Positions 1-64,000 of a stretch of 64,000 nt of DNA are shown here, one piece after another. How positions within the stretch are numbered: position 1 is the stretch's first letter; each line of letters starts with the position of its first letter. Source of the stretch: Neolewinella agarilytica. GTDB taxonomy: Bacteria; Bacteroidota; Bacteroidia; Chitinophagales; Saprospiraceae. The stretch spans positions 124,001 through 188,000 of the forward strand of contig NZ_FOFB01000012.1 in assembly GCF_900110645.1 (NCBI RefSeq), written 5' to 3'. Below the pieces are notes generated by a model. It ran no database searches and was not told where the DNA came from. It saw nothing but the letters and a program-made list of their open reading frames with translations. A program made the translations under genes and the position numbers.

Positions 1-2
1 CC

Positions 3-125
3 AATATGTTCTACTGGGCGATTAAGCAGGACAAAAAGCAGTTTCCCCGCATTCAACGCCAGCTCGAAACCGCTACTGCCGCCATCAAAGTGGCCATCCG
101 TACCTATAAAATCCCGAAAGCATGA
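3..125 (+). CDS. 3' end of a gene upstream of cmr6, probably cmr5 (partial)
   Basis: An open frame enters from the left edge and gives 40 codons ending ...YKIPKA before TGA. Its stop overlaps the start of the next gene in an ATGA junction, so the two are translationally coupled. The visible end is a basic amphipathic helix beginning NMFYWAIKQD. In type III-B operons cmr5, a small all-helical subunit, commonly precedes cmr6, so Cmr5 is the natural guess. The fragment has no diagnostic motif, so the assignment rests on gene order. Confidence 0.5.
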   Translation, partial: NMFYWAIKQDKKQFPRIQRQLETATAAIKVAIRTYKIPKA

Positions 126-1693
126 ACCAGACGACAAACCCCGGGCTGCTATATTCTCGCTTCTATTTCGATGATCAATACGATGAGGTACTGGATCAAG
201 CATCCTGGTTGAAAACCTTAGAACAACGACACGAGGCTGCCGAAGACGTCAAGGAAAAAGAGCACGAAGAACGGGAAGAACGAAACCGACAATGGGCGAA
301 AAAAAAGAATAAACAATTTACTCCAAAAGACTTTCGCCGCGCTACCTTCCGGACGCCAAGAATTGGTGGCTTTAGCCAGAAATACCTGCTAGATCCGCCA
401 GACAAAAAAAGGCAACCTACCGAATTCAAAGCCTACAACAATCACTTCAGCCTCCGCAACCACCAGCTGTTCACCACCAGGTTAACTAATGAGGCCAGTA
501 AGCAGAACCGCGAAGTCTACCGTGGCCGACAAGCAAGCGGTTTCGAATTAACCACCACCTACCCGGGCCTTCTTGTCGGCTTGGGCTACAGCCATGCTGT
601 TTCCGCCGAGCAAGCCCTCAATGCTGGTTTTTCCTTCGATCACACCACCGGCCTGCCCGTCATCCCCGGAGCTACCGTTAAGGGCATCCTTCGATCCGTA
701 TTCCCACAACGGGATCATGACCGGGCCACCGACGCTAAACCGGAAAAAAAGGACTGGTACCGCAACACCGCCAAGGCTAAAATCGCCTGGCTGCAGCAGG
801 CGCTTACTGGAATCGTGGGGAAAGAGAGAAGCGATAAGCTGGACCTGAAAGTACTGGAAGCGGAACTGTTCGACAGTCGATCCACCCCACTGGCGCAGCC
901 TATTTTCCACGATGCCCTGGTGGTGGCGGCCTCCGGTGATCTCTTTGGCCCCGATAACATCACTCCGCACGTACACTATGCGGAGGGAGAAAACGTGCCG
1001 CCCGACCGCTACAAAAACCCGACGCCCATCAGTATGCTCAAGGTCATGCCTGGCGTCTCTTTCTCCTTCGCTTTCCGGCTGCCGGACCAACTGACCCAGC
1101 CCGATAAAGACGGGAAGGTTGCCCTAAGCCTTACCGCCGAGGAAATTCGCCGACTCTTTCAAGCCATCCTGCTGGAATACGGCGTAGGGGCAAAATCACG
1201 CCTCAATTATGGACGGTTCGTAGAGGAAACTATTGACTTTCCTTCGGCTGAGAAGTTGGATGCAGATTTAGCCACCTTTAGAAATTTCGAAACAGAAGCC
1301 TTTAGGAGTGCTACCATCACTGATAAGCGCAGTAACCGCCAACAAAATCAGGCGAAAGGCAACGATCGTGAGCGTAGACGGGATGAACGGGAAGACCCAA
1401 AGCTACGTGCTATCCGTCGTGAAGCAGAGCAGCGCAAGCGCGAAGCAGAAGAACAAAAGAATAAGCAGCCCAAAGTAACTGGGAAAACCGTTGTGCTGAC
1501 CTATGAAGGAAAATTTGGTAAATGGCACTCCTTTAAGGTTTCGGGGCAAACTCAAAAGCTAACCCTGAAAAGCAAAGCGGTTATGGCGCTAGCCCCTCTG
1601 GAAAAAGGCAAGCAGTACCACGCAGTCGTAACGGCAAGAGATAGCGGTCTGCCGGGGTCTCCGGTTATCGGCGTTGAATTCATTGCGGAGTAA
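122..1693 (+). CDS. cmr6: Type III-B CRISPR RAMP protein Cmr6 with long C-terminal extension
   Basis: A 523-aa RAMP-superfamily protein. The core (about residues 115-390) has the Cmr6 signature: a GLGYSHAVSAEQA stretch, then LPVIPGATVKGILRSVF near residue 180, the conserved P-G-S/T-x-hK-G-hhR motif of Cmr4/Cmr6 proteins, and a late glycine-rich GVGAKSRLNYGRF loop near residue 355. Cmr6 caps the Cmr effector complex that binds crRNA and cleaves target RNA. Oddities: an N-terminal charged stretch of about 60 residues, then after the RAMP core a lysine/arginine/glutamate-rich helix (about 390-450) and a small predicted beta domain of about 70 residues ending EFIAE. Family members usually lack this tail and are 250-350 aa. 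It overlaps the upstream gene by 4 nt and lies 27 nt before the Cas6-like gene. Confidence 0.88.
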   Translation: MNQTTNPGLLYSRFYFDDQYDEVLDQASWLKTLEQRHEAAEDVKEKEHEEREERNRQWAKKKNKQFTPKDFRRATFRTPRIGGFSQKYLLDPPDKKRQPTEFKAYNNHFSLRNHQLFTTRLTNEASKQNREVYRGRQASGFELTTTYPGLLVGLGYSHAVSAEQALNAGFSFDHTTGLPVIPGATVKGILRSVFPQRDHDRATDAKPEKKDWYRNTAKAKIAWLQQALTGIVGKERSDKLDLKVLEAELFDSRSTPLAQPIFHDALVVAASGDLFGPDNITPHVHYAEGENVPPDRYKNPTPISMLKVMPGVSFSFAFRLPDQLTQPDKDGKVALSLTAEEIRRLFQAILLEYGVGAKSRLNYGRFVEETIDFPSAEKLDADLATFRNFETEAFRSATITDKRSNRQQNQAKGNDRERRRDEREDPKLRAIRREAEQRKREAEEQKNKQPKVTGKTVVLTYEGKFGKWHSFKVSGQTQKLTLKSKAVMALAPLEKGKQYHAVVTARDSGLPGSPVIGVEFIAE

Positions 1694-1720
1694 TCATCAT
1701 CAATTAATCCCCCTCTATTT

Positions 1721-2467
1721 ATGCAAATCGTAACCCTAACCTTCCCCTTCTCCCTCCACCCCGGAGATATCCCTAAACTCCGCGCTGCCATCATCGGCTG
1801 TCTTGGCACTGGTCATCATTTGTTCAATGGCTTCGACAACTCCGAGCAGGGCGTGGAAAAATACAGCAATGCTTACCCCCTCGTTGAGTACAGCGTTTAC
1901 AAGGGTAAGGCCCGTATCCAGGGCATTGGCACTGGGGCAGATGCCATCCTTCGCTACCTGCTTACGGCACTACCGGATGATCTCCTCATCGGAGAACGCT
2001 ACTGCCGCACCACCGACTTTAAGCTCGAGGTGTCTACCTGGACACCCGAACTGCTACCTGAACAATTCACCTTCGGCCTCTACCAATACCTCCCCCTCAA
2101 CAAAAAAAACTACAAAGCCTGGAAAGCACTGGAAGGTAACGAACCTGCCCGCCTGGAACTCCTCGGCTCCTGCCTCACCGGCCACCTCCGGGCACTCGCC
2201 GAAACTGCGGACCCCAACCTCGATCGCAAGCAAATCGAAGCCCGCATCCTTAGCGTAGACAAGGTGAAAATGACCCGTTGGCACGGGAATCAGTTCGTAA
2301 CGTTCAACTTGGTGGCCTGTGCTAACTTCATCCCGCCCTTCGGCCTCGGTGTTGGACGATGCCACAGCTTCGGCTTCGGAGAGGTTTGTGGCAAGGAGCG
2401 GTACGCTCGGCTTTCTGCCTCCAGGCGTCAGTCTAAAAAAGAGGTGGCCAGTACCATTACAAAGTGA
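1721..2467 (+). CDS. cas6: Cas6-like crRNA-processing endoribonuclease
   Basis: A 248-aa protein starting at an ATG 27 nt after cmr6. Its C-terminal third carries FGLGVGRCHSFGFGEV (about residues 206-221), the glycine-rich loop of Cas6/RAMP endonucleases. The N-terminal half matches the layout of the Bacteroidota Cas6b-type group, with LPDDLLIGERYCRTTDFKL in the middle. Cas6 cleaves the repeat transcript to give crRNAs with an 8-nt 5' handle; here the expected handle is ATTCCGAC. No catalytic residue can be fixed by eye; histidines near 136 and 191 are candidates. It directly precedes leader 1, so the gene, its substrate arrays and cmr6 form one unit. Family assignment is firm, the subfamily is inference. 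Confidence 0.8.
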   Translation: MQIVTLTFPFSLHPGDIPKLRAAIIGCLGTGHHLFNGFDNSEQGVEKYSNAYPLVEYSVYKGKARIQGIGTGADAILRYLLTALPDDLLIGERYCRTTDFKLEVSTWTPELLPEQFTFGLYQYLPLNKKNYKAWKALEGNEPARLELLGSCLTGHLRALAETADPNLDRKQIEARILSVDKVKMTRWHGNQFVTFNLVACANFIPPFGLGVGRCHSFGFGEVCGKERYARLSASRRQSKKEVASTITK

Positions 2468-2570
2468 CGTGGCGGCGTACTTTATGCATCGCTACAACGT
2501 GATAATCGCCATTAATCACCTCTTCTAAAATTGACATAAAAACCGTATTTTCAAGCTTACGTAAGCGATT

Positions 2571-2648
2571 TAAATCATATTATGAATTCTGCCATACATT
2601 TTTTATTTCGCAATTGTATTGATAATCAGGTAGTTACAAAAAATAGCT
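2571..2648 (+). promoter_or_regulatory. CRISPR leader 1
   Basis: An A+T-rich 78-nt stretch directly before the first full repeat. It is closely similar over its whole length to 6737-6814, before the other leader-proximal array. Both share AATTCTGCCATACATTTT, then TGATAATCAGGT, and end in TAGCT at the repeat. Duplication of this block only before the two intact first repeats marks it as the leader, so transcription and spacer insertion are expected here. A CTTACGTAAG palindrome lies just upstream at 2556-2565. Confidence 0.8.
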
Positions 2649-3072
2649 CCCGGAGTCACTGTGTGCCGCAATAGGGCATTCCGACATTCTGGTCGCGGTA
2701 AAACCGCTCATACTCCCGGAGTCACTGTGTGCCGCAATAGGGCATTCCGACCCCTTGAACGGTTAGGATTTTTTGTTCCCGGAGTCACTGTGTGCCGCAA
2801 TAGGGCATTCCGACTTTCCCGACCAAAAGTACCAAAGACAGCCCGGAGTCACTGTGTGCCGCAATAGGGCATTCCGACAGTTGAGGATAATGACCAGCAC
2901 CGCGAGCCCGGAGTCACTGTGTGCCGCAATAGGGCATTCCGACTCATAAGAATTGTATTTATAGTTCAATCTCCCCGGAGTCACTGTGTGCCGCAATAGG
3001 GCATTCCGACTCTTTTCCGAATTTACGACCTAGAGAGTCCCGGAGTCACTGTGTGCCGCAATAGGGCATTCC
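2649..3072 (+). CRISPR. CRISPR array 1 (7 repeats, 6 spacers; last repeat truncated)
   Basis: 37-nt repeats begin CCCGGAGTCACTGTG and end GGGCATTCCGAC. They start at 2649, 2715, 2778, 2842, 2907, 2974 and 3039, with spacers of 26-30 nt. All carry A at repeat position 22 (CGCAATAGGG). The seventh breaks off after about 34 nt and runs into the interspersed element at 3073. Short TGCC/GGCA complementarity sits just before the 3' tail, as expected for a Cas6 substrate, giving a probable crRNA handle ATTCCGAC when read on the plus strand. Confidence 0.97.
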
Positions 3073-3362
3073 AGAATACTAGTCATCCCAATCCCACCGC
3101 TTTTGAGTCCGGCGGAAAAGGAAGTGACACCTCCCTTCGGTCGGCTTACATTTCCCTTTCCGTCGGCCGCGGCGGGCTTGTGCTGACGGGCCGTTTTGGT
3201 GAGGTTAGTTAGGGGTTATAATTCTATCATTCTACAAAATTCCATTACCCTGATTTCTTTGTTATTAGGCTGGCGAATAATCTTTTGGATGTCGTTAATA
3301 GTCCAGGGCCCCAAGGCGCAAATGTTGAATTTTAAATGTTGAATTGAACATTGAAAATTGCT
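3073..3362 (+). repeat. Inter-array element, copy 1
   Basis: A 290-bp non-CRISPR segment fused directly to the truncated last repeat of array 1 and ending at the first repeat of array 2. It recurs at 3797-4089, 7725-8017 and, shortened, at 8874-9067. All copies start with CCAGAAT(A/G)CTAGTCATCC; copies 1-3 end in an ATGTTGAATT tract and TTGAAAATTGCT. A central imperfect hairpin lies at about 3095-3175. No terminal inverted repeats, transposase or convincing ORF is present. Confidence 0.9.
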
Positions 3363-3796
3363 CTCGGAGTCACTGTGTGCCGCAATAGGGCATTCCGACG
3401 CTAAAAGCTCGAAAATTGCCCTTGGTTAAACCCGGAGTCACTGTGTGCCGCAATAGGGCATTCCGACTCAAATAGAGTTCCATCTAGGTTACTTACCCGG
3501 AGTCACTGTGTGCCGCAATAGGGCATTCCGACTACTCTGACACCTTGTCAGTCTGTTTCTACTCCCGGAGTCACTGTGTGCCGCAATAGGGCATTCCGAC
3601 CTTGCTGAAACTTAAAGTTCAAGCTAGAGAAAACCCGGAGTCACTGTGTGCCGCGATAGGGCATTCCGACACATGGAAAGTTTTGAAGAACCCAGCGATC
3701 CCGGAGTCACTGTGTGCCGCGATAGGGCATTCCGACTTACCATTTTTGCCAGGAGTCTGGTCTTGCTCGGAGTCACTGTGTGCCGCGATAGGGCAT
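3363..3796 (+). CRISPR. CRISPR array 2 (7 repeats, 6 spacers; repeat type switches midway)
   Basis: Repeats start at 3363, 3431, 3496, 3564, 3634, 3700 and 3766, with spacers of 28-33 nt. The first is degenerate at position 2 (CTCGGAG). The last has the same change and is cut after position 31 (GGGCAT), then runs into AACCAGAATAC. The first four repeats carry A at position 22, the last three carry G, the form used throughout arrays 3 and 4. No leader precedes this array; the inter-array element does. Confidence 0.96.
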
Positions 3797-4089
3797 AACC
3801 AGAATACTAGTCATCCCAATCCCACCGCTTTTGAGTCCGGCGGAAAGGGAAGCGACACCTCCCTGCGGTCGGCTTACATTTCCCTTTCCGTCGGCCGCGG
3901 CGGGCTTGTGCTGACGGGCCGTTTTGGTGAGGTTAGTTAGGGGTGATAATTCTATCATTCTGCGAAATTCCATTACCCTGATTTCTTTGTTATTAGGCTG
4001 GCGAATAATCTTTTGGATGTCGTTAATAGCCCAGGGCCCCAGGCGTAAATGTTGAATTTTAAATGTTGAATTGAACATTGAAAATTGCT
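3797..4089 (+). repeat. Inter-array element, copy 2
   Basis: Nearly identical to copy 1 over about 290 bp, beginning AACCAGAATACTAG directly after the truncated last repeat of array 2. The central hairpin (about 3822-3905) pairs CCGGCGGAAAGGGA with TCCCTTTCCGTCGG. Its right end joins a single decayed CRISPR repeat. An antisense open frame of about 100 codons runs through this copy, but the frame is not kept in the other copies, so I do not call it a gene. Confidence 0.9.
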
Positions 4090-4118
4090 CTCGGAGTCAC
4101 TGTGTGCCGCAATAGGGT
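4090..4118 (+). CRISPR. Orphan degenerate CRISPR repeat
   Basis: A solitary repeat beginning CTCGGAGTCACTGTG, with the A-type CGCAATAGGG core and a broken 3' end (GGGTATCC). It has the same first-repeat change (C2 to T) as the first repeats of arrays 2 and 4. It looks like the stump of a lost array after element copy 2. Unique sequence follows up to the RT gene. Confidence 0.85.
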
Positions 4119-4282
4119 ATCCGCCAGGATGGTCGCAAGTTGCCCCGCGAGGCGAAGCGGTCCTCGAAGCGTCCTGGAAGGACCTTCGAGCGTCCGTGTT
4201 CCTTCATTGCACCTGCGCACCGGCGCCCCCATCCCATCGGCCTCCGCCCCCTGTCCATTATCTTACATACAAAAAGGAACAC

Positions 4283-5380
4283 ATGGCTAAGAAGGTAAGC
4301 ATCTACGAATTACGGCGCCGCGCCAATAGTTTTCTGGCCTGTAAGGGCACGCTTGACCTCGCCCGCCACTGGCGGGTCGATAATGTACGTCTGGCGGTAT
4401 TGGCCATTGAGCCCGAATACCGGGAGTTCCGCATCCCCAAAAAGAAACCCGGCACCTTTCGCGAAATCGAAGACCCGCGCCCAAAACTGAAGGCCATTCT
4501 TCGTAAGCTCAACCGCGATCTCCAGGCGGTTTATTACTTTCAGCGATCGCCGGCTGCGTACGGCTTTCTCACCAGCCCGGCCAGGGATCCCGACCCCCGC
4601 AATATCCTCACCAATGCCCAGCAACACCTCGGGGCCAAGTGGCTGATGAACGTAGACATGCGGGACTTCTTCCACCAGATCGAAACCCACGAAGTAGCGG
4701 AACTATTCCGGCAGCCGCCCTTCTCTTTTCCTAAAGCAACCGCCAAGTTGCTGGCCGGCCTCACCACCTACAAAGGCCGCCTGCCAATGGGCGCACCCAC
4801 CAGCCCCATCCTTAGCAATTGGTACGCCATTCCGCTGGATAAGACCCTAACGGAATTCGCCCGGCAGCGAGAATGGACCTACACCCGCTATGCCGACGAC
4901 ATCACCTTCAGCAGCAAAACCTCCCCCATAAAGTTTGAAGACGTTGGCCGGGTCAACGTCCTGGTCAGGGGGCGGGAGCTAGAACTCAATCATAATAAAA
5001 CTGTAATCTACCCGCCCGACGCCCCGGGGAAGGAGGTGACCGGGCTGATCGTCGGGGCCGAACAAGTACAGCTTTCCAGCGAATTTCTGGCTAAAGTGAA
5101 GGATGGTCTGCGGCGGCTCAACGATGTGGTCGATACCAAATACCTCATGCCCAGCGGCCGCTTGGCCAAAACACCTTGGGTGGAGGAGATTGCGCAGCAG
5201 GTACGCGGCCTGGTCTCTTTCGCCCAAAAAGTCTTGCCCCCGGCTGACCCTCTGGGCATGGAACTCGAAGAAGCCTACGCTACGGCACTGGCACCACCGC
5301 AAAACTATGGCCCCGTATCGTGGCTGGAGTTTGGCTACCTCGATTTCAGAATCGATACGAACCCTGACCAAATCAAGTAA
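4283..5380 (+). CDS. CRISPR-associated reverse transcriptase (stand-alone)
   Basis: A 365-aa reverse transcriptase of the retron/group II intron-like class. Visible are KPGTFREIEDP near residue 55, the palm aspartate in LMNVDMRDFF (D125), GRLPMGAPTSPILSN (166-179) and the YADD box (203-206). The ATG at 4283 follows an AAGGA purine tract by a few bases; the frame stays open back into the orphan repeat, but that stretch is not RT-like. It ends 10 nt before cas1. In RT-containing type III systems the RT lets the Cas1-Cas2 integrase acquire spacers from RNA. Here the RT is separate rather than fused to Cas1, and no maturase or endonuclease domain is visible, arguing against a mobile intron. Confidence 0.9.
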   Translation: MAKKVSIYELRRRANSFLACKGTLDLARHWRVDNVRLAVLAIEPEYREFRIPKKKPGTFREIEDPRPKLKAILRKLNRDLQAVYYFQRSPAAYGFLTSPARDPDPRNILTNAQQHLGAKWLMNVDMRDFFHQIETHEVAELFRQPPFSFPKATAKLLAGLTTYKGRLPMGAPTSPILSNWYAIPLDKTLTEFARQREWTYTRYADDITFSSKTSPIKFEDVGRVNVLVRGRELELNHNKTVIYPPDAPGKEVTGLIVGAEQVQLSSEFLAKVKDGLRRLNDVVDTKYLMPSGRLAKTPWVEEIAQQVRGLVSFAQKVLPPADPLGMELEEAYATALAPPQNYGPVSWLEFGYLDFRIDTNPDQIK

Positions 5381-5390
5381 ATTGATCCTT

Positions 5391-6386
5391 ATGCAGCTTG
5401 TCTTACACACCCACGGCCTGAGGCTGGACGTTGCCGCCGGTATTTTTCACCTGACGGACGGGGAGCACGAGCGATCCATCAGTCCGGAACTAATTGACAG
5501 TATCTCCGTTCTTTCCGGCGACTGCCTGCTCACCGCCCGCGCCGTTCGGCTGGCCGCAGCGGCGGAAGTACCGATCTATTTCCACGACGACTTTGGCGAG
5601 GCCGATGCCTGCCTTCGCAGCGCCTACTTCGAAAGCCTGGCCCGGCGGCGGCGCGGACAAGTGTACTTCAGCGACTCCGTGGCCGGCGCCGCCTGGGTCG
5701 TAGCCCAGTTTTTACTGAAGACGGATGCTCAGGTGGATAACCTACGCTACCTGTCCAACCGCCGGAAAAAGCATTCGGAGGAATTGGGCGCTGCCGCAGG
5801 TGCAATGGAAAAGACAAAAGAGCATTGGGAGGCACTCGCAAAGCAAAAGCCCTCTCCGAAATGGGCAAGTCAGGTCATGGGCCACGAAGGAGCCATCGCC
5901 CGTACCTACTGGCAAGCCTTATCCGCTGCGCTGCCTGCCGAATGGCAATTCGCTGGCCGTAGCCGCCGCCCCGCCCAGGACCCTTACAACGCCCTGACCA
6001 ACTACTGCTACGGCATCCTCTACGCCCGGGTCGAGCGGACGCTCTTCGCCGCTGGTCTCGACCCTCACCTCGGCATTCTGCACGCCGATGAATACGACCG
6101 ACCAACCCTCGCCTACGACCTCATCGAGCCCTTTCGCCCCTGGGTAGATCGCTTCCTCCTCCAGCAAATCCTGCAGTTTAAACTCGACCTCGCCACCGTC
6201 GAAGCCCGCGACGGCGGCTGGTGGATCACCCACGCCGCCAAAAAAGAACTCGTCCCCAATTTCAATCAGTATTTCCAAGGTCTCACCCTTTGGCGCGGCC
6301 AGCGCGCTAAGCGAGAAGGACAAATTTACCGCCATGCCCAGGATCTAGCCCGCACCATCGACTCTTCTACCCAACGCCCCAATTGA
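5391..6386 (+). CDS. cas1: CRISPR integrase Cas1
   Basis: A 331-aa Cas1. The metal-binding residues are visible: E166 in MGHEGAIARTYW, H231 in LGILHADEYDRP and the acidic pair D243/E246 in AYDLIEPFRP. The N-terminal beta domain starts MQLVLHTHGLRLDV. Cas1 forms the integrase complex with Cas2 and inserts prespacers next to the leader. The ATG at 5391 is preferred; the frame extends upstream only as an overlap of the RT gene. The next gene begins at the cas1 stop (TGATG), so RT, cas1 and cas2 form one operon. Confidence 0.96.
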   Translation: MQLVLHTHGLRLDVAAGIFHLTDGEHERSISPELIDSISVLSGDCLLTARAVRLAAAAEVPIYFHDDFGEADACLRSAYFESLARRRRGQVYFSDSVAGAAWVVAQFLLKTDAQVDNLRYLSNRRKKHSEELGAAAGAMEKTKEHWEALAKQKPSPKWASQVMGHEGAIARTYWQALSAALPAEWQFAGRSRRPAQDPYNALTNYCYGILYARVERTLFAAGLDPHLGILHADEYDRPTLAYDLIEPFRPWVDRFLLQQILQFKLDLATVEARDGGWWITHAAKKELVPNFNQYFQGLTLWRGQRAKREGQIYRHAQDLARTIDSSTQRPN

Positions 6387-6700
6387 TGAGTATGCAAACC
6401 TACCTTATCTCCTACGACATCTCCGAAAATAACCCCCGGCTCAAAGCTAGCAGATTACTGCTGCGCGCTGGCTGCTTCCGCGTTCAAAAATCCGTCTTCA
6501 TCGGCACCCTTTCCGATACCCGTTACCTTCGCCTGCGTAAAAGTCTCGATGCACTCCGGCAGCGGCCCCGCTGGTCGACCACCGATCAAATCCTCCTCTT
6601 GCCTCTGCACCAGTACACCCGTGATAATCTCGACACCATCGGCTCCTCCCGCAACGATTGGCCCCTCATTTTTCGCGAGCTGCATACCTTGGTTATTTAA
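6386..6700 (+). CDS. cas2: CRISPR-associated Cas2
   Basis: A 104-aa Cas2 with the ferredoxin-like start MQTYLISYDIS, including the conserved Asp after the first beta strand, then GCFRVQKSVFIG and DQILLLPL. The ATG at 6386 overlaps the last base of cas1. A second ATG at 6392 is equally plausible and gives MQTYLISYD at the N terminus. Cas2 is the structural dimer at the centre of the adaptation complex. It ends 36 nt before leader 2, so this array pair lies directly next to the acquisition machinery. Confidence 0.95.
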   Translation: MSMQTYLISYDISENNPRLKASRLLLRAGCFRVQKSVFIGTLSDTRYLRLRKSLDALRQRPRWSTTDQILLLPLHQYTRDNLDTIGSSRNDWPLIFRELHTLVI

Positions 6701-6736
6701 CCCAAAACACCTATTTTACCATCGATTTGATGCGTT

Positions 6737-6814
6737 TTAATCATATTATAAATTCTGCCATACATTTTAATGCTTATTATTGGGCTGATAATCAGGTGTT
6801 TATGAAAATTAGCT
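6737..6814 (+). promoter_or_regulatory. CRISPR leader 2
   Basis: The counterpart of leader 1 (2571-2648), including ATCATATTATAAATTCTGCC, TGATAATCAGGT and a terminal TTAGCT at the first repeat. It lies between cas2 and array 3. The duplication implies that both leader-proximal arrays can be transcribed and receive new spacers. Confidence 0.8.
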
Positions 6815-7724
6815 CCCGGAGTCACTGTGTGCCGCGATAGGGCATTCCGACAAACCGTATTTGAATTTATGTTGATTTTCATATTCCCGGAGTCACTGTG
6901 TGCCGCGATAGGGCATTCCGACATGCGTATATCGCAAATAGTGAAACAATAAACCCGGAGTCACTGTGTGCCGCGATAGGGCATTCCGACTTTAATAACA
7001 TAACAAATCTGTCATCATCTACCCCGGAGTCACTGTGTGCCGCGATAGGGCATTCCGACCTTTTAAGTGTCTCTTCGCAATCCCATACGCACCCGGAGTC
7101 ACTGTGTGCCGCGATAGGGCATTCCGACAGAAAGATTCCTAACTAAGATCTCTCTAAACCCGGAGTCACTGTGTGCCGCGATAGGGCATTCCGACTCTAA
7201 TTTCAGTTTGGATAGATTGTCTTCTGCCCCCGGAGTCACTGTGTGCCGCGATAGGGCATTCCGACAAGCTCCTCAATTTCGCCTTTCTTTAGGAACCCGG
7301 AGTCACTGTGTGCCGCGATAGGGCATTCCGACATATTGGCGTCTCTCCGAAGTATCTTTTAACCCGGAGTCACTGTGTGCCGCGATAGGGCATTCCGACA
7401 AGAAATTTGTATTTTTGTTCCCAATTATCCCGGAGTCACTGTGTGCCGCGATAGGGCATTCCGACGCAATTGGTTTATATCTGTTATCCATTCCCGGAGT
7501 CACTGTGTGCCGCGATAGGGCATTCCGACAAGTTGATTACGATCATTTGGTACCAACAAACCCGGAGTCACTGTGTGCCGCGATAGGGCATTCCGACAAC
7601 TAGGACCTTCATTACATTGTTCTGGAGACCCGGAGTCACTGTGTGCCGCGATAGGGCATTCCGACATAAATCTAAAGACAAATAGGATTAAGACCCGGAG
7701 TCACTGTGTGCCGCGATAGGGCAT
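6815..7724 (+). CRISPR. CRISPR array 3 (14 repeats, 13 spacers; last repeat truncated)
   Basis: Repeats start at 6815, 6886, 6954, 7023, 7092, 7159, 7229, 7296, 7363, 7429, 7493, 7561, 7629 and 7694. Spacers are 27-34 nt. All are of the G22 type (CGCGATAGGG) and otherwise essentially identical. The last stops after position 31 (GGGCAT) and continues as AACCAGAATACTAG. Several antisense and sense open frames through the array encode only translated repeats and are not genes. Confidence 0.97.
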
Positions 7725-8017
7725 AACCAGAATACTAGTCATCCCATTCCCGCCGCTTTAGCGTCCGTCAAAAACGCAATCGACACCTCCCTTCGGTCGG
7801 CTTACGCTCGCGTTTTTGGCGGACGCGGCGGGCCATGAGCTGACGGTCCGTTTCGGTAGGGTTGGTGGGTTGAATTCTAAAAATCCTACCAAAATCCAAT
7901 TAATCCTAATCTATTGGTTATTGGGCTTGTGGATGATCTTGTGGATACCGTCGATGATCTTCGGGCTTGCGATGAAATGTTGAATTTTAAATGTTGAATT
8001 GAACATTGAAAATTGCT
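7725..8017 (+). repeat. Inter-array element, copy 3 (diverged, covarying hairpin)
   Basis: Same start and same 3' tract (ATGTTGAATTTTAAATG and TTGAAAATTGCT) as copies 1 and 2, but the middle has diverged. The central hairpin (about 7749-7832) has a new stem sequence, GCGTCCGTCAAAAACGC pairing with GCGTTTTTGGCGGACGC, around the conserved GACACCTCCCT.CGGTCGGCTTAC core. This is pairing preserved despite sequence change. Confidence 0.9.
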
Positions 8018-8873
8018 CTCGGAGTCACTGTGTGCCGCGATAGGGCATTCCGACGATACGATGATTGTGGACGCGCAAAGTTGCCCCGGAGTCACTGTGT
8101 GCCGCGATAGGGCATTCCGACATTTTGTTGGTGATATATCGTTGTTAATTATCCCCGGAGTCACTGTGTGCCGCGATAGGGCATTCCGACAGAAGGAAAT
8201 AAATTCGTTGTAACGTCATTGGTTCCCGGAGTCACTGTGTGCCGCGATAGGGCATTCCGACAGTTTACTTTGTTTTCGAGCTGTCGCGCGTACCCGGAGT
8301 CACTGTGTGCCGCGATAGGGCATTCCGACTCTCCGTGGTTTAGTAAATGTCGAGCAAGGCCCCGGAGTCACTGTGTGCCGCGATAGGGCATTCCGACTCG
8401 GTCTCCGTTACGAGGAGCATGTCGTACCCCCCGGAGTCACTGTGTGCCGCGATAGGGCATTCCGACAATTTGTGGTGTTTTACGGTGAATGGTGAAACCC
8501 GGAGTCACTGTGTGCCGCGATAGGGCATTCCGACATTTTATATCGCGATGCTCAATGCAGTGGGTACACCCGGAGTCACTGTGTGCCGCGATAGGGCATT
8601 CCGACCTGTTTCTTTATCGCCCAAATTTTCACAGACCCCGGAGTCACTGTGTGCCGCGATAGGGCATTCCGACCAGGGATGTTGACCTCCTCTCCTTTCC
8701 ACCCACGCCCGGAGTCACTGTGTGCCGCGATAGGGCATTCCGACCCGAGTGAGTCGGTCCATACGTACGTGTAGGGCCCGGAGTCACTGTGTGCCGCGAT
8801 AGGGCATTCCGACTTAAACATGCCTGGAATTTTACTTCTAATCCCGGAGTCACTGTGTGCCGCGATAGGGCAT
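8018..8873 (+). CRISPR. CRISPR array 4 (13 repeats, 12 spacers; first degenerate, last truncated)
   Basis: Repeats start at 8018, 8085, 8154, 8225, 8293, 8361, 8430, 8498, 8569, 8637, 8708, 8777 and 8843, with spacers of 29-34 nt. The first has the C2-to-T change seen in the first repeat of array 2. The last is cut after GGGCAT. All are of the G22 type. Like array 2, it is preceded by the inter-array element, not a leader. Confidence 0.97.
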
Positions 8874-9067
8874 AACCAGAATGCTAGTCATCCCAATCCC
8901 ACCGCTTTTGAGTCCGGCGGAAAGGGAAGTGACACCTCCCTGCGGTCGGCTTACTATTGCGTTTTCAACGGACGCGGCTGAAATGGGCTGACGGGGTTGC
9001 TTCGGCTGAGATGGTTGGTGGGAATTTTAGAATCCTAAAAATCCTACCTAATCCTTTTAATCCTACC
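8874..9067 (+). repeat. Inter-array element, copy 4 (3'-truncated, chimeric hairpin)
   Basis: Begins AACCAGAATGCTAGTCATCC at the truncated last repeat of array 4. The left arm of the central hairpin is the copy 1/2 type (GTCCGGCGGAAAGGG); the right arm (TGCGTTTTCAACGGACGC) is the copy 3 type, so the stem no longer pairs. Similarity to copy 3 continues through AATCCTAAAAATCCTACC and fades near 9067. The terminal ATGTTGAATT tract and a following array are missing. Confidence 0.8.
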
Positions 9068-9434
9068 GCGAAGCAGCTACGAAGTGAATCTATCGGTTTT
9101 GAGGCAAGTGAAATTCTAAGGTTCTAGAGACTGTCTGGACGCCTCGGTTCAATCGCCAATCAAGAATCGAGAACAGCAAATCGCATATCTTTGAGGAGCC
9201 ATGTGTGCCGACAAAAGGCACTGCGACGGGTCATTCCTACCTACGCAAGGCCCAAGCTCCTGCAACGCCCCCACCGCTCTTTCATCCCCCGCCTTGCACC
9301 TGCGCTCCGTCGCCCGGATACGCTTAACAACGTATTTGTCTACGGGCCAGGAAAACCACTTGACACGTATCGAAAATAGTCCCATATTTACGCGTAGCTT
9401 TAATGCTGACGTTTACACACCTACCGATCAACCC
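9068..9434 (+). other. Intergenic stretch with a CRISPR-repeat-like fragment and a -7 box
   Basis: No gene is supported here. At 9200-9227, ATGTGTGCCG-ACAAAAGGCA-CTGCGAC resembles the last 28 nt of the CRISPR repeat (TGTGTGCCG, GGCA and CGAC conserved) and may be a decayed repeat. TATCTTTG at 9186-9193 fits the Bacteroidota -7 consensus TAnnTTTG and could serve the OmpA-family gene at 9435. Confidence 0.5.
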
Positions 9435-12185
9435 ATGCGTTTACTCCTGTTTTTCCTCCTGCTCTTTCCCCTGCTGCTCTGCGGACAACTCAAGAAAGCC
9501 GACAAATTAGTCGGAAAAGGAAAGTATGAAAAGGCGCTCCCGCTCTACGATGAGCTGCGCAACAGCACCGATAGTGTAGAACGGGCCGCCGCGCTGTTCG
9601 GCTACACCAAAAGCTTCGCCAAGCTGAATACCACGGCTGAAGCTTTACCCACTATTCTGGATCTGCAGCAGGAAAGTAGCCGCTTCTTTCGGGCACTCAG
9701 CCAAGAAAAACGAAAGACCCTGAGCAAAACCTGGCGGCGCAGCGACCGCAGCCTCGCCACCCAGGAAAAGATATTGTGTAAACGACTGATTCGGGATCTG
9801 GGGCGATGCAACGTCACGTCCTTGTTCTCGGAGATGCTGGACCTGCTAAGCCACCGAAGCTGGTCACCGGAGTCAAAAGACCTCCTGAACGTCGCCTATG
9901 GCGAGCGGGAAGCAAGGCTGCTGAACGAGGAGCTAACCGCTGCCGTTGAAGGCGGACTCGTAGGACTACGCCGCTGGTCCGAAGAACAACAAGGCCGCTA
10001 CTGGGGGGGCTCTGCCCTGAGAACCATCGGCGCGCTGCGGGAAAGGCTGGTCCGGGAAATCGTCAATAACCCCAAGGCGACTTACGACGATTTACGGGAG
10101 GTCTACAACCACCATTTTCAAACCGAATCGGCCCTGAACCCCCGGTTTCAAAGTTTGATCAATGGCCGGCTGCTTGAAGTATTTCTGTCGGAAAACCCCG
10201 TGTCTGACTTTTACCGCTTCGTGGAGGAAAACCCCGTTCACTGGGTCGCCAAAGATTGCTACGTCGATGAACTCGCCGCTATCTTGAAAAATGATGATTG
10301 GCATAAGCTAACGAACTTCCTGGACGATCACCCCTACAGCGTGCTGGACGAGTTTGTCGTCGGCGTCGTCTATGAAGGGATGACTCAGATCAGACAACTT
10401 CCCGGCGCCGATCAGGCCGCCCTCGACCGCATCAAGGCCGAAATCACCGTCCGCCGCAAGGTCCTCAACGAAAATGATACTTCCCAGGAAACTTACCTCC
10501 AGCTGGCCAACCTCCTGCAGGAGACCGTCCCCGCCACCCGCTGCCACGCCATCTTCCGCCGGGCCGCTCAGGTCTATCTCAAGCAGCAGGAATGGGAACT
10601 GCTGGACGAACTCGTCGCCCTCGGTAAACAACTCTTCGTCAACGGGCAGCCAGACGATTGCGATAGGAACTGGATCCTCTACGAAGACAAGCAACCCTGG
10701 CTGGCGGATGTAGAGGAGATCCTCCGGCAGAACGCTTTTCCTACGAGGTCAGCTGTCGTCGAAGAAGCCAGCGTCCCGGAGGTCGACGAATACAGCCCCG
10801 TCATCACCGCCGACGACGAGCACTTGTTCTTCGCCCGCTACCGTGGCGGCGCCGCTACCTATGATGTCGTGGTCTCCGACCGGAACAAGCAAGGACAATG
10901 GAAAAAGCCGCGGGCCATCCCCGCACTGTCCTCCGAAAAAGCCAACGAAGTGCCGCTCGCAGTCACCGCCGCCGGCAACGAGATGTTGCTCTTCCTCGAC
11001 GGGCGGCTCGCCCGCAGCGTCCGCACGGGCTCAAAATGGTCAGCGCCCCAACCGTTAACCGGATCGATCGCAAATATGGACTGGCACGGCGCAGCAACCC
11101 TCTCGCCCGATGGCCAATTCCTCATCCTCGAATCCAACTACAATGTCGGCGACCAAACCGAACGCGCCGATACCGACCTCTATCTCGCCAGGCGCGTAGC
11201 TCCCGGCAGCTTCGATGTCGTCACGCCGCTAATGAAGCTCAATACGGACAGGCGCGAAACCAGCCCCTACATTAGCCCCGACGGCCGCACGCTCTACTTC
11301 AGCTCCGACGGGAGAAAGGGCCTCGGGGGCACGGACGTATACGTCGTTCGCCGCGAGGATAACACCTGGCGAAACTGGTCTACGCCCCAAAACTTCGGCA
11401 AGTCCGTCAACTCTTTCTTCGACGACAGCGACTTCCGGCTCGCCACCTCCGCCAGCGGTAGGGTAGGCTATTACGGTATCAACATCAGTAATGACTTGCT
11501 GAGCGGAGACATCTTCTCCGCCGAACTGCCCGAAGAAGTTCGTCCCGAACCTTTCCGCATCGTCAAGTTGCCCGTCAGCTGGTCCGATTCCCTCTCCGCC
11601 GCCGAACGGGACGGTTTCAAGGTGACCGTCCGCTCCCCCGACGGAAGCGTGCTCTCCGGCAGCGCTGTCGTCGACGGACAAGTCGTCCTCCTCCTCCCCG
11701 AAAGCCTCGATAACGCCGAGATCACCCTCACCAACGCCCCTGACTCCGAAACCGCCATCCTGCCCGTCACCCTACCCGTTGACCTGAGCGAAGGGCGCCT
11801 CCTGACGCCCGTCGTCGTCAATACCCTCGACAACATCCGCCGCCACGGCGAACGCATCCGGCTCGTCCAACCCTACAACATCAACCAGGACGATTTCACC
11901 CCCACCCCCGAAACCCAGCAACAGCTGCAGGACGTCTATACCCTGCTCCGCGAAACCGGCCTCAACGTCACCATCCACGCCTACTCCGACGCCACCGGAA
12001 CCCCGGAATACAACCGGGAGCTCTGTCAGCGCCGCGCCGATGCCGTCCGCGCCTACCTCATCGCCCAGGGCCTCGCCCCCGAACGCATCCAAATCAAGGC
12101 CCACGGTAGTGAAGACTTTATCGATACCAATGATACCGAGGAGGGGCAGGGAAGGAATAGGCGGGTGGAGTTGGAGGTGGGGTAG
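9435..12185 (+). CDS. PD40/OmpA-family envelope protein
   Basis: A 916-aa envelope protein. The start at 9435 gives a clear signal peptide (MRLLLFFLLLFPLLLCGQLKK); the open frame extends further upstream without signal or homology features. Residues about 20-420 are helical and TPR-like (KADKLVGKGKYEKALPLYDEL). A PD40/WD40-like propeller follows, with YSPVITADDEHLFFARY (about 455), ATLSPDGQFLILESNYN and TSPYISPDGRTLYFSSDGR. The last 110 residues form an OmpA peptidoglycan-binding domain (HAYSDATGTPEYNRELCQRR and GRNRRVELEVG). This layout is common in Bacteroidota gliding/T9SS accessory proteins such as PorE. A specific T9SS role is inference. Confidence 0.85.
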   Translation: MRLLLFFLLLFPLLLCGQLKKADKLVGKGKYEKALPLYDELRNSTDSVERAAALFGYTKSFAKLNTTAEALPTILDLQQESSRFFRALSQEKRKTLSKTWRRSDRSLATQEKILCKRLIRDLGRCNVTSLFSEMLDLLSHRSWSPESKDLLNVAYGEREARLLNEELTAAVEGGLVGLRRWSEEQQGRYWGGSALRTIGALRERLVREIVNNPKATYDDLREVYNHHFQTESALNPRFQSLINGRLLEVFLSENPVSDFYRFVEENPVHWVAKDCYVDELAAILKNDDWHKLTNFLDDHPYSVLDEFVVGVVYEGMTQIRQLPGADQAALDRIKAEITVRRKVLNENDTSQETYLQLANLLQETVPATRCHAIFRRAAQVYLKQQEWELLDELVALGKQLFVNGQPDDCDRNWILYEDKQPWLADVEEILRQNAFPTRSAVVEEASVPEVDEYSPVITADDEHLFFARYRGGAATYDVVVSDRNKQGQWKKPRAIPALSSEKANEVPLAVTAAGNEMLLFLDGRLARSVRTGSKWSAPQPLTGSIANMDWHGAATLSPDGQFLILESNYNVGDQTERADTDLYLARRVAPGSFDVVTPLMKLNTDRRETSPYISPDGRTLYFSSDGRKGLGGTDVYVVRREDNTWRNWSTPQNFGKSVNSFFDDSDFRLATSASGRVGYYGINISNDLLSGDIFSAELPEEVRPEPFRIVKLPVSWSDSLSAAERDGFKVTVRSPDGSVLSGSAVVDGQVVLLLPESLDNAEITLTNAPDSETAILPVTLPVDLSEGRLLTPVVVNTLDNIRRHGERIRLVQPYNINQDDFTPTPETQQQLQDVYTLLRETGLNVTIHAYSDATGTPEYNRELCQRRADAVRAYLIAQGLAPERIQIKAHGSEDFIDTNDTEEGQGRNRRVELEVG

Positions 12186-12728
12186 GGGGTAACGGGATCA
12201 TCATGGACTTCCTCTCTCAGGTAGGACTTGCGGTACTTCAGTTTGCCTACCGTTTTCGCAACCGGCCCAAACCGCTCCGTCCATTGCCGCAGCAGAAAAT
12301 GGTTGAAGTACCCCGTCTCTTCACTGAGATGACCAACAAACACTTGCCGACCCTCTCGTATATTGGGCAGAAGCCCTTCCAGCTGTTGCGTCAGCGCACG
12401 CTTGCGTTTCCGGCTATTACCACTCGTAAATCAATTAGCACAATCGCAATGCTCAATAAAGCAACAAGTAGAAGCATCTCAATCGACATAATGATGAGGC
12501 TTGTTTTTAAACGAAAGCCGAAGGTAATAATCCCCTGACAAAATATTTGGCCCACCTCCTGTTTCTCTAACACCGTTAAGTTTTTGGGCGAAAACGCAGG
12601 TGCAATGAAGGTTAGATGAGCAGGGTAGAACGCAAAGGACCTCTTCTAATACGGTCACAAAATATCGGCAAATTTGTCAGCACCCGGAGGTGTATTTCGT
12701 TGTTTGTTGTAAAATTTATAAATATATT
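12186..12728. other. Intergenic stretch with a possible gene fragment
   Basis: Largely featureless. On the minus strand about 12190-12415 is open and protein-like (KRKRALTQQLEGLLPN, then GHLSEETGYFNHFLLRQW and KLKYRKSYLREEV). It has no ATG at its head and runs into the OmpA gene antisense, so it may be a fragment of a lost gene. I do not recognise the family. The last ~100 nt are A+T-rich and probably hold the CBASS promoter. Confidence 0.4.
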
Positions 12729-12772
12729 GTGTCAACATGACAGAGTCATGACACTGGAGCAGTACTTGCTCC
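12729..12772 (+). promoter_or_regulatory. Two adjacent dyads before the CBASS operon
   Basis: GTGTCAACATGAC-AGA-GTCATGACAC (12729-12754) is an imperfect dyad. Directly after it, GGAGCA-GTACT-TGCTCC (12756-12772) is a 6-bp perfect hairpin. They end 9 nt before the ATG of the patatin gene, in A+T-rich DNA, where a repressor or an RNA structure blocking translation could act. The position suggests control of the operon; the binding factor is unknown. Confidence 0.55.
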
Positions 12773-12781
12773 TCTGATTGA

Positions 12782-13771
12782 ATGGAAGCTCCTAAACCCA
12801 AAATATTCAATATACTTACCATCGATGGAGGAGGTATTCGTGGATTATACGCCGCGAAAGCGCTTGAGCAAATAGAACGGCAATACGGCCCTCTGATCAA
12901 TAGCTTTAACCTCATTTGTGGAACATCCACCGGCGGCCTGATCGCATTAGGACTCTCCCTTGGTCTATCCGCCCAACAACTCGCCAACTTTTACAGTAAA
13001 CGTGGCGACAAAATATTCCCTCGCAAGCATTGGCTCACACGCGGTTACGGCTTCGCTCGGCAAGCATTCTTCAACGGATATTCAAGCAAAAAACTACGCA
13101 GAGAGGTCATCGCAATTTTCGGGGAAGAACTTACTATGTCTGATTGCAAAGTCCCGACCTGTATCTTTTCCTACAATATTTCTAAGGGTGAACCAATCGT
13201 TTTCAAGTCACCCCACCAGCATGCCGATTACGTTCGCGACGGTAACCTCCCAATTGTAGACGTGGCCATGGCGACGGCTTCGGCCCCTACATTCTTCCGT
13301 AACCACCACATTGATCATGATCACCTGCCGGATACGCTTTGCACCGACGGAGGGGTCTGGTGCAACAACCCATCCCTGGCCGGACTACTCGAAGCCCGAA
13401 CGCACTTTGTTGGAAACGGCAAACCATTCGACAGCATAAGAGTCCTATCCATTTCCACCGCTCCCAAACCTTCGGGAAAACAGCGAAAGGGTGGGGGGCT
13501 TCTCCGCTGGAAAGGAGACATGATGGGGGCTGCTATCCAGGGCCAGTCTTTCTTCGCTAATCGGTTTCTGAATAACCTGAACGATAATCCGGAATCTGGT
13601 GTGAGCTACCGTAGGATTGCGCCTAAGAACCTATCCATCGAGCAACAAAAGCTACTCGAAATGGATCTCGCCTCCCCCAAAGCCCTCAACCAACTCGCCC
13701 GCCTTGGCACCGATTGCGGACAGCATTTCGTAACCCAGCAAGCTGCTTGGCTCAGCTCCGTTTTTCAATAA
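12782..13771 (+). CDS. capV: CBASS effector: patatin-like phospholipase (CapV type)
   Basis: A 329-aa patatin-family lipase. Visible are the oxyanion loop DGGGIRG (15-21), the nucleophile elbow GTSTGG with S49, and the catalytic Asp in DGGVWCNNP (D189). CapV enzymes are activated by a cyclic nucleotide from the neighbouring CD-NTase and degrade the cell's own membrane phospholipids, causing abortive infection. No signal peptide is seen, in line with a cytosolic effector acting on the inner membrane. It lies 27 nt before the CD-NTase gene, with the E2-like gene after that: effector, synthase, E2. Confidence 0.9.
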   Translation: MEAPKPKIFNILTIDGGGIRGLYAAKALEQIERQYGPLINSFNLICGTSTGGLIALGLSLGLSAQQLANFYSKRGDKIFPRKHWLTRGYGFARQAFFNGYSSKKLRREVIAIFGEELTMSDCKVPTCIFSYNISKGEPIVFKSPHQHADYVRDGNLPIVDVAMATASAPTFFRNHHIDHDHLPDTLCTDGGVWCNNPSLAGLLEARTHFVGNGKPFDSIRVLSISTAPKPSGKQRKGGGLLRWKGDMMGAAIQGQSFFANRFLNNLNDNPESGVSYRRIAPKNLSIEQQKLLEMDLASPKALNQLARLGTDCGQHFVTQQAAWLSSVFQ

Positions 13772-13798
13772 TTTTACCCCCCCTAAATACCTTATTGC

Positions 13799-14755
13799 AT
13801 GGCCAATTGTCATTCCCTTTTTTCTACTTTCAATGGTGAACTTCAAATCACTTCTACTAAGCGCGCAAACCTGATTAAATCTAAAGACGCACTCCGCAAA
13901 GCCATCATTAAATGGTTTAAGGAGAACCATCCGGAGTACGTTCCCAAATTCTGGATCCAGGGCTCCTACAAAATGAAGACGGTCATCCGCACGAAAGATG
14001 ATATGTGTGACCTCGACGATGGTATCTACTTCCTCTGCGAGCCAGACGTTACTCCAGCTACTTTACAAAATTGGGTTTATCAGGCTGTATGTGATCATAC
14101 AAAAGAAGGGGCAACCCGCCACCGTAAGTGTGTCCGTGTCCACTTCGCGAAAGATTATCAAATCGACCTCCCTATTTATAAAAAAGCCGATGGTGACGAT
14201 CACCCTTGGCTTTGTGTCAAAGGAGGAACCTGGGCCGAAGAACAAAGCGACCCAAAAGAATTCGTGGAATGGTATGACGAAGAACGTAACCACCAACTCA
14301 CCCGCATTATCCGCTATTTAAAATCTTGGGGAGACACCGTCCGTCACAATATGCTCAGTGGCCTGGCTATGACCCTCGTGGCGCAAGCCAACTATGATGA
14401 GGACGATAGAGATGATCAGGCTTTATACAATATACTTGTTGCCATTCGCTCCTCTCTCAAATCCAACTGGCAAGCTAAAATGCCTACAACGCCTGGTGAT
14501 GACATTCTCGCCGAATACGACCACGATTTTCGTGATCGCTTCTTTAGCCATTTGGATAGCTTTATCGAAGATGCCAAAAACGCATTGGAGCAGGAATCTG
14601 AGAAAAAAGCTAGTAACCTCTGGCGTAAGCATCTGGGCAAACGCTTCCCTGAAGGAGAAGACGATGACGCAAAAACCGATAATGTCAATCGGTTGAAAGA
14701 GGTTGCCAGCCGCGGTACCGTAGCCCCCTATTGGGGCGGAAAGGTATCTAACTAA
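13799..14755 (+). CDS. CBASS cyclic-oligonucleotide synthase (CD-NTase, DncV-like)
   Basis: A 318-aa nucleotidyltransferase. The Pol-beta-fold active site is present: GSYKMKT (55-61), the metal-binding DLDDG (71-75) and the third Asp in DYQIDLPIYKK (D123). A helical C-terminal domain follows. The DLDDGIYF context resembles DncV/clade A-type enzymes that pair with CapV and 3',3'-cGAMP, but the product cannot be read from sequence. The C terminus ends GGKVSN; in type II CBASS the enzyme tail is the conjugation site for the E2-type partner. Its TAA overlaps the next ATG (TAATG), so synthase and E2 are coupled. GC content is lower than in the CRISPR and OmpA genes. Confidence 0.88.
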   Translation: MANCHSLFSTFNGELQITSTKRANLIKSKDALRKAIIKWFKENHPEYVPKFWIQGSYKMKTVIRTKDDMCDLDDGIYFLCEPDVTPATLQNWVYQAVCDHTKEGATRHRKCVRVHFAKDYQIDLPIYKKADGDDHPWLCVKGGTWAEEQSDPKEFVEWYDEERNHQLTRIIRYLKSWGDTVRHNMLSGLAMTLVAQANYDEDDRDDQALYNILVAIRSSLKSNWQAKMPTTPGDDILAEYDHDFRDRFFSHLDSFIEDAKNALEQESEKKASNLWRKHLGKRFPEGEDDDAKTDNVNRLKEVASRGTVAPYWGGKVSN

Positions 14756-15441
14756 TGACAAAAGAACAGATCAGAGCGGCGGTCATCGCTTACCCAACCT
14801 TGGCGTTGAAGAGCAGCCCGTTACGCGTTGAGGGTAATCTTCCCATTCTCCACGACGATGGAGGGATACTGGACACCTACCAGATCAGCATCAAATTTTA
14901 TCAAGGAAGCTTCATCAAACGATTTCCCCATGTTTATGAAACAGGAGGTCGTATCCCACCAGTAGCTGATCGACATGTCTACTCCGATGGTCAACTGTGT
15001 TTAGGAACAGCCCTCGCGCAAGAACGGCGGCTTCACGCCCGCTCAATGAGCTTGGACGATTTCTTTAAGGAAATACTCTACCCCTTCTTTGCTAGTCAGT
15101 CCCTCATCGATTTAGGTGAATTGAATGTTTTCCCCCAGGGAGAACGTAGTCACGGAATCTTAGGTAAGGTAGAAGAGTACATGGATTTTTGGCAGGTGAG
15201 TGCTGTGCAGGATGTTGCCGAAAGACTTTCTGCTTATGTTCATAAGCTGAAGCGCAATGACCCGTGCTTCTGCCAAAGCGGAAAGAAATTCAAGGCGTGT
15301 CACCAAAGGGAAGTCAATAAAATTGCTTTTGTAGATCGGGAGCTGCTCAAGTTTGATTTAAAAGAAATTCAGGAATGGTTAGCAAAGGGAAGGCCCAAAC
15401 CAAAAGGACTGGGGAGGCGGTTTCAGCGGATGTTTATTTGA
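14755..15441 (+). CDS. CBASS E2-like conjugating protein with C-terminal SEC-C zinc motif
   Basis: A 228-aa protein translationally coupled to the CD-NTase. The N-terminal ~150 residues look like the prokaryotic E2 fold: H74 and C82 in DRHVYSDGQLCLG are the expected His and catalytic Cys. Residues 168-183 (NDPCFCQSGKKFKACH) form a CxCx8CH zinc motif of the SEC-C type, followed by a basic tail. No separate E1 or JAB protease gene is present, so this is a type II-short CBASS. In that class the E2 modifies the CD-NTase C terminus and primes signalling. The SEC-C addition could bind nucleic acid or a partner (inference). Confidence 0.82.
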   Translation: MTKEQIRAAVIAYPTLALKSSPLRVEGNLPILHDDGGILDTYQISIKFYQGSFIKRFPHVYETGGRIPPVADRHVYSDGQLCLGTALAQERRLHARSMSLDDFFKEILYPFFASQSLIDLGELNVFPQGERSHGILGKVEEYMDFWQVSAVQDVAERLSAYVHKLKRNDPCFCQSGKKFKACHQREVNKIAFVDRELLKFDLKEIQEWLAKGRPKPKGLGRRFQRMFI

Positions 15442-15725
15442 GAAGTGATCGCTAAGATGTCCGGTCTCACTCGCTTTAAACATAACCTTTTTTGAAGGTG
15501 TAACATGTAGAACTTTTTAGTACGGGACTGGAGGGGAACAGATAAGACCATCACTACTTTCGAGGGAAAGAGCTCAGCGTAATGGTTACGGTGAGGGTCA
15601 CGGCCGCAGGCGCAAAGAAAGGTTTAAAAAGCAAAGTTGAAAACTAACTTGCTTTAGCCAACTCGCATGTAGTAACTTGCCCCACCTTCCCGATTACATT
15701 TCAGTATTCCGATTGACCACCTTAC

Positions 15726-17708
15726 ATGTCTAACCACGCCGAACATACCAACTTCATCTGGCAAATCGCCGACCTGCTGCGCGGCCCCTACCGGCCGCCC
15801 CAGTACGAACGCGTTATGCTACCCATGACGGTATTGCGGCGCTTTGATTGCGTATTACAAGACACAAAAGAGAAGGTGCTCCGACAGCACGAGAAGTACG
15901 GCCCTAAATTTGACGGAGCGGCCCTCGACGAAATGTTGAACCGCGCCTCCGGCCAGCAGTTTCACAACCATTCTCCGCTAGATTTTGAACGGCTGAAAGG
16001 CTCGCCCGACACGGTCCGGCAAGATCTGGTCCGCTACATCAACAGCTTCTCCGAAAACGTGAAGCGCATCTTCGATTTCTTTGATTTCGAGAAAGAGATT
16101 GAGAAGATGAGCGAGGAAAATATCCTATACCTCATCGTTTCCTCTTTCGCCAACGTCGACTTACACCCAGAACGGGTCGGGAACCACGAAATGGGGCAGA
16201 TTTTCGAACACCTCATCCGGAAGTTCAACGAAATGGCCAACGAAACGGCCGGAGACTACTTTACCCCCCGGGAGATCATCGAGTTGATGATTCACATCCT
16301 CTTCAACGAAGACGACAAGTTACTCACCGTGCCTGGTACCATCCGTACTATGCTGGACCCTTGCTGCGGAACGGGAGGGATGCTCGCCGAAGCCCAGAGC
16401 TACATCAACGAGCACAACGCCGGCGCCACGCTGTACACTTACGGGCAAGACTACAACCGCCGCGCCTACGCCACGGCCGCTTCTGATATGCTAATGAAGG
16501 AGGTTGCCCACAACGGCCGGGGCGACAACATCAAATACGGCGACAGCCTGATCAACGACCAGTTCGAAAGCTATAAATTCGACTACCTGATCTCCAACCC
16601 ACCCTTCGGCGTAGACTGGAAAAAGCAGCGCAGCCAGATCAAGGACATTCATGATCTGGGCGACGGCGGTAAATTCCCTGCTGGCCTGCCCCGCGTAAAC
16701 GATGGTTCCCTGCTCTTCCTGCAGCACATGATCGATAAGTTCGAGCCGGTAGACATGGCTGCCCAGCAGTACGGCTCCCGTATGGCCGTTGTCTTCAGCG
16801 GTTCGGCCCTCTTCGCAGGCGGCGCGGGCTCCGGCGAGAGCAACATCCGCCAGTGGGTCATTGAAAACGACTGGCTGGAAGCCATCGTCGCCCTGCCCGA
16901 AGCGATGTATTACAACACTGGTATCGGAACATACATCTGGGTACTCACCAATCGAAAAGCGGAAGAGCGGAAAGGCAAAGTCCAGCTCGTCGACGCGCGG
17001 GGTGAGGATTATTACATCCCCATGCGCCGGAGCCTGGGATCCAAACGCCGCAAGCTCGGCCAGAAGGAAGAGGGCGAACCCGACCAGGTAGGCGACATCG
17101 TCAGGCTATACGGCCGCTTCCAGGAACACGACGACTGTAAGATCCTGCCCAACGAAGCCTTCGGCACTATCAAAGTCACTGTGGAACGCCCCCTTCGGCT
17201 CACTTATCAGATGTCGTTGGAGCGCAAATCGGCTTTCCTCAATACCTTTCCCCACTTACTGGACGACATCCAGGCGCTCGACAAACAACTCGGCCGCGAA
17301 CCACTGCGCGACTGGAATAAGCTGCAAAAGCAACTCCAAAAAATCATTAAGACCAACGGCTCCAAATGGAAAGCCCACGAGCGTAAGGCCTTTCGCCAAG
17401 TCTTCGCCGTCACCGACCCGGAGGCAAAGAAGGTAAAAAAAGGGAAAGGCTACGAACCCGACCCCGCCCTGCGCGATTACGAAAACGTCCCCCTGAGCCG
17501 CGATGTAGACGAGTACTTCACCTCCGAAGTCCTCCCTCACCTCCCCGATGCCTGGATGGACCGTTCGAAGGACAAAACAGGCTACGAAATTAACTTTAAC
17601 CGGCACTTCTACAAGTACGAAGCCCCCCGTGACTTGTCGGTGATCGATAAGGAGCTGGAAGAAGTGGAAGAGGAAATTTTGCGGTTGCTTAAAGGGATTG
17701 TGCGATGA
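15726..17708 (+). CDS. hsdM: Type I restriction-modification methyltransferase subunit HsdM
   Basis: A 660-aa N6-adenine methyltransferase. After an N-terminal helical domain (IWQIADLLRGPYRPPQYE) come FTPREI, the SAM-binding motif LDPCCGTGGM (about 213) and the catalytic NPPFG (about 290). The long C-terminal part is charged, with a coiled-coil ending near KELEEVEEEILRLLKG. HsdM with HsdS methylates host sites and with HsdR forms the restriction complex. The ATG overlaps nothing upstream; 284 bp of non-coding DNA separate it from the CBASS operon. hsdS starts in an ATGA overlap. Confidence 0.95.
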   Translation: MSNHAEHTNFIWQIADLLRGPYRPPQYERVMLPMTVLRRFDCVLQDTKEKVLRQHEKYGPKFDGAALDEMLNRASGQQFHNHSPLDFERLKGSPDTVRQDLVRYINSFSENVKRIFDFFDFEKEIEKMSEENILYLIVSSFANVDLHPERVGNHEMGQIFEHLIRKFNEMANETAGDYFTPREIIELMIHILFNEDDKLLTVPGTIRTMLDPCCGTGGMLAEAQSYINEHNAGATLYTYGQDYNRRAYATAASDMLMKEVAHNGRGDNIKYGDSLINDQFESYKFDYLISNPPFGVDWKKQRSQIKDIHDLGDGGKFPAGLPRVNDGSLLFLQHMIDKFEPVDMAAQQYGSRMAVVFSGSALFAGGAGSGESNIRQWVIENDWLEAIVALPEAMYYNTGIGTYIWVLTNRKAEERKGKVQLVDARGEDYYIPMRRSLGSKRRKLGQKEEGEPDQVGDIVRLYGRFQEHDDCKILPNEAFGTIKVTVERPLRLTYQMSLERKSAFLNTFPHLLDDIQALDKQLGREPLRDWNKLQKQLQKIIKTNGSKWKAHERKAFRQVFAVTDPEAKKVKKGKGYEPDPALRDYENVPLSRDVDEYFTSEVLPHLPDAWMDRSKDKTGYEINFNRHFYKYEAPRDLSVIDKELEEVEEEILRLLKGIVR

Positions 17709-18946
17709 GTTCTGAAATTGAGTATAAACTATCGAGCATTGACTGGCTAAATAAAATACCCAGTCACTGGACCGCTTATAGACTTGCCAATACGGGTACC
17801 TTTTCTAAAGGCAAAGGAATAGCAAAAGCGGATATTATAGAAGATGGCAAACCCGCGATCTTGTACGGAGACATCTACACTAGATACAGTATAGTCACAG
17901 ACTCTTTAGAGCGAAGAGTATCTGATGAGACGGCAGCTAACGCAGTCCCAATTTACCAAGGCGACCTGCTTTTTACGGGCTCCGGAGAAACTCCTATAGA
18001 TATAGGTCGCTGCGTCTGCTATACCGGAACCGAAACTGGTTACGCAGGGGGCGACATTATCATTTATCGGCAAAACGAGATAGACGGCAAATTCTTGTCG
18101 TATATGTTTAACTCATTCTACCTAGATCAGCAGAAAGCGGTTCTTGCTAAGGGAGGAATAATTATTCATATTTATTCTTCACAACTTAAATCCATTAAAT
18201 TTCCACTGCCTCCACGAAAGGAACAACATCAAATCGCCACCTACCTCGACCGGGAAACCGCCCGCATCGACGCGCTGATTGACGCCAAGGAGCGCTTGTT
18301 GCGGGTGCTGGAGGAAAAGCGTTCCGTAATGATCGCCGAGGCGGTGACGCGGGGTTTGAATGCGGACGTAAGAATGAAAGATTCGGGAGTGGATTGGTTG
18401 GGGGAGGTACCGGAGCATTGGGAGGTGGTCCCAATTAAGTATTTAGCAGATTTGAAAAGTGGAAACACTATTTCACCTTTGGACATCGACGAGGAAGAGG
18501 AATACCCCGTTTATGGCGGTAACGGTTTTCGAGGGTACACCAAGGACTATACTCATAATGGCCTATATGCCCTTATAGGTCGGCAGGGCGCACTTTGTGG
18601 CAATATAAACTATGCTGAAGGCAAGTTTTGGGCATCTGAGCACGCGATTGTTGTTGATCCTAAGCCGGAAGTAAATACAATTTGGCTAGGTGAAGTGCTT
18701 CGTGAAATGAATCTCAATCAGTACTCAATATCGGCAGCTCAGCCGGGTTTGTCAGTAGATAGAATCAAAAATATATTTATACCTTCCCCTCCAGTTACTG
18801 AACAGAAAAAAATTGCCGACTACATAACAGAAATTATCTCTTCACATGAGCAACTTGGCGACAAGCTAAACGACTCGATCAACCTTTTGTCGGAAAGAAG
18901 ATCGTCTTTGATTACATCTGCGGTGACGGGCGCTATTAATGTTTAG
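17705..18946 (+). CDS. hsdS: Type I restriction-modification specificity subunit HsdS
   Basis: A 413-aa HsdS with two target-recognition domains, each opened by the typical W-L-x-x-h-P-x-H-W motif: IDWLNKIPSHW near residue 13 and VDWLGEVPEHW near residue 228. Each is followed by a helical spacer (PLPPRKEQHQIATYLDRET and SPPVTEQKKIADYI). The central spacer is strongly G+C-rich, while both recognition domains are A+T-rich, the usual mark of domain exchange. The recognition sequence cannot be predicted. It overlaps hsdM by 4 nt and ends 2 nt before the ATPase gene. Confidence 0.94.
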   Translation: MSSEIEYKLSSIDWLNKIPSHWTAYRLANTGTFSKGKGIAKADIIEDGKPAILYGDIYTRYSIVTDSLERRVSDETAANAVPIYQGDLLFTGSGETPIDIGRCVCYTGTETGYAGGDIIIYRQNEIDGKFLSYMFNSFYLDQQKAVLAKGGIIIHIYSSQLKSIKFPLPPRKEQHQIATYLDRETARIDALIDAKERLLRVLEEKRSVMIAEAVTRGLNADVRMKDSGVDWLGEVPEHWEVVPIKYLADLKSGNTISPLDIDEEEEYPVYGGNGFRGYTKDYTHNGLYALIGRQGALCGNINYAEGKFWASEHAIVVDPKPEVNTIWLGEVLREMNLNQYSISAAQPGLSVDRIKNIFIPSPPVTEQKKIADYITEIISSHEQLGDKLNDSINLLSERRSSLITSAVTGAINV

Positions 18947-18948
18947 AT

Positions 18949-20199
18949 ATGCTGATTAGAAAAATTGAATTCTCTAATTTTCGGGGCTACTCTCAAGGAA
19001 GTCTGGCTTTCCAAGAAGGATTTAACCTGATCGTTGGGGTAAACGGAGTCGGCAAGTCCACTGTTTTAGAAGCTATTCGAGTTTCCTTGTCGCATGTTTT
19101 GCCATTAGTAAGTGATTACGAAAAGCGATGGACCTATGGCTTCAGGCAAAGTGATATTAAAATGGGGGCGAAAGAGGGAATGGAAATCAGAGCCGATTTC
19201 ACCACTAATAGTGCAGCCTTTGGTCTTAGAATTCAAAGAGACAAAGAAGATCAAGCTGACGACGTAGAGGATAAGCCGTCAGCACAGACTGAATTCGTTC
19301 CACCGTTATCGTCACTGGAACGACTCTTAACCAGTGAGGACGTAGGCAAACATCAGCCGATAGGCTTATATTTTTCGACACATCGTTCTAAAGTCAGTAA
19401 TAGAAAAAGTGACAACGCCATAACCGGTCAAGGGGGAGCTCATTATGAATCTCTTATTCACAATCGTGATTTCAACCTCCGAGAAATTGCCGAATGGTTC
19501 TCAGTGCAAATGATGCTGGGCGAAGAGAGTGACGAACTTAAAAACCACATAATCGATATTGTAGATGCAGTAAGTAGTCTAATGCCTGGCTTTACTAACT
19601 TCGGTATCACAAAGTTAGGACCTAACTACAATGGGCCATTGACCCTTTCCTTGAGTAAAGATGGAAATATTCTTCCTGCTAACTGGCTTTCAGACGGAGA
19701 AAGAAGCATGTTGTCGCTCGGCTTTGATCTAGCGCGCCGTTTGATTATCGCAAATCCCGGTCTACCTCATCCAATCCGCGACGGCCGCGCCATCGTCCTT
19801 ATCGATGAACTGGACCTGCACCTCCACCCCCGCTGGCAACGCCTTGTGGTGAAGCAGCTGACGAGCACCTTTCCAAATTGCCAGTTCATCTGTACAACGC
19901 ATTCACCGCAGCTCATCGGGGAAGTACCGGCGGAGCGAGTGACGGTTATTGGGGCGGGGACGGTTTATCATCCTCGGCAAACATTCGGGGTAGATTCCAG
20001 CCGGGTACTTGAAGAGGTGATGGGAGCTGCGCCGCGCAATGCCGAAGTTCAGAAAGTAATGAATACTCTTTTTGGCCTTATTGATGATGAGAATCTGGAC
20101 GAGGCGCGGGAGGTTCTTCAAAGGCTTATCGAAATGGTGGGTGAAAGCGATACGGAAGTCTTACGTGCCGAGACGATGATTATGTTTTTGGAAGATTAA
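18949..20199 (+). CDS. Septu-like AAA/ABC-type ATPase (PtuA-like)
   Basis: A 416-aa SMC/RecF-like ATPase: Walker A GVNGVGKST (about 29-37), a signature-like LSDGERSMLSLGFDLARR (about 247-264) and Walker B IVLIDELDLHLHPRWQ, then the THSPQLI switch. The size and immediate pairing with an HNH gene match PtuA of Septu, where the ATPase senses infection and the HNH partner cuts nucleic acid. It lies inside the type I operon between hsdS and hsdR with gaps of 2 and 5 nt, so it is probably co-transcribed. The first ~800 nt are A+T-rich and the Walker B region is G+C-rich, suggesting a mosaic gene. Confidence 0.82.
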   Translation: MLIRKIEFSNFRGYSQGSLAFQEGFNLIVGVNGVGKSTVLEAIRVSLSHVLPLVSDYEKRWTYGFRQSDIKMGAKEGMEIRADFTTNSAAFGLRIQRDKEDQADDVEDKPSAQTEFVPPLSSLERLLTSEDVGKHQPIGLYFSTHRSKVSNRKSDNAITGQGGAHYESLIHNRDFNLREIAEWFSVQMMLGEESDELKNHIIDIVDAVSSLMPGFTNFGITKLGPNYNGPLTLSLSKDGNILPANWLSDGERSMLSLGFDLARRLIIANPGLPHPIRDGRAIVLIDELDLHLHPRWQRLVVKQLTSTFPNCQFICTTHSPQLIGEVPAERVTVIGAGTVYHPRQTFGVDSSRVLEEVMGAAPRNAEVQKVMNTLFGLIDDENLDEAREVLQRLIEMVGESDTEVLRAETMIMFLED

Positions 20200-20204
20200 A
20201 GCTC

Positions 20205-20837
20205 ATGCGCAAGATCAATAAAGGCAAAGAGCCACATGAACTGAAGCGCCATCGCACTACACCGGGCGCGGACTTCGAAAGTTTAGACAAACGAACCATA
20301 AGAGCTGCGCTGGTTGCTGAGCAGGGCGGTATTTGCTGCTATTGTATGGGCCCAATTCAGGCGCAGCACGACAAAATGAAAATCGAACACTTTGCCTGCC
20401 AGAAAGACAATCCGGAACTGGCATTGGTCTACTCAAATATGCTGGGGGCTTGTCGTGGTAACGATCAGCCGGGCGTTACTCCGGCTGACCACCACTGCGA
20501 TACCCGTAAGGCAGACGGCGTACTGAGTTTCAACCCCGCCAATCCGCAACCCGACGTTGGCACCTTGATCGAATACGGTACGGACGGTACCATCAGTTCG
20601 CCAAATGCGCAATTCGATACCGAATTAAACGAAGTGCTTAATCTGAACTGGATCAATCTGGTTAATGCCCGTAAATCGCGCCTGTCTGCCTTTCGTGCCT
20701 TGCCCCGGAAAAAAGGAACCGTACCGAAGGCTACCTGGGAAAAGCATCTGCGTAAGTTTGAAGGTAGAGGCCGTAGCGGTAACTTTCAACCGCACTGCGA
20801 AGTCGTAATCTTCTACCTCCGCAAAAAACTACGGTAA
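20205..20837 (+). CDS. Septu-like HNH endonuclease (PtuB-like, TIGR02646 type)
   Basis: A 210-aa HNH nuclease. CCYCMGPIQ (about 45) and KIEHFACQ (about 62) form the Cys-x2-Cys and His core, with SNMLGACRGN and HHCDTRKAD completing the zinc and HNH framework. This arrangement is that of the retron/Septu-associated TIGR02646 family, where the nuclease works with an ATPase of the kind encoded just upstream. It begins 5 nt after the ATPase stop. Function in anti-phage defence is inferred from the pairing. Confidence 0.82.
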   Translation: MRKINKGKEPHELKRHRTTPGADFESLDKRTIRAALVAEQGGICCYCMGPIQAQHDKMKIEHFACQKDNPELALVYSNMLGACRGNDQPGVTPADHHCDTRKADGVLSFNPANPQPDVGTLIEYGTDGTISSPNAQFDTELNEVLNLNWINLVNARKSRLSAFRALPRKKGTVPKATWEKHLRKFEGRGRSGNFQPHCEVVIFYLRKKLR

Positions 20838-20902
20838 CTTCGAAATCCCGGCTCCTCCCAACCTTTCCCCCGCACCCGCGTCCTCGCCCAAAACCAACTT
20901 CG

Positions 20903-23900
20903 ATGACTAACCAACACACCAAGGAAGCCGCCTACGAATCGGTCATCGAAAACCACCTCCTTCAAAACGGTTACGTTTCCCTCCCCTCGAACACCTTCGA
21001 CCGCGAGCGGGCCATCTTCGGCACGCCGCTACTGGATTTCATCCGCACCTCCCAGCCCAAAGCCTGGGCGCGGCTCGAAAAGCTGCTGGGCGAGCAAACG
21101 GGCGAACAGATCCTGCGCGACCTGTGTAAGTGGCTGGAGATACACGGGGTGCTGGCGACGCTGCGCCACGGCTTCAAGTGCTACGGGCGTAAACTCTTCG
21201 CCGCCCAGTTCGCGCCCGTGCACGGCATGAATCCGGACGCGGATGCGGCTTACGCGGCTAACATCTGCGGACTGACACGGCAGCTGTACTATTCGCCGAG
21301 CAATACCAAATCGTTGGACCTGGTACTGAGCCTCAACGGCATTCCGCTCATGACGGTTGAACTCAAGAACCAGGGCAGCGGGCAGACGGTGGACGATGCG
21401 GTGAACCAGTACAGAAAAGACCGTGACCCCCGCGAGCTTATTTTCAAATTCAAAGCCCGGACGCTCGTCCACTTCGCCGCCGATACCGATAGTGTACAAA
21501 TGACGACGCGCCTGGCGGGCAGCACGACCTATTTCCTGCCCTTTAACCGGGGCAACGGCGGCAGTGCGGGCAACCCTCCCGTCAAAAAAGGCGGTGGCTA
21601 CCGAACGGCTTACCTCTGGGAGGAGGTCTTGCAGCGCGACAGCTTTCTGGATTTGGTCGGCCGCTTCATCCACCTGCAAACGGACGAAAAGCGAACGGAT
21701 GAGGGGCGAAAGATCACCAAGGAAACGATGATTTTTCCGCGCTACCACCAGCTCGGAGCGGTCCGCCAACTCGTCACCAAGGCGCGGGCCGATGGGCCGG
21801 GCAGCAACTACCTGGTCGAACATTCGGCGGGTAGCGGTAAGAGCAACACCATTGGCTGGCTGGCTCACCGGCTAGCCTCACTGCACACTTCGACCGATGC
21901 ACGGGTATTCGATTCGGTGGTCGTCATCACCGACCGGAGAGTACTCGACAAGCAGCTGCAACAGACCATCTACCAGTTCGAGCACAAATTGGGCGTGGTG
22001 GAGAAGATCGATAAGCACTCACGGCAGCTCGCCGAAGCGCTGGTGAACGGTACGCCAATCATCATCACGACCTTGCAGAAATTCCCCTTTGTGACCAAGC
22101 AATTGGAAGAGCTAGCCGAAGAAGGGGGCGCGGCCGCAAGTGCGATGCAGGGGATGAAGAGCAGGGAAGACGGTGTACTACCTACCCGCCGATTCGCCGT
22201 AATCATCGACGAGGCTCATAGCTCCCAGGGCGGCGAGACTGCAGCCGATCTCAAGCAGGTACTGGGCGGCGAAGACCTGGTAGACGAAGCCAAACGCCGT
22301 GCGGCCGAAGATGAAGTCACCGATATGGACGAGCTCTACCGCAACATGGCCAAGCGCGGGCGGCAGGCCAACGTAAGTTTCTTCGCCTTCACGGCTACGC
22401 CCAAGCATAAGACCTACAAAATCTTCGGCGAAGCCGGCAAGGCTTCCCACCGCTACACGATGCGGCAGGCCATCGAGGAGGGTTTCATTCTCGACGTACT
22501 TAAAAACTACACGACCTACGCCACTTACTTCAAGTTGGTGCAGAAGTCCGGAGAAGAGTTATCTGTAGATAAAAGCCAGGCCGCCCGCGCGCTGGCTAAA
22601 ATGCTGCGGACCCACCCGTACAACATCGCTCAGAAAACGCAGGTGATGGTCGAGCACTTCAACGCCGTAACCAAGCATAAGATCGGGGGGCGCGCCAAGG
22701 CGATGGTTGTGACCGGCTCGCGCTTGGAGGCGGTACGGTACAAGGAAAAGTTCGACGAATATATCCGGACAAAAGGATACGAAGTAAAAAGCCTGGTGGC
22801 TTTTTCCGGGGTGGTTAACGACGATAAAGTACCCGCCGTGACCTACACCGAGGTGGAAATGAACAACGGTATCAAAGAAAGGGAATTGCCGGAGAAGTTT
22901 GCCAGCCCGGAATACCACGTACTGTTGGTAGCCGAAAAATACCAAACGGGTTTTGATCAGCCACTGCTGCATACGATGTACGTCGATAAGCGGCTGGCGG
23001 GTATTCAGGCGGTACAGACGCTGTCTCGCCTCAACCGTAACCACCCACTAAAGGAAGATACCTTTGTACTAGACTTCGTCAACGACCGCGAAGAAATCAA
23101 ACAGGCTTTTTCGGATTACTACGAGGGGGCCACCATCGGGGAAGAAGCCGACCCCGCTGCATTGTACCGCCTTAAGCTCGAACTGGAAGCGGATGGCATC
23201 ATCACCGAAACGGAAGTGGACGACTTTGCGGCTATTTATTTCCGCCCCCGCAGCCGACAAAGCCCCGCCGATCATCGCCAGATGAACGAGGCCCTCGACC
23301 CAGCAGTAACCCGCTTCGCCGCCCTACTCGCCTCCGACGAGCCGGAGGCAGAGCAATGGCGGGGTAAGCTGGCGTCTTACCGTAGTCTGTACGGTTTCCT
23401 CAGTCAGGTACTTCCCTACCAGGATAGTGAATTGGAAAAGCTATTCGTTTACCTCCGCTACCTTTCTCCTAAGCTTCCCCGTCGTAAGGGGGTAGAGGCT
23501 TACGACTTCGACGACGACGTACGCCTGGAATATTACCGGCTCCAAAAGATTAGCGAGGGGTCCATCTCGCTGGCTAAGGATTACGCCCGGCCACTCGACG
23601 GACCGACAGAGTTAGGGGTAGGCATGGTCCGTGAACCCGAAGTCGCCCTACGTACCCTCATCGACCGGTTAAACGACCGTTTTGGGACGGATTTTAACCC
23701 CGCCGACCAGTTGTTCTTCGATCAGATGGTAGCGACCGCCGTAGCCGACGAAGAGATCATCGAAGCAGCGGCAGCTAACCCAAAGGATAAATTTAAACTT
23801 ATCTTCGAAAAACTACTCCGAACCCTGTTCTCGGAACGGATTGACCAGAATGAGGAGATATTTGCTCGTTACATGAATGATGGTGTGTTTCACGAAATCG

Positions 23901-23965
23901 TGACGAGCTGGTTAGCAGATACTGCTTACGATGATTTACGGCAAAGGAACCCACCTAATGAATAG
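20903..23965 (+). CDS. hsdR: Type I restriction-modification endonuclease/translocase subunit HsdR
   Basis: A 1020-aa HsdR. The N-terminal PD-(D/E)xK nuclease is visible as SLDLVLSLNGIPLMTVELKNQ (about 133-153) followed by QYRKDR. The helicase motor has SAGSGKSNT (Walker A, about 310), the DEAH-box DEAHSSQGG (about 435), FTATP (about 496) and LSRLNRNHP. In complex with HsdM and HsdS it translocates and cuts unmodified DNA. The ATG at 20903 lies 65 nt after the HNH gene. The mcrB-like gene starts inside its last codons, coupling the two systems. Confidence 0.95.
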   Translation: MTNQHTKEAAYESVIENHLLQNGYVSLPSNTFDRERAIFGTPLLDFIRTSQPKAWARLEKLLGEQTGEQILRDLCKWLEIHGVLATLRHGFKCYGRKLFAAQFAPVHGMNPDADAAYAANICGLTRQLYYSPSNTKSLDLVLSLNGIPLMTVELKNQGSGQTVDDAVNQYRKDRDPRELIFKFKARTLVHFAADTDSVQMTTRLAGSTTYFLPFNRGNGGSAGNPPVKKGGGYRTAYLWEEVLQRDSFLDLVGRFIHLQTDEKRTDEGRKITKETMIFPRYHQLGAVRQLVTKARADGPGSNYLVEHSAGSGKSNTIGWLAHRLASLHTSTDARVFDSVVVITDRRVLDKQLQQTIYQFEHKLGVVEKIDKHSRQLAEALVNGTPIIITTLQKFPFVTKQLEELAEEGGAAASAMQGMKSREDGVLPTRRFAVIIDEAHSSQGGETAADLKQVLGGEDLVDEAKRRAAEDEVTDMDELYRNMAKRGRQANVSFFAFTATPKHKTYKIFGEAGKASHRYTMRQAIEEGFILDVLKNYTTYATYFKLVQKSGEELSVDKSQAARALAKMLRTHPYNIAQKTQVMVEHFNAVTKHKIGGRAKAMVVTGSRLEAVRYKEKFDEYIRTKGYEVKSLVAFSGVVNDDKVPAVTYTEVEMNNGIKERELPEKFASPEYHVLLVAEKYQTGFDQPLLHTMYVDKRLAGIQAVQTLSRLNRNHPLKEDTFVLDFVNDREEIKQAFSDYYEGATIGEEADPAALYRLKLELEADGIITETEVDDFAAIYFRPRSRQSPADHRQMNEALDPAVTRFAALLASDEPEAEQWRGKLASYRSLYGFLSQVLPYQDSELEKLFVYLRYLSPKLPRRKGVEAYDFDDDVRLEYYRLQKISEGSISLAKDYARPLDGPTELGVGMVREPEVALRTLIDRLNDRFGTDFNPADQLFFDQMVATAVADEEIIEAAAANPKDKFKLIFEKLLRTLFSERIDQNEEIFARYMNDGVFHEIVTSWLADTAYDDLRQRNPPNE

Positions 23966-25757
23966 TTCAATGAAAGAACCCAATCTAACTCTGGTCCACG
24001 ATAACTTCGAGCGCTTCGTCTACGACTTTTTATTCCTCGGCAACAGCATTCTGACCAAAGACAAAAACATTGCAACTTCGGAGGCGGTAGCCGAAGTCTT
24101 TGAGTGCTTCGTCAAAAATTATATCGAAGGAGCAGAGAGCTTTGAGGCAAAGCAGAAGGCACAGTTTGCCGGAGCGTCCTACAACGCTAAGCTCCTATTT
24201 GCGCATGCCCTCTGGCTTTGGTCTTTTGCGGTTTCTGACATTTCCCCGGCGAAAAAGCGAAGCTATGTCGAAGAGATATTGGATGGTGAGTCTTTTGATC
24301 TCCTGCCCGACTTGTTTTCTGGCGGTATTGGATCCGGCGGTTTGCACCATACGCAAAAAAAATTTGAAGAAATACTCTTCGTCGTCAAACTCATCCTCTA
24401 CACGCGCAAACACCATCAGCAATTCCAGGGCAAGGAGCGGCAGAATACGAGCTACAACATTAGAGATTGGATCGCAGATGTTTGCCTGTACGCCATCTAT
24501 AAAGTACCATTGGTAGCTCACGAATTCGCGCACCAGGACGTTGATCAAATAGTTCTCAATGAGCAGCTAGCAATGTCAAACATCTTAATGCACCTGGCTT
24601 GGCCCAACCGACATGAACGTATTTTTTCCGCCAAACATAAGCGAGATTTGGTGGCTACTTTCGATAGTTTTCTTACAAAGGGATACCGAGCGTTAGACCG
24701 TGAAAAACAGATCAAGTGCATCCGTGGAGCTCTTTCTCAATTACCCGGGGTCGATGAAGATTTCGACTTCTACACCCACCCCGTCATCCGCCAACTCTGG
24801 TACCCCATCAAAGACTCCGACAACTTCTACTCCCAGGAACAAGCCCTCCAGTACAAAGGTGCGATCATTCTCTACGGTCCTCCCGGTACCGGTAAGACCC
24901 ACAACGCTAAACTGCTTGCGCGTAAGCTTGTCCTGCAGAAATTCTTTCAAGACAAGGATAAAATTCGAAGCTATCTCACTGAAGGTGAAAACGAGATTGT
25001 AAACAGCCGTATCCAACGCCGCCAACTCCATCCGCGATATGGCTACGAAGACTTCATCGCCGGCATCCACCTTAAAGACGGAAATACCATCGCCCAAAAA
25101 GGCGACTTCCTAAAATTCTGCGAAACCGCTGTGGCCGATCCTGATCAGAACTACGTACTCATTCTCGACGAAATCAACCGCGTCGACCTCAGCCAACTCC
25201 TCGGCGAAGCCTTCTCCGCCCTAGAAAACCGGGGCGAAACCATCGACCTCCCCATCGGCGGCTTCCTGCTCACCGTGCCCAAGAATCTCTACGTCATCGG
25301 CACCATGAACGAGATCGACTTCTCCGTTGAAAACATTGACTTCGCCCTCCGTCGCCGCTTCCACTGGTTCTTTTACGGCTTCGACCCCGATGCCCTGCAA
25401 AACATCATCGAAGAAAAAGATGAAAACAATCACCTCAAGGGAAACAAGGACCTCGACCGTTTCCTCCGCAACGTAGCACAACTCAACCAGGGAATCACCG
25501 ATCATCCGGAACTTGGCAAACAGTACCAAATCGGCCACACATTCTTCGCCGAAATTGTCGACATATACTACCGCTACCACGAGCTCGAAGGCAAGAAACG
25601 GAAAATGAAAACGCCACTCTTCGGTGAAAATGGCCCTGCAAAAACCTTATGGGAAATCTCTATCGCTCCCATCATCTCTGCCTTCCTCGGCAACCACGAT
25701 AGTCAGCATCGCGAAGAGACCATCAGCCACTTCTACACGCTCTACCTAGCGGACTAA
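23958..25757 (+). CDS. mcrB: McrB-like AAA+ GTPase
   Basis: A protein of about 599 aa starting at the ATG at 23958, which overlaps the hsdR stop by 8 nt; an ATG at 23970 is also possible. The N-terminal ~290 residues are of unknown fold and take the place of the DNA-recognition domain of McrB. The motor has GPPGTGKTHNAK (Walker A, about 309), YVLILDEINRVDLSQLLGE (Walker B with the McrB/MoxR NR-x-D context), GTMNEIDFSVENID and the arginine stretch ALRRRF. McrB motors translocate DNA and activate the McrC nuclease. The stop overlaps the next gene in TAATG. Confidence 0.85.
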   Translation: MNSSMKEPNLTLVHDNFERFVYDFLFLGNSILTKDKNIATSEAVAEVFECFVKNYIEGAESFEAKQKAQFAGASYNAKLLFAHALWLWSFAVSDISPAKKRSYVEEILDGESFDLLPDLFSGGIGSGGLHHTQKKFEEILFVVKLILYTRKHHQQFQGKERQNTSYNIRDWIADVCLYAIYKVPLVAHEFAHQDVDQIVLNEQLAMSNILMHLAWPNRHERIFSAKHKRDLVATFDSFLTKGYRALDREKQIKCIRGALSQLPGVDEDFDFYTHPVIRQLWYPIKDSDNFYSQEQALQYKGAIILYGPPGTGKTHNAKLLARKLVLQKFFQDKDKIRSYLTEGENEIVNSRIQRRQLHPRYGYEDFIAGIHLKDGNTIAQKGDFLKFCETAVADPDQNYVLILDEINRVDLSQLLGEAFSALENRGETIDLPIGGFLLTVPKNLYVIGTMNEIDFSVENIDFALRRRFHWFFYGFDPDALQNIIEEKDENNHLKGNKDLDRFLRNVAQLNQGITDHPELGKQYQIGHTFFAEIVDIYYRYHELEGKKRKMKTPLFGENGPAKTLWEISIAPIISAFLGNHDSQHREETISHFYTLYLAD

Positions 25758-27103
25758 TGGACGATCCAAAAATCATCAACATCACCGCCCAGGATTGTTC
25801 TCCTTTTCAGCTTCAGCGACCTGCGATAATGCAGCACCTGCTCGCTACCCCAGATCTTTACCAGGCGTTCCGCCTCACTACTCAAAAAGCGGTCGAAGAA
25901 GAGTTCCCCATCGTCCGCTACGACTACCGCCTCAACCAATGGTGCGCCGGCCGGATGGTAGGCAGTACCGAGTTTGAACACGCTGGCCAGCAGTACCGCC
26001 TCACCATCACGCCCCGCTTCGGCAATGGCTTCTTCATCCACCTCCTCGAAGAAATCTACAACATCCGCTTCTTGGAAACCGAACGCCAGGCGCTGGAACA
26101 GGGTAGTGACATCCGCCCCCTCCTCCAAAAGCTCATCGGCATCCTCTGGCTACGGCTTCTCGGAAAAGCCAATCGCTACGGTATCCCCCGCCGAAAAATT
26201 ACGCGCCAGCACCAAGGCTCCAGCATCCGTGGCCAGTTCGACGTACGCGCCAGCCTTCGTAACGCCGTCACTTCCGCAACTCTTGTTAGTACCTACCGCG
26301 AGCGCGAAACTAACCCCATCATCACCTCTATTCTCGGCCGGGCATTATCTATCCTTCAGGCCAACAACAACCTACCGACCATTCCCAATGAGAAGCCCGT
26401 CCGCAGCGGCTTGGCAGATTTGGCGCGGACGCAGGTGCAACGGGAGTTATTAAAAGCAAGGCACTACCAGTCTCTCCGCTACCGATCCACCGATCGCAAC
26501 TGGAAACCTCTAGTCGATCTCTCCTGGCGCATCATAAACCACAACCCTTTCCGCAACCAACATTCCCCCGCCGGCAAATCCTTCACTTCCTTCCTCGATA
26601 TCGCCGAAATCTGGGAAGCCTACCTCCGTTCCATCCTCCGCCGGCACTTTGCACCCCTCGGTTGGACCGTCGATACCGAAACCCACCCAACCTATCCCGG
26701 CAAAGACTTCACCCGCAAACTCACTCCCGATATCGTCCTCCGCCACAAAGACGGCCAACGAGTAGCCATCTTCGACGCCAAGTATAAACAAATGCTCTTC
26801 CGCCACTTCGACTACGATCGCTCCGACTTCTTCCAAATCCACACCTACGTTGCCTATTACCAAGCCCAGGGCCTTCAGGTCGTGGCCTCTGGCTTACTCT
26901 ACCCATTAAATAACTCCTTCCTTCCTGCTCGTCAGCAGTCCAATTACTCTCCAACCTTATTCGGTGGCAGGGTGGGGGATACCCCGTTCCTGGTGGATGG
27001 TGTTGTCTGTGCTGGCGATTTGCAGAAGGAGTCTAAAAATATAATCTCTCGTATAAGCTTATTGCTAGGGTTTAAACCCACCATTGATCTACTCTATTCT
27101 TAA
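25757..27103 (+). CDS. mcrC: McrC-like nuclease subunit
   Basis: A 448-aa protein coupled to mcrB by a 1-nt overlap. The N-terminal ~150 residues match the McrC-type beta domain. The C-terminal PD-(D/E)xK core is seen as LTPDIVLRHKDGQRVAIFDAKYK (Asp near residue 322, then D-x-K), followed by DFFQIHTYVAYYQA. McrC is the nuclease partner of McrB in modification-dependent restriction. In a cell that runs a type I methylase, an McrBC-like system would target foreign, differently modified DNA (inference). Confidence 0.82.
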   Translation: MDDPKIINITAQDCSPFQLQRPAIMQHLLATPDLYQAFRLTTQKAVEEEFPIVRYDYRLNQWCAGRMVGSTEFEHAGQQYRLTITPRFGNGFFIHLLEEIYNIRFLETERQALEQGSDIRPLLQKLIGILWLRLLGKANRYGIPRRKITRQHQGSSIRGQFDVRASLRNAVTSATLVSTYRERETNPIITSILGRALSILQANNNLPTIPNEKPVRSGLADLARTQVQRELLKARHYQSLRYRSTDRNWKPLVDLSWRIINHNPFRNQHSPAGKSFTSFLDIAEIWEAYLRSILRRHFAPLGWTVDTETHPTYPGKDFTRKLTPDIVLRHKDGQRVAIFDAKYKQMLFRHFDYDRSDFFQIHTYVAYYQAQGLQVVASGLLYPLNNSFLPARQQSNYSPTLFGGRVGDTPFLVDGVVCAGDLQKESKNIISRISLLLGFKPTIDLLYS

Positions 27104-27152
27104 ATTTAGCAGATCAGTATCTGTGTGTCAGCCAACTAAACGTCATTGAACA

Positions 27153-29480
27153 ATGGGAAAAGTCGAATTTAATGTCCCACCATCACCCTATTCCCCCCCT
27201 CACACGATCGAGTTTGAGGCCAACCAAGAAGAGTATAATATTATAAGAGCATTCGGCCGAAAAGTATTTGAAATGGGATATTTTCCCTATGAGCGCACCG
27301 CCGAAAAAAGGGTACTTGATATCTATCGGATAGGTAAGCTGGAAGCCCTTAAGGTCCTACTTCACCAAAAGCCACGTCTACTGGGGACTCTCCGCGATCG
27401 AAATGGTTCTTGGCCTGTAGGAATCTATAATTTAATCGATTGTTTTGTAGGAAATACAAATCCCAAAAGAATCTTCGAACTCAATGTGGAAGATAGCTCT
27501 TGGGTCGTCAGAAGAAAACGGGAGAACATTTACGGAAATATCAAAGACAAAAATCTTGAAGAACTATTCCGTGATTTTTTAGGAATTTCTGCCTCGTTGC
27601 AAGTTGGTGACGTAACAGAGATTAACCATCAACCTTATTATAGAGCAGTAGACCTCGTCATTGCATTTATGTCTGTATACGATACGAAAAATTTTCCGGA
27701 GATACTCAACAATATCGAAAAATTACTTAGTAAAGAAGGTAGAGTACTGCTATTTGCTGGAGAAGCTCTTCTAAACGAAGACAATAAAGCCGTAATGGAG
27801 CACATCGGTATTCACCTGAATACGGTGCTCAATTTTCCCACGAAGGTCTTTAGCTTTGAAATTGGATTTTCTCAAAATGGGAATGAGCATTCTAGCGAAC
27901 TTATGATCCTGTCACGGGAAAAAGATAAATTCATCTTTACGGGGCAATTCGCTAATGAAGCTGTACACAATGAAGAATTACTGACGAACTTGTTTCACCG
28001 GAGAGAGCCAGGGAGAACCCCTGAGCTCGGTTTACTAACCCATTGTCGCCAGTACGTAAGTTGTCTGAATACAATTAGCAAAGCTAAACTAAAAGAGGAG
28101 TCAAAATCTCAGCGATATCCAGGGGTGCAGCTAAAGGAGTTGGTAAAACCTTCAACGGCAATCATGAATGAAACACTGAACTCACACTACACTACAAATC
28201 ATGGAGAACTCCTCACAGCTATTTTCATGCACGGTACAGACTTGGGATTAGTAAATGATGAAGCCGTCGAGGAGATGTTAGGAGAATGGCAGCTAAGTAA
28301 TATGAGTGTCATCAAGCTTCCCCTAGATCCCACCAAAGTATTTTATCCTTATTTCCGGATTTACTGGGAATCCCCCCTTCACCAACTCGCTCTGGAAGGA
28401 GTTCCAAAATCGGAGGACGCATTTCTGGGTAGTGTCAACTCAGAAGATGTTGAAACTATAGTTGTCTATCTTCCTCCCTACGCCGAGCAAGTACGTCGGT
28501 TTGAACTTGCCGAGGTCATCGACCGAACCCAAAAAGAGTCGGAGCAACTGAAAAGTAGTATTTGGTCCGGTGAGCTATCATTCAACGAATTTAGCGCTCG
28601 AGTTGAAGCCTTGCAGAAAGGTAATGACCTGTCTTTTTGGATTGCCCGCTTACCGGCTCCCTTAGCACGTATTCTCAACCGATACGAAACTACAACTGAT
28701 GTAAAGGCTCGCAGCGAACACCTCTATCATTTTTTCGAGGGCTGTGCGGAATACATTGTGTGTATTTCCCTGAGTTTTCTCAAACACAGCTCACTAAAGT
28801 ATGATGAGGTAATCGAGAACTTTAACTTCAAGGAGGATCAAAAATCAAATAAAAAATTCGGAGCTACTTTTGGCACTTGGACGCACCTTATCAGTAAAAT
28901 TGCGATTACCGTCCGAAGCCTGAAAGAAAAAGGTGCGTTACCTTCTACTTCCTTTCCCCAAGAGCTAACATCACTACTTCTCGGGTCTAATTTTATAAAG
29001 ACCATCGAAAGTGCCCGTATCCTGAGAAACAAACGTAGTCACGAGGGCCTGTTAGATGGCCAGGATGCCGAAAATCGCTTAAAAGAACTAGAGGTCCTGA
29101 TCCAAAGCATCAGGTACGAACTAGTTGGAGCGCTTTCTCCAATAGCGTTGATGTATTTGTTCGAGTCGAGAAGAAAAAAGGGGAAGTATCTCATTCAGTT
29201 CAAGGACTGTCGCGGAGCTTCAAACAGGTTGTCTTTACGAGATTTTGAGCGGTCTGCTGATTTGCAGGATGGACTTTACCTCAAACTCAATGAATTGTTT
29301 ATTCCCCTTTTACCGGTCATTCAGTATGACGACGACTTAAACATTTTCACCTTCTTCAACGCACTTCAACGCGATGAAGTAGCTGTTGTCAATTACACGC
29401 ATGGCGAGTATTCAAGCCACAGCTTTTCTGATGCAAAATTAGTAGTAACGATAAGAGAAACTTTGGGCTTAATCACTTAA
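27153..29480 (+). CDS. Large protein: decayed N6-methylase-like N terminus plus HEPN-like C-terminal region
   Basis: A 775-aa protein that I cannot place in a named family. Residues about 160-260 resemble the second half of an N6-adenine methylase (VDLVIA, KEGRVLLFAGEALL, VLNFPTKVFSFEIG), but the catalytic NPPF box is replaced by FMSVY and no SAM-binding glycine loop is visible. After a middle region come LPAPLARILNRYE and FFEGCAEYIVCISLSFLK (about 505-550). At R625-H630 is RNKRSH, the R-N-x3-H motif of HEPN ribonucleases. It lies 49 nt after mcrC on the same strand and is clearly A+T-richer than mcrC. A sensor or RNase effector of the island is plausible; decay of a methylase is the alternative. 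Confidence 0.6.
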   Translation: MGKVEFNVPPSPYSPPHTIEFEANQEEYNIIRAFGRKVFEMGYFPYERTAEKRVLDIYRIGKLEALKVLLHQKPRLLGTLRDRNGSWPVGIYNLIDCFVGNTNPKRIFELNVEDSSWVVRRKRENIYGNIKDKNLEELFRDFLGISASLQVGDVTEINHQPYYRAVDLVIAFMSVYDTKNFPEILNNIEKLLSKEGRVLLFAGEALLNEDNKAVMEHIGIHLNTVLNFPTKVFSFEIGFSQNGNEHSSELMILSREKDKFIFTGQFANEAVHNEELLTNLFHRREPGRTPELGLLTHCRQYVSCLNTISKAKLKEESKSQRYPGVQLKELVKPSTAIMNETLNSHYTTNHGELLTAIFMHGTDLGLVNDEAVEEMLGEWQLSNMSVIKLPLDPTKVFYPYFRIYWESPLHQLALEGVPKSEDAFLGSVNSEDVETIVVYLPPYAEQVRRFELAEVIDRTQKESEQLKSSIWSGELSFNEFSARVEALQKGNDLSFWIARLPAPLARILNRYETTTDVKARSEHLYHFFEGCAEYIVCISLSFLKHSSLKYDEVIENFNFKEDQKSNKKFGATFGTWTHLISKIAITVRSLKEKGALPSTSFPQELTSLLLGSNFIKTIESARILRNKRSHEGLLDGQDAENRLKELEVLIQSIRYELVGALSPIALMYLFESRRKKGKYLIQFKDCRGASNRLSLRDFERSADLQDGLYLKLNELFIPLLPVIQYDDDLNIFTFFNALQRDEVAVVNYTHGEYSSHSFSDAKLVVTIRETLGLIT

Positions 29481-29543
29481 TTTATTTTCTATCCGGTATT
29501 TTAGGATTATCTCAATAGACTATGCAGTGTCTAGTCACTCTTA

Positions 29544-30804
29544 TTATTGCGTGTCACGACCAAATACTTTAAGCTTTTTCTCCCCATCAACAACCATAAC
29601 CGCAGACTCTCCGAACTTACTAACCTCCCCCGTAACCGCAATAACCTTCCCGTCAAACTCCGCCTTAGGGTCACCCGAAAAATTGACCAAATTTTCCTTC
29701 CGGATCATCACCGAAAAAATCTGATTAGGGTACTGCTTATCCAGATTAAACCAGAGATGCCCAGCCTGGCTGTACCGGCTACTCACCACTTTCCCGACCA
29801 CCGTGACCTTCTTTCCTCTCCCCATATACAGCTTCGCTTGCACCGTATTAAAGTGACCCCGGGGTAGAGAAGGGGCATAAATCGGGTCGACGTCGCCGGC
29901 GGCCACCGCCGGAATCCATAACTCAGTATCAGCCTCCTGCTCCATCGACTCCTGACCTTCGACCAGATTAAAGAAATCCAGCCCCGTCAACTCTTCCACC
30001 TCATCAATCGGCACGGCGTAATGCTCGATGGGGTAGGGGAGCTTCACGTTTGGCATCAGGAAAGCGATCGCTTTGCCCGCCTCCAGGTCCAGCACAACCT
30101 TATAGTACTGCTCCGGAATCGACACCTTATTCGCACCCCGCTCGATCACGGGTAAGCCATCTTTCAGAACGCCGCCGGTAACCACGTGTAGATGATGTCC
30201 GGTCCTGGCAACATAGCCCCTCAGCAACCCCTCCAGCTCCGCCCAGCCATCACGGTTGAAATCATCTAGTTGTGGCGACATATTGGAATACAAATAGCTC
30301 TCTGACAACGCCTTCTCCGACCACCGAAAATCCGCCGACGGAGCCAAGTGGCCACGGTCCCAGCCGACCACGAAGTAGCCGCGAAGCGAACCCATCATAT
30401 TTGTAAGTGCTATCGGGCTGCAGGTACTTTAGAAAGTAGTCCGCTTCCACTGCGGAACCGGTAACAACCAAAGGATCTTCCCTGAAGTCATTTGTCCGTG
30501 CTCCCCGTCCGTCCGTGACCTCCGGACGAATAATGTGCGCCACCCACCGTGCCTGCTCATATTCCTCCGCATACGACAGTACCATAGCCGAATGCCATAG
30601 CTGTTCACCGGAAGGGAGGCCAACGCTCTGCAGATCTTGCTTAATCTGCTCAAACTTCAGTGCTTCAATTTCTGTGTCAAGCTGCTCTAGCTGTTTAAGC
30701 AGTAAAAGCTGCTTTTCCTTTTTAACAGCGAGGCGGGATTCCACGGTCTGGCCACTCACAACAAAGGAGCTGAGTCCCAGGATAATTAGTAATCTGAATT
30801 TCAT
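29544..30804 (-). pseudogene. Secreted DNA/RNA non-specific endonuclease (NUC1), frameshifted
   Basis: Two overlapping minus-strand frames together make one nuclease. The N-terminal part (30804 down to about 30385) has a signal peptide (MKFRLLIILGLSSFVVSGQ), a coiled coil and the NUC1 region up to ...DSTYKYDGF. The rest, in the next frame, continues VVGWDRGHLAPSADFRW with the catalytic DRGH box and SNMSPQLDDFN, then ends in an OB-fold-like domain (VTVVGKVVSSRYS, LDKQYPNQIF, VIAVTGEV). The change of frame lies near 30385-30400. The two halves are otherwise intact, so this is either a recent frameshift, a sequencing error or, less likely, programmed frameshifting. Confidence 0.75.
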
Positions 30805-31098
30805 CACAATCAGTAGGCTTTCATGGGGTTACTATTGAACTCGCGTCAAAGCTATCGTTTTTTTGCTGCTAAACAGCAAAATCGGGCAAGGCCCAGAGCT
30901 ATGATTTGGTAATAATTAACCTCACTAATCATCTTCTCTTTTGCGGACTTTCTCGAACGTAGCGTACTCTTCCTATAGACGCTTCAAATTTTCGGAAGCT
31001 AAAAACAACAGCTCATCGGAAAAACAACAGGCTTCAGAAGGTTTCTCCTATTAATTGGCAGACATCATCCAGTTACGTAGGAAACCGACAATAACTTT
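30805..31098. other. Intergenic region between divergent secreted-protein genes
   Basis: A+T-rich DNA between the nuclease (minus) and the metalloprotease (plus). It must hold both promoters, but I see no convincing -7/-33 pair. Nothing else is recognisable. Confidence 0.5.
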
Positions 31099-31130
31099 GA
31101 CGAGCAATAACAACATTGTTATTGCTCGTC
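31099..31130 (+). promoter_or_regulatory. Perfect 15-bp dyad before the metalloprotease gene
   Basis: GACGAGCAATAACAA, two bases (CA), then TTGTTATTGCTCGTC: 15-bp perfect arms. The site ends 4 nt before an upstream ATG (31135) and 34 nt before the preferred start (31165). No T tract follows, and it lies upstream of a gene, so an operator or an mRNA leader hairpin is more likely than a terminator. Confidence 0.7.
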
Positions 31131-31164
31131 AGCCATGACAAGTGCCCCTTTCAAAACCTACCTC

Positions 31165-34100
31165 ATGAAGCCTTTTATTTACCTGTTGTTGTCGGTCCTG
31201 TTTCTGTTTGGAACAACCCTTTGTGCTCAGAACCTCTGTACTGCAGACCCAACTATCCCCGATCAGGCAGCCTATCTCAACGGAAACGATCCCAGCTTAG
31301 ATCCTGACTACGTTTTTGACGCAAGTCTGCCCGCTTACCTTAACCTCCCGGTCGTTTTTCACGTATTCTCGTCAAACGACGGTAACACTACAAACCTCTT
31401 AGCATCACGTTCAGAGATCGACAATGCGATAGCTGAGGCAAACAGTTTCTACGCACCAGCTAATTTGGGATTCGAACTTCTTTACGATCCAATCGAATAT
31501 TCGCCAGCACAGAGCCAGGCATACTTGGATGTTGACCCCGCAGACATTAACAGCTACGGAGAACTACCGTATCAGCCAAACGCAATCAACGTTTACGTTG
31601 TCCAACTGATCGCAGGCCTGTCTAAAAACATCGGCAACGCTACTTTTCCGCAAAGCGTTACTGGCCAGACCGTCCGAGGAGATCAAATTCTTCTCAAAAC
31701 GGGCTTCGTTTTCAACGACGGTAACTTCTCCCATGAACTCGGTCATTTTTTTGGACTTTTCCATACCTTCCAGGATGTGGGCTGTCGTCTACCAGACCCC
31801 AATGAAGACGGTATAGAGCTATCCGATATGTGTGCTGCCGTGGCGGCCTGTTCAGGATACACGGAGTCAAACCCCAACTTCGAAGGAGACCGCTGCGTTG
31901 ACACACCTCCGGGCTTTGAGGGTACAATTTATAACAGCCTCGATAATGGCTGTATGGAATTGTGCCCAGATTTGGACTTATCTACAACTAGTTTCTCAAC
32001 ACTTACTGAGAATGATTTGAAAAACGTAATGTCCTATAGCAACTGTAAGCAATACCTTTCTGATGATCAGTACGCGAGAGCTTATTGGTACGCTGTGAAC
32101 GCTCGTCAAAACCTACTCGCACCACAAACCAACGCTAGTGGTCTATACCTCATCGCTCCCAGTATTACATCGCTCACTAGTATGGAAAACGTCACTTTTA
32201 TTGCCGCTAGTCAGTACCAGGGTGAGCATTCTGTTAACTTCGAGTATCGGCCACAAGGAACAACTCAATGGACACTCATCGGTGAGGCATCCCGTACCGA
32301 TCCAGGGCTGCTCTACCTTCCCGCCAACGTACCGCTTTATGAGCCAGGCACACCAGATCAAATCGTGGAATTTAGAGTTGTCCGGCCCGACGTAGCTGGA
32401 GCAGAGGAAATTAGTGCTCCTGTCACCATTACTTCTGTAGAGAACTTTGATTTCAAAACGGGCTGTGAGCCTTGGGCTGATTACACTCCTTCCGTAAACC
32501 TGGAAGTCGTTAGTGTTGAAGCTGGAGAGGCCAATAATGTCGTAGAGTTTACTTGGGATGACTCCGTCATTCCTAACGTAGCTACAGCGAACCTCGACTT
32601 ATACTATACAGCGCAAAACAGCTGGACTGCATCACTAATCATGAATGGCCTCAACAACAACGGTTCCTTTACTGCGGTTCTCCCGTCTGATCTTGATCTT
32701 TCCGAACAGTACTTCCTTTTATATTATAGCGCGGCAACTACTTGTCCAGGAAGGCCCACTCCTGTATTCGATATTGGCTTAGATTACACATTAACGAATT
32801 GTTCCAATATTTCCATCGGCGAGGCCACAAATTCGTCATGCACCGATGGCACTTACGATCTGTCAATCGTGTTCACGGGCGATGCTGGAACCAATTACAC
32901 CATTGAAATTGATGTTCCAGCTGATCAAACATCCTTAAGCGTTACCGGATCGGGGACTTACACCTTCACCGGCTTGTCTACGCTCGGGGCTATTGAGATT
33001 TCTGCTTTCGAGGAAGGTAACCCAAGTTGTAAGGCACTTACGTTCCGAGGTGGTCAAGACTGTTCTCCCGCTCCCGTCGGTATACCTCAACTTTTTGTTA
33101 TGTCAGCATCTACTTCTACGCCAGATGGTAACCGAAGGATGAACCTGGACGGAAGTAACGCTGTAAATTTTGATGCCAACTTCACTGAATGGAACATCGA
33201 TATAGTCGAAGAGTCCGGGAAGATGTATACAAGCGCACTTATCAACGGTAGACTACGAGAACGGAACCTTGACGGAAGTTCTCCCGTGACCTATAGCGTA
33301 GGCGCCACCGGGTTCGGAATGGCCGTGAGTGAAACAGGCTACTTCTACAAAAACGGAACGGGGAGTAATCCTGAACTTCGCTTCGGTCAGCTACCAAGTA
33401 CAGCATCTCAGCGGATATTTGGTACTAATGCCACCTCGATTTGTGTCAGCGATCCGCTCAATACAGTCTACTGGACGTCAACCTTTGGCTCCAGCATCAG
33501 AAGCCGCCCCATTGGTGGGAGCTCCACTTCTACAGTTGCTAGTGTCCCCGTTTCTTTAGTGGACGCCCGGGGCCTCTCCGTAGATCATGTCAATGAATAC
33601 CTGTACTGGTGTAATGAAGACCTCGGCCACATCTGCCGGGTCAAATTGGATGGCTCTGATTTTTCCATCGTTCTGGAAGGACTTGACGAACCTTACGATA
33701 TAGCGCTTAGCCCCGGCACCAACCAACTTTTCTGGACCACCGGCCAAGCTACCCAGAAAATTATGGTTGCTTCTTTAGACGGAAATGATCCTCAGCTACT
33801 ACCAAATCAACCAGTATCCGGTCCTCGCGGCATCGACATCTGCTTCTCCTGTGGAGCACCGCAATGTCCCAGCGGTGATGTCACGCTAAGTAGCCAGGAG
33901 GAAGTCGATGGGTTCATTACCAACTATCCAAGTTGTACGGCAATTAATGGTAACCTTACTATTACTACTGCCGCTGGCTTCACTACGAACTCTCCAATTG
34001 TAAACCTGGATGCGTTAGCAAACTTGAGAACCATAGAGGGAGATCTTATCATTGACAACAACCCGAACCTGCTAAATCTCGATGGCCTGGCTGACCTGGA

Positions 34101-34785
34101 AGAAATTACGGGCAACCTCGTTCTTTCAGGAAATCAACTCCTCTCGGTTTGCTCTAATCAAGCTGTCTGCGAATTGATCACAACCAGCAGCGGAAGTAGT
34201 ACGGTGCAGAACAACGAGGAGGGGTGCAACTCCGCAGCACAGGTTACCGCTTCCTGTATTGCACTTCCCATTACGCTTCAAGACTTCACCGCTGTACCCA
34301 ATGGTAAAGTCGTTCTGTTACGGTGGAATACGAGTGCTGAGTTCAACCATGGAAGATTTGAAGTTCACAAACTTAACGGCGACGAGGATTGGACTTCACT
34401 AGCCACGATTTACGACGATGAGAGGAACACTGATAACGACTACTCCTTTGTGGATGAAACTCCCGCATTTGGCGAGAACGTTTACCGCCTGACGCAGTAC
34501 GATCTGGATGGTACCGTAGGTGGAACTTGGCTTCGTAGCGCATCAATCTTTTCGGAAGGAGAGATAGACGTCTTTCCCAATCCCGCTACATCAACACTTC
34601 ATGTAAACGGTAGCGTCTCCGGCATCGAGAAAGCTGAGGTTCGCAAAGTCGACGGAACGTATCTATTTATCACTAAGGACGTAGCTACAATAGATGTTAC
34701 TCACCTCCCCCAAGGTGTCTACTTGATCCGTTTCTACTACGGCAATGGTGATTCAATCCTGAAGAGATTCATAGTCGCTCGTTAA
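31165..34785 (+). CDS. Secreted M43-like metalloprotease with YWTD, receptor-L-like and T9SS sorting domains
   Basis: A 1206-aa secreted protein. The start at 31165 gives a good signal peptide (MKPFIYLLLSVLFLFGTTLCAQ); an ATG ten codons upstream is less likely. The protease has HELGHFFGLFH (about 190), matching HExxHxxGxxH, and a Met-turn in NVMSYSNC (about 290), as in pappalysin-type M43 enzymes. Ig-like stretches follow. At about 755-870 are low-density-lipoprotein YWTD-type repeats (TVYWTSTFGSSI, EYLYWCNEDLGHICRVKLDG). At about 905-1000 is a receptor-L/leucine-rich stretch. The C terminus has IDVFPNPATSTLHVNG and ends LKRFIVAR, a type A Por sorting tail. It should be exported by T9SS and act outside the cell; the substrate is unknown. 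Confidence 0.85.
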   Translation: MKPFIYLLLSVLFLFGTTLCAQNLCTADPTIPDQAAYLNGNDPSLDPDYVFDASLPAYLNLPVVFHVFSSNDGNTTNLLASRSEIDNAIAEANSFYAPANLGFELLYDPIEYSPAQSQAYLDVDPADINSYGELPYQPNAINVYVVQLIAGLSKNIGNATFPQSVTGQTVRGDQILLKTGFVFNDGNFSHELGHFFGLFHTFQDVGCRLPDPNEDGIELSDMCAAVAACSGYTESNPNFEGDRCVDTPPGFEGTIYNSLDNGCMELCPDLDLSTTSFSTLTENDLKNVMSYSNCKQYLSDDQYARAYWYAVNARQNLLAPQTNASGLYLIAPSITSLTSMENVTFIAASQYQGEHSVNFEYRPQGTTQWTLIGEASRTDPGLLYLPANVPLYEPGTPDQIVEFRVVRPDVAGAEEISAPVTITSVENFDFKTGCEPWADYTPSVNLEVVSVEAGEANNVVEFTWDDSVIPNVATANLDLYYTAQNSWTASLIMNGLNNNGSFTAVLPSDLDLSEQYFLLYYSAATTCPGRPTPVFDIGLDYTLTNCSNISIGEATNSSCTDGTYDLSIVFTGDAGTNYTIEIDVPADQTSLSVTGSGTYTFTGLSTLGAIEISAFEEGNPSCKALTFRGGQDCSPAPVGIPQLFVMSASTSTPDGNRRMNLDGSNAVNFDANFTEWNIDIVEESGKMYTSALINGRLRERNLDGSSPVTYSVGATGFGMAVSETGYFYKNGTGSNPELRFGQLPSTASQRIFGTNATSICVSDPLNTVYWTSTFGSSIRSRPIGGSSTSTVASVPVSLVDARGLSVDHVNEYLYWCNEDLGHICRVKLDGSDFSIVLEGLDEPYDIALSPGTNQLFWTTGQATQKIMVASLDGNDPQLLPNQPVSGPRGIDICFSCGAPQCPSGDVTLSSQEEVDGFITNYPSCTAINGNLTITTAAGFTTNSPIVNLDALANLRTIEGDLIIDNNPNLLNLDGLADLEEITGNLVLSGNQLLSVCSNQAVCELITTSSGSSTVQNNEEGCNSAAQVTASCIALPITLQDFTAVPNGKVVLLRWNTSAEFNHGRFEVHKLNGDEDWTSLATIYDDERNTDNDYSFVDETPAFGENVYRLTQYDLDGTVGGTWLRSASIFSEGEIDVFPNPATSTLHVNGSVSGIEKAEVRKVDGTYLFITKDVATIDVTHLPQGVYLIRFYYGNGDSILKRFIVAR

Positions 34786-34954
34786 CCCATTAGACATGGG
34801 TTACTGAAAAGTGGAAGGCAAATACGTGCTTACACAGGACGAAGAACAAAATTGAGGCTGGCTATGCAAAAGCCTTCCTGCAAATCAAGCAAAGGTTTGT
34901 TCTTCGCTCCTTACCTTACATCAAATAGACTACTCAACTTCAGCTGCCTCAACG

Positions 34955-35578
34955 ATGGACTTAATCTTACAAGTCGCTATTAACCGTACCTCTATCGAAA
35001 CGGCTGATCCATTTGCGTCGTTGAAATCAAAGCCGCAAACGTTTCCGACCTACAAAGAAGTAGAATCTTCACCCGATAGCCCCGGTCGTCGATTTCAACT
35101 TGTCAATCAGGAAACGGTAAAAGAGCAACGCAAAGCAGACTATAAGTCAGGTATGATTAGTACGCCCGTCGCAGTAATCGGTAGCATCATACTCGGCGCA
35201 CTTATCCTTGGCGCTACCGCAGCTCTTGGTTTTGAAGACCTCGCTGTTCAATTCGGAATATTGTTGGTTCTAGGGGTAATCATCGGAATCGGCAAAATCT
35301 TGTTATCGCTCGTTCCTCCGACTAGCCCGCCGGAGTTTTTGCAAATTCAGGGAAACCGCATGTTCTTTCTTTCAAAAAAGCTAGCGGTCAAATATGACTT
35401 TGGCTTTAATCAGGTAAAGGGGATCAGGTCCATTGATGTAGAAGGGACGAAATACCTGTATTTTGTATTGGGTGAGGGCTCATCTGAGCACCTTGTCGGA
35501 GAGAGTCCAGTTTTTGTATTCAGTAAAGCCGCAGAGAGCTTCTTTAAAGAGGTGATCAACACTGTCCACAACCTTTAG
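34955..35578 (+). CDS. Small membrane protein of unknown function
   Basis: A 207-aa protein starting at ATG 34955. Two adjacent transmembrane helices lie at about 72-92 (VAVIGSIILGALILGATAAL) and 97-117 (VQFGILLVLGVIIGIGKILL). They are flanked by a soluble N-terminal part and a C-terminal domain with FLQIQGNRMFFLSKKLAV. That two-helix-plus-domain arrangement resembles small PH-like membrane proteins, but no motif fixes it. It stands alone 169 nt after the metalloprotease and before a long non-coding stretch. Confidence 0.7.
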   Translation: MDLILQVAINRTSIETADPFASLKSKPQTFPTYKEVESSPDSPGRRFQLVNQETVKEQRKADYKSGMISTPVAVIGSIILGALILGATAALGFEDLAVQFGILLVLGVIIGIGKILLSLVPPTSPPEFLQIQGNRMFFLSKKLAVKYDFGFNQVKGIRSIDVEGTKYLYFVLGEGSSEHLVGESPVFVFSKAAESFFKEVINTVHNL

Positions 35579-36358
35579 CTACATTAGGGCGCGGTCGCAG
35601 GATGCAAAGCAAGTTGGACGAGCAGGGTAGGGGTCTTGTTCCTTCAACCTGGTCTCGAACGCCACGCACCATCCGTCCCTTCCGTCGGCCCAGCCTCTGC
35701 TCCCCCTCCTGGGGGGCGGGGGGCTCCGGCTAGCCGCCCGGAAGCGCCGAACCGTGCTGCCGGGTGACCCAACCATAAACACCGCTCTTCGACTCCCCTC
35801 CTTCGGAGGGGCTGGGGGAGGATAAGGCTTGCCCCACTTTACCCGCCGGTTTCAACTTTCCCTGAAACTCTTTATCCAGCCTCCCGCGTCACAGCGGACG
35901 CAAGGCGCGGCCACTACTTCGCTAACGCTCGTGTGGCCCCCCCCTGCCGTCCACCGCGCCGCTAACACCGCTCGTTGCTGAGGCCTTAGTCCCTAATTGA
36001 TGGCAAAACCGGCGGCCACCTCCGAAGGAAGCCGCGCAGCGAACGAGCGGCAGACCATTATAAAAGCACCATTAGTGATTTGTTCCTTCCACAAACGAAG
36101 TCCGGTGCTGAAGGATATAGTAAAACCTCACTCAACTTCTCACGCTACTCTCTTCCGGATGCCCCGCACCGCCGCCCGCTGATAGCCGGTCGACTCAATT
36201 TCTAATCTAGCCCCTTAATGTTTTGGGCTTTTACTCCCCCTTTGGGGGTTGGGGGGGGCACCCGCAGCGGTCCACCGTGCTCTTCAGAGAAAGGGCCGTG
36301 CTGCAAAATCCCTAATTTGTGGCTAGCCACTAAGATCGCAACTCCCAATAAACGCCCT
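35579..36358. other. Long intergenic stretch, G+C-rich, with small hairpins
   Basis: About 780 nt without a supported gene; the frames in it have no homology features. A hairpin CCCCTCC-TTC-GGAGGGG lies at 35795-35811, and C- and G-runs cluster around 36230-36260. The composition resembles other accessory intergenic DNA in this window (compare 37205-38058). Confidence 0.5.
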
Positions 36359-37204
36359 ATGCAAGTCGCCTTACTCTTCTTTTTAATACTCACCCTCTAC
36401 ACTTTTTTGTACAATCTCGCACTCTTGTTGCCGCTAAAACGTAGCGGCATTCAGGTAGAGAAATTTTATATCTGGTATGATGCCTTTTTTAAATTGTTCA
36501 GCTTCAACGTAGGCGATACTGAGTATGGCCTCGGGTGGTTGCCGCTGGGCGGTTATTTGAAGGTAGCGGGGATGATAATGGAAGAAGGCGAATCCCCATA
36601 TCCGCATCACTTCCAGTACCTTTCTTTGGCAAAACAATTCTTTTTTTCGCTATGTGGTCCTATTTCAGGACTGTTGATAGCTATCGCTACGCTATTGTAT
36701 ATTCAAGACGCCTCCGACGCTCAGTCCTGGTTAGTTCTTGGAGGACCGGTTGGTTTCATCTTGGTTTACTCATTGATTTTTAACTATTTAGCTCCTATAA
36801 TGTGTGGGCTTAATTACGGCGTAGTAGCTCAAAAGATTCTTTATGCTTCACTTGTCCTAGGACATTTATTGCTTCTTTTTGGTGTCGCACTTCTTATCAA
36901 TAGTGCGTTCCCGATTTTCAACCACGTGCACGATGTTTTCATCGAACACGATCGCGTACGGCTCTTCCAACAAAGCATCAATGATGTAGGCATGCCAAAT
37001 CTAGTGTTTTGGTTAGGCCTTTTTATGTTTTTTCACAATGTATCGCCGTTCCCGGGTATGGTTGGTGGGGTATTAATAAGTACTACCTACCGAAGTCTTT
37101 CCGGGCAATTACCTCAAAGAGAGTATGAGGAAAAGGGGGCGATGTTGTTCTTTGTTTGGTCGCTCGTTCTTTACGGAGGGGTGTTCTACTACGTATTAAT
37201 CTAG
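36359..37204 (+). CDS. Site-2-protease (M50/RseP)-like membrane protein lacking catalytic residues
   Basis: A 281-aa multi-spanning protein from ATG 36359; the open frame upstream is low-complexity and not used. It begins with a membrane helix (MQVALLFFLILTLYTF). Residues about 25-80 align with the RseP region after the active site: SGIQVEKFYIWYDAFFKL, then GWLPLGGYLKVAGM, matching the family's VxxFxIGFG and PLGGYVK motifs. The HExxH that should precede this is absent (LYNLALLLPLKR instead). The third ligand motif near the C terminus reads NVSPFPGMVGG, with valine where the family has Asp. Ligands of both sites are gone, so this is probably a pseudoprotease that could bind a substrate or regulator without cutting. 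Confidence 0.72.
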   Translation: MQVALLFFLILTLYTFLYNLALLLPLKRSGIQVEKFYIWYDAFFKLFSFNVGDTEYGLGWLPLGGYLKVAGMIMEEGESPYPHHFQYLSLAKQFFFSLCGPISGLLIAIATLLYIQDASDAQSWLVLGGPVGFILVYSLIFNYLAPIMCGLNYGVVAQKILYASLVLGHLLLLFGVALLINSAFPIFNHVHDVFIEHDRVRLFQQSINDVGMPNLVFWLGLFMFFHNVSPFPGMVGGVLISTTYRSLSGQLPQREYEEKGAMLFFVWSLVLYGGVFYYVLI

Positions 37205-37411
37205 CTTCGCTGTTGCACCCTCATTTGGACGTGACCGCATGCGGCACGCAGTTAGTCCTCGACCTAGTCGGGATGCAAAAAAAGTTGGAAAGAGCAAAGT
37301 TGGTAGCAAGCCAGTCTCCTTCGGAACGTCAATGCTGTAGAGCTCAAGAGCAAAACTTATAAGCACCCTTCACAGGGCGCAGGGCCCGTCCGTTTCGGCA
37401 GCCACGCCCGC

Positions 37412-37499
37412 CGAGCCACCTCCAGTCAAAAGACCGCACAAAAAAGCCCTTCTTGCAGTGCTGGCTTTTTTGCGCGGTCTTTCTCCCTCCGGTGGCTCG
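37412..37499. repeat. Large imperfect inverted repeat
   Basis: Outer arms CGAGCCACC (37412-37420) and GGTGGCTCG (37491-37499) enclose inner arms GACCGCACAAAAAAGCC (37432-37448) and GGCTTTTTTGCGCGGTC (37463-37479), the latter 17 bp with one mismatch, around a 14-nt loop. The T run inside the right arm makes the inner hairpin resemble a rho-independent terminator active on either strand. The nested outer arms and the mobile-type genes next door also allow an oriT-like or other DNA-structure role. Confidence 0.65.
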
Positions 37500-37915
37500 T
37501 GGTCGCGGCCGCCGGCTCTGGCCGGGCATTGCAGCCCCTTGTCTCGGGCGCTATGTCGGTCCACTCCGGAAAGGCATTGCCCTGAAACTAAAGCATCGCC
37601 CCTCCGCTCGAAACAACGGGGCGACCAGGTTTTCGCGCGGTTTTTCTCTTTGCTCGGCTGCCCGTGGTCTCCCGCAGTATTGCGGGACGCAAACCGCCAG
37701 CCCTGCGTCAACGCTACAAGTCCAGGGCTCTGCGTCCAGGCTTGGGGCTTCCGTGCGTCCAGGCTGAGCGCTCCGCTTCCCGGGCTACCCAAACCCATAC
37801 CCCGCCCAAAATCCAGCAGCCAACCATACTGCAAGGAAGACACGCTCACCCAAAGACCTGCCAGTCTAAAGTGTTGACCATCAGCGAATTAAATGAAATT
37901 ATTTGTTGTTTTAGC

Positions 37916-37946
37916 TTGTGAAAACCAACTAAAAACTGTATCTTTA
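37916..37946 (+). promoter_or_regulatory. Bacteroidota-type promoter before the 38.06 kb operon
   Basis: TTGTG at 37916 and TATCTTTA at 37939-37946, 18 nt apart, fit the -33 TTTG / -7 TAnnTTTG pattern. The next gene starts 113 nt downstream. An assignment by consensus only. Confidence 0.5.
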
Positions 37947-38058
37947 AGTAGGTTAAGAGGCTGACATACAGCCGTTTATATCACTTTTCAACCTTATTGA
38001 TAACCACCTCTGATCGCCACCCTTTTTTTAGGCTATCCGGGGCACTTACTCAACACCA

Positions 38059-38682
38059 ATGCTTTTAAATACGCTTCTGGCAAAGGCCGGAGGTATGCCA
38101 AATTTCGAGATTTGGCAAGACCTCGCCCCCCGCCGCTTCCTCATCAATCACCTCCTGGCCGACGTCATCAAAGCCACCGAGGTGCTGCCCGCAGATACCG
38201 AAAACGGACTCTTTGCCGTCATCACCACCTCCCCACACGGCCTGCCCCAAACGCTTCCGCCCGGATGGAGCCAAATCGATCGGGTAGGGGAGTATTTCGC
38301 CACTCTGCGTACCCCTCCGGGCACCAGCACCCGGCAGGTCATGGAAGAGCTTGCCCTCGAGTTGGTCCCCCTGTTCTATCCCTCCGAGCGCTTAGAAAAT
38401 GAGCTGCTGGAATGGTTAGAAAATGAATTAAGTGAGTCAACTTATCCCACTGATGATGAAGAAGATAGGGAAGATGAAGAAAAGACTGTTTCTGAATACT
38501 CCGGCTTCCTGACCGAACGGGAGCAAGACCTCAATTTTATCTACGGAAATGGTCGCACCCCGCCGCAGTACCACGGCTATCGGGAAGATTGTGGCGCGCA
38601 CGAGGGCCCTGCCTACGGTCCGCCGGAGGTGTCCGACGTAGACATCCAGCACTTCGAGGAAAGAAGCTATTTCTACTGCTAA
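38059..38682 (+). CDS. Hypothetical protein, acidic, of mobile-element type
   Basis: A 207-aa protein that I do not recognise. It starts MLLNTLLAKAGGMPNFEIWQ. A central segment (QVMEELALELVPLFYP) is helical. Residues about 130-150 are a run rich in Asp/Glu (YPTDDEEDREDEEKT). The tail is rich in Tyr, Pro and Gly. It is the first gene of a plus-strand run leading to ArdC, and the acidic composition, including possible DNA mimicry, is typical of proteins carried by mobile elements (inference). Confidence 0.65.
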   Translation: MLLNTLLAKAGGMPNFEIWQDLAPRRFLINHLLADVIKATEVLPADTENGLFAVITTSPHGLPQTLPPGWSQIDRVGEYFATLRTPPGTSTRQVMEELALELVPLFYPSERLENELLEWLENELSESTYPTDDEEDREDEEKTVSEYSGFLTEREQDLNFIYGNGRTPPQYHGYREDCGAHEGPAYGPPEVSDVDIQHFEERSYFYC

Positions 38683-38785
38683 CCCCTGCTCCTCATGTCC
38701 CTCCCTCGGCACCTGCGGTCCCGCGCCCCACCACTCCACGAAACACCAACGCACCAATTTTCCAACAAACTAATAAATCATCACC

Positions 38786-39394
38786 ATGACAACCAATTAC
38801 TCCCCCCTCTCCAACCCCGATTCCTTTGCCAAAGCCCTCCCAGAGCGCATCACCTACCTCGAAGGCATGCCCCGCAACTACCGCTTTAACGCCAAGCGTG
38901 GAAATCTCAATTTTGAAGACGAAAAAGAAATCACCGCAGGTGGCTCTGCCTTCTCTCTCCTCCCGCTGGCTATCCGGGTGTTTCGGGCACCACTTTTCAA
39001 AGGTCCCGACCGCCTCTGGCTAGAGATCTTCTTCCTCAATAAGTCCGGCCACCTCTGTGGCGTCCTGTTCCACTCGTCCAGCGTCGATCGCTTCTACAAT
39101 GCCGCTGGAAAGCGGATGGTCTACGACCGCGTCAGCCCCCTGGGCTCCCTGATCACCGTCCGACCTTTACCCCGCATGCACCCCGAACACGGGCCGTATT
39201 TCGTGGCCGATTTCACCTTCGAAGATCTCCCCACTCCCGCCCAAAACAAGGCTCAGGAAATCCGACAGGCCATTCCCCCCATCTACCGCCGTGATACCGT
39301 CACCCACCCCGAAACCATGCTGCTCCAGGAAGGCTACCAGGCCCCCGATTACGAAGCCCAGTCTACCGAAATCACCAACCATGCCCCAGCTTAA
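38786..39394 (+). CDS. Hypothetical protein of the mobile block
   Basis: A 202-aa soluble protein from ATG 38786. It is beta-rich in the middle (SLLPLAIRVFRAPLF, LWLEIFFLNKSGHLCGVLF, SLITVRPLPRM). That pattern resembles an OB-fold or other small barrel, so a nucleic-acid-binding role is possible but not shown. Its end overlaps the next gene by 14 nt (ATG at 39381), so the two are coupled. Confidence 0.65.
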   Translation: MTTNYSPLSNPDSFAKALPERITYLEGMPRNYRFNAKRGNLNFEDEKEITAGGSAFSLLPLAIRVFRAPLFKGPDRLWLEIFFLNKSGHLCGVLFHSSSVDRFYNAAGKRMVYDRVSPLGSLITVRPLPRMHPEHGPYFVADFTFEDLPTPAQNKAQEIRQAIPPIYRRDTVTHPETMLLQEGYQAPDYEAQSTEITNHAPA

Positions 39395-39836
39395 CGATCT
39401 CCACGCCCATGCCTCCACTCGCCCGCCAGGCGGGTGGAGCGCCACGGCCGTCCAGTCCTATCCCTTGCGGCCATCCCCCAAAATCGCCGCTCTCCTTATC
39501 GACCCCGACGACCAGACCATCCGCACGGTCTACGTCCACGCTACGGCCGCTGGCCTGCGTGCCATTTTCGGCGATGCCCGCGTCACCTACACCGACAAAC
39601 ACTTCTTTCGCGCCTACGGAACTAACCAATACCGTGAGGAAGTAACCGACCGCGCCACCCTCCCCAACGCCCGCTTCAGCGTGCAGGGCAAAGTACTCAT
39701 CACCGGCCCCGATGGCACCGGGGTGTCCCCGGATATTTCCACAGAAATCATGCGAGAAACCACCTTTAGTCGGTGCGATGCCTATCAAGCTAAGCGGTTG
39801 AATAATTTTTACTCATTCAGTAATTTCTTAAAATAA
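39381..39836 (+). CDS. DUF3846-like small protein of the mobile block
   Basis: A 151-aa protein whose ATG lies inside the end of the previous gene. The segment IAALLIDPDDQTIRTVYV (about 34-51) followed by GKVLITGPDGTG (about 108) resembles DUF3846 proteins of plasmids and integrative elements, whose function is unknown. The resemblance is by eye only. It lies 235 nt before ardC. Confidence 0.6.
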   Translation: MPQLNDLHAHASTRPPGGWSATAVQSYPLRPSPKIAALLIDPDDQTIRTVYVHATAAGLRAIFGDARVTYTDKHFFRAYGTNQYREEVTDRATLPNARFSVQGKVLITGPDGTGVSPDISTEIMRETTFSRCDAYQAKRLNNFYSFSNFLK

Positions 39837-40071
39837 TTTTGCGTGTTAGCCTGCAGTTTTTAACAGGGTAGGGGAAGCTGCAAATGTCTCTCCTGACTGC
39901 CTTTCCTTATCTCTCTTTGGGGATTGGGAGCCCCCCCTTTAGTCCCCGAGGGACTTCCACCGCATCTGTACTCCGGCTACGCCCAGCATAAGCGCCAGTC
40001 TCATCGGCCGCGCCCCTTTACTCTTTCCTCCTTTCACCCCCTTTATTCCTTCACCCCCTTACTCCTTTACC

Positions 40072-40989
40072 ATGCAACGCACCACCCGCGTAAAGCCCGA
40101 TCTATATCAGGTCATCACCGATAAAGTCATCGCCCTGCTCGAAGCCGGGACTGTCCCCTGGCAGCGCCCATGGAACCAGTACGGCCTGGCCCGTAACTAC
40201 GCCACCGGCCACGTATACACTGGCATTAACGCCTTCCTGCTTAATTTCTTTCCGAATTTCGATGTGCCCTTTTACCTGACCTACAAGCAAGCCCAGGCGC
40301 TCGGCGGTCAGGTACGGAAAGGGGCCAAATCTGAGACCGTCTACTTCTTTAAAACCCTGTATAAAGACGATGACGGGAAGAACCTCAACCCCACTCAGGT
40401 CGCCCAACTACAAAAAAATGATAAGTCCGTAAAGGCCATCCCAATGCCCCGCACGTTCCATCTCTTTAATGTCGCCGATGTCGACGGCATCGACTTCGCA
40501 ATTCCCGAGCTCAAAGAGAATCCGAGCGCCCCCATCGAGGTGTGTGATGATTTCGTTGACAGCCTGCAAGCCGTTCCGAATGTCCACCACAAAGACCTTA
40601 ATCGCGCCTTCTACGCCCCTAAAGCCGACGAGATCAACATGCCCCCACTCCCGCGTTTCAGTTCACCGGAAGCATACTACAAGACCCTCTTTCACGAAAT
40701 TATCCACAGTACCGGCCATGCCTCCCGCCTCAGTCGGCCCGGCATCACGCTACCCATGGAGCAACGCACCCCAGGCTCCGAACCCCACGCCTTTGAGGAG
40801 CTCATCGCCGAACTCGGCGCCGTCTACCTCTGCCAGCACGCCGGTATTTCCCGCCAGCCGCTCCAGGAAAACGCCGCCGCTTACATCGACTCCTACCTGA
40901 ACCTACTCAAAAACGATAAACGCTTCCTCTTCCAGGCTTCCAGCCAGGCGCAGAAGGCGCTTAATTTTTTATTGGAAGCGCCGATGTAG
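40072..40989 (+). CDS. ardC: ArdC-type antirestriction protein
   Basis: A 305-aa protein with both ArdC parts. The N-terminal ssDNA-binding domain shows the family start KPDLYQVITDKVIALLEAGTVPWQRPW and FYLTYKQAQALGGQVRKGAKS. The C-terminal zincin-like domain has HEIIHSTGH (about 206, HExxH) and EELIAELGAVYL with the third-ligand glutamate. ArdC proteins are carried by conjugative plasmids and protect incoming DNA from host restriction. It lies 11 kb from a type I system and McrBC, which it could counter. It marks the 38-44 kb block as mobile-element derived. Confidence 0.9.
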   Translation: MQRTTRVKPDLYQVITDKVIALLEAGTVPWQRPWNQYGLARNYATGHVYTGINAFLLNFFPNFDVPFYLTYKQAQALGGQVRKGAKSETVYFFKTLYKDDDGKNLNPTQVAQLQKNDKSVKAIPMPRTFHLFNVADVDGIDFAIPELKENPSAPIEVCDDFVDSLQAVPNVHHKDLNRAFYAPKADEINMPPLPRFSSPEAYYKTLFHEIIHSTGHASRLSRPGITLPMEQRTPGSEPHAFEELIAELGAVYLCQHAGISRQPLQENAAAYIDSYLNLLKNDKRFLFQASSQAQKALNFLLEAPM

Positions 40990-41169
40990 GAAAAGGGCCT
41001 TTTAAGCTAAAAGTGAGAATAAATATATAAAACAAATAGTGGTTTTTTGCAGCAAAAAACGTATCTTGTGGTGAGGGGTTGGCTCATCTGTAAAAGAAAC
41101 ATCCTGCCACCTCTACGCCTCAAGCATCCAACTAAATTTCCACCATCAAATAGTTCCCAATCAAAGACT

Positions 41170-42036
41170 ATGGAAGACAAGAAAGAAACAGGAATGGCCA
41201 TTTTTGATGGACAAGAGATTCGCCAAATCTGGCACAAGGAAGAATGGTGGTTCGCCGTAGCTGACGTAGTAAGCCTGCTTAGCGAAAGCCGCGACGTTAA
41301 ACAGTACATCAAGAAAATGCGCCAACGAGATCAGGAGCTCAGCACCAAGTGGGGTACAATTTGTACCCCACTTCCAATGATCGCCGCTGATGGGAAGAAG
41401 CGGAAAGTAACCGCATCTAACTTAGAGGGCATTTTCCGCATCATACAATCCATCAGCTCCCCCAAAGCTGAACCCTTCAAGCAGTGGCTCGCCACGACCG
41501 CAAAGCAGCGGATCGAGGAAATGGAAGACCCCGAACGCGCCATCGAGCGAATGCGCGAAGATTATCGCAAACTAGGCTACGAAGAGGATTGGATCAACAA
41601 AAGGCTCCAGTCCATTGACATTCGCAAGCTCCTGACTGAAGAGTGGCAAAAACGTGGCGTCAAGAAAGGTAAAGAATACAGTATCCTCACCGCTGAGATC
41701 AGCCGCGGCACCTTCGGTGTTACCCCCAGCGATCACAAACAGCACAAAGGCCTGGAGCGGGAGAACTTGCGCGACCACATGACCAACCTGGAGCTCATCT
41801 TCACCATGCTCGGAGAAGAAGATACTCGCCATGAAGCCGTAAAGCGCGACGCCCAGGGCTTCAACGAAAACCATGAGGCCGCTAAAGAAGGCGGTGAAGC
41901 TGCCGGCATGGCCCGGGAAGCCTTCGAACTGCGCAGCGGCCGTAAGGTCCTTTCTCCCGAAAACAGGAAGGACCAAATCAAAGCTGCAAAGACTAAAGCG
42001 AGACTGGAGGCTGAAAAGAAAAAGCTTGATAAGTAA
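41170..42036 (+). CDS. Bro-N/antirepressor-like protein
   Basis: A 288-aa protein. The N-terminal ~110 residues are a Bro-N (phage antirepressor-like) domain: EIRQIWHKEEWWFAVADVV, VKQYIKKMRQRD and ASNLEGIFRIIQSI. The C-terminal half is helical and charged, with a region similar to a DinD-like tail (AEISRGTFGVTPSDHKQHKGL), ending in a lysine-rich segment. The ATG at 41170 is chosen because the domain starts just after it; the longer upstream frame is not Bro-like. Bro-N proteins are common in phages and mobile elements and bind DNA. Confidence 0.82.
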   Translation: MEDKKETGMAIFDGQEIRQIWHKEEWWFAVADVVSLLSESRDVKQYIKKMRQRDQELSTKWGTICTPLPMIAADGKKRKVTASNLEGIFRIIQSISSPKAEPFKQWLATTAKQRIEEMEDPERAIERMREDYRKLGYEEDWINKRLQSIDIRKLLTEEWQKRGVKKGKEYSILTAEISRGTFGVTPSDHKQHKGLERENLRDHMTNLELIFTMLGEEDTRHEAVKRDAQGFNENHEAAKEGGEAAGMAREAFELRSGRKVLSPENRKDQIKAAKTKARLEAEKKKLDK

Positions 42037-42536
42037 CGCAGTCGCAAAACAACCCTCAGCACCGGCACTGTTGCCAGTAGGTCGGTATTTCCCACAAGTT
42101 TACCCCCTATCCTAAAGTCAAAACCTCCTTTCCTCCCGCAGGCTTGCCTTTGCTTGCTTCCATTAGCATCTCCCCATTTCTATCCCAATCCAAAGTCCGG
42201 CCTCCCCAAAAAGAGAAGTACCGCGCAAAAACTTTATTGATGCCCCGAAGACACAACTATTTGTGCGAACAACCTTCGCGATCAGCTTAGAATGCTTACT
42301 CCGGGTAACCTCTAGATAGGCGATTTTAGGTGCATTTTGTGTAGACAAAGTATGTAATCATTTAACACTAAATCCGCCCTTCCCACATCTAAATTTCGTA
42401 CATTTGATTACGATTCTGACCACACTTTTACACCCGTTTTTATGCTCCCCCTCCGGTCTGAAGGGCTGTATTTTGTCCAAACTAAGTGCTCGTTTTGGCC
42501 CGCGCCATCATGGTCCCCACCAACTTTAACACCCAC
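42037..42536. other. Intergenic stretch before the ribbon-helix-helix gene
   Basis: About 500 nt with no supported gene. Its notable feature is an 18-bp operator-like site at 42334-42351, about 185 nt before the regulator gene. Confidence 0.5.
42334..42351 (+). promoter_or_regulatory. Operator-like site, copy 1
   Basis: ATTTTGTGTAGACAAAGT, matching 42842-42859 at 17 of 18 positions. The site is near-palindromic (TTTGT and ACAAAG arms) and lies upstream of a ribbon-helix-helix regulator. Autoregulation by that protein is a reasonable guess. Confidence 0.55.
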
Positions 42537-42731
42537 ATGTCTAATAAAGAAAACGAAACCTCCAAGAAGAAACTTGGCCGTCCCACCAAAGACCCGCGCA
42601 TCGCCGTCAATATGCGCTTACCCAGCAAGCTCCTGGAGAAGCTCCGGATAGAAGCCGCTGAGAAAAACCGCAGCGTCACCAGTATCATCGTCGAACTCGT
42701 TCATGATCGTTACGGATCGTCTGACAACTAG
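42537..42731 (+). CDS. Ribbon-helix-helix (Arc-type) DNA-binding protein
   Basis: A 64-aa protein from ATG 42537. After a basic start (KKKLGRPTKDP) comes the short beta strand and two helices of an Arc-type fold: RIAVNMRLPSKLLEKLRIEA then NRSVTSIIVELVHDRY. Such proteins act as dimers or tetramers on palindromic operators, often their own. Upstream ATGs exist but add only a weak, unrelated leader. Its position in a mobile block fits a copy-control or maintenance regulator. Confidence 0.75.
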   Translation: MSNKENETSKKKLGRPTKDPRIAVNMRLPSKLLEKLRIEAAEKNRSVTSIIVELVHDRYGSSDN

Positions 42732-42841
42732 ACCACCCCTTGTCTCACTATTTGAAAGCAAAACACCTCACTCCTGAAATGCTAAAATAGACTTCCACCA
42801 TTCCTTATCACCTTATGTGGTTGTCACGACTTATACTCATG

Positions 42842-42859
42842 ATTTTGTGTATACAAAGT
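42842..42859 (+). promoter_or_regulatory. Operator-like site, copy 2
   Basis: ATTTTGTGTATACAAAGT, the second copy of the 42334 motif, 26 nt before a small ORF. Here the middle is fully GTATAC, making TTTGTGTATACAAAG closer to a palindrome. Confidence 0.55.
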
Positions 42860-42884
42860 CTACACTTTATACTATATTACGGTC

Positions 42885-43061
42885 ATGATCATCGAACGGC
42901 ACCTTTCACTCAACCAGCTTCCAGCGAAACTCCTTCGCTCAGTGGTTCAGGATGCCCTCATGGCCAACCTTCCTGTTCCTACCCTGATCATTGTCGGCTT
43001 CCGCAATAATGTCATCAGTTACTACCGCACGGTAGACACTACGTACGCCCTTACCGCCTAG
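42885..43061 (+). CDS. Small ORF, 58 aa, between the two regulators
   Basis: ATG to TAG, 58 codons: MIIERHLSLNQLPAKLLRSV, then a hydrophobic middle with ALMANLPVPTLIIVGF, then NNVISYYRTVDTTYALTA. Start and length are reasonable and it lies just downstream of an operator-like site. No family is recognised, so it could be a small mobile-element protein or a chance frame. Confidence 0.4.
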   Translation: MIIERHLSLNQLPAKLLRSVVQDALMANLPVPTLIIVGFRNNVISYYRTVDTTYALTA

Positions 43062-43126
43062 AATTTTACTATTGCGAAAAACACCGTCGCACTAGCCCGA
43101 TCTACACACCTCCTACTTACATACTT

Positions 43127-43747
43127 ATGTGTGCCTTATTATTCATGAACACCGAGACCACCGGCCTCGACCCTGGAAAAGACCACATCGTACAGCTAAG
43201 TACCCGCTTGGTCTCCACCACGGGTTCTCAGGACTACAACCAGCTGGTTCATCCCGAGAATTTCGCTACCCCCATTACGGCTACCAAGGTTCACGGAATC
43301 ACCAACAAGGTCGCCAGTCTGCGCAGAATTTCTATCACCCAGATACTCGAAGATGTATCCCGGCAGATCGAACAGGCCGACATAATTGTTGGCCACAACG
43401 TCGAATACGACATCGCCATTATCATCGCTGAGGCGAAACGCAACGGCTACCACAACCTGGTGGCCACATTGACCCATCCCAGGTTCGGCCGCGACGGCGG
43501 CCGCCGCGCCGCCATCTGTACCCGGCAGCTCGCCATGGAGTACTTCAGCTTCCTCGGCGAATCTCTCTCACTTGCCGATACGAAGCTTACCAACGTTTAC
43601 CAACGGATTTTCCAAAAAGAACTCGTCGATGCGCATGATGCCATGGCCGAGGTCATCGCTTGCCAGCGCGTTTATAATCACCTCCGTAGCTTCCAGCTGA
43701 AGAATGGAATTGATTTTCAGGCCGATATTGTCTGTTTTGAAGACTAA
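43127..43747 (+). CDS. DnaQ-like DEDDh 3'-5' exonuclease
   Basis: A 206-aa protein with the exonuclease motifs: ExoI as MNTETTGLDP (family consensus DTETTG, here Asn for the first Asp), ExoII GHNVEYDIAI (about 88) and ExoIII HDAMAE (about 184, His and Asp of the DEDDh class). The first metal-binding Asp is replaced by Asn, so activity may be reduced. Such proteins are proofreading subunits, RNase T-like trimming enzymes or mobile-element accessory nucleases. It follows the mobile-block genes on the same strand and probably closes the block. Confidence 0.75.
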   Translation: MCALLFMNTETTGLDPGKDHIVQLSTRLVSTTGSQDYNQLVHPENFATPITATKVHGITNKVASLRRISITQILEDVSRQIEQADIIVGHNVEYDIAIIIAEAKRNGYHNLVATLTHPRFGRDGGRRAAICTRQLAMEYFSFLGESLSLADTKLTNVYQRIFQKELVDAHDAMAEVIACQRVYNHLRSFQLKNGIDFQADIVCFED

Positions 43748-44070
43748 TTCAGCTACAGACGACTTTGAAGGGGCTCGATGTCCGTCAAATTTATAAAGCT
43801 AAAATGAAAATTTCCTGCCGCAAACCAGAACCTGCCAGGGACTAAAGTCAATCTGTACCACCATCGTCAGGCCAGCGGATACTACTACGGACCACTTCGT
43901 TAGTATCGGAGATTCCCTACTCTACAGCCTCACCGGAGCCTGGGCGATGAAGAACCATCCCGTAAGAAATTGACAACACCATCTCCCAACCGCTCCGGCA
44001 GCTGATGCCGAATGGAATGGTGTGATTAATGTTGTCCGGGTACTTAAATACTACCGTCATGTCAGGATTA
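43748..44070. other. Intergenic stretch after the mobile block
   Basis: About 320 nt between the exonuclease gene and the tRNA remnant. Open frames are short and unconvincing; nothing else is recognised. Confidence 0.5.
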
Positions 44071-44099
44071 GGTGGTGCCGGGCCTCGAACCCGGTACCG
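44071..44099 (-). other. tRNA 3'-end remnant (possible attachment scar)
   Basis: On the minus strand CCGGGTTCGAGGCCCGG is a perfect T-arm (5-bp stem, 7-nt TTCGAGG loop). It is followed by CACCACC as an acceptor 3' strand and preceded by a five-base CGGTA variable loop. Upstream there is no pairing anticodon or D arm and no matching GGTGGTG 5' strand, so the gene is incomplete. Truncated tRNA 3' ends commonly mark integration sites, and this one lies at the right edge of the mobile-type block. Confidence 0.55.
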
Positions 44100-44221
44100 A
44101 AAAAACGGGGCGCCTGGTTTTTATAAGGGCTACGATAACGCTGTTCGTAATCGGATATATAAAGCTAAGCTCACCTCCCCTGCGGAGGGGCGCGAGTGGG
44201 GGAGATTCCTCCTCGCCCTTA

Positions 44222-45169
44222 TCACTCCTCCTGTTGCACCCTCTGCAGCGCCAGCCCCGTCACCGTCAGCAGACCATCAAGCTGAACATAAGAAACAACC
44301 AGGTCCGTAGCCCAGCGGTTACTGAGGCCTGCACTGTACTCAGGGTAATGGAGGGAAATACCTTCCGGCGTGAAAAGAAAGTTGTCCGGTAGGGGAAGGT
44401 CGACATTTTCGTGACCGCCAGCCAATGCAGACGCATTAAGCGCAGCGAGGAAGTCAGCTTGCCTGTTCCGAAGAATAACATCTTTCAACTCAATCCGTTT
44501 TCCTGTTTTCGTAGAGAAAGTAAGATCGTCTCTGTAGAAACCACCATTGGCTCCTCCTCCGTAAACGTAGGATTCCAGCGAAAGCATTAAAAAACTGGCA
44601 TCGTTATGCTTCAGCGTAGTCGTTACGGCGTGATGAAGCGCTGAGTATACATCAGCGTCCTCATCTGCTTTCAGCTCGCGTTGAAAAGCCCGGGTGGTCT
44701 GCTTCGCAAAAGCCCGCAGACGTTTTTCAGCATCACCCTTTTTCACCGCCCCCTCCGTAATGCACTGAATGATCTGGGTGTTAATCTGATCGTTTATCCG
44801 TCCATTTGGGCCCGCCGCCAGGTCAATCAACGAAACGAATATAGCGTTGGCTTCGAAATCCTCCTCTGAATAAAGCGTAATGGTGTCGGTCACAAACAAA
44901 CGGTGCAGTGGCATTCCTCCCTCCGTTTTGGCTTGCAGCTGACGGTCTCTCCGATCCGACATTTCCGGCCAGGCACGGTCCCAGATCCTCAAGGGCTCTT
45001 CTTCAACTACTTCCTCCTGAGTAGTTGCCTCTTCTTCAGGTTCAGTTGGCATAGTTGCCTCAGGCGTTTTCTTATCGTTTACTACGACACTAGTAGCGTC
45101 GGGAACTTGTGGTGGCGGTGATCCGCATCGAAACATAAACAGCAAAAGCAGTAAAAAGAGGAATCGCAT
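44222..45169 (-). CDS. DUF3298/DUF4163-like lipoprotein
   Basis: A 315-aa minus-strand protein. The ATG at 45169 gives a lipoprotein signal peptide, MRFLFLLLLLFMFRCGS, with the lipobox Cys after Arg. A Glu/Thr/Pro-rich linker follows. The folded part has YVYGGGANGGFYRDDLTFSTKTGKRI and LPDNFLFTPEGISLHYPEYSAG, close to the DUF3298 (PdaC/RsiV-like) pattern of secreted or envelope proteins. Frames running upstream of 45169 are not protein-like. Membrane-anchored and facing outside the inner membrane; function unknown. Confidence 0.8.
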   Translation of the reverse strand: MRFLFLLLLLFMFRCGSPPPQVPDATSVVVNDKKTPEATMPTEPEEEATTQEEVVEEEPLRIWDRAWPEMSDRRDRQLQAKTEGGMPLHRLFVTDTITLYSEEDFEANAIFVSLIDLAAGPNGRINDQINTQIIQCITEGAVKKGDAEKRLRAFAKQTTRAFQRELKADEDADVYSALHHAVTTTLKHNDASFLMLSLESYVYGGGANGGFYRDDLTFSTKTGKRIELKDVILRNRQADFLAALNASALAGGHENVDLPLPDNFLFTPEGISLHYPEYSAGLSNRWATDLVVSYVQLDGLLTVTGLALQRVQQEE

Positions 45170-45581
45170 ACAATCGGAGGTTTTTAAATAAGCTGGTTTG
45201 ATCAGTCTGATTAGATAATGCACATTTTTGCCCCCTATCCGCAGGGCTGCTTTGCGGTGAGCGTCTAGGGAGTATGCGTCAGCCCTGCCCCCTTTCCGTC
45301 GAACCTTGGGCCAGGCGTGTGGGAGAGGAGGAGGAAGCAGCAGAAAATCGAAGATGTCTATCAGTGTGGTTACGGATACATTGAAGCGGTTCAAACTTAT
45401 GGATTAACCGGATATGTAATAGATTGCTTCTCAAAAGTAGGCTATGAATATTATGAGATTCTCACATAACACTCAATTCATAGCCATAATACGTATCTTG
45501 GATAAAGGTACCATCCGTCGTCTACTCCTTCCTCATTTTAGTGTAGCCCAATTTACTACCTTAGACCAGCAACACCCCACC
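45170..45581. other. Intergenic stretch, no feature of note
   Basis: About 410 nt between divergent genes. A GCAGGGCTG/CAGCCCTGC inverted repeat lies at about 45240-45289, and TATCTTGG at 45493-45500 could be a -7 box for the gene at 45582. No gene is supported. Confidence 0.5.
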
Positions 45582-46199
45582 ATGAGCAAACTGTCTCCCC
45601 TATCACCAGCCACCATCGAAGCGGTAGAAAAATTGGCTTTTACCTCCCCCGATAACATTATCACCGAACTCTTCAAAGGCCAAGAAGTCAACGGGGTGCT
45701 ACCCGCTACAGAAAAACCAGCTCCCACAAAATGGCTGAGTTCCAAAACACTTATCGTTGTCTTGATTGCTGCCTTCACCAGTGTGCTGGGACAAATCCTG
45801 GCCCAAAGCCCACAAGGAAAGGCTTTAGGAGCCCTAGTCATCGGCATCTACTTCTTAATAAGAGAACGAAAAGGTAAGCCCACCACAGATCAAATCCCCA
45901 GCGCAATCGTCTTCACTGAAAATCAGGTAACCGTCGTTGACATCGTCAACAATGATCCCAAGGGCGACCACCCCTACCAGTTACTCGCCTGCCAAAGCAT
46001 TGTGGCGCCGGAAGAAGAACTGACGAACCACCTTCAGTTTGAGCGCAACTTCGGCAAAATCAGCAAAGACTTCTACCTACGATTTTCGGACGGCGAAAAA
46101 CGCTATTTCACTATCGACACGTCACGGGGCGAGGTAAGCGCCAGGCATTATCAGCAAGACCTGATTCAGGAGCAAGCGTTGCGGGAGGTTTTTGAGTAA
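45582..46199 (+). CDS. Membrane-anchored protein of unknown function
   Basis: A 205-aa protein from ATG 45582 (MSKLSPLSPATIEAVE). Two hydrophobic segments lie at about 55-71 (LIVVLIAAFTSVLGQIL) and 80-94 (ALGALVIGIYFLIRE). A soluble C-terminal domain of about 110 residues follows, with SAIVFTENQVTVVDIV and FYLRFSDGEKRYFTID. The order of membrane hairpin then small beta domain resembles the protein at 34955, though sequence similarity is not clear. No family is recognised. Confidence 0.7.
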   Translation: MSKLSPLSPATIEAVEKLAFTSPDNIITELFKGQEVNGVLPATEKPAPTKWLSSKTLIVVLIAAFTSVLGQILAQSPQGKALGALVIGIYFLIRERKGKPTTDQIPSAIVFTENQVTVVDIVNNDPKGDHPYQLLACQSIVAPEEELTNHLQFERNFGKISKDFYLRFSDGEKRYFTIDTSRGEVSARHYQQDLIQEQALREVFE

Positions 46200-46288
46200 G
46201 TTTACGAGCTCAAGACCCACACGTAAATTCCCGCTTTGAGGGCGAGACAGCTCACTTTTCAATACCAATAATCAAAACCAATTCCCCA

Positions 46289-46444
46289 ATGAAGGACCAG
46301 GAAAAGGAGACTCTCAAACCAGTTTTTGTCAGTAGTGCCGCAGAATTCGCAAGGTTAACCGGCATCAATATTGGAGCCATTCAGGAGGATATCGATGAAC
46401 TAGCGAAGAAAGCCGGAGAGCAAGCAGCAGTGGAAGAGGAGTAA
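46289..46444 (+). CDS. Small 51-aa acidic protein
   Basis: ATG at 46289, then MKDQEKETLKPVFVSS, a helical middle (AEFARLTGINIGAIQEDIDE) and an acidic tail, ending TAA at 46444. It lies 89 nt after the membrane protein on the same strand, with a tidy ATG and stop. The helices could mediate protein contacts. No family is recognised. Confidence 0.5.
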   Translation: MKDQEKETLKPVFVSSAAEFARLTGINIGAIQEDIDELAKKAGEQAAVEEE

Positions 46445-46461
46445 GTAGCTTCTATCCACCT

Positions 46462-47199
46462 CTACATCCGCTCCCGAAACCACTTCCGCTTCCGCTCCGG
46501 AATACTTAGGTGGATATACGCTCCGGATGGTTCTAGCTTTAATAAGCAAACACTGTAGTTCTCTTCAGTGCCCCACAGCATACGCGTATTGATCAGGTGT
46601 TTATTACTCATCCGGTAGAAAACGGGAAAGGGGAGTTCCGCTTCCAGTTTCACCATACTACCGTTGTAAATAACTCTTCGCAAAGCTTCGCCGTTCAGAT
46701 AATAAATCTCAGCATAGTTACCCGAGGCTTCAGCATAAGCAATGCTATCAAAGGAAATCAACTGCCGAGAATTCCCGTGACTCACGGCTAATTTATTTAG
46801 CGGAGCAATCTTTTTTCCAGAAGGGTTTCCCGCAAAATATCGCTCCATCTCTACCGCCAGCAGCTCCGCCTCAATCGGCTTAGACAAATAACTGTACACA
46901 AACCGCTGACTACAAGCCCGCATGATCCGCTCCAGATGCTTCTTCGCGTAGGCCGTTACGAAGATAATGGCAGGGCGGGCCTTCATCAACGCTACCTCTT
47001 CCAACAGAGGGTAGATCTCCTGGCGATTCACTTCGATGTCCAGAAAAACCAGTTGCGGCCGGTGATCGCGGATACCTTTAATAGCTGATGCCAGGTTCGT
47101 GCAGCGTCCTACGATCTTCATATTAGGAAAGGCTTGTAGGTGGTACTCGAGTAACTCTAGGGCGTGCGGTTCATCGTCTAGTAGTAGGGTAGTGGTCAT
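46462..47199 (-). CDS. LytTR-type response regulator
   Basis: A 245-aa response regulator. The receiver has DDEPHALELLEYH at the start and the phospho-acceptor in VFLDIEV (D55 region), then FVTAYAKKHLERI. The LytTR DNA-binding domain occupies about 135-245 (IAYAEASGNYAEIYYL, VFYRMSNKHLINTRML). It is encoded directly after the sensor kinase with a 1-nt overlap (TGATG), so the two form a two-component pair. Targets are not visible; LytTR proteins often control secreted or surface products. Confidence 0.93.
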   Translation of the reverse strand: MTTTLLLDDEPHALELLEYHLQAFPNMKIVGRCTNLASAIKGIRDHRPQLVFLDIEVNRQEIYPLLEEVALMKARPAIIFVTAYAKKHLERIMRACSQRFVYSYLSKPIEAELLAVEMERYFAGNPSGKKIAPLNKLAVSHGNSRQLISFDSIAYAEASGNYAEIYYLNGEALRRVIYNGSMVKLEAELPFPVFYRMSNKHLINTRMLWGTEENYSVCLLKLEPSGAYIHLSIPERKRKWFRERM

Positions 47200-50100
47200 C
47201 AGTCAAGGGTTTCGTAGTTAAGGTAGAGGTGCAAACGGACGATCGTACCGCTGTTAACCAGCAAAGGGTCGCGCAGCAGAATCTCTATCCGAGAATTACT
47301 ACCGTGGTGTTCGTCCAGGTAGCTAAGAATTTCGCTCGCCGCCCGAATGCCCGTGCCCGTAGGCTCGCCATCTACGAAGTACCCCGGCCCATTATCGGTG
47401 ATCTCTACTAATAGATAATCATCGTCGGTCAACCGTAAAGTAAGTGCTAGCTCTCCGCCGGATTCCAGCGGCTCAATCCCGTGCTTGACGGCGTTATTGA
47501 CGAACGATTGAATCAGCAAGGAAGGAACCAGTATGTTCTCCGCCCGCTCCCGGACCCGCTCATCGATTTGAGTGTCGTAGCGAAGCTTTTGGGGGAACCG
47601 CAGCTTCTCCAGCTTCAGGTAGTCCTCGATAAAGTCCAGCTCCTCCCGCAAGGGCCGCAACAGTGGAAGACCGTCTTCTAGCACCGGACGAAATAGTCTC
47701 GCAAAACGTCCCGTGTACCGCAGCGCCCGCTCGTTTTCGTTCCGGACGATAAGGTTACTGATCGCCGTCAGGGCGTTGTTCGCGAAGTGAGGGCCGATCT
47801 TATGCTGCGTTAACCGCCGGTAAAGCTGCAAGCGATCAACTTCCAAACGCTGAGTCAACAGCTCCGCCCGTCGCCGCTGCCACCACTGGTAAGCGATCAG
47901 GGCAAAAGGCAACAATCCCAGAAAACCCGCCAGCCAAGGAATGAACCAGTACTCGTACCAGCGGCCGGGGTATACTGTGATCTTCATGGATTTTGCGGGC
48001 GTACATTTCCCAAGCAAGCAGGTCCGCAACTCGAAAGTGTACTCCCCCGGCGGCAACTCCCCAAACTCAGCGTAGCGGGTGGGCTCCGGACGCGACCACC
48101 CATTCCGGTAACCCCGCAGCCGGTACTGGTACCGAATGCTACGAGGCTTCTCGTGGTTAATCGTGAAAAAACGAACCTTGATGCGCTGGTCGGTAGAGGA
48201 TATGCTGAAGTGCTGCTCTCCGTTCACGTTGTACGGAATTCGGTATTCAATCTCTTTGTCGGTCAGCGGGTCTAAGTAACTGAAAGATAGAAACTCTGGT
48301 AGCGTGGGCTCGAAATGAAATACCAGTCGATTGGGTTCGATTTTTACGACGGACTCCGTAGTGCCCACCCATACATGCCCCGCCTCATCCAGGTGCACCG
48401 CCGCCTGTAGGCACTCCGCAAAGGGAAAGCCATCGTCTTCGTCGTACGGGTAGATGCTAATCTCGTCTCGGTAAAAGGCGGGTAGGTCAAGAAAATAGAG
48501 CTTGTTGGTGCCGCCCAGCAACAGATATTCTTCCCCGATGGGCTGGACGAACTTAACGTCCTCCGTAAAACCCGGCGTAACCCAGCGTGGCAGGCTGTCG
48601 GTATAATCATAGAAAGCAACGCCCCGGTGAGTAGCAAACCAGAGGTTGCCCCGGTAATCCGTCTTGATGTCAACCACCCCGGCGGGCACCCCGGCACCGT
48701 TAGGGTAGTTATGGAAGCTGCCGTCGGGCTCCCGGACCGCCAGCCCCCGGTGCGACCCAAGCCACAGCCGACCGTCGCGGCCCAGACCCAGAGTCTCGAA
48801 GTAGCCAAATTTCGCCACGTCGAGGCCGTCCGCTTGACCGTATACTTTACGCAGCTGTTCATCTTCGTAGACAGCTAGCCCTCTAGTGGCTGCATAAATC
48901 GTGTTGCCCGTTTCCAATAGGTCATTAGTTGCGCGGCGCTCCGGTCCGTCGAGCGGACGAAGCTGTTCGGTGACGGGGTCAAAATCATATACCCTTTTAT
49001 TGGTAGGTACGAGCAAATGACCGTTACTACGCCGAAATATACCGGGGTAAAAATGACGATCGTTTGTCTCCGTTAAGCCAGTAATCCGGGTGTAGCACCC
49101 GTTCTCAAGCTTAAGGATGGAACGCTCGGAATAGGGAAAGAAAAACATCGCTCCTTTCGTCCCTCCCCCCGCACCTGCGCCCGCGCCCATCATGCTCCAA
49201 ACGTTCTGCAACATACCCAACTCAGTAGGAAAAATCGTCAGGGCGTCGTCTGGTCGCAGGGTCACCAGCCCCTGCTCACCGGGGATGAGTAAGCGCTTGC
49301 CCCGTTGAAAAATCCGCACCAATTGGTCTTTGCCCGCGTACAGCACCGGACGCTCTCCCTGCGGGTCCACGACCGAATGCAGATAGCGGGCAAAAACTTT
49401 GCCTTCGTGGCGGGTGAGCTCCCCGATAAATCCCGGAAGCGGAAATGCTTGCTCAAAAACCAGGTGCCCATCTTTAATTTGGTATAGACTATCGTCTATC
49501 CAATAGGTCCCCACACTCCGGGCATCCGCTTCGTGTACGTGCGTCATGTGCTCCCCGCTTGCGAGAGGTCGAATAGGGCCGTTGGGGAAGTCTTTCTGGT
49601 AGAAAAGCGTATCACGTTCGGCTGGGTAAAAGGTTGGCCATAATGCCGCCCCCGTAGTGTCATCCGTTACCGCAAAAGGGTACCGGGTAGCTGCCGGAAA
49701 ACCGCCAATGACGACGGAGTCCCTTGTCAGGTTCCACTCACCTGCTTGTGATGTTGAAAAACGGTACGTTTCGCTGTTGATGCGGGCAATAACAAGATGA
49801 TCTGGACCAGCATCCCGCTTTTTCCGCTCAAACGTTCCCCCGTCGTAGCTATAGTCAACGTCCTGGCCAAAGAACCAAAGCGTCCCGTCGGCATCCTCAT
49901 CGATGTCCAGGATGTATTCTCGGATAGCGTTTGTGTCGTTTTGGTACGACAGTACCTCCAGCCCGTCAAAACGATCAACTCCCAGCTTACCGGCCAGCCA
50001 GACGAAGCCGTCGCGGTCCTGCCAGACTTCCATGATCTGATTGCGCGTCAGTCCTTCCCGCACGGTCAGCTTACGGTACGGTATCTCGTAAATCACCGTG

Positions 50101-50210
50101 TCCAGTGGCCTGTTCTGGGCGCTGACGCAGGTGCAAAGGAAGGTTGCAAAAAGCAGGGTGAGGAGGCCCCACAGCTCACCCTTAATTCCCGTACCGGTTA
50201 CGCTATACAT
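47199..50210 (-). CDS. Reg_prop/Y_Y_Y sensor histidine kinase
   Basis: A 1003-aa kinase. The ATG at 50210 gives a signal peptide (GLLTLLFATFLCTCVSAQ). Periplasmic two-component propeller (Reg_prop) repeats are seen at LTRNQIMEVWQDRDGFVWLA, LGRDGRLWLGSHRGLAV and IKTDYRGNLWFATHRGVAF. A Y_Y_Y domain follows (YQYRLRGYRNGW, LPPGEYTFELRT), then one transmembrane helix (WLAGFLGLLPFALIAYQWW). The cytoplasmic part is a His_kinase (LytS) type: QHKIGPHFANNAL with the phospho-His, QSFVNNAVKHG as N box and DNGPG as G box. It presumably senses an external polymer or sugar and signals through the LytTR protein. Confidence 0.92.
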   Translation of the reverse strand: MYSVTGTGIKGELWGLLTLLFATFLCTCVSAQNRPLDTVIYEIPYRKLTVREGLTRNQIMEVWQDRDGFVWLAGKLGVDRFDGLEVLSYQNDTNAIREYILDIDEDADGTLWFFGQDVDYSYDGGTFERKKRDAGPDHLVIARINSETYRFSTSQAGEWNLTRDSVVIGGFPAATRYPFAVTDDTTGAALWPTFYPAERDTLFYQKDFPNGPIRPLASGEHMTHVHEADARSVGTYWIDDSLYQIKDGHLVFEQAFPLPGFIGELTRHEGKVFARYLHSVVDPQGERPVLYAGKDQLVRIFQRGKRLLIPGEQGLVTLRPDDALTIFPTELGMLQNVWSMMGAGAGAGGGTKGAMFFFPYSERSILKLENGCYTRITGLTETNDRHFYPGIFRRSNGHLLVPTNKRVYDFDPVTEQLRPLDGPERRATNDLLETGNTIYAATRGLAVYEDEQLRKVYGQADGLDVAKFGYFETLGLGRDGRLWLGSHRGLAVREPDGSFHNYPNGAGVPAGVVDIKTDYRGNLWFATHRGVAFYDYTDSLPRWVTPGFTEDVKFVQPIGEEYLLLGGTNKLYFLDLPAFYRDEISIYPYDEDDGFPFAECLQAAVHLDEAGHVWVGTTESVVKIEPNRLVFHFEPTLPEFLSFSYLDPLTDKEIEYRIPYNVNGEQHFSISSTDQRIKVRFFTINHEKPRSIRYQYRLRGYRNGWSRPEPTRYAEFGELPPGEYTFELRTCLLGKCTPAKSMKITVYPGRWYEYWFIPWLAGFLGLLPFALIAYQWWQRRRAELLTQRLEVDRLQLYRRLTQHKIGPHFANNALTAISNLIVRNENERALRYTGRFARLFRPVLEDGLPLLRPLREELDFIEDYLKLEKLRFPQKLRYDTQIDERVRERAENILVPSLLIQSFVNNAVKHGIEPLESGGELALTLRLTDDDYLLVEITDNGPGYFVDGEPTGTGIRAASEILSYLDEHHGSNSRIEILLRDPLLVNSGTIVRLHLYLNYETLD

Positions 50211-50349
50211 TTTACAAAAATAGGGTATACGCAACTCGGTGTTTACCCGCCTAATCGGCAACCGTCACGAAAATTCAGGCATCTATCCTTTCTGTTTGGG
50301 CAGTGGTCTTTCGGAGGTGGGCATCGGTCCTTCCGGCGAGCTTGCCGTC

Positions 50350-50381
50350 TTGTCCGGCGGGAAGGGCCAAGGGTACTTTTG
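50350..50381 (+). promoter_or_regulatory. Bacteroidota-type promoter before the 50.4 kb gene
   Basis: TTG at 50350-50352 and TACTTTTG at 50374-50381 fit TTTG / TAnnTTTG with 21-nt spacing. The GTG start at 50407 lies 26 nt downstream, supporting that start. Confidence 0.55.
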
Positions 50382-50406
50382 CAGCGTACCTACTAAAAGA
50401 AATCTT

Positions 50407-52149
50407 GTGAAAAAATTTGGACTGGTGTTGTTTTTGGTGTTGTTGGGGGTTTGCTTGTTGCGGGGGCAGCCGGTGAATGATAGTATTCAAGGAGCTATAT
50501 TTTTGGATATATCAAGTACGCCGATAGAAGTTGAAATAGACTTAGCGAACACGACTTTAAGTATGGAAAATATAGGTTGCTCGGTTTTTAGGCCTGCCAA
50601 TTATCTATGGTATAAGTATGATTCAGATGGTACAGAACTGGTAGCATTTGAGACACAGAGTAATAGTAATCGTCCATTCACTGTGCAAGTTATTCGGCCG
50701 ATGACAGATGAAAGCTACCAATGTTTGAGACAAGTCTCTCTGTCTTCTTCGAGAAAAAGCTTAGGTGTTGTTCCAGAGGGAGAGGTGTTTTTACGGGTTG
50801 TAGACTATTTAGATGGAGAACATGTAGGGACAATCTCTTTTCAGCAATCTCCGCTACCACCTCCTAACGACGATCCTGCCAATGCTATATTAATAGAGGT
50901 CAATGAGGAATCAAGTACAACTGTGTTTGATTTGATTGGTGCTACGCCTACATTTTCTGAATCCAGTGGCCCACAAGATTGCAGGACTTATAGCAGACAA
51001 GATGTATGGTATAAATTTAACTCCTCAGGAGGAGATTTACTCCATTGTCGTGAAAATCAATTCCGAGGCTTCTCTATCTATCGACAGGTTGTCGGTAATA
51101 CTTATGAACGAGTTGATTGCAATCAAAACAACCAAGTTAGCCGCATTGAAAACTTACCTTCTGGATTACTATTCATAAGGTGCACCGGAGTCTTTCCAAG
51201 ACTTGAATTACGACAGTACCTTCCTTCTTCTTTCAATACTATTAACGATGAGTTTCCAGGGGCGATCAGCATTGTACCTTCTGATGGGGGCACTGACTTT
51301 TTAGTAGATGTCTGGTCCGCTACTAACTCTAATTTGATGTATCCATCACTGCCTAATAGTGCGCTTAATGACGTATGGTATACGTTTATGTCAAATGGAG
51401 GGGATATATCAATTGAATTCGACGGGAGCAACTGCACGGATATCAATTTATGCGCCCTAGTTCAGGTTGATGAGAGTGGTACTGCTAACGTAGTTGAAAG
51501 TAAATTCAGATCTAGAACAATGAATTTTACAAACGTTCCTGAAGGGCCTTTGTATCTCACTTTTGCGGCTTCTGAGTTTAACAATATTAGAAAGTTCTAT
51601 GACAACTTCACAATTAGCCAAGCGGGAGCCCTCCTTCCCGTCACCCTAACCACCTTCACCGCCACCGCCCGCCAAAAATCCACCCTCCTCAACTGGCAAA
51701 CCGCCTCTGAAACGGGCAACTATTACTTCGCCGTCGAGCGCTCAGCCGACGGGCAGACCTTTACCGCCATCGGCGAAGTAGCCGGCGCTGGCACCAGCCA
51801 AACCGTCCAGGAATACACCTTTACCGATAACACCCCACAGCCCGGCACCAATTTCTACCGCCTTCGCCAGGTGGACTTCGACGGTACCGCCACCTTGTCG
51901 GAAGTACGCGCGGTAGCATTTGCTATTGACAACCTACTGCGGGTGTATCCCAACCCTGTCGGCCGCGGTGCCGTAACGGTTCAAATCCCGGAAAACCTCA
52001 AGTACCAACCACTAGAAGTGATGACGATGGACGGTCGGCGGGTACTCAAACAGTCTGGGGAATTGAACGGCTTTTCTACGGCTGCGTTGGCGGCCGGTGT
52101 TTATCTCGTCAGGGTAGGGGAGCTAGTGGAGCGATTGGTGGTGCGGTAG
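50407..52149 (+). CDS. Secreted T9SS-type protein (compositional mosaic)
   Basis: A 580-aa secreted protein, starting at GTG 50407 (VKKFGLVLFLVLLGVCLLRGQ, a signal peptide) because the promoter lies just upstream; longer frames start in non-coding-like sequence. Residues about 25-405 are repeated beta domains with YLWYKYDSDG, DVWYKFNSSGG and NDVWYTFMSNGGD, three related units. From about 410 comes an Ig-like domain and a Por tail (VYPNPVGRGAVTV to GVYLVRVGELVERLVVR). The DNA is A+T-rich up to about 51630, then abruptly G+C-rich, so the sorting module and the variable part have different histories. T9SS export is expected. Confidence 0.82.
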   Translation: MKKFGLVLFLVLLGVCLLRGQPVNDSIQGAIFLDISSTPIEVEIDLANTTLSMENIGCSVFRPANYLWYKYDSDGTELVAFETQSNSNRPFTVQVIRPMTDESYQCLRQVSLSSSRKSLGVVPEGEVFLRVVDYLDGEHVGTISFQQSPLPPPNDDPANAILIEVNEESSTTVFDLIGATPTFSESSGPQDCRTYSRQDVWYKFNSSGGDLLHCRENQFRGFSIYRQVVGNTYERVDCNQNNQVSRIENLPSGLLFIRCTGVFPRLELRQYLPSSFNTINDEFPGAISIVPSDGGTDFLVDVWSATNSNLMYPSLPNSALNDVWYTFMSNGGDISIEFDGSNCTDINLCALVQVDESGTANVVESKFRSRTMNFTNVPEGPLYLTFAASEFNNIRKFYDNFTISQAGALLPVTLTTFTATARQKSTLLNWQTASETGNYYFAVERSADGQTFTAIGEVAGAGTSQTVQEYTFTDNTPQPGTNFYRLRQVDFDGTATLSEVRAVAFAIDNLLRVYPNPVGRGAVTVQIPENLKYQPLEVMTMDGRRVLKQSGELNGFSTAALAAGVYLVRVGELVERLVVR

Positions 52150-52196
52150 CTCCATCGCGCTCATTATTTCAATTAACTTTTAAAGCTCATTTTATC

Positions 52197-52583
52197 ATGA
52201 AGAACACCCTTGTCCTGCTACTCCTGTCTTTTGGTCTTTTTTCAACAACCAACCTCTCCGCCCAGTCGAACGGAGACCTCGAATACCAAATAACGAAACT
52301 ACTTGACAATTTCTGCGACGACTACTTCGAAGGCTGCTTCGGCTGGAGGTACCTTGATATTACCGACATTAAAGAAATGAAGAAGCTAAGTGATGGTCGC
52401 CTGAAAGTAACGGGCACCGTACGTAACTCAGGATGGTTTGGCACTACCCACAATCGAAAGTTCATCGCTACCCTCACGTTTTTGACTAATGATGGGATAA
52501 CCATCAACTTCTCTAAACAGGCGATCAATGGCGGCGTAGAAACCTGGAGCGATTGCAGGAAGACAATTCATCCTAGCCGCTAG
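52197..52583 (+). CDS. Small secreted protein of unknown function
   Basis: A 128-aa protein. MKNTLVLLLLSFGLFSTTNLSAQ is a clear signal peptide. The mature part holds Cys residues in FCDDYFEGCFGW and a later Cys in WSDCRKT. No Por tail is present, so a periplasmic or outer-membrane location is likely. It lies 47 nt after the T9SS-type gene on the same strand; no family is recognised. Confidence 0.7.
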   Translation: MKNTLVLLLLSFGLFSTTNLSAQSNGDLEYQITKLLDNFCDDYFEGCFGWRYLDITDIKEMKKLSDGRLKVTGTVRNSGWFGTTHNRKFIATLTFLTNDGITINFSKQAINGGVETWSDCRKTIHPSR

Positions 52584-52643
52584 TTGGTAAGACGGGTGAG
52601 CGAACAATTTACTCACTGGTCGCCAACAACAAAATACTATCAC
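52584..52643. other. Short intergenic stretch
   Basis: No feature seen. Confidence 0.4.
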
Positions 52644-52888
52644 CTAACCCCCACCCAGCACCTTGCAGTCCAGCATGCTTAGCAAGCCTTTCAGGTACTT
52701 ATTCCCTTCGCCGGGGAGAGGTCGCATACGAATCGTCTGGAAAGCAAATGGCATCATTAGCAAGCCTCCGTTGCGGGTGCCTTGCCAGATGTTCCCATAC
52801 GATCAGTGTACGCACCCAGCAGAACCCAGGCACGTTCTTCCGGTGCCCGGCTTAACCGACGCAGCAATGGAATAACACTACCAATCAT
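52644..52888 (-). pseudogene. Possible frameshifted gene remnant
   Basis: On the minus strand two frames join into one protein-like stretch: MIGSVIPLLRRLSRAPEERA, VLLGAYTDRM, then, after a one-base change of frame near 52770, GNIWQGTRNGGLLMMPFAF, QTIRMRPLPGEGNKYLKG, ending LDCKVLGGG before TAG. Both parts have coding-like composition and the joined reading is continuous. It could be a fragment of a lost gene; I do not recognise the family. The rest of the 52584-52930 gap holds nothing else. Confidence 0.4.
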
Positions 52889-52930
52889 CAGTAAAGAACT
52901 GCTACCTTAGCGTAGACCTATCCCTACTTC

Positions 52931-54529
52931 GTGTTCCAACGGCTTCTGTTTCTCCTATCGCTTGTCGCACTGGCCCCCTCCGGTACCATCACGGGAGAAA
53001 AAATCGCAGACCCTGCTCCAATCCAAATACCAAACTACTCTCTGCGCTCCGTATTTAGCGCCGAATACCGCCTGGGGCAAGACCGCTTCAAGTTCATTAA
53101 ACCACGCTACCAGGAGCTTCTTACTGATGACGGGGCTCGGCGACTTCGGGGAGATTCCACTTACCTTTACCTACCACTTGAGCCCGTCGATAGCTTACTG
53201 GATCAAGCGAATATCCGCTATAACTTACTTGACCACAACGACTCCCTGACGATCTACTTCGCTCCCCGTACCCATCAGTATTTAGTGGCGCGGACGCGGG
53301 TGCTGGGTAAGGGTAGGAGAGAGCAAGGGCTAATTAAAGCGTCCCGCATGGCGGAAGTCGCCGGTACTTACCGCGATCCGGATGAAGCAGACTTCATGAT
53401 CCAACTAACTACGACGCAACCCACAGAGTCAACAGCAGCCAAAGCGGGAAACACCGTCGGAATTATGACCGAATATGACCGGCGAGGCGCTCAACTCACA
53501 AAAACCATTATGAACCTGCACGATGGGGTTCTCACCACCCAGAGCAGGCAAGTTAAGAGCTTCCAACTCTGGCGGGCGGGGAGAAATCTCCTCCTCGAAA
53601 GCAGCAACCGCATACGATTCCTGCGCCCCGCCGCAGGGCCTGGGATCATCCTCCCCAACCTTGGGGCAAAGGAAATCCCGGATGGCTATCGTTATGTGCA
53701 CCCCGCTGACCAGACCGGTCTGGTAAACCCCGCCGGTAAAACCATCGCTGATGCCAACCATAGACTGATGACAAGCCTCCCCAATGGAGATTTCCTACTC
53801 CGAAAAAACCGTTCCACACTGCTACGCATGAACGCCGAAGGGAAGGTGATCTGGTCGGTCGCCAACGCTGTCATCAACCCCCAGCCCCCAAGTTACTTGG
53901 CCGTACTCACTTTCGGAGGAGAAGGCCTCCTGGATAACGACGGAAACTGGGTAATCCCACCCAACAACCCCCACGTAGCAATCGCTCCGGAAACAGGACT
54001 ACGTATTTTCGGTGCCCCCGGCAACTACCAATTACTACTATCCAATGGACGAAAGCTTCCCCTGCCAACATCCACTACTGATGGCTACCTCCTTAACAAT
54101 GGGACCGTTGCCGGACGCGACAAACACGGCAACACGCATATCTACAACGAGCACGGACAAGTAGTACACACCTTGCAGAAAAGCCCCGAACGGCTACTGG
54201 TAATTGGCTACGACCGCTACCTGACTCCGCTAACGGATAGTACCTACGCCTTACTGCTCCCCTCCGGAGAAGAACTCACCCGCTTCAACGCCACGGCACT
54301 CGGTGAAACGGACGGCCAACGACTCTCCTTTTACCAGGGCGCGAAGGTGGGGCTGCTAAATCTTCAGACAGGAACGATCGACGTAACGCCCGGGCCGGAA
54401 AAAATAGAGGTATTAGGTGCCTTACCAAATGCACTGGGAAAAAAGTTGCTTAGCTCAGTCTTGCCTGCATGGCGATACACGGTGGCCGGGCGTGGGCGCT
54501 TCGATGGCGCCTTTGAGCCTTTAGATTAG
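52931..54529 (+). CDS. Secreted protein of unknown function (GTG start)
   Basis: A 532-aa protein starting at GTG 52931, with a hydrophobic signal segment (FQRLLFLLSLVALAPSG). The body is rich in short repeated motifs such as GYRYVHPADQTGLVNPAGK, EGLLDNDGNWVIPPNNP and GTVAGRDKHGNTHIYNEHG, which look like WG/propeller-type repeats. The next gene has a similar character and starts 35 nt later, so the two probably form an operon. No catalytic motif is seen. Confidence 0.7.
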   Translation: MFQRLLFLLSLVALAPSGTITGEKIADPAPIQIPNYSLRSVFSAEYRLGQDRFKFIKPRYQELLTDDGARRLRGDSTYLYLPLEPVDSLLDQANIRYNLLDHNDSLTIYFAPRTHQYLVARTRVLGKGRREQGLIKASRMAEVAGTYRDPDEADFMIQLTTTQPTESTAAKAGNTVGIMTEYDRRGAQLTKTIMNLHDGVLTTQSRQVKSFQLWRAGRNLLLESSNRIRFLRPAAGPGIILPNLGAKEIPDGYRYVHPADQTGLVNPAGKTIADANHRLMTSLPNGDFLLRKNRSTLLRMNAEGKVIWSVANAVINPQPPSYLAVLTFGGEGLLDNDGNWVIPPNNPHVAIAPETGLRIFGAPGNYQLLLSNGRKLPLPTSTTDGYLLNNGTVAGRDKHGNTHIYNEHGQVVHTLQKSPERLLVIGYDRYLTPLTDSTYALLLPSGEELTRFNATALGETDGQRLSFYQGAKVGLLNLQTGTIDVTPGPEKIEVLGALPNALGKKLLSSVLPAWRYTVAGRGRFDGAFEPLD

Positions 54530-54563
54530 TTTTGAAATGATTCCCGTTAAAATTTATCCCTTC

Positions 54564-55772
54564 ATGAAATATCTATCCCTTTTAATCCTGGTCATCTCCA
54601 TCTCCTCCTCGCTGTACGCTCAGGGCGCTGAACCCGAAAAAGTAAGCGAAGAAAGTGTTGAGGAAAAGGCCATGCCGGACCTCGGAATCAAACACAGCAC
54701 CCGCGCCCGCGCCCCCAAACCTAGCCCGGTGAAGGGAGCTCCGGATGTATACCTAACTACTATCAATGGCACGCGGACGTTCACCAACGCTAAAGGTGAA
54801 GAATTCCCCGAGCTAACAAAAATCGGCCCTTTCAAGATGGTGAGTAATTTCCGGGGAGGCTACTGGTATTTACAGCCGGATTATTCAACTACCTACCTGT
54901 TCGACGTGCGCCTCAAGCAACTGGTTCACCCTACACCCGTAACAAAATATGACGTCTTACCCAACGATCAGTTGATTTTCATGGCGGAAAACAATACTTA
55001 CTGGTCCGATCCCCAAAGCCGCCAGGTGTCTTTATCACCCTACGCGGACCTAAGGGCTTACAAATATCCGGAGCGGGCCGGCGGACTACTTTACGTCGCC
55101 AAAGACAGCTTGTACGGTTTGATCGACGGAGATCAAATTGAACTATTGCCCTTCAGGTACCAGAATATTTATCCTTGCCCCTACGAGACCCCCGCCTTTC
55201 AGGTGGAGGCTACGGATGGCACCCAAGGCATTTACGTACCCGGTAAAGGGATGGTGCTGGAAGGAGCGCTGGAGATTAGTGCCCGCGACCGTGAGACCTA
55301 CTTCATGGTTAAAATGAAACAGCCCGACGGCAGCGCTCTCACCGGAGTATACTCTTGGATGGGGGAGGAAATCGTCGCCCCACAGTTTACGTACACACGT
55401 GGGGTGAAAACGCTGGCTTTTGTAGGCCGAAAACCAGGTCAGAATCTATCCTATCTGTATGACCTGAAGGGCGAACTACTCAGCGAAGAAGGATTTGCCC
55501 AGGTCTACCCCCTCAGCGCCCGCTTCGTCCGGGTAAAGAGCCTTGAATCCTATACCGAAGAAAATATCCTTCGGTGGATGAAAGGAGAGGAAGCCCTCCC
55601 CACGCAGGAGATCAAATACGCCCTCTTCGACTTGAACGCAGGCAAGCGCGTAACGGGCTATCTGTACGAAGGAATTACACCCCAGCGGGGAAAGGACGGT
55701 TTCATCGCCCGGCGCGATGGCCTCTCCGGGCCATTAAGCAACACCGGGGTGGAACTACCAGGTTGGAAGTAA
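54564..55772 (+). CDS. Secreted WG-repeat-like protein
   Basis: A 402-aa protein. The ATG at 54564 gives the signal peptide MKYLSLLILVISISSSLYAQ; an ATG nine codons upstream is also in frame. The mature protein has repeated W/G-rich beta units (GGLLYVAKDSLYGLIDGDQI, GVYSWMGEEIVAPQFTY, YLYDLKGELLSEEGFAQVYP) typical of WG-repeat proteins. Similar in style to the preceding gene and likely paralogous or co-functional. Function unknown. Confidence 0.72.
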   Translation: MKYLSLLILVISISSSLYAQGAEPEKVSEESVEEKAMPDLGIKHSTRARAPKPSPVKGAPDVYLTTINGTRTFTNAKGEEFPELTKIGPFKMVSNFRGGYWYLQPDYSTTYLFDVRLKQLVHPTPVTKYDVLPNDQLIFMAENNTYWSDPQSRQVSLSPYADLRAYKYPERAGGLLYVAKDSLYGLIDGDQIELLPFRYQNIYPCPYETPAFQVEATDGTQGIYVPGKGMVLEGALEISARDRETYFMVKMKQPDGSALTGVYSWMGEEIVAPQFTYTRGVKTLAFVGRKPGQNLSYLYDLKGELLSEEGFAQVYPLSARFVRVKSLESYTEENILRWMKGEEALPTQEIKYALFDLNAGKRVTGYLYEGITPQRGKDGFIARRDGLSGPLSNTGVELPGWK

Positions 55773-55869
55773 ACACGTAAATAGTTTGCAATTGGTCAGT
55801 TTCAGATAAATCTGATCTTAATCTTCTAAATACAGTATCTTACTTTCATTTAGCCTTAAACACCCAACC

Positions 55870-58800
55870 GTGAAACCCTTTCTCTACTTCCTCCTTTCCC
55901 TACTCACCATTGGCACCCTCCAGACCCAATCTCTGCCTCAGCCCTGCTCTCTACAAGCCCGCATGGCCCGCTCCATTTGTTTTGACCCTCCGGGCTGCCG
56001 GGGACTAAGCCCCACCGATATTACCGGAAGCACCCCGCCCTACACCTACCTCTGGGATAATGGGCACACCGGTACCTCCATTACCTACTTCGGCGCCCAG
56101 GCTACCCAGGCCATTTGTCATTCGGTGACAATAACCGACGCGTCGGGTTGCAGCGTCGTTTTGAGTGACTCGCTGAGCGGCGAAACCCTCCTACTTGATA
56201 TCACCCCCGATACCATCCACTACGGCAGCCAAACCGTTAACACCGACCTGAGCGCCAACGATTCAACCGGCCTAACCGACTTTCTCATCACCCAACCTCC
56301 TGCTTACGGCGAGCTGACCATCAACGCGGAAGGCATAGCAACTTATACCCCGGACGATACCTGGTGCGGCGTCGATTACTTCCGCTACCAGGCCCTGGTC
56401 GACTGCAGGTACACCCCGCCGGCCACCTGCGTCCTGAAAAGAACGGACTGCTCCGGCGTGCTGACGTTCAGCGATGACTGCAACGGTGCCTGCACTGGCA
56501 GCGCGTTTTTTTATGATGGGCAAGAACTACCCACTCCCCTAACGTACGCCTGGTCAACCGGGGCTACGACAGACACCATCCGTAACCTCTGTGCGGGTCA
56601 ATACGGGCTGACGGTGACCGACGCCTCCGGCCAAACTCACCCCCATACCTTCAACGTTCAGGCGGCTTCCATCGACCTGTCAATCGCAGGCCCCACGGGC
56701 TTCTGTCTGAACGAGAGGGTCCAACTTCGCGGCGAAGTGGAACTCAACGGAGGAAACACTACCCCCGTCAACTACAACTGGTCGCTGCCCGGATCCAACT
56801 TTAGCCTGGCGGGCCCGGAGCTTACCCTTTCCGGCGGTGGTCCGCGAAGCCGGACTTACCGGTTGGAAGCCGTTACCCAGGGAGGTTGCGTAGATTCGGC
56901 TTTCCACGACATCACCTTCCACCCCCAGCCGAGCGTAGAAAGCCTATCCAGTCACGAGCTGGCGTACGCTCCGAACACCCTGGTCCTGGAACCGGAATTC
57001 GAAAGTGGAACACCTCCTTATCAGTTCCTGTGGACTGGCCCCAATGGCATGTATTCCGACCTGCCCAATCTCGTCTGGCCCGACGTTTCATCGTACTACG
57101 ACGGAAGGATCACCCTACTCATCACCGACAGTAACGGTTGCCGTGGCGGCAGAAGCCGAACTTATGCCTTCCCCGATTCCCTCGACAACAACACCCGGAT
57201 AGGAATCTACCAACCGGACCACCCGATCTGCCGGGGCAGCGAACTGTATTTGCGCTTCGGCATCTTCAACAACGTCCTGGCCCGACGTAACCTGGACTCC
57301 GTTCGCTGGACGGGTCCGAACGGCTTTTCGACAAACGAGGAAGAATTTACGCTGGAAAATTTGCAGCCGGAAAACGCCGGAAAATATCGGCTTACAGCTC
57401 ATTTAGGCCCGTACGTTCTAACCGACTCCATGCAATTGGAGGTATCCGCCAACGAGGCGTCCATCGTCAGTACAGAACTGATACCTCTGACCTCCTGCAC
57501 CACCCCAACCGGCGGAACCTTCACCATCAACCTGGACGCCCCCGGCCCATTTCGGAGTAGTATCTGGGCCACCGGCGGCAGTTCCGTAACCGCAGAAGAA
57601 TCACCGGTAATTCACGAAAATTTACGCAGCAGTTACGGAAGCCGAGAGGTAGAGATCCGTACCGGCTACGACGACCAATGCTATATCCATACCCGGATTC
57701 CGGAAACCATCGGCCCGGTGACAACTACCTTCAATGTGACACCGGCAGACTGTACCGATGAGGGCGGCTCGGTCACCCTCGTCGTCGACCCACCAGCCGA
57801 CCGGGTGCTGTGGTCCATTACCGGGAGCAACAGCTCCTGGGATTCCACTTTCACAATAGATAACGTCCCGCCGGGATGGCACAGTGCCAGCAGGATCGAA
57901 CGACCCCAGGGCTGCACCCTGTTCAACCTACCGTTCTACGTGCCACCGGCGGTTGCCTTTAACGTCGTGGTCAACGCCCGGCCCGACTGCGACAACGCCA
58001 CTGGCGAACTCGAAGTAATGGTGGAGCAACCCGCAACGGGTTCTTACAGCGTGGCCTGGAGCGACGGGGCGGAAGGCCCCGTCAACGCCAACTTATCTAC
58101 GGGCTGGTATTCCGTTACCGTTACGGACGACGAGGGTTGCGAAAGCCACCAGAATTTCTACCTGCCCGCTACGGAACCATGCCTGTCCACCATATCCGGC
58201 TACGCTTATCTGAATACCGATTGTGTCTGCGCAGCAGACAGCAACTATTTCCCCCTGTCCGGCATCGAGATCTGCGCCACCTCCACCGACTACACCCAGT
58301 GTACCTACACCAACCATGCAGGGGCTTATACGCTGGTACTCCCCGAGACGGGCGTTTTTGAGATCACCTCCGATGCGCTCAGCGAGGATTATCTGACGGA
58401 AAATTGTTCCCCCGGTACAGTAAACATCTCCACTCTCGGTCAGCAGGTTTCCGTTCCGGCTATCTACTACTGCGGGGCCCCGGTGTACGACGCCGCAGTA
58501 GCGATCAACTGCAGTACTCCCCGCCCAGGCTTCGAGCAAACCAGCACCATACGGCTCCGAAATAACGGGGTGCTGCCGTTTGATACTGTTTACCTAAACG
58601 CCACCATTAGTCCGCTGATCGACGTGAATTACATCTCTCCCCAGCCCGCTTCCTTTGACCCCGTGACGAACGAGATTACCTGGCTGTCCCGCACGAGCCT
58701 TAGTCACCAGGCATACCTCAATTTCAAGGTAAGGGGTACGGTAATCGGGGAGCTCGGCGAAGAGGCTGTCAGTAGCGTCAGTCTCTCGCTCAACGAAATG

Positions 58801-59562
58801 GAGACGGTCTACAACAACAACGAAGCTGCCTGCCATTCCGTCATCGTAGGCTCCTACGACCCAAACGACAAGCAGGTCTTCCCGAACGGAGTAGGGGAGA
58901 GCGGAACCCTCGCCCCGGCCGACTCCCTGCTGAACTACACCATCCGCTTCCAGAATACCGGAACGGATACTGCCTTCACCGTCATCGTCCGTGATACCCT
59001 TGACCGGGAGACCTTCGATCTGAACAGCTTTCGGTTCACCGCAAGTTCTCATCCGGTTACCATAAACATCGAACAGAAGAACATTCTTGTGTTCTCCTTC
59101 TTCAACATTCTGCTACCCGATTCCACCACGTCCCTGGCGGGAAGCAACGGCTACGTCCGGTTTGATATCGAACTCAGCCCCGACCTGGCTCCGGGTACTC
59201 CTATCGAAAATTCGGCAGCTATTTACTTCGATTACAATGAGCCCATCATTACCAATACAACGATGAATGTACTGACCGCTACCCGAAACCCGGATGCGCT
59301 GGCATTGCAATTCTCGGTATTCCCCAATCCGGGCCGGCAAGACCTTAACCTGACCGCCGAGTTGGAGGAATACTCGGAGCGGATTGTTGTGGACCTTTAC
59401 GACCTCCAGGGACGCCGCGTACTACAAAAGCAATGGGCTGGCGGGTTTTCGCCCGGTCCGTTAATGCTCGCCTTGCCTGTGCCTGAGTTAAGTACAGGAA
59501 CCTACTTTATTCAGCTAAGTACGAATAACCGGACGGGGGTTAGTAAGTGGACTAAGTGGTGA
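55870..59562 (+). CDS. Large secreted adhesin-like protein with DUF7619-type domain and T9SS tail
   Basis: A 1230-aa secreted protein starting at GTG 55870 (KPFLYFLLSLLTIGTLQTQ, signal peptide). The body has Cys-rich and SprB-like repeats (SPTDITGSTPPYTYLWDNGH, PLTYAWSTGATTDTIRNLC, YSVAWSDGAEGPVN), then a carboxypeptidase-like fold at about 770. Residues about 985-1150 form a C-terminal domain with VGSYDPNDKQVFPNG and NYTIRFQNTGTDTAFTV, common in Bacteroidota adhesins just before the sorting tail. The tail reads FSVFPNPGRQDLNL and ends in GVSKWTKW. It should be exported by T9SS and act in adhesion or gliding (inference). Confidence 0.85.
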   Translation: MKPFLYFLLSLLTIGTLQTQSLPQPCSLQARMARSICFDPPGCRGLSPTDITGSTPPYTYLWDNGHTGTSITYFGAQATQAICHSVTITDASGCSVVLSDSLSGETLLLDITPDTIHYGSQTVNTDLSANDSTGLTDFLITQPPAYGELTINAEGIATYTPDDTWCGVDYFRYQALVDCRYTPPATCVLKRTDCSGVLTFSDDCNGACTGSAFFYDGQELPTPLTYAWSTGATTDTIRNLCAGQYGLTVTDASGQTHPHTFNVQAASIDLSIAGPTGFCLNERVQLRGEVELNGGNTTPVNYNWSLPGSNFSLAGPELTLSGGGPRSRTYRLEAVTQGGCVDSAFHDITFHPQPSVESLSSHELAYAPNTLVLEPEFESGTPPYQFLWTGPNGMYSDLPNLVWPDVSSYYDGRITLLITDSNGCRGGRSRTYAFPDSLDNNTRIGIYQPDHPICRGSELYLRFGIFNNVLARRNLDSVRWTGPNGFSTNEEEFTLENLQPENAGKYRLTAHLGPYVLTDSMQLEVSANEASIVSTELIPLTSCTTPTGGTFTINLDAPGPFRSSIWATGGSSVTAEESPVIHENLRSSYGSREVEIRTGYDDQCYIHTRIPETIGPVTTTFNVTPADCTDEGGSVTLVVDPPADRVLWSITGSNSSWDSTFTIDNVPPGWHSASRIERPQGCTLFNLPFYVPPAVAFNVVVNARPDCDNATGELEVMVEQPATGSYSVAWSDGAEGPVNANLSTGWYSVTVTDDEGCESHQNFYLPATEPCLSTISGYAYLNTDCVCAADSNYFPLSGIEICATSTDYTQCTYTNHAGAYTLVLPETGVFEITSDALSEDYLTENCSPGTVNISTLGQQVSVPAIYYCGAPVYDAAVAINCSTPRPGFEQTSTIRLRNNGVLPFDTVYLNATISPLIDVNYISPQPASFDPVTNEITWLSRTSLSHQAYLNFKVRGTVIGELGEEAVSSVSLSLNEMETVYNNNEAACHSVIVGSYDPNDKQVFPNGVGESGTLAPADSLLNYTIRFQNTGTDTAFTVIVRDTLDRETFDLNSFRFTASSHPVTINIEQKNILVFSFFNILLPDSTTSLAGSNGYVRFDIELSPDLAPGTPIENSAAIYFDYNEPIITNTTMNVLTATRNPDALALQFSVFPNPGRQDLNLTAELEEYSERIVVDLYDLQGRRVLQKQWAGGFSPGPLMLALPVPELSTGTYFIQLSTNNRTGVSKWTKW

Positions 59563-59884
59563 AAATCTTCCTGTCCTTAGTACCCAGTCGAGGAATCCAC
59601 TTGCGCCACTACTTGAGTAATTTAGAACTCAACCAGTACTCAATCAATTGCCTGAGCTTCGGTCAACCTCCCGAAGGCGAGCTACACAAAGGTATGACTG
59701 GGTTACCAACTGGTCATTATGCTAAACCAATCATCACATAGAGAGTAGGGGAGTAGTCAACCGGTCAACAAGTTCTTCATGCTCACAATACACGTCGGAA
59801 TCTCAATTGTAGGACAGGTTCCGACGTAGAAAACGTCAATTTCCAAGGCCGTTAAAGTTTCGACGCGAGAAGGGTAAGAGGATT
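59563..59884. other. Intergenic stretch with an operator-like dyad
   Basis: About 320 nt, no gene. It contains the dyad at 59792-59827, which also occurs before the AAA/nuclease gene at 61.8 kb. Confidence 0.5.
59792..59827 (-). promoter_or_regulatory. Orphan copy of the ACGTCGGAA dyad
   Basis: ACGTCGGAA (59792-59800) and TTCCGACGT (59819-59827), 9-bp perfect arms, 18-nt spacer. It is preceded by CACAATA, as in the 61844-61880 copy (CACAATATACGTCGGAATC), so the similarity extends beyond the arms. No gene starts here, so it may be a relic of a duplicated gene start or a second binding site. Confidence 0.6.
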
Positions 59885-60043
59885 TTATGTTGCTTCGCCT
59901 ACTGAATTCCTCTCCCACATCACCACCAACAACCGAGCAAAATGTGGCAGCCCCCGGGTAACCGTGGCTTTGACTACTCCTCCATTCTTAAACCCAGCCA
60001 GCTTAGCTACCTCATTGTAATCCAGCCCCTTAGCCTTCATCAT
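59885..60043 (-). CDS. Small protein, second gene of a two-gene cassette
   Basis: A 52-aa protein from the ATG at 60043 (MMKAKGLDYNEVAKLAGFKN); the longer upstream frame runs inside the next gene. The segment DYNEVAKLAGFKNGGVVKAT looks like a helix-turn-helix-type pair of helices, so DNA binding is possible. Its start overlaps the stop of the gene at 60030-60359 by 14 nt, so the two are coupled. Such tight small pairs are often toxin-antitoxin modules; nothing here proves it. Confidence 0.5.
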   Translation of the reverse strand: MMKAKGLDYNEVAKLAGFKNGGVVKATVTRGLPHFARLLVVMWERNSVGEAT

Positions 60044-60359
60044 CACCCGAAACCGCCGCCAGGCAGCCACGCAGCGAATCCCGCCGAATCTTCCCCGCCA
60101 TAATCGACTGAAAGTGCTCCCAGTGCCAATCCTCGATCTCTCCTGCCTCATAGCTCATCCGGACAAACTCCAGCGTAACCTCCAGCTCCGAAAACGAAGG
60201 ATTCTGTTCCTTTATCCACTCACGTGTCCCCAGCACCCCGAAGTTGAAGAAACTGGCCGCAATCTCCATCCGCTTACTCCCGGGGAAACCAGCGTAGATT
60301 TTCACCTGCAGCGCCGCCGCTTCTTCCGTTACGTTTTCCATTTTGCCCCAATACTCCAT
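60030..60359 (-). CDS. Small helical protein, first gene of a two-gene cassette
   Basis: A 109-aa protein on the minus strand (MEYWGKMENVTEEAAALQVK); an internal ATG six codons later is also possible. It is mostly helical and acidic, with ELEVTLEFVRMSYEAGEIED in the centre. No family is recognised. It overlaps the downstream 52-aa gene and starts 30 nt after the end of the AAA/nuclease gene, so the three may share a transcript. Confidence 0.55.
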   Translation of the reverse strand: MEYWGKMENVTEEAAALQVKIYAGFPGSKRMEIAASFFNFGVLGTREWIKEQNPSFSELEVTLEFVRMSYEAGEIEDWHWEHFQSIMAGKIRRDSLRGCLAAVSGDDEG

Positions 60360-60389
60360 ACAGGTAATTTTATCTTTGAGTATAGTCAG

Positions 60390-61832
60390 TTACGGTCGTC
60401 GAAACAAATCATCCCCTCCCAGAAAATGATCAATCACCCCCTGACTATTCACCGTTTGCTCTCCGCCCTCTGCAGCCAGTAGCACCCAGCTCAACTGCTT
60501 CCGGCTTTTAGTTGCCGCCTGCAACACCCGCCGCTGTTGTTCCAGTCGTTCAAGTGTTCGCTTATCCGGCCGGTAGGGGCCGTCGTAAAACTTCGTCTCT
60601 ATCAGGTTAATGACCCCGTCATTTCGGTCCAGTAATAAATCGATCTGTGCCCCCTCCTGAGCTGCAGTGCTTCCCTGATAAAAGGTAGAAGATTGCGTGT
60701 AAAGCCCCCCAATCCGCAGCGCCTCCTTAATCTGCGGAACGTGCTGTAAGCAAACGGACTCAAAGGCATAACCACACCAACTTTTATATGCCTGATTTTG
60801 ACTTAAGGCCATAAAGCTACCCGCTCCACCATAAGCATTTGGCTCAATAAACCGCAGATAAAAACTCGAGTACTGATCCGTCAACCGGTAGCGCATCCCC
60901 TTTTTCTTCTTCCCGTAAATAGGGTAGGTGCTAATGAACCCGCTCTCGGTCAGTTCGTCCAGTACCCGTGTCAGGTACCCACCGTCCGTGACCTTGGAAT
61001 TACTCAATAACTGTTGGCGGTCATACCCCTGTTGTGTCTTCGCCAGCGCCCGTATCACCTTTACGTGCGACTCCGATTGGTCAAACAAGGCCGGGTATAA
61101 AGCCTGAAATTCATCCCGCAACAAACCATCATCAGAAAAGCAAATCCGGTCAATCGCCTGCGCCGCACTTTCCCCAGCCTCCACTTCCTTGAGGTAATGA
61201 GGAATCCCACCCATAGCCATGTACAGTAGCATTAACTGACGACGGTTCATATTTACGTGACGCGCCTTCAGGTAAGCCTCCGTATCCGCCAAATTAAACG
61301 GGTTAAGCCGTATCCGCCGCGTCACCCGATTGTGCAGCCCACCCTTATCCCGCAGCACCTTCCGGATCATCCAGGAAGCCGCAGAGCCGCAGATCACCAC
61401 CACCACATTGCGCTGCACCGCCCAGCTGTTCCAAAAATAACTCAGGCCCATCAAAAACTTAGCTTTATGCGTAGCCAGCCAGGGAACCTCGTCAAAAAAG
61501 ATCACCCGCTTGCCTTTGCCGTCGTCCGTAGCGTCCAGCGCTTCCGTCAACTGGAAAAAGCCGTCCAGCCAGTCTTTAGGAACCGGCAGCTCCGCACGAT
61601 CAGGAAATGCCCGGCGCAGTTGTTGATGGAAGTTGCGCAGTTGGTCTTTCTTCTCTGCGTATTGTAAACCAGAAATCTCAAAAGCAATTCGCTCTCGATA
61701 CACCGACTGAATCAGAAAAGTCTTGCCCACCCGCCGCCGGCCGATCACCGATACCATCTCGGATTCATCAGACGCCAGCGCTTTTTTAAGCGTCTCGATT
61801 TCATTCTCTCTACCGGTTAGTAAGGTCTTCAT
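60390..61832 (-). CDS. AAA ATPase with C-terminal PD-(D/E)xK nuclease-like domain (DUF234-like)
   Basis: A 480-aa protein from the ATG at 61832 (MKTLLTGRENEIETL); an ATG at 61859 adds nine residues encoded by the operator-like dyad and is less likely. The N-terminal AAA domain has IGRRRVGKTFLI (Walker A) and VIFFDEVPWL (Walker B), with CGSAASWM as sensor. A winged-helix-like middle follows. The C-terminal region (EGAQIDLLLDRNDGVINLIETKFY) has the D-x(n)-E-x-K core of PD-(D/E)xK nucleases, as in archaeal-type ATPase/DUF234 proteins. These are common in Bacteroidota; function is unknown but they may be selfish or defence-related. Confidence 0.82.
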   Translation of the reverse strand: MKTLLTGRENEIETLKKALASDESEMVSVIGRRRVGKTFLIQSVYRERIAFEISGLQYAEKKDQLRNFHQQLRRAFPDRAELPVPKDWLDGFFQLTEALDATDDGKGKRVIFFDEVPWLATHKAKFLMGLSYFWNSWAVQRNVVVVICGSAASWMIRKVLRDKGGLHNRVTRRIRLNPFNLADTEAYLKARHVNMNRRQLMLLYMAMGGIPHYLKEVEAGESAAQAIDRICFSDDGLLRDEFQALYPALFDQSESHVKVIRALAKTQQGYDRQQLLSNSKVTDGGYLTRVLDELTESGFISTYPIYGKKKKGMRYRLTDQYSSFYLRFIEPNAYGGAGSFMALSQNQAYKSWCGYAFESVCLQHVPQIKEALRIGGLYTQSSTFYQGSTAAQEGAQIDLLLDRNDGVINLIETKFYDGPYRPDKRTLERLEQQRRVLQAATKSRKQLSWVLLAAEGGEQTVNSQGVIDHFLGGDDLFRRP

Positions 61833-61843
61833 ATGCACAATAT

Positions 61844-61880
61844 ACGTCGGAATCTTCATTTTTTAGATACATTCCGACGT
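61844..61880 (-). promoter_or_regulatory. Operator-like dyad over the AAA/nuclease gene start
   Basis: ACGTCGGAAT (61844-61853) and ATTCCGACGT (61871-61880), 10-bp perfect arms with a 17-nt spacer, lie just upstream of the preferred ATG (61832) and include the alternative ATG at 61859. Autoregulation or translational control is likely. The second copy lies at 59792-59827. Confidence 0.65.
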
Positions 61881-62162
61881 GTAAAGTGCGGTTTTTTGCC
61901 GCCTATAATTAAGTTTATGATCAGCAATCAACTTCCCACACCAATTACCGCCCCATACAACTCAAAACAAGCTCAATTGCTCCCCATCCTGCTCCTTTTC
62001 CGGCTTAACTCAACCATCCAGCCGCCGACCGCCATAACGGTAGGGTTCCCGATTCTCCTTGTCTAGTAAACCCTGGAAGTCCGGTAAATCGATCATGAGA
62101 GACCTTATCGATCTGTACGGTGAGCGTATTACCAAGCACCTCCCAAGCGCTTAAAAAAGCGC

Positions 62163-62224
62163 GCCCGTAGTCTCCGCTCAAGTCTCTGGCCCTAGGGCCA
62201 GAGACTTGAGCGGAGACTACGGGC
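62163..62224. repeat. Perfect 62-bp palindrome
   Basis: 31-bp arms with no spacer: GCCCGTAGTCTCCGCTCAAG begins the left arm, which ends in GGCCCT; the centre reads GGCCCTAGGGCC. Every base of the right arm pairs. Such a structure would extrude as a cruciform, or form a very stable RNA hairpin in either direction, and long perfect palindromes are usually unstable in bacteria. It may be a two-way transcription terminator, a protein target or a recent inverted duplication. Confidence 0.9.
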
Positions 62225-62361
62225 TTCGGAAGGCTTCGCCTTCCTCAGGTATTAATTAACCCAGACACACTTAATTGAACTATCCCAGCTAAAAAAAGGC
62301 TATTTAGGAATTGTTGACCTCATACAACCATGGCTGCCAGGCTGTACCTTCACCCTCTTAT

Positions 62362-62369
62362 TACCTTTG
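62362..62369 (+). promoter_or_regulatory. -7 box before the secreted lipase-type gene
   Basis: TACCTTTG matches TAnnTTTG, 25 nt before the ATG at 62395. No clear -33 box is seen. Confidence 0.45.
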
Positions 62370-62394
62370 TGCAATCACCTACGGATACTTCCCT

Positions 62395-64000
62395 ATGCGC
62401 GCCATCGCCCTACTCATTAGCACCTGCCTTTCATTTTTTACCTACGCTCAGGCGGACCTGGTGTTATCTTCCGCCAGCTTCGAACCATTAGCCATCAATC
62501 GCGGAGACGTTCTGACGACCTTCGCTACCGTCACGAATATTGGAAACACTACCGCCGGAGCAAACTACCTCTTCGTATACTACTCCACGGACCAAACCAT
62601 CGCCGCCGAGGAAGTCATCAGTCGCGTAGCTATTCCCTCCCTTGCACCCGGAGAAAGTCATGATGTCACCTTCTATTACCCTACAGCTGCAACGCTCCCA
62701 ACCGGAAATCACTTCATCGCCCTCGAAGTTGATCCCTTCAACGACGTCCCCGAGTCCAATGAAGAAAATCTCTTCTGTGCCGGTACGGGCCCGAACTGCG
62801 GAACCTTCACCGTTCTCCCCGGCGGCAGTCTCGGTGGTCAGCGCTTCGTCTATCCCGTCCTCTTCATCCACGGCCTCAATGGAAATAGCAAAACCTGGAA
62901 TGAATTCGGTAGTGAACTTCAGCGCGAACTCGGTTGGGTCTACGGCGGCCGCCTCGACTACTGCCTCAACCCCGATAACGATCAAACGACCTCCGACGGC
63001 AACATTCTGTCTTTTGTCGATCCAGGGCAGCTCGGCCTCGGTGATTTTTACACCCTCAACTTTGACATCAACGCCAGCGGCGACCTCTTCGTCAGCGACG
63101 ATGGCATTCCCTTCAATAACTTTGAAAGCAACCAGTCCGCCATCGTCAAACAGGGGTGGGCTGTCCGCGACGCTGTAAACCAAATCATGCAGTTCGCCGA
63201 CGTCGATCGCGTCATCATCGTCGGCCACAGCATGGGCGGACTCGCCGGCCGCCAGTACCTCACCAATCCAGAACTCTGGCAGGATGACGGCGATCACCAC
63301 ATCGCAAAACTCATGACCGTCGGTACTCCCCACGGTGGTAGTAACCTCAACAGCGGAGGACTCGGCTCCATTTTCACGGGCATCGACGAAAGCTCCGAAG
63401 CTACCCGTGACCTCCGTTACCAAAGTCTCTTTTTCAATGGCCAGTTCCTGGATGGCGGCTTCGAGAGCGCAGTATCAAATTTCTACAACAACGACGTCAA
63501 TGCCAACGGAGTCGTCGGAGACCTTATAATAGGCCTCAACGAAAAGCCCGCTATTGGCGGCGTCGATTACTCCTGTATCGTTGGGGTAGGGGATAACCTG
63601 CCTTCCCTCAGCGGAGACGGCGTCGTAGACGCCGACCGTGCAGACCTTAACAACTACCTCCCAGCCCCACCACCTCTACTCGGCCTGCACGCCGACCGCT
63701 TTCTGGTAACCACCGCGCACACGGAGATCCATAAAGAGAATACCGACATCATGCTCCGTGCGCTCGATGAACCGGACTTCGAGGACATCGCTTACCAACT
63801 CCCCCTGGAGCAACTACACTTTTCCTTCGTCTCCGAACAACCCACCAATAATCCTCAGAACCCAGGCGACAATGCCGATTACGACGACTTCCGCATCACC
63901 CTTCCAACTGCCGGTCGCATCGAAGTCCTCGTCAGCAATATTCCCGTCCACGATTTCGCCGTCGCCATCCTCCCAATCACCAACGACGATGCCATCGCCA
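62395..64000 (+). CDS. Secreted CARDB/alpha-beta hydrolase (lipase-like) protein, partial
   Basis: An open frame from ATG 62395 runs off the end with 535 codons present. It starts with a signal peptide (MRAIALLISTCLSFFTYAQA). Residues about 20-140 are a CARDB-type beta domain (VLTTFATVTNIGNTTAG, LVEVDPF-like spacing, ESNEEN). Then comes an alpha/beta hydrolase: VLFIHGLNGNSKTW (about 160, oxyanion region), the nucleophile elbow VGHSMGG (about 280) and TVGTPHGGSNLNSGG, the lipase/PGAP1-type pattern. Likely a secreted lipase or esterase; a Por tail is expected beyond the window. Confidence 0.82.
   Translation, partial: MRAIALLISTCLSFFTYAQADLVLSSASFEPLAINRGDVLTTFATVTNIGNTTAGANYLFVYYSTDQTIAAEEVISRVAIPSLAPGESHDVTFYYPTAATLPTGNHFIALEVDPFNDVPESNEENLFCAGTGPNCGTFTVLPGGSLGGQRFVYPVLFIHGLNGNSKTWNEFGSELQRELGWVYGGRLDYCLNPDNDQTTSDGNILSFVDPGQLGLGDFYTLNFDINASGDLFVSDDGIPFNNFESNQSAIVKQGWAVRDAVNQIMQFADVDRVIIVGHSMGGLAGRQYLTNPELWQDDGDHHIAKLMTVGTPHGGSNLNSGGLGSIFTGIDESSEATRDLRYQSLFFNGQFLDGGFESAVSNFYNNDVNANGVVGDLIIGLNEKPAIGGVDYSCIVGVGDNLPSLSGDGVVDADRADLNNYLPAPPPLLGLHADRFLVTTAHTEIHKENTDIMLRALDEPDFEDIAYQLPLEQLHFSFVSEQPTNNPQNPGDNADYDDFRITLPTAGRIEVLVSNIPVHDFAVAILPITNDDAIA

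Follow-up and report, generated by a model that had tools for sequence, protein, structure and literature searches.

A hairpin-forming unit bounded by CRISPR repeats occurs four times in type III-B CRISPR arrays of Neolewinella agarilytica

In the 64,000-nucleotide stretch of Neolewinella agarilytica DNA analyzed here (the window), a hairpin-forming unit of about 290 bases is present in four copies within CRISPR arrays, all of them on the forward strand. The arrays and the element are hosted by a type III-B CRISPR locus encoding Cmr6, Cas6b, a retron-type reverse transcriptase (RT), Cas1 and Cas2 (Table 1). The explanation we favor, to which we give an even chance, is that the element represents a repeat-bounded inter-array unit, which is copied by recombination between repeats and acts on array transcripts. 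As a new observation of this study, some other genera of the family also have hairpin units, of unrelated sequence, within their arrays or at the array ends; in the literature searched, we found no description of such array hairpin units.

Table 1. Features of the CRISPR locus and of the repeated element (window coordinates)
Feature	Position	Strand	Remarks
Cmr6-like RAMP protein	122..1693	+	
Cas6b	1721..2467	+	
Leader of array 1	2569..2648	+	
CRISPR array 1	2649..4122	+	repeats CAATAGGG, then CGATAGGG; contains copies 1 and 2
Element copy 1	3073..3362	+	half of array 1 nearer to the leader; flanked by CAATAGGG-type repeats
Hairpin region, copy 1	3085..3196	+	equivalents at 3813-3924, 7741-7853, 8889-9001
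Tip ACACCTCCCTNCGGTCGGC	3127-3145, 3855-3873, 7783-7801, 8932-8950	+	
Element copy 2	3797..4089	+	followed by one degenerate repeat; RT gene 196 bases further
Retron-type reverse transcriptase	4286..5380	+	
Cas1	5391..6386	+	
Cas2	6383..6700	+	
Leader of array 2	6735..6814	+	ends in TGAAAATTAGCT(C)
CRISPR array 2	6815..8873	+	CGATAGGG repeats; contains copy 3, stops at copy 4
Element copy 3	7725..8017	+	within array 2
Element copy 4	8874..9194 (recognisable to about 9060)	+	far end of array 2
Relic CRISPR repeat	9195..9227	+	downstream of copy 4, closes its slot; degenerate

The junctions of the copies are largely shared. Copies 1-3 each occupy a 287-base slot between two repeats, and repeats bound all four copies on both sides. 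At the left junction of copies 2, 3 and 4 (GGGCAT/AACCAG), the cut falls at position 31 of the 37-nt repeat, whereas the left junction of copy 1 reads GGGCATTCC/AGAATAC. Regarding a target-site duplication, the repeat on the left is truncated, and no intact empty site is known. At the right, copies 1-3 end in AAAATTGCT, and the following repeat starts with CTCGGAGTC. The initial annotation had described a repeat-joined element at four array breaks in the same orientation, with the cut at position 31 in three of the four left junctions, and the coordinates and junctions bear this out. As a correction, copy 4 does not form the bare end of an array, since a degenerate repeat comes after it. This relic scores 41, 38 and 35 against the repeats of the related genomes G006, G180 and G023, and 26 against the locus's own repeats; it is therefore closer to the repeats of the relatives than to its own, and the 2189 other stretches of the window score at most 22.

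Regarding the repeats themselves, 38/42 start with CCC and the other four with CTC, namely those following copies 1, 2 and 3 and the truncated repeat to the left of copy 2. Common descent is indicated by the same left cut in copies 2-4 and by the same right end with its CTC repeat in copies 1-3, and because the junctions are shared, one ancestral unit was probably copied via repeat recombination. All 37 ordinary spacers differ from each other. Together, the shared junctions and the different spacers fit the copying of one repeat-bounded unit, and the reading of an independently mobile DNA hairpin, raised at first, is not supported. Copies 1 and 2 are 97% identical, while copy 3 is 77% identical to copy 2 and has a different, yet paired stem. 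Copy 4 is a chimera with a copy-2-like left half and a copy-3-like right arm. As copy 1 lies among CAATAGGG repeats, the type found beside leader 1, it presumably arrived late, assuming growth at the leader end.

The right end of the element, TGAAAATTGCT(C), resembles the leader end of array 2, the 13 bases at the boundary showing 12 matches and one gap. This likeness scores 19, compared to at most 16 for ordinary spacer ends, and is equalled by 41 of 2000 shuffles. Judging from the sequence, we read the element as a trailer hairpin joined to a leader-like end; its order would be the eroded 3' end left from a terminal repeat, the hairpin trailer, the AT-rich leader-like end and a repeat. Since it is bounded by repeats, the unit may behave like an oversized spacer. 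For the route of copying, we infer homologous recombination within and between the two arrays, acting between repeats and between unit copies. In this view, the pre-crRNA would contain the unit as a stable hairpin, either internally or at its end. We suspect that the unit terminates, insulates or protects the transcripts of the arrays; the truncated repeat tag could keep it from yielding usable crRNA.

Several observations speak against this explanation. A terminator scan gave six sites compared to 7.5 in shuffles, i.e. no excess, and terminator-like sites were restricted to copies 1 and 2. A broken stem is tolerated in copy 4, slot inserts are rare (6/125 loci, see below), and the CTC variant also occurs outside the repeats that follow the element. 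Furthermore, the second CRISPR locus of the genome (59 repeats) contains no unit, and the leader likeness is short and matched by 2% of shuffles. Searching positions 2400-9500 with Rfam models resulted in only one match, a chance-like U6atac at 8673-8708, and assigned the element to no known RNA family.

Stem pairing covaries between copies 1/2 and copy 3. Across the four rows of the alignment, 5/24 pairs changed on both sides, whereas shuffling gave 2.2 on average and reached five in 11 of 500 cases; sliding the partner leaves only 0-1 such two-sided changes. Between copies, both stem arms changed around a constant tip, in agreement with the fixed loop core noted initially. With up to three mismatches, this tip was observed four times in the window (0.21 expected); the 6.2-Mb genome contains four occurrences, compared to 0 for a reversed-pattern control. 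Other parts of the initial annotation hold only partly. Copies 1 and 2 had been assigned the same stem, but copy 1 differs (CCGGCGGAAAAGGA, with one A.C mismatch). Pairing was said to have been kept despite sequence change, which applies to copies 1/2 versus 3, but not to copy 4, where 4/14 core-stem pairs are lost. For the proposed selection on structure, the covariation is suggestive and falls short of proof: copy 4 is a chimera with a broken stem, the comparison comprises no more than four copies, and imperfect palindromes repaired by template switching would show covariation of the same kind.

The latter point underlies the strongest rival, namely that the units are neutral debris. In this scenario, decay and duplication would act on array ends, and template switching would perfect palindromes and thereby mimic covariation. 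We consider this possible, at distinctly less than even probability. It shares its copying route with our favored explanation and differs by denying a function. The lost pairing of copy 4, the presence of only four copies, the shuffles reaching the observed covariation, the generic tail and the majority of arrays lacking a unit would all be expected of debris, whereas the constancy of the tip under changing arms and the recurrence of similar layouts in other genera argue against it.

Next, we consider how far the element extends beyond the locus. Abundant copies unrelated to CRISPR, which the initial annotation had named as counter-evidence to an array-linked element, were sought and none was found: in the host genome, 4/4 copies lie in arrays, and the sole match elsewhere is to 47 bases of the AT-rich tail. 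Among 297 other genomes of the family, no copy was detected and only the AT-rich tail matched, in ten genomes (in these multi-genome DNA searches, two candidates were scored per genome). The tip gave one match with three mismatches in these 297 genomes, and one with a single mismatch, and no exact one, in 295 other genomes of the phylum. No element match was obtained in phages and plasmids. In GTDB contigs, a 22-base core gave 0 stretches and a shorter core 11, four of which represent one hairpin family of one metagenome-assembled genome (MAG); as about seven chance matches are estimated for 18 fixed bases, most of the remaining ones were counted as chance. Viral contigs contained two stretches with the 22-base core and 11 with the shorter core. 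Overall, the searches of the host genome, phages, plasmids, GTDB and viral contigs gave no support for a dispersed repeat.

A similar tip was found on top of a non-CRISPR hairpin with four dispersed copies in a Deltaproteobacteria MAG, i.e. in another phylum; the contiguous stems of these hairpins span 12-18 bp (background frequency 0.0004 for at least 12). Four further loci from the contig searches (L024, L025, L038 and L041) can form a hairpin at the tip but carry little weight, their contiguous flanking stems of 6, 3, 5 and 6 bp being matched by 5-89% of random places. The only one of 22 core-match loci flagged by the array finder (L027) is a repeat with uneven spacing and repeated flanks and was rejected as CRISPR.

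These results bear on a second rival, in which a small palindromic mobile element of the REP or MITE kind settled in an array and then spread with it. The hairpin form, the dispersed hairpins of the Deltaproteobacteria MAG, a dispersed 31-bp piece in array units of genome G046 and hairpin inserts inside the repeats of G062 and G006 are in line with this scenario. Against it stand the lack of any non-array copy in the host genome save the tail piece, the missing exact tip in the phylum and the 29-base insert of G062, found 5/5 in array regions. Terminal inverted repeats are also absent: comparing the first 40 bases of copies 1-3 with the reverse-complemented last 40 gave a score of 8, reached by 998-999 of 1000 shuffles, and no transposase was found among seven proteins scanned near the element, both as initially described. 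We regard this scenario as rather unlikely; it can overlap our favored explanation, with an origin by insertion and spread by repeat recombination.

Real slot inserts were present in 6/125 loci (the window, G236, two of G062, G023 and G046), which makes them a minority feature; the majority of arrays carry no such unit. Nine loci had been flagged by script. Of the others, L148 is a non-CRISPR repeat, L139 a run of N, and L223 has inserts inside repeats instead of in a slot. The array totals of 99 and 103 are inexact, as two seed words can reach one array (e.g. L094 and L211 were counted more than once). The unit of G062 had 14/14 matches in or beside arrays and that of G236 16/23 at arrays, including arrays with other repeats and without RT; a 53-base match in G218 had no array within the 1 kb read. 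In G062, G100, G236 and G023, the last repeat is shortened by 1-6 bases and followed by a hairpin. In G046, a complete repeat precedes the unit and a shortened one follows; the array units of this genome, in which four loci on C25 and C43 were checked for repeats, include the 31-bp piece dispersed across it. Repeats of G062 and G006 themselves carry hairpin inserts of 29 and 23 bases, the former with five occurrences, all in array regions, in a one-contig genome. Stable folding, with z down to -4.8, was also obtained for the trailers of L077, L088 and L091.

As some other genera have unrelated hairpin units at the same place, such units seem to have been acquired repeatedly at the array ends of this family. 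A broader proposal, which we put forward tentatively, is that the family's arrays carry array-restricted hairpin units, genus-specific in sequence and multiplying only between repeats, either as selfish passengers spread by array recombination or by RT-Cas1-Cas2, or as structured RNA parts of long type III arrays.

Finally, the unit could be the template RNA of the retron-type RT, copied to DNA and inserted into arrays by Cas1-Cas2. The RT is retron-like, its relatives include Haliscomenobacter proteins, and cas1 adjoins an RT relative in 20/20 related loci fetched. Folding upstream of the RT gave a mean z of -1.5 in 21 loci compared to -0.4 in 72 random pieces (letter shuffles), with no clear separate retron RNA and no common sequence in the 21 loci. 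Copy 2 lies just upstream of the RT, all copies sit on the same strand in spacer-like slots, and an RT is present in 4/5 other genomes that carry units or hairpins in the trailer (G062, G100, G236 and G023, not G046), a count biased by RT loci having been examined first. Nevertheless, we judge this reading improbable: 11/14 RT loci with arrays show neither slot insert nor TCCCG trailer (several without the array end covered), units occur at arrays without adjacent RT (G236, C81 and C84) as well as in G046, where no RT was detected at 1e-40, and the junction repeats are shortened, whereas Cas1-Cas2 spacer integration should leave whole repeats. Copy 2 alone is near the RT, unlike a retron non-coding RNA, which lies next to its RT. 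The confidences given to these explanations overlap and do not sum to one.

CRISPR arrays thus seem to accumulate and multiply hairpin units. Should array-restricted units of this kind prove real and recurrent, arrays would carry copied structural parts and be more than lists of spacers. This would bear on the way in which long pre-crRNAs of type III systems are terminated, split or protected, on array duplication and recombination, and on the template used by the retron-type RT next to Cas1.

Comparing the element to known systems, it follows a terminal repeat with a decayed 3' end and has an end resembling a leader end, as in CRISPR leaders, trailers and terminal degenerate repeats; unlike these, it lies within arrays in several copies and with a long hairpin. 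REP/BIME palindromic repeats (PMC3733652) are likewise short extragenic multicopy hairpins, but the element is about 290 bp long, with four copies all in arrays instead of being dispersed intergenically. In CreTA modules, too, a piece other than a spacer is flanked by degenerate repeats at a CRISPR locus; these modules are described for type I systems (PMC8501985, PMC9458426), whereas a multi-copy hairpin is found here. With retron msr-msd RNA, the element shares a structured nature in a locus with a retron-type RT and the position of copy 2 upstream of it; it differs in that the other copies are not next to the RT and comparable units occur at arrays without RT. In Haliscomenobacter hydrossis, a retron-like RT similarly lies beside a CRISPR-cas locus, and the study describing it states that such RTs may be recent retrotranspositions (PMC5541045), in contrast to the constant adjacency of cas1 and RT in our loci.

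The element, a hairpin-forming segment of about 290 bases, occurs four times in the window in a single orientation, as the initial annotation had described, and every copy lies between two CRISPR repeats. Relative to copy 2, copy 1 shows 97% and copy 3 77% identity, and copy 4 matches it at 88% over the first 120 bases. The left repeats of copies 2–4 share a cut at position 31, joined to AACCAG, which bears out the earlier count of three such junctions; at copy 1, TTCC is joined to AGAATAC instead. Copies 1–3 occupy slots of 287 bases and have a common right end, after which the next repeat begins with CTC. Among the 42 repeats of the window, the only other CTC start belongs to the truncated repeat left of copy 2, and the remaining 38 start with CCC. 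The ordinary slots (37) contain 37 different spacers. The repeats on either side of copy 1 belong to the CAATAGGG kind found beside leader 1, and CGATAGGG repeats start only from 3634 in array 1. We read these as younger and older repeats, respectively.

The arms flanking the conserved hairpin apex (tip) differ between copies 1/2 and copy 3, yet they pair in each. Double-sided changes affect 5 of 24 pairs, compared to a shuffle mean of 2.2 (5 reached in 11 of 500 shuffles) and 0–1 for slid partners, and the folding z-scores were −1.6, −4.7 and −2.7 for copies 1, 3 and 4. In copy 4, the stem is broken, with a left arm like that of copy 2 and a right arm like that of copy 3; the proposed covariation with maintained pairing stands for copies 1/2 versus 3 and does not extend to copy 4. 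These chimeric arms show recombination inside the unit, and the broken stem shows that the end copy, at least, tolerates disrupted pairing. Selection on structure, as initially suggested, is not proven, since the alignment comprises only four rows and template-switch repair of palindromes is an alternative source of matched arms. The tip contains CTNCGG with a variable N, which we take to fit a candidate UNCG tetraloop. A Deltaproteobacteria MAG (loci L026, L031, L032, L033) contains a dispersed perfect hairpin, whose tip has 18 bases in common with the window element and differs in N between copies.

The slot of copy 4 is closed by a relic repeat of an older array type, with alignment scores of 41, 38 and 35 against the repeats of the related genomes G006, G180 and G023, 26 against the window's own, and a maximum of 22 for 2189 other window stretches. 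At the leader/repeat boundary, the right end of copies 1–3 aligns with one gap to the terminal 13 bases of leader 2 (score 19, equalled by 41 of 2000 shuffles; ordinary spacer ends reach at most 16). We read the unit as the trailer of one array fused to a leader-like end of the next. From the junctions that the copies have in common, the chimeric make-up of copy 4 and the presence of a repeat at either side, we argue for a single ancestral unit that would have been multiplied via recombination between repeats. Its position and hairpin lead us to guess at a role as transcript end, insulator or protection.

Coordinates of the features in the window and in loci of related genomes
Feature	Location	Remark
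Element copies 1–4	window 3073-3362, 3797-4089, 7725-8017, 8874-9194	+ strand
Array 1; array 2	window 2649-4122; 6815-8873
Leader 1; leader 2	window 2569-2648; 6735-6814
Switch of repeat type	window 3564-3634	CAATAGGG to CGATAGGG, array 1
Retron-type RT	window 4286-5380	cas1 then cas2 directly after
Relic CRISPR repeat	window 9195-9227	closes slot of copy 4
Patatin-like phospholipase	window 12782-13771	near CRISPR locus; matches PADLOC 'Effector' phospholipase models strongly
G236 arrays with at least 10 hairpin units	L085 3011-5200 and 13826-15700; L135 4577; L136
G062 29-base repeat insert	L134 5489-8926; L094 6598-7024
G006 23-base repeat insert	L223 ~3130-3590

Within its own genome, element and tip were restricted to arrays 1 and 2, the one exception being a 47-base fragment of the AT-rich tail on contig C65. 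The second CRISPR locus (contig C27, 59 repeats) has no insert. No element copies were found in 297 other family genomes (two candidates scored per genome); the tail alone matched in 10 of them, and one showed a tip match with 3 mismatches and no matching arms. The 295 other phylum genomes yielded a single tip match (one mismatch) in one genome. Apart from the tail piece, no copies unrelated to CRISPR, for which the initial annotation had suggested looking, were found in the own genome or, at this search depth, in the family.

Hairpin units of unrelated sequence were detected in related genomes. In G236, the arrays of one contig contain at least ten such units, bounded by whole or shortened repeats. 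Of the 23 matches from a search of this genome, 16 fell within or close to arrays, on three contigs, and the other 7, each 26 bases long, lay elsewhere. All 14 unit matches in the one-contig genome G062 lie in or beside arrays in two regions, and a 29-base hairpin insert within several CRISPR repeats (five occurrences in the genome) is likewise confined to array regions. Both genomes share a layout of a TCCCGRT...AYCGGGA hairpin directly followed by a second hairpin beginning with CTA, and an array end in G100 shows a shortened repeat and then a TCCCGAT...ATCGGGA hairpin. Analogous units are present in G023 and G046. The latter unit, joined to a repeat end, was found again on two more contigs with arrays (four loci checked), whereas a 31-bp segment within this unit is scattered through the genome. 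G006, of the same genus as the window, has a 23-base hairpin insert within four of its last repeats. Overall, 9 of 125 surveyed loci were flagged (gap >150 bp), only six of them real slot inserts, indicating a minority phenomenon. Titles and abstract starts, in a search covering few of the subscription journals, gave no description of array-restricted hairpin units.

The window comprises part of a type III-B locus with, in order, a Cmr6-like protein, Cas6b, an array, a reverse transcriptase (RT), Cas1, Cas2 and a second array. At E ≤ 1e-40, 34 family genomes out of 298 have an RT relative, the own genome among them, and Cas1 adjoins the RT in all 20 fetched RT loci. The idea that the unit serves as RT template is weakened, as 11 of 14 RT loci with arrays show no unit (the array end lies outside several of them) and units also occur at arrays without RT, including those on two of the three G236 array contigs, where the repeats differ and the stretch read shows no RT. 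Upstream of the RT, no retron RNA was apparent. Names among its protein relatives include Neolewinella, Haliscomenobacter, Lewinellaceae and Saprospiraceae. The RT itself is retron-like: its nearest solved relatives by sequence are the RTs of retrons Kva2 and Ec86, and its top PADLOC models are RT-TIR_XII and RT-Protease_XI, presumably both retron types.
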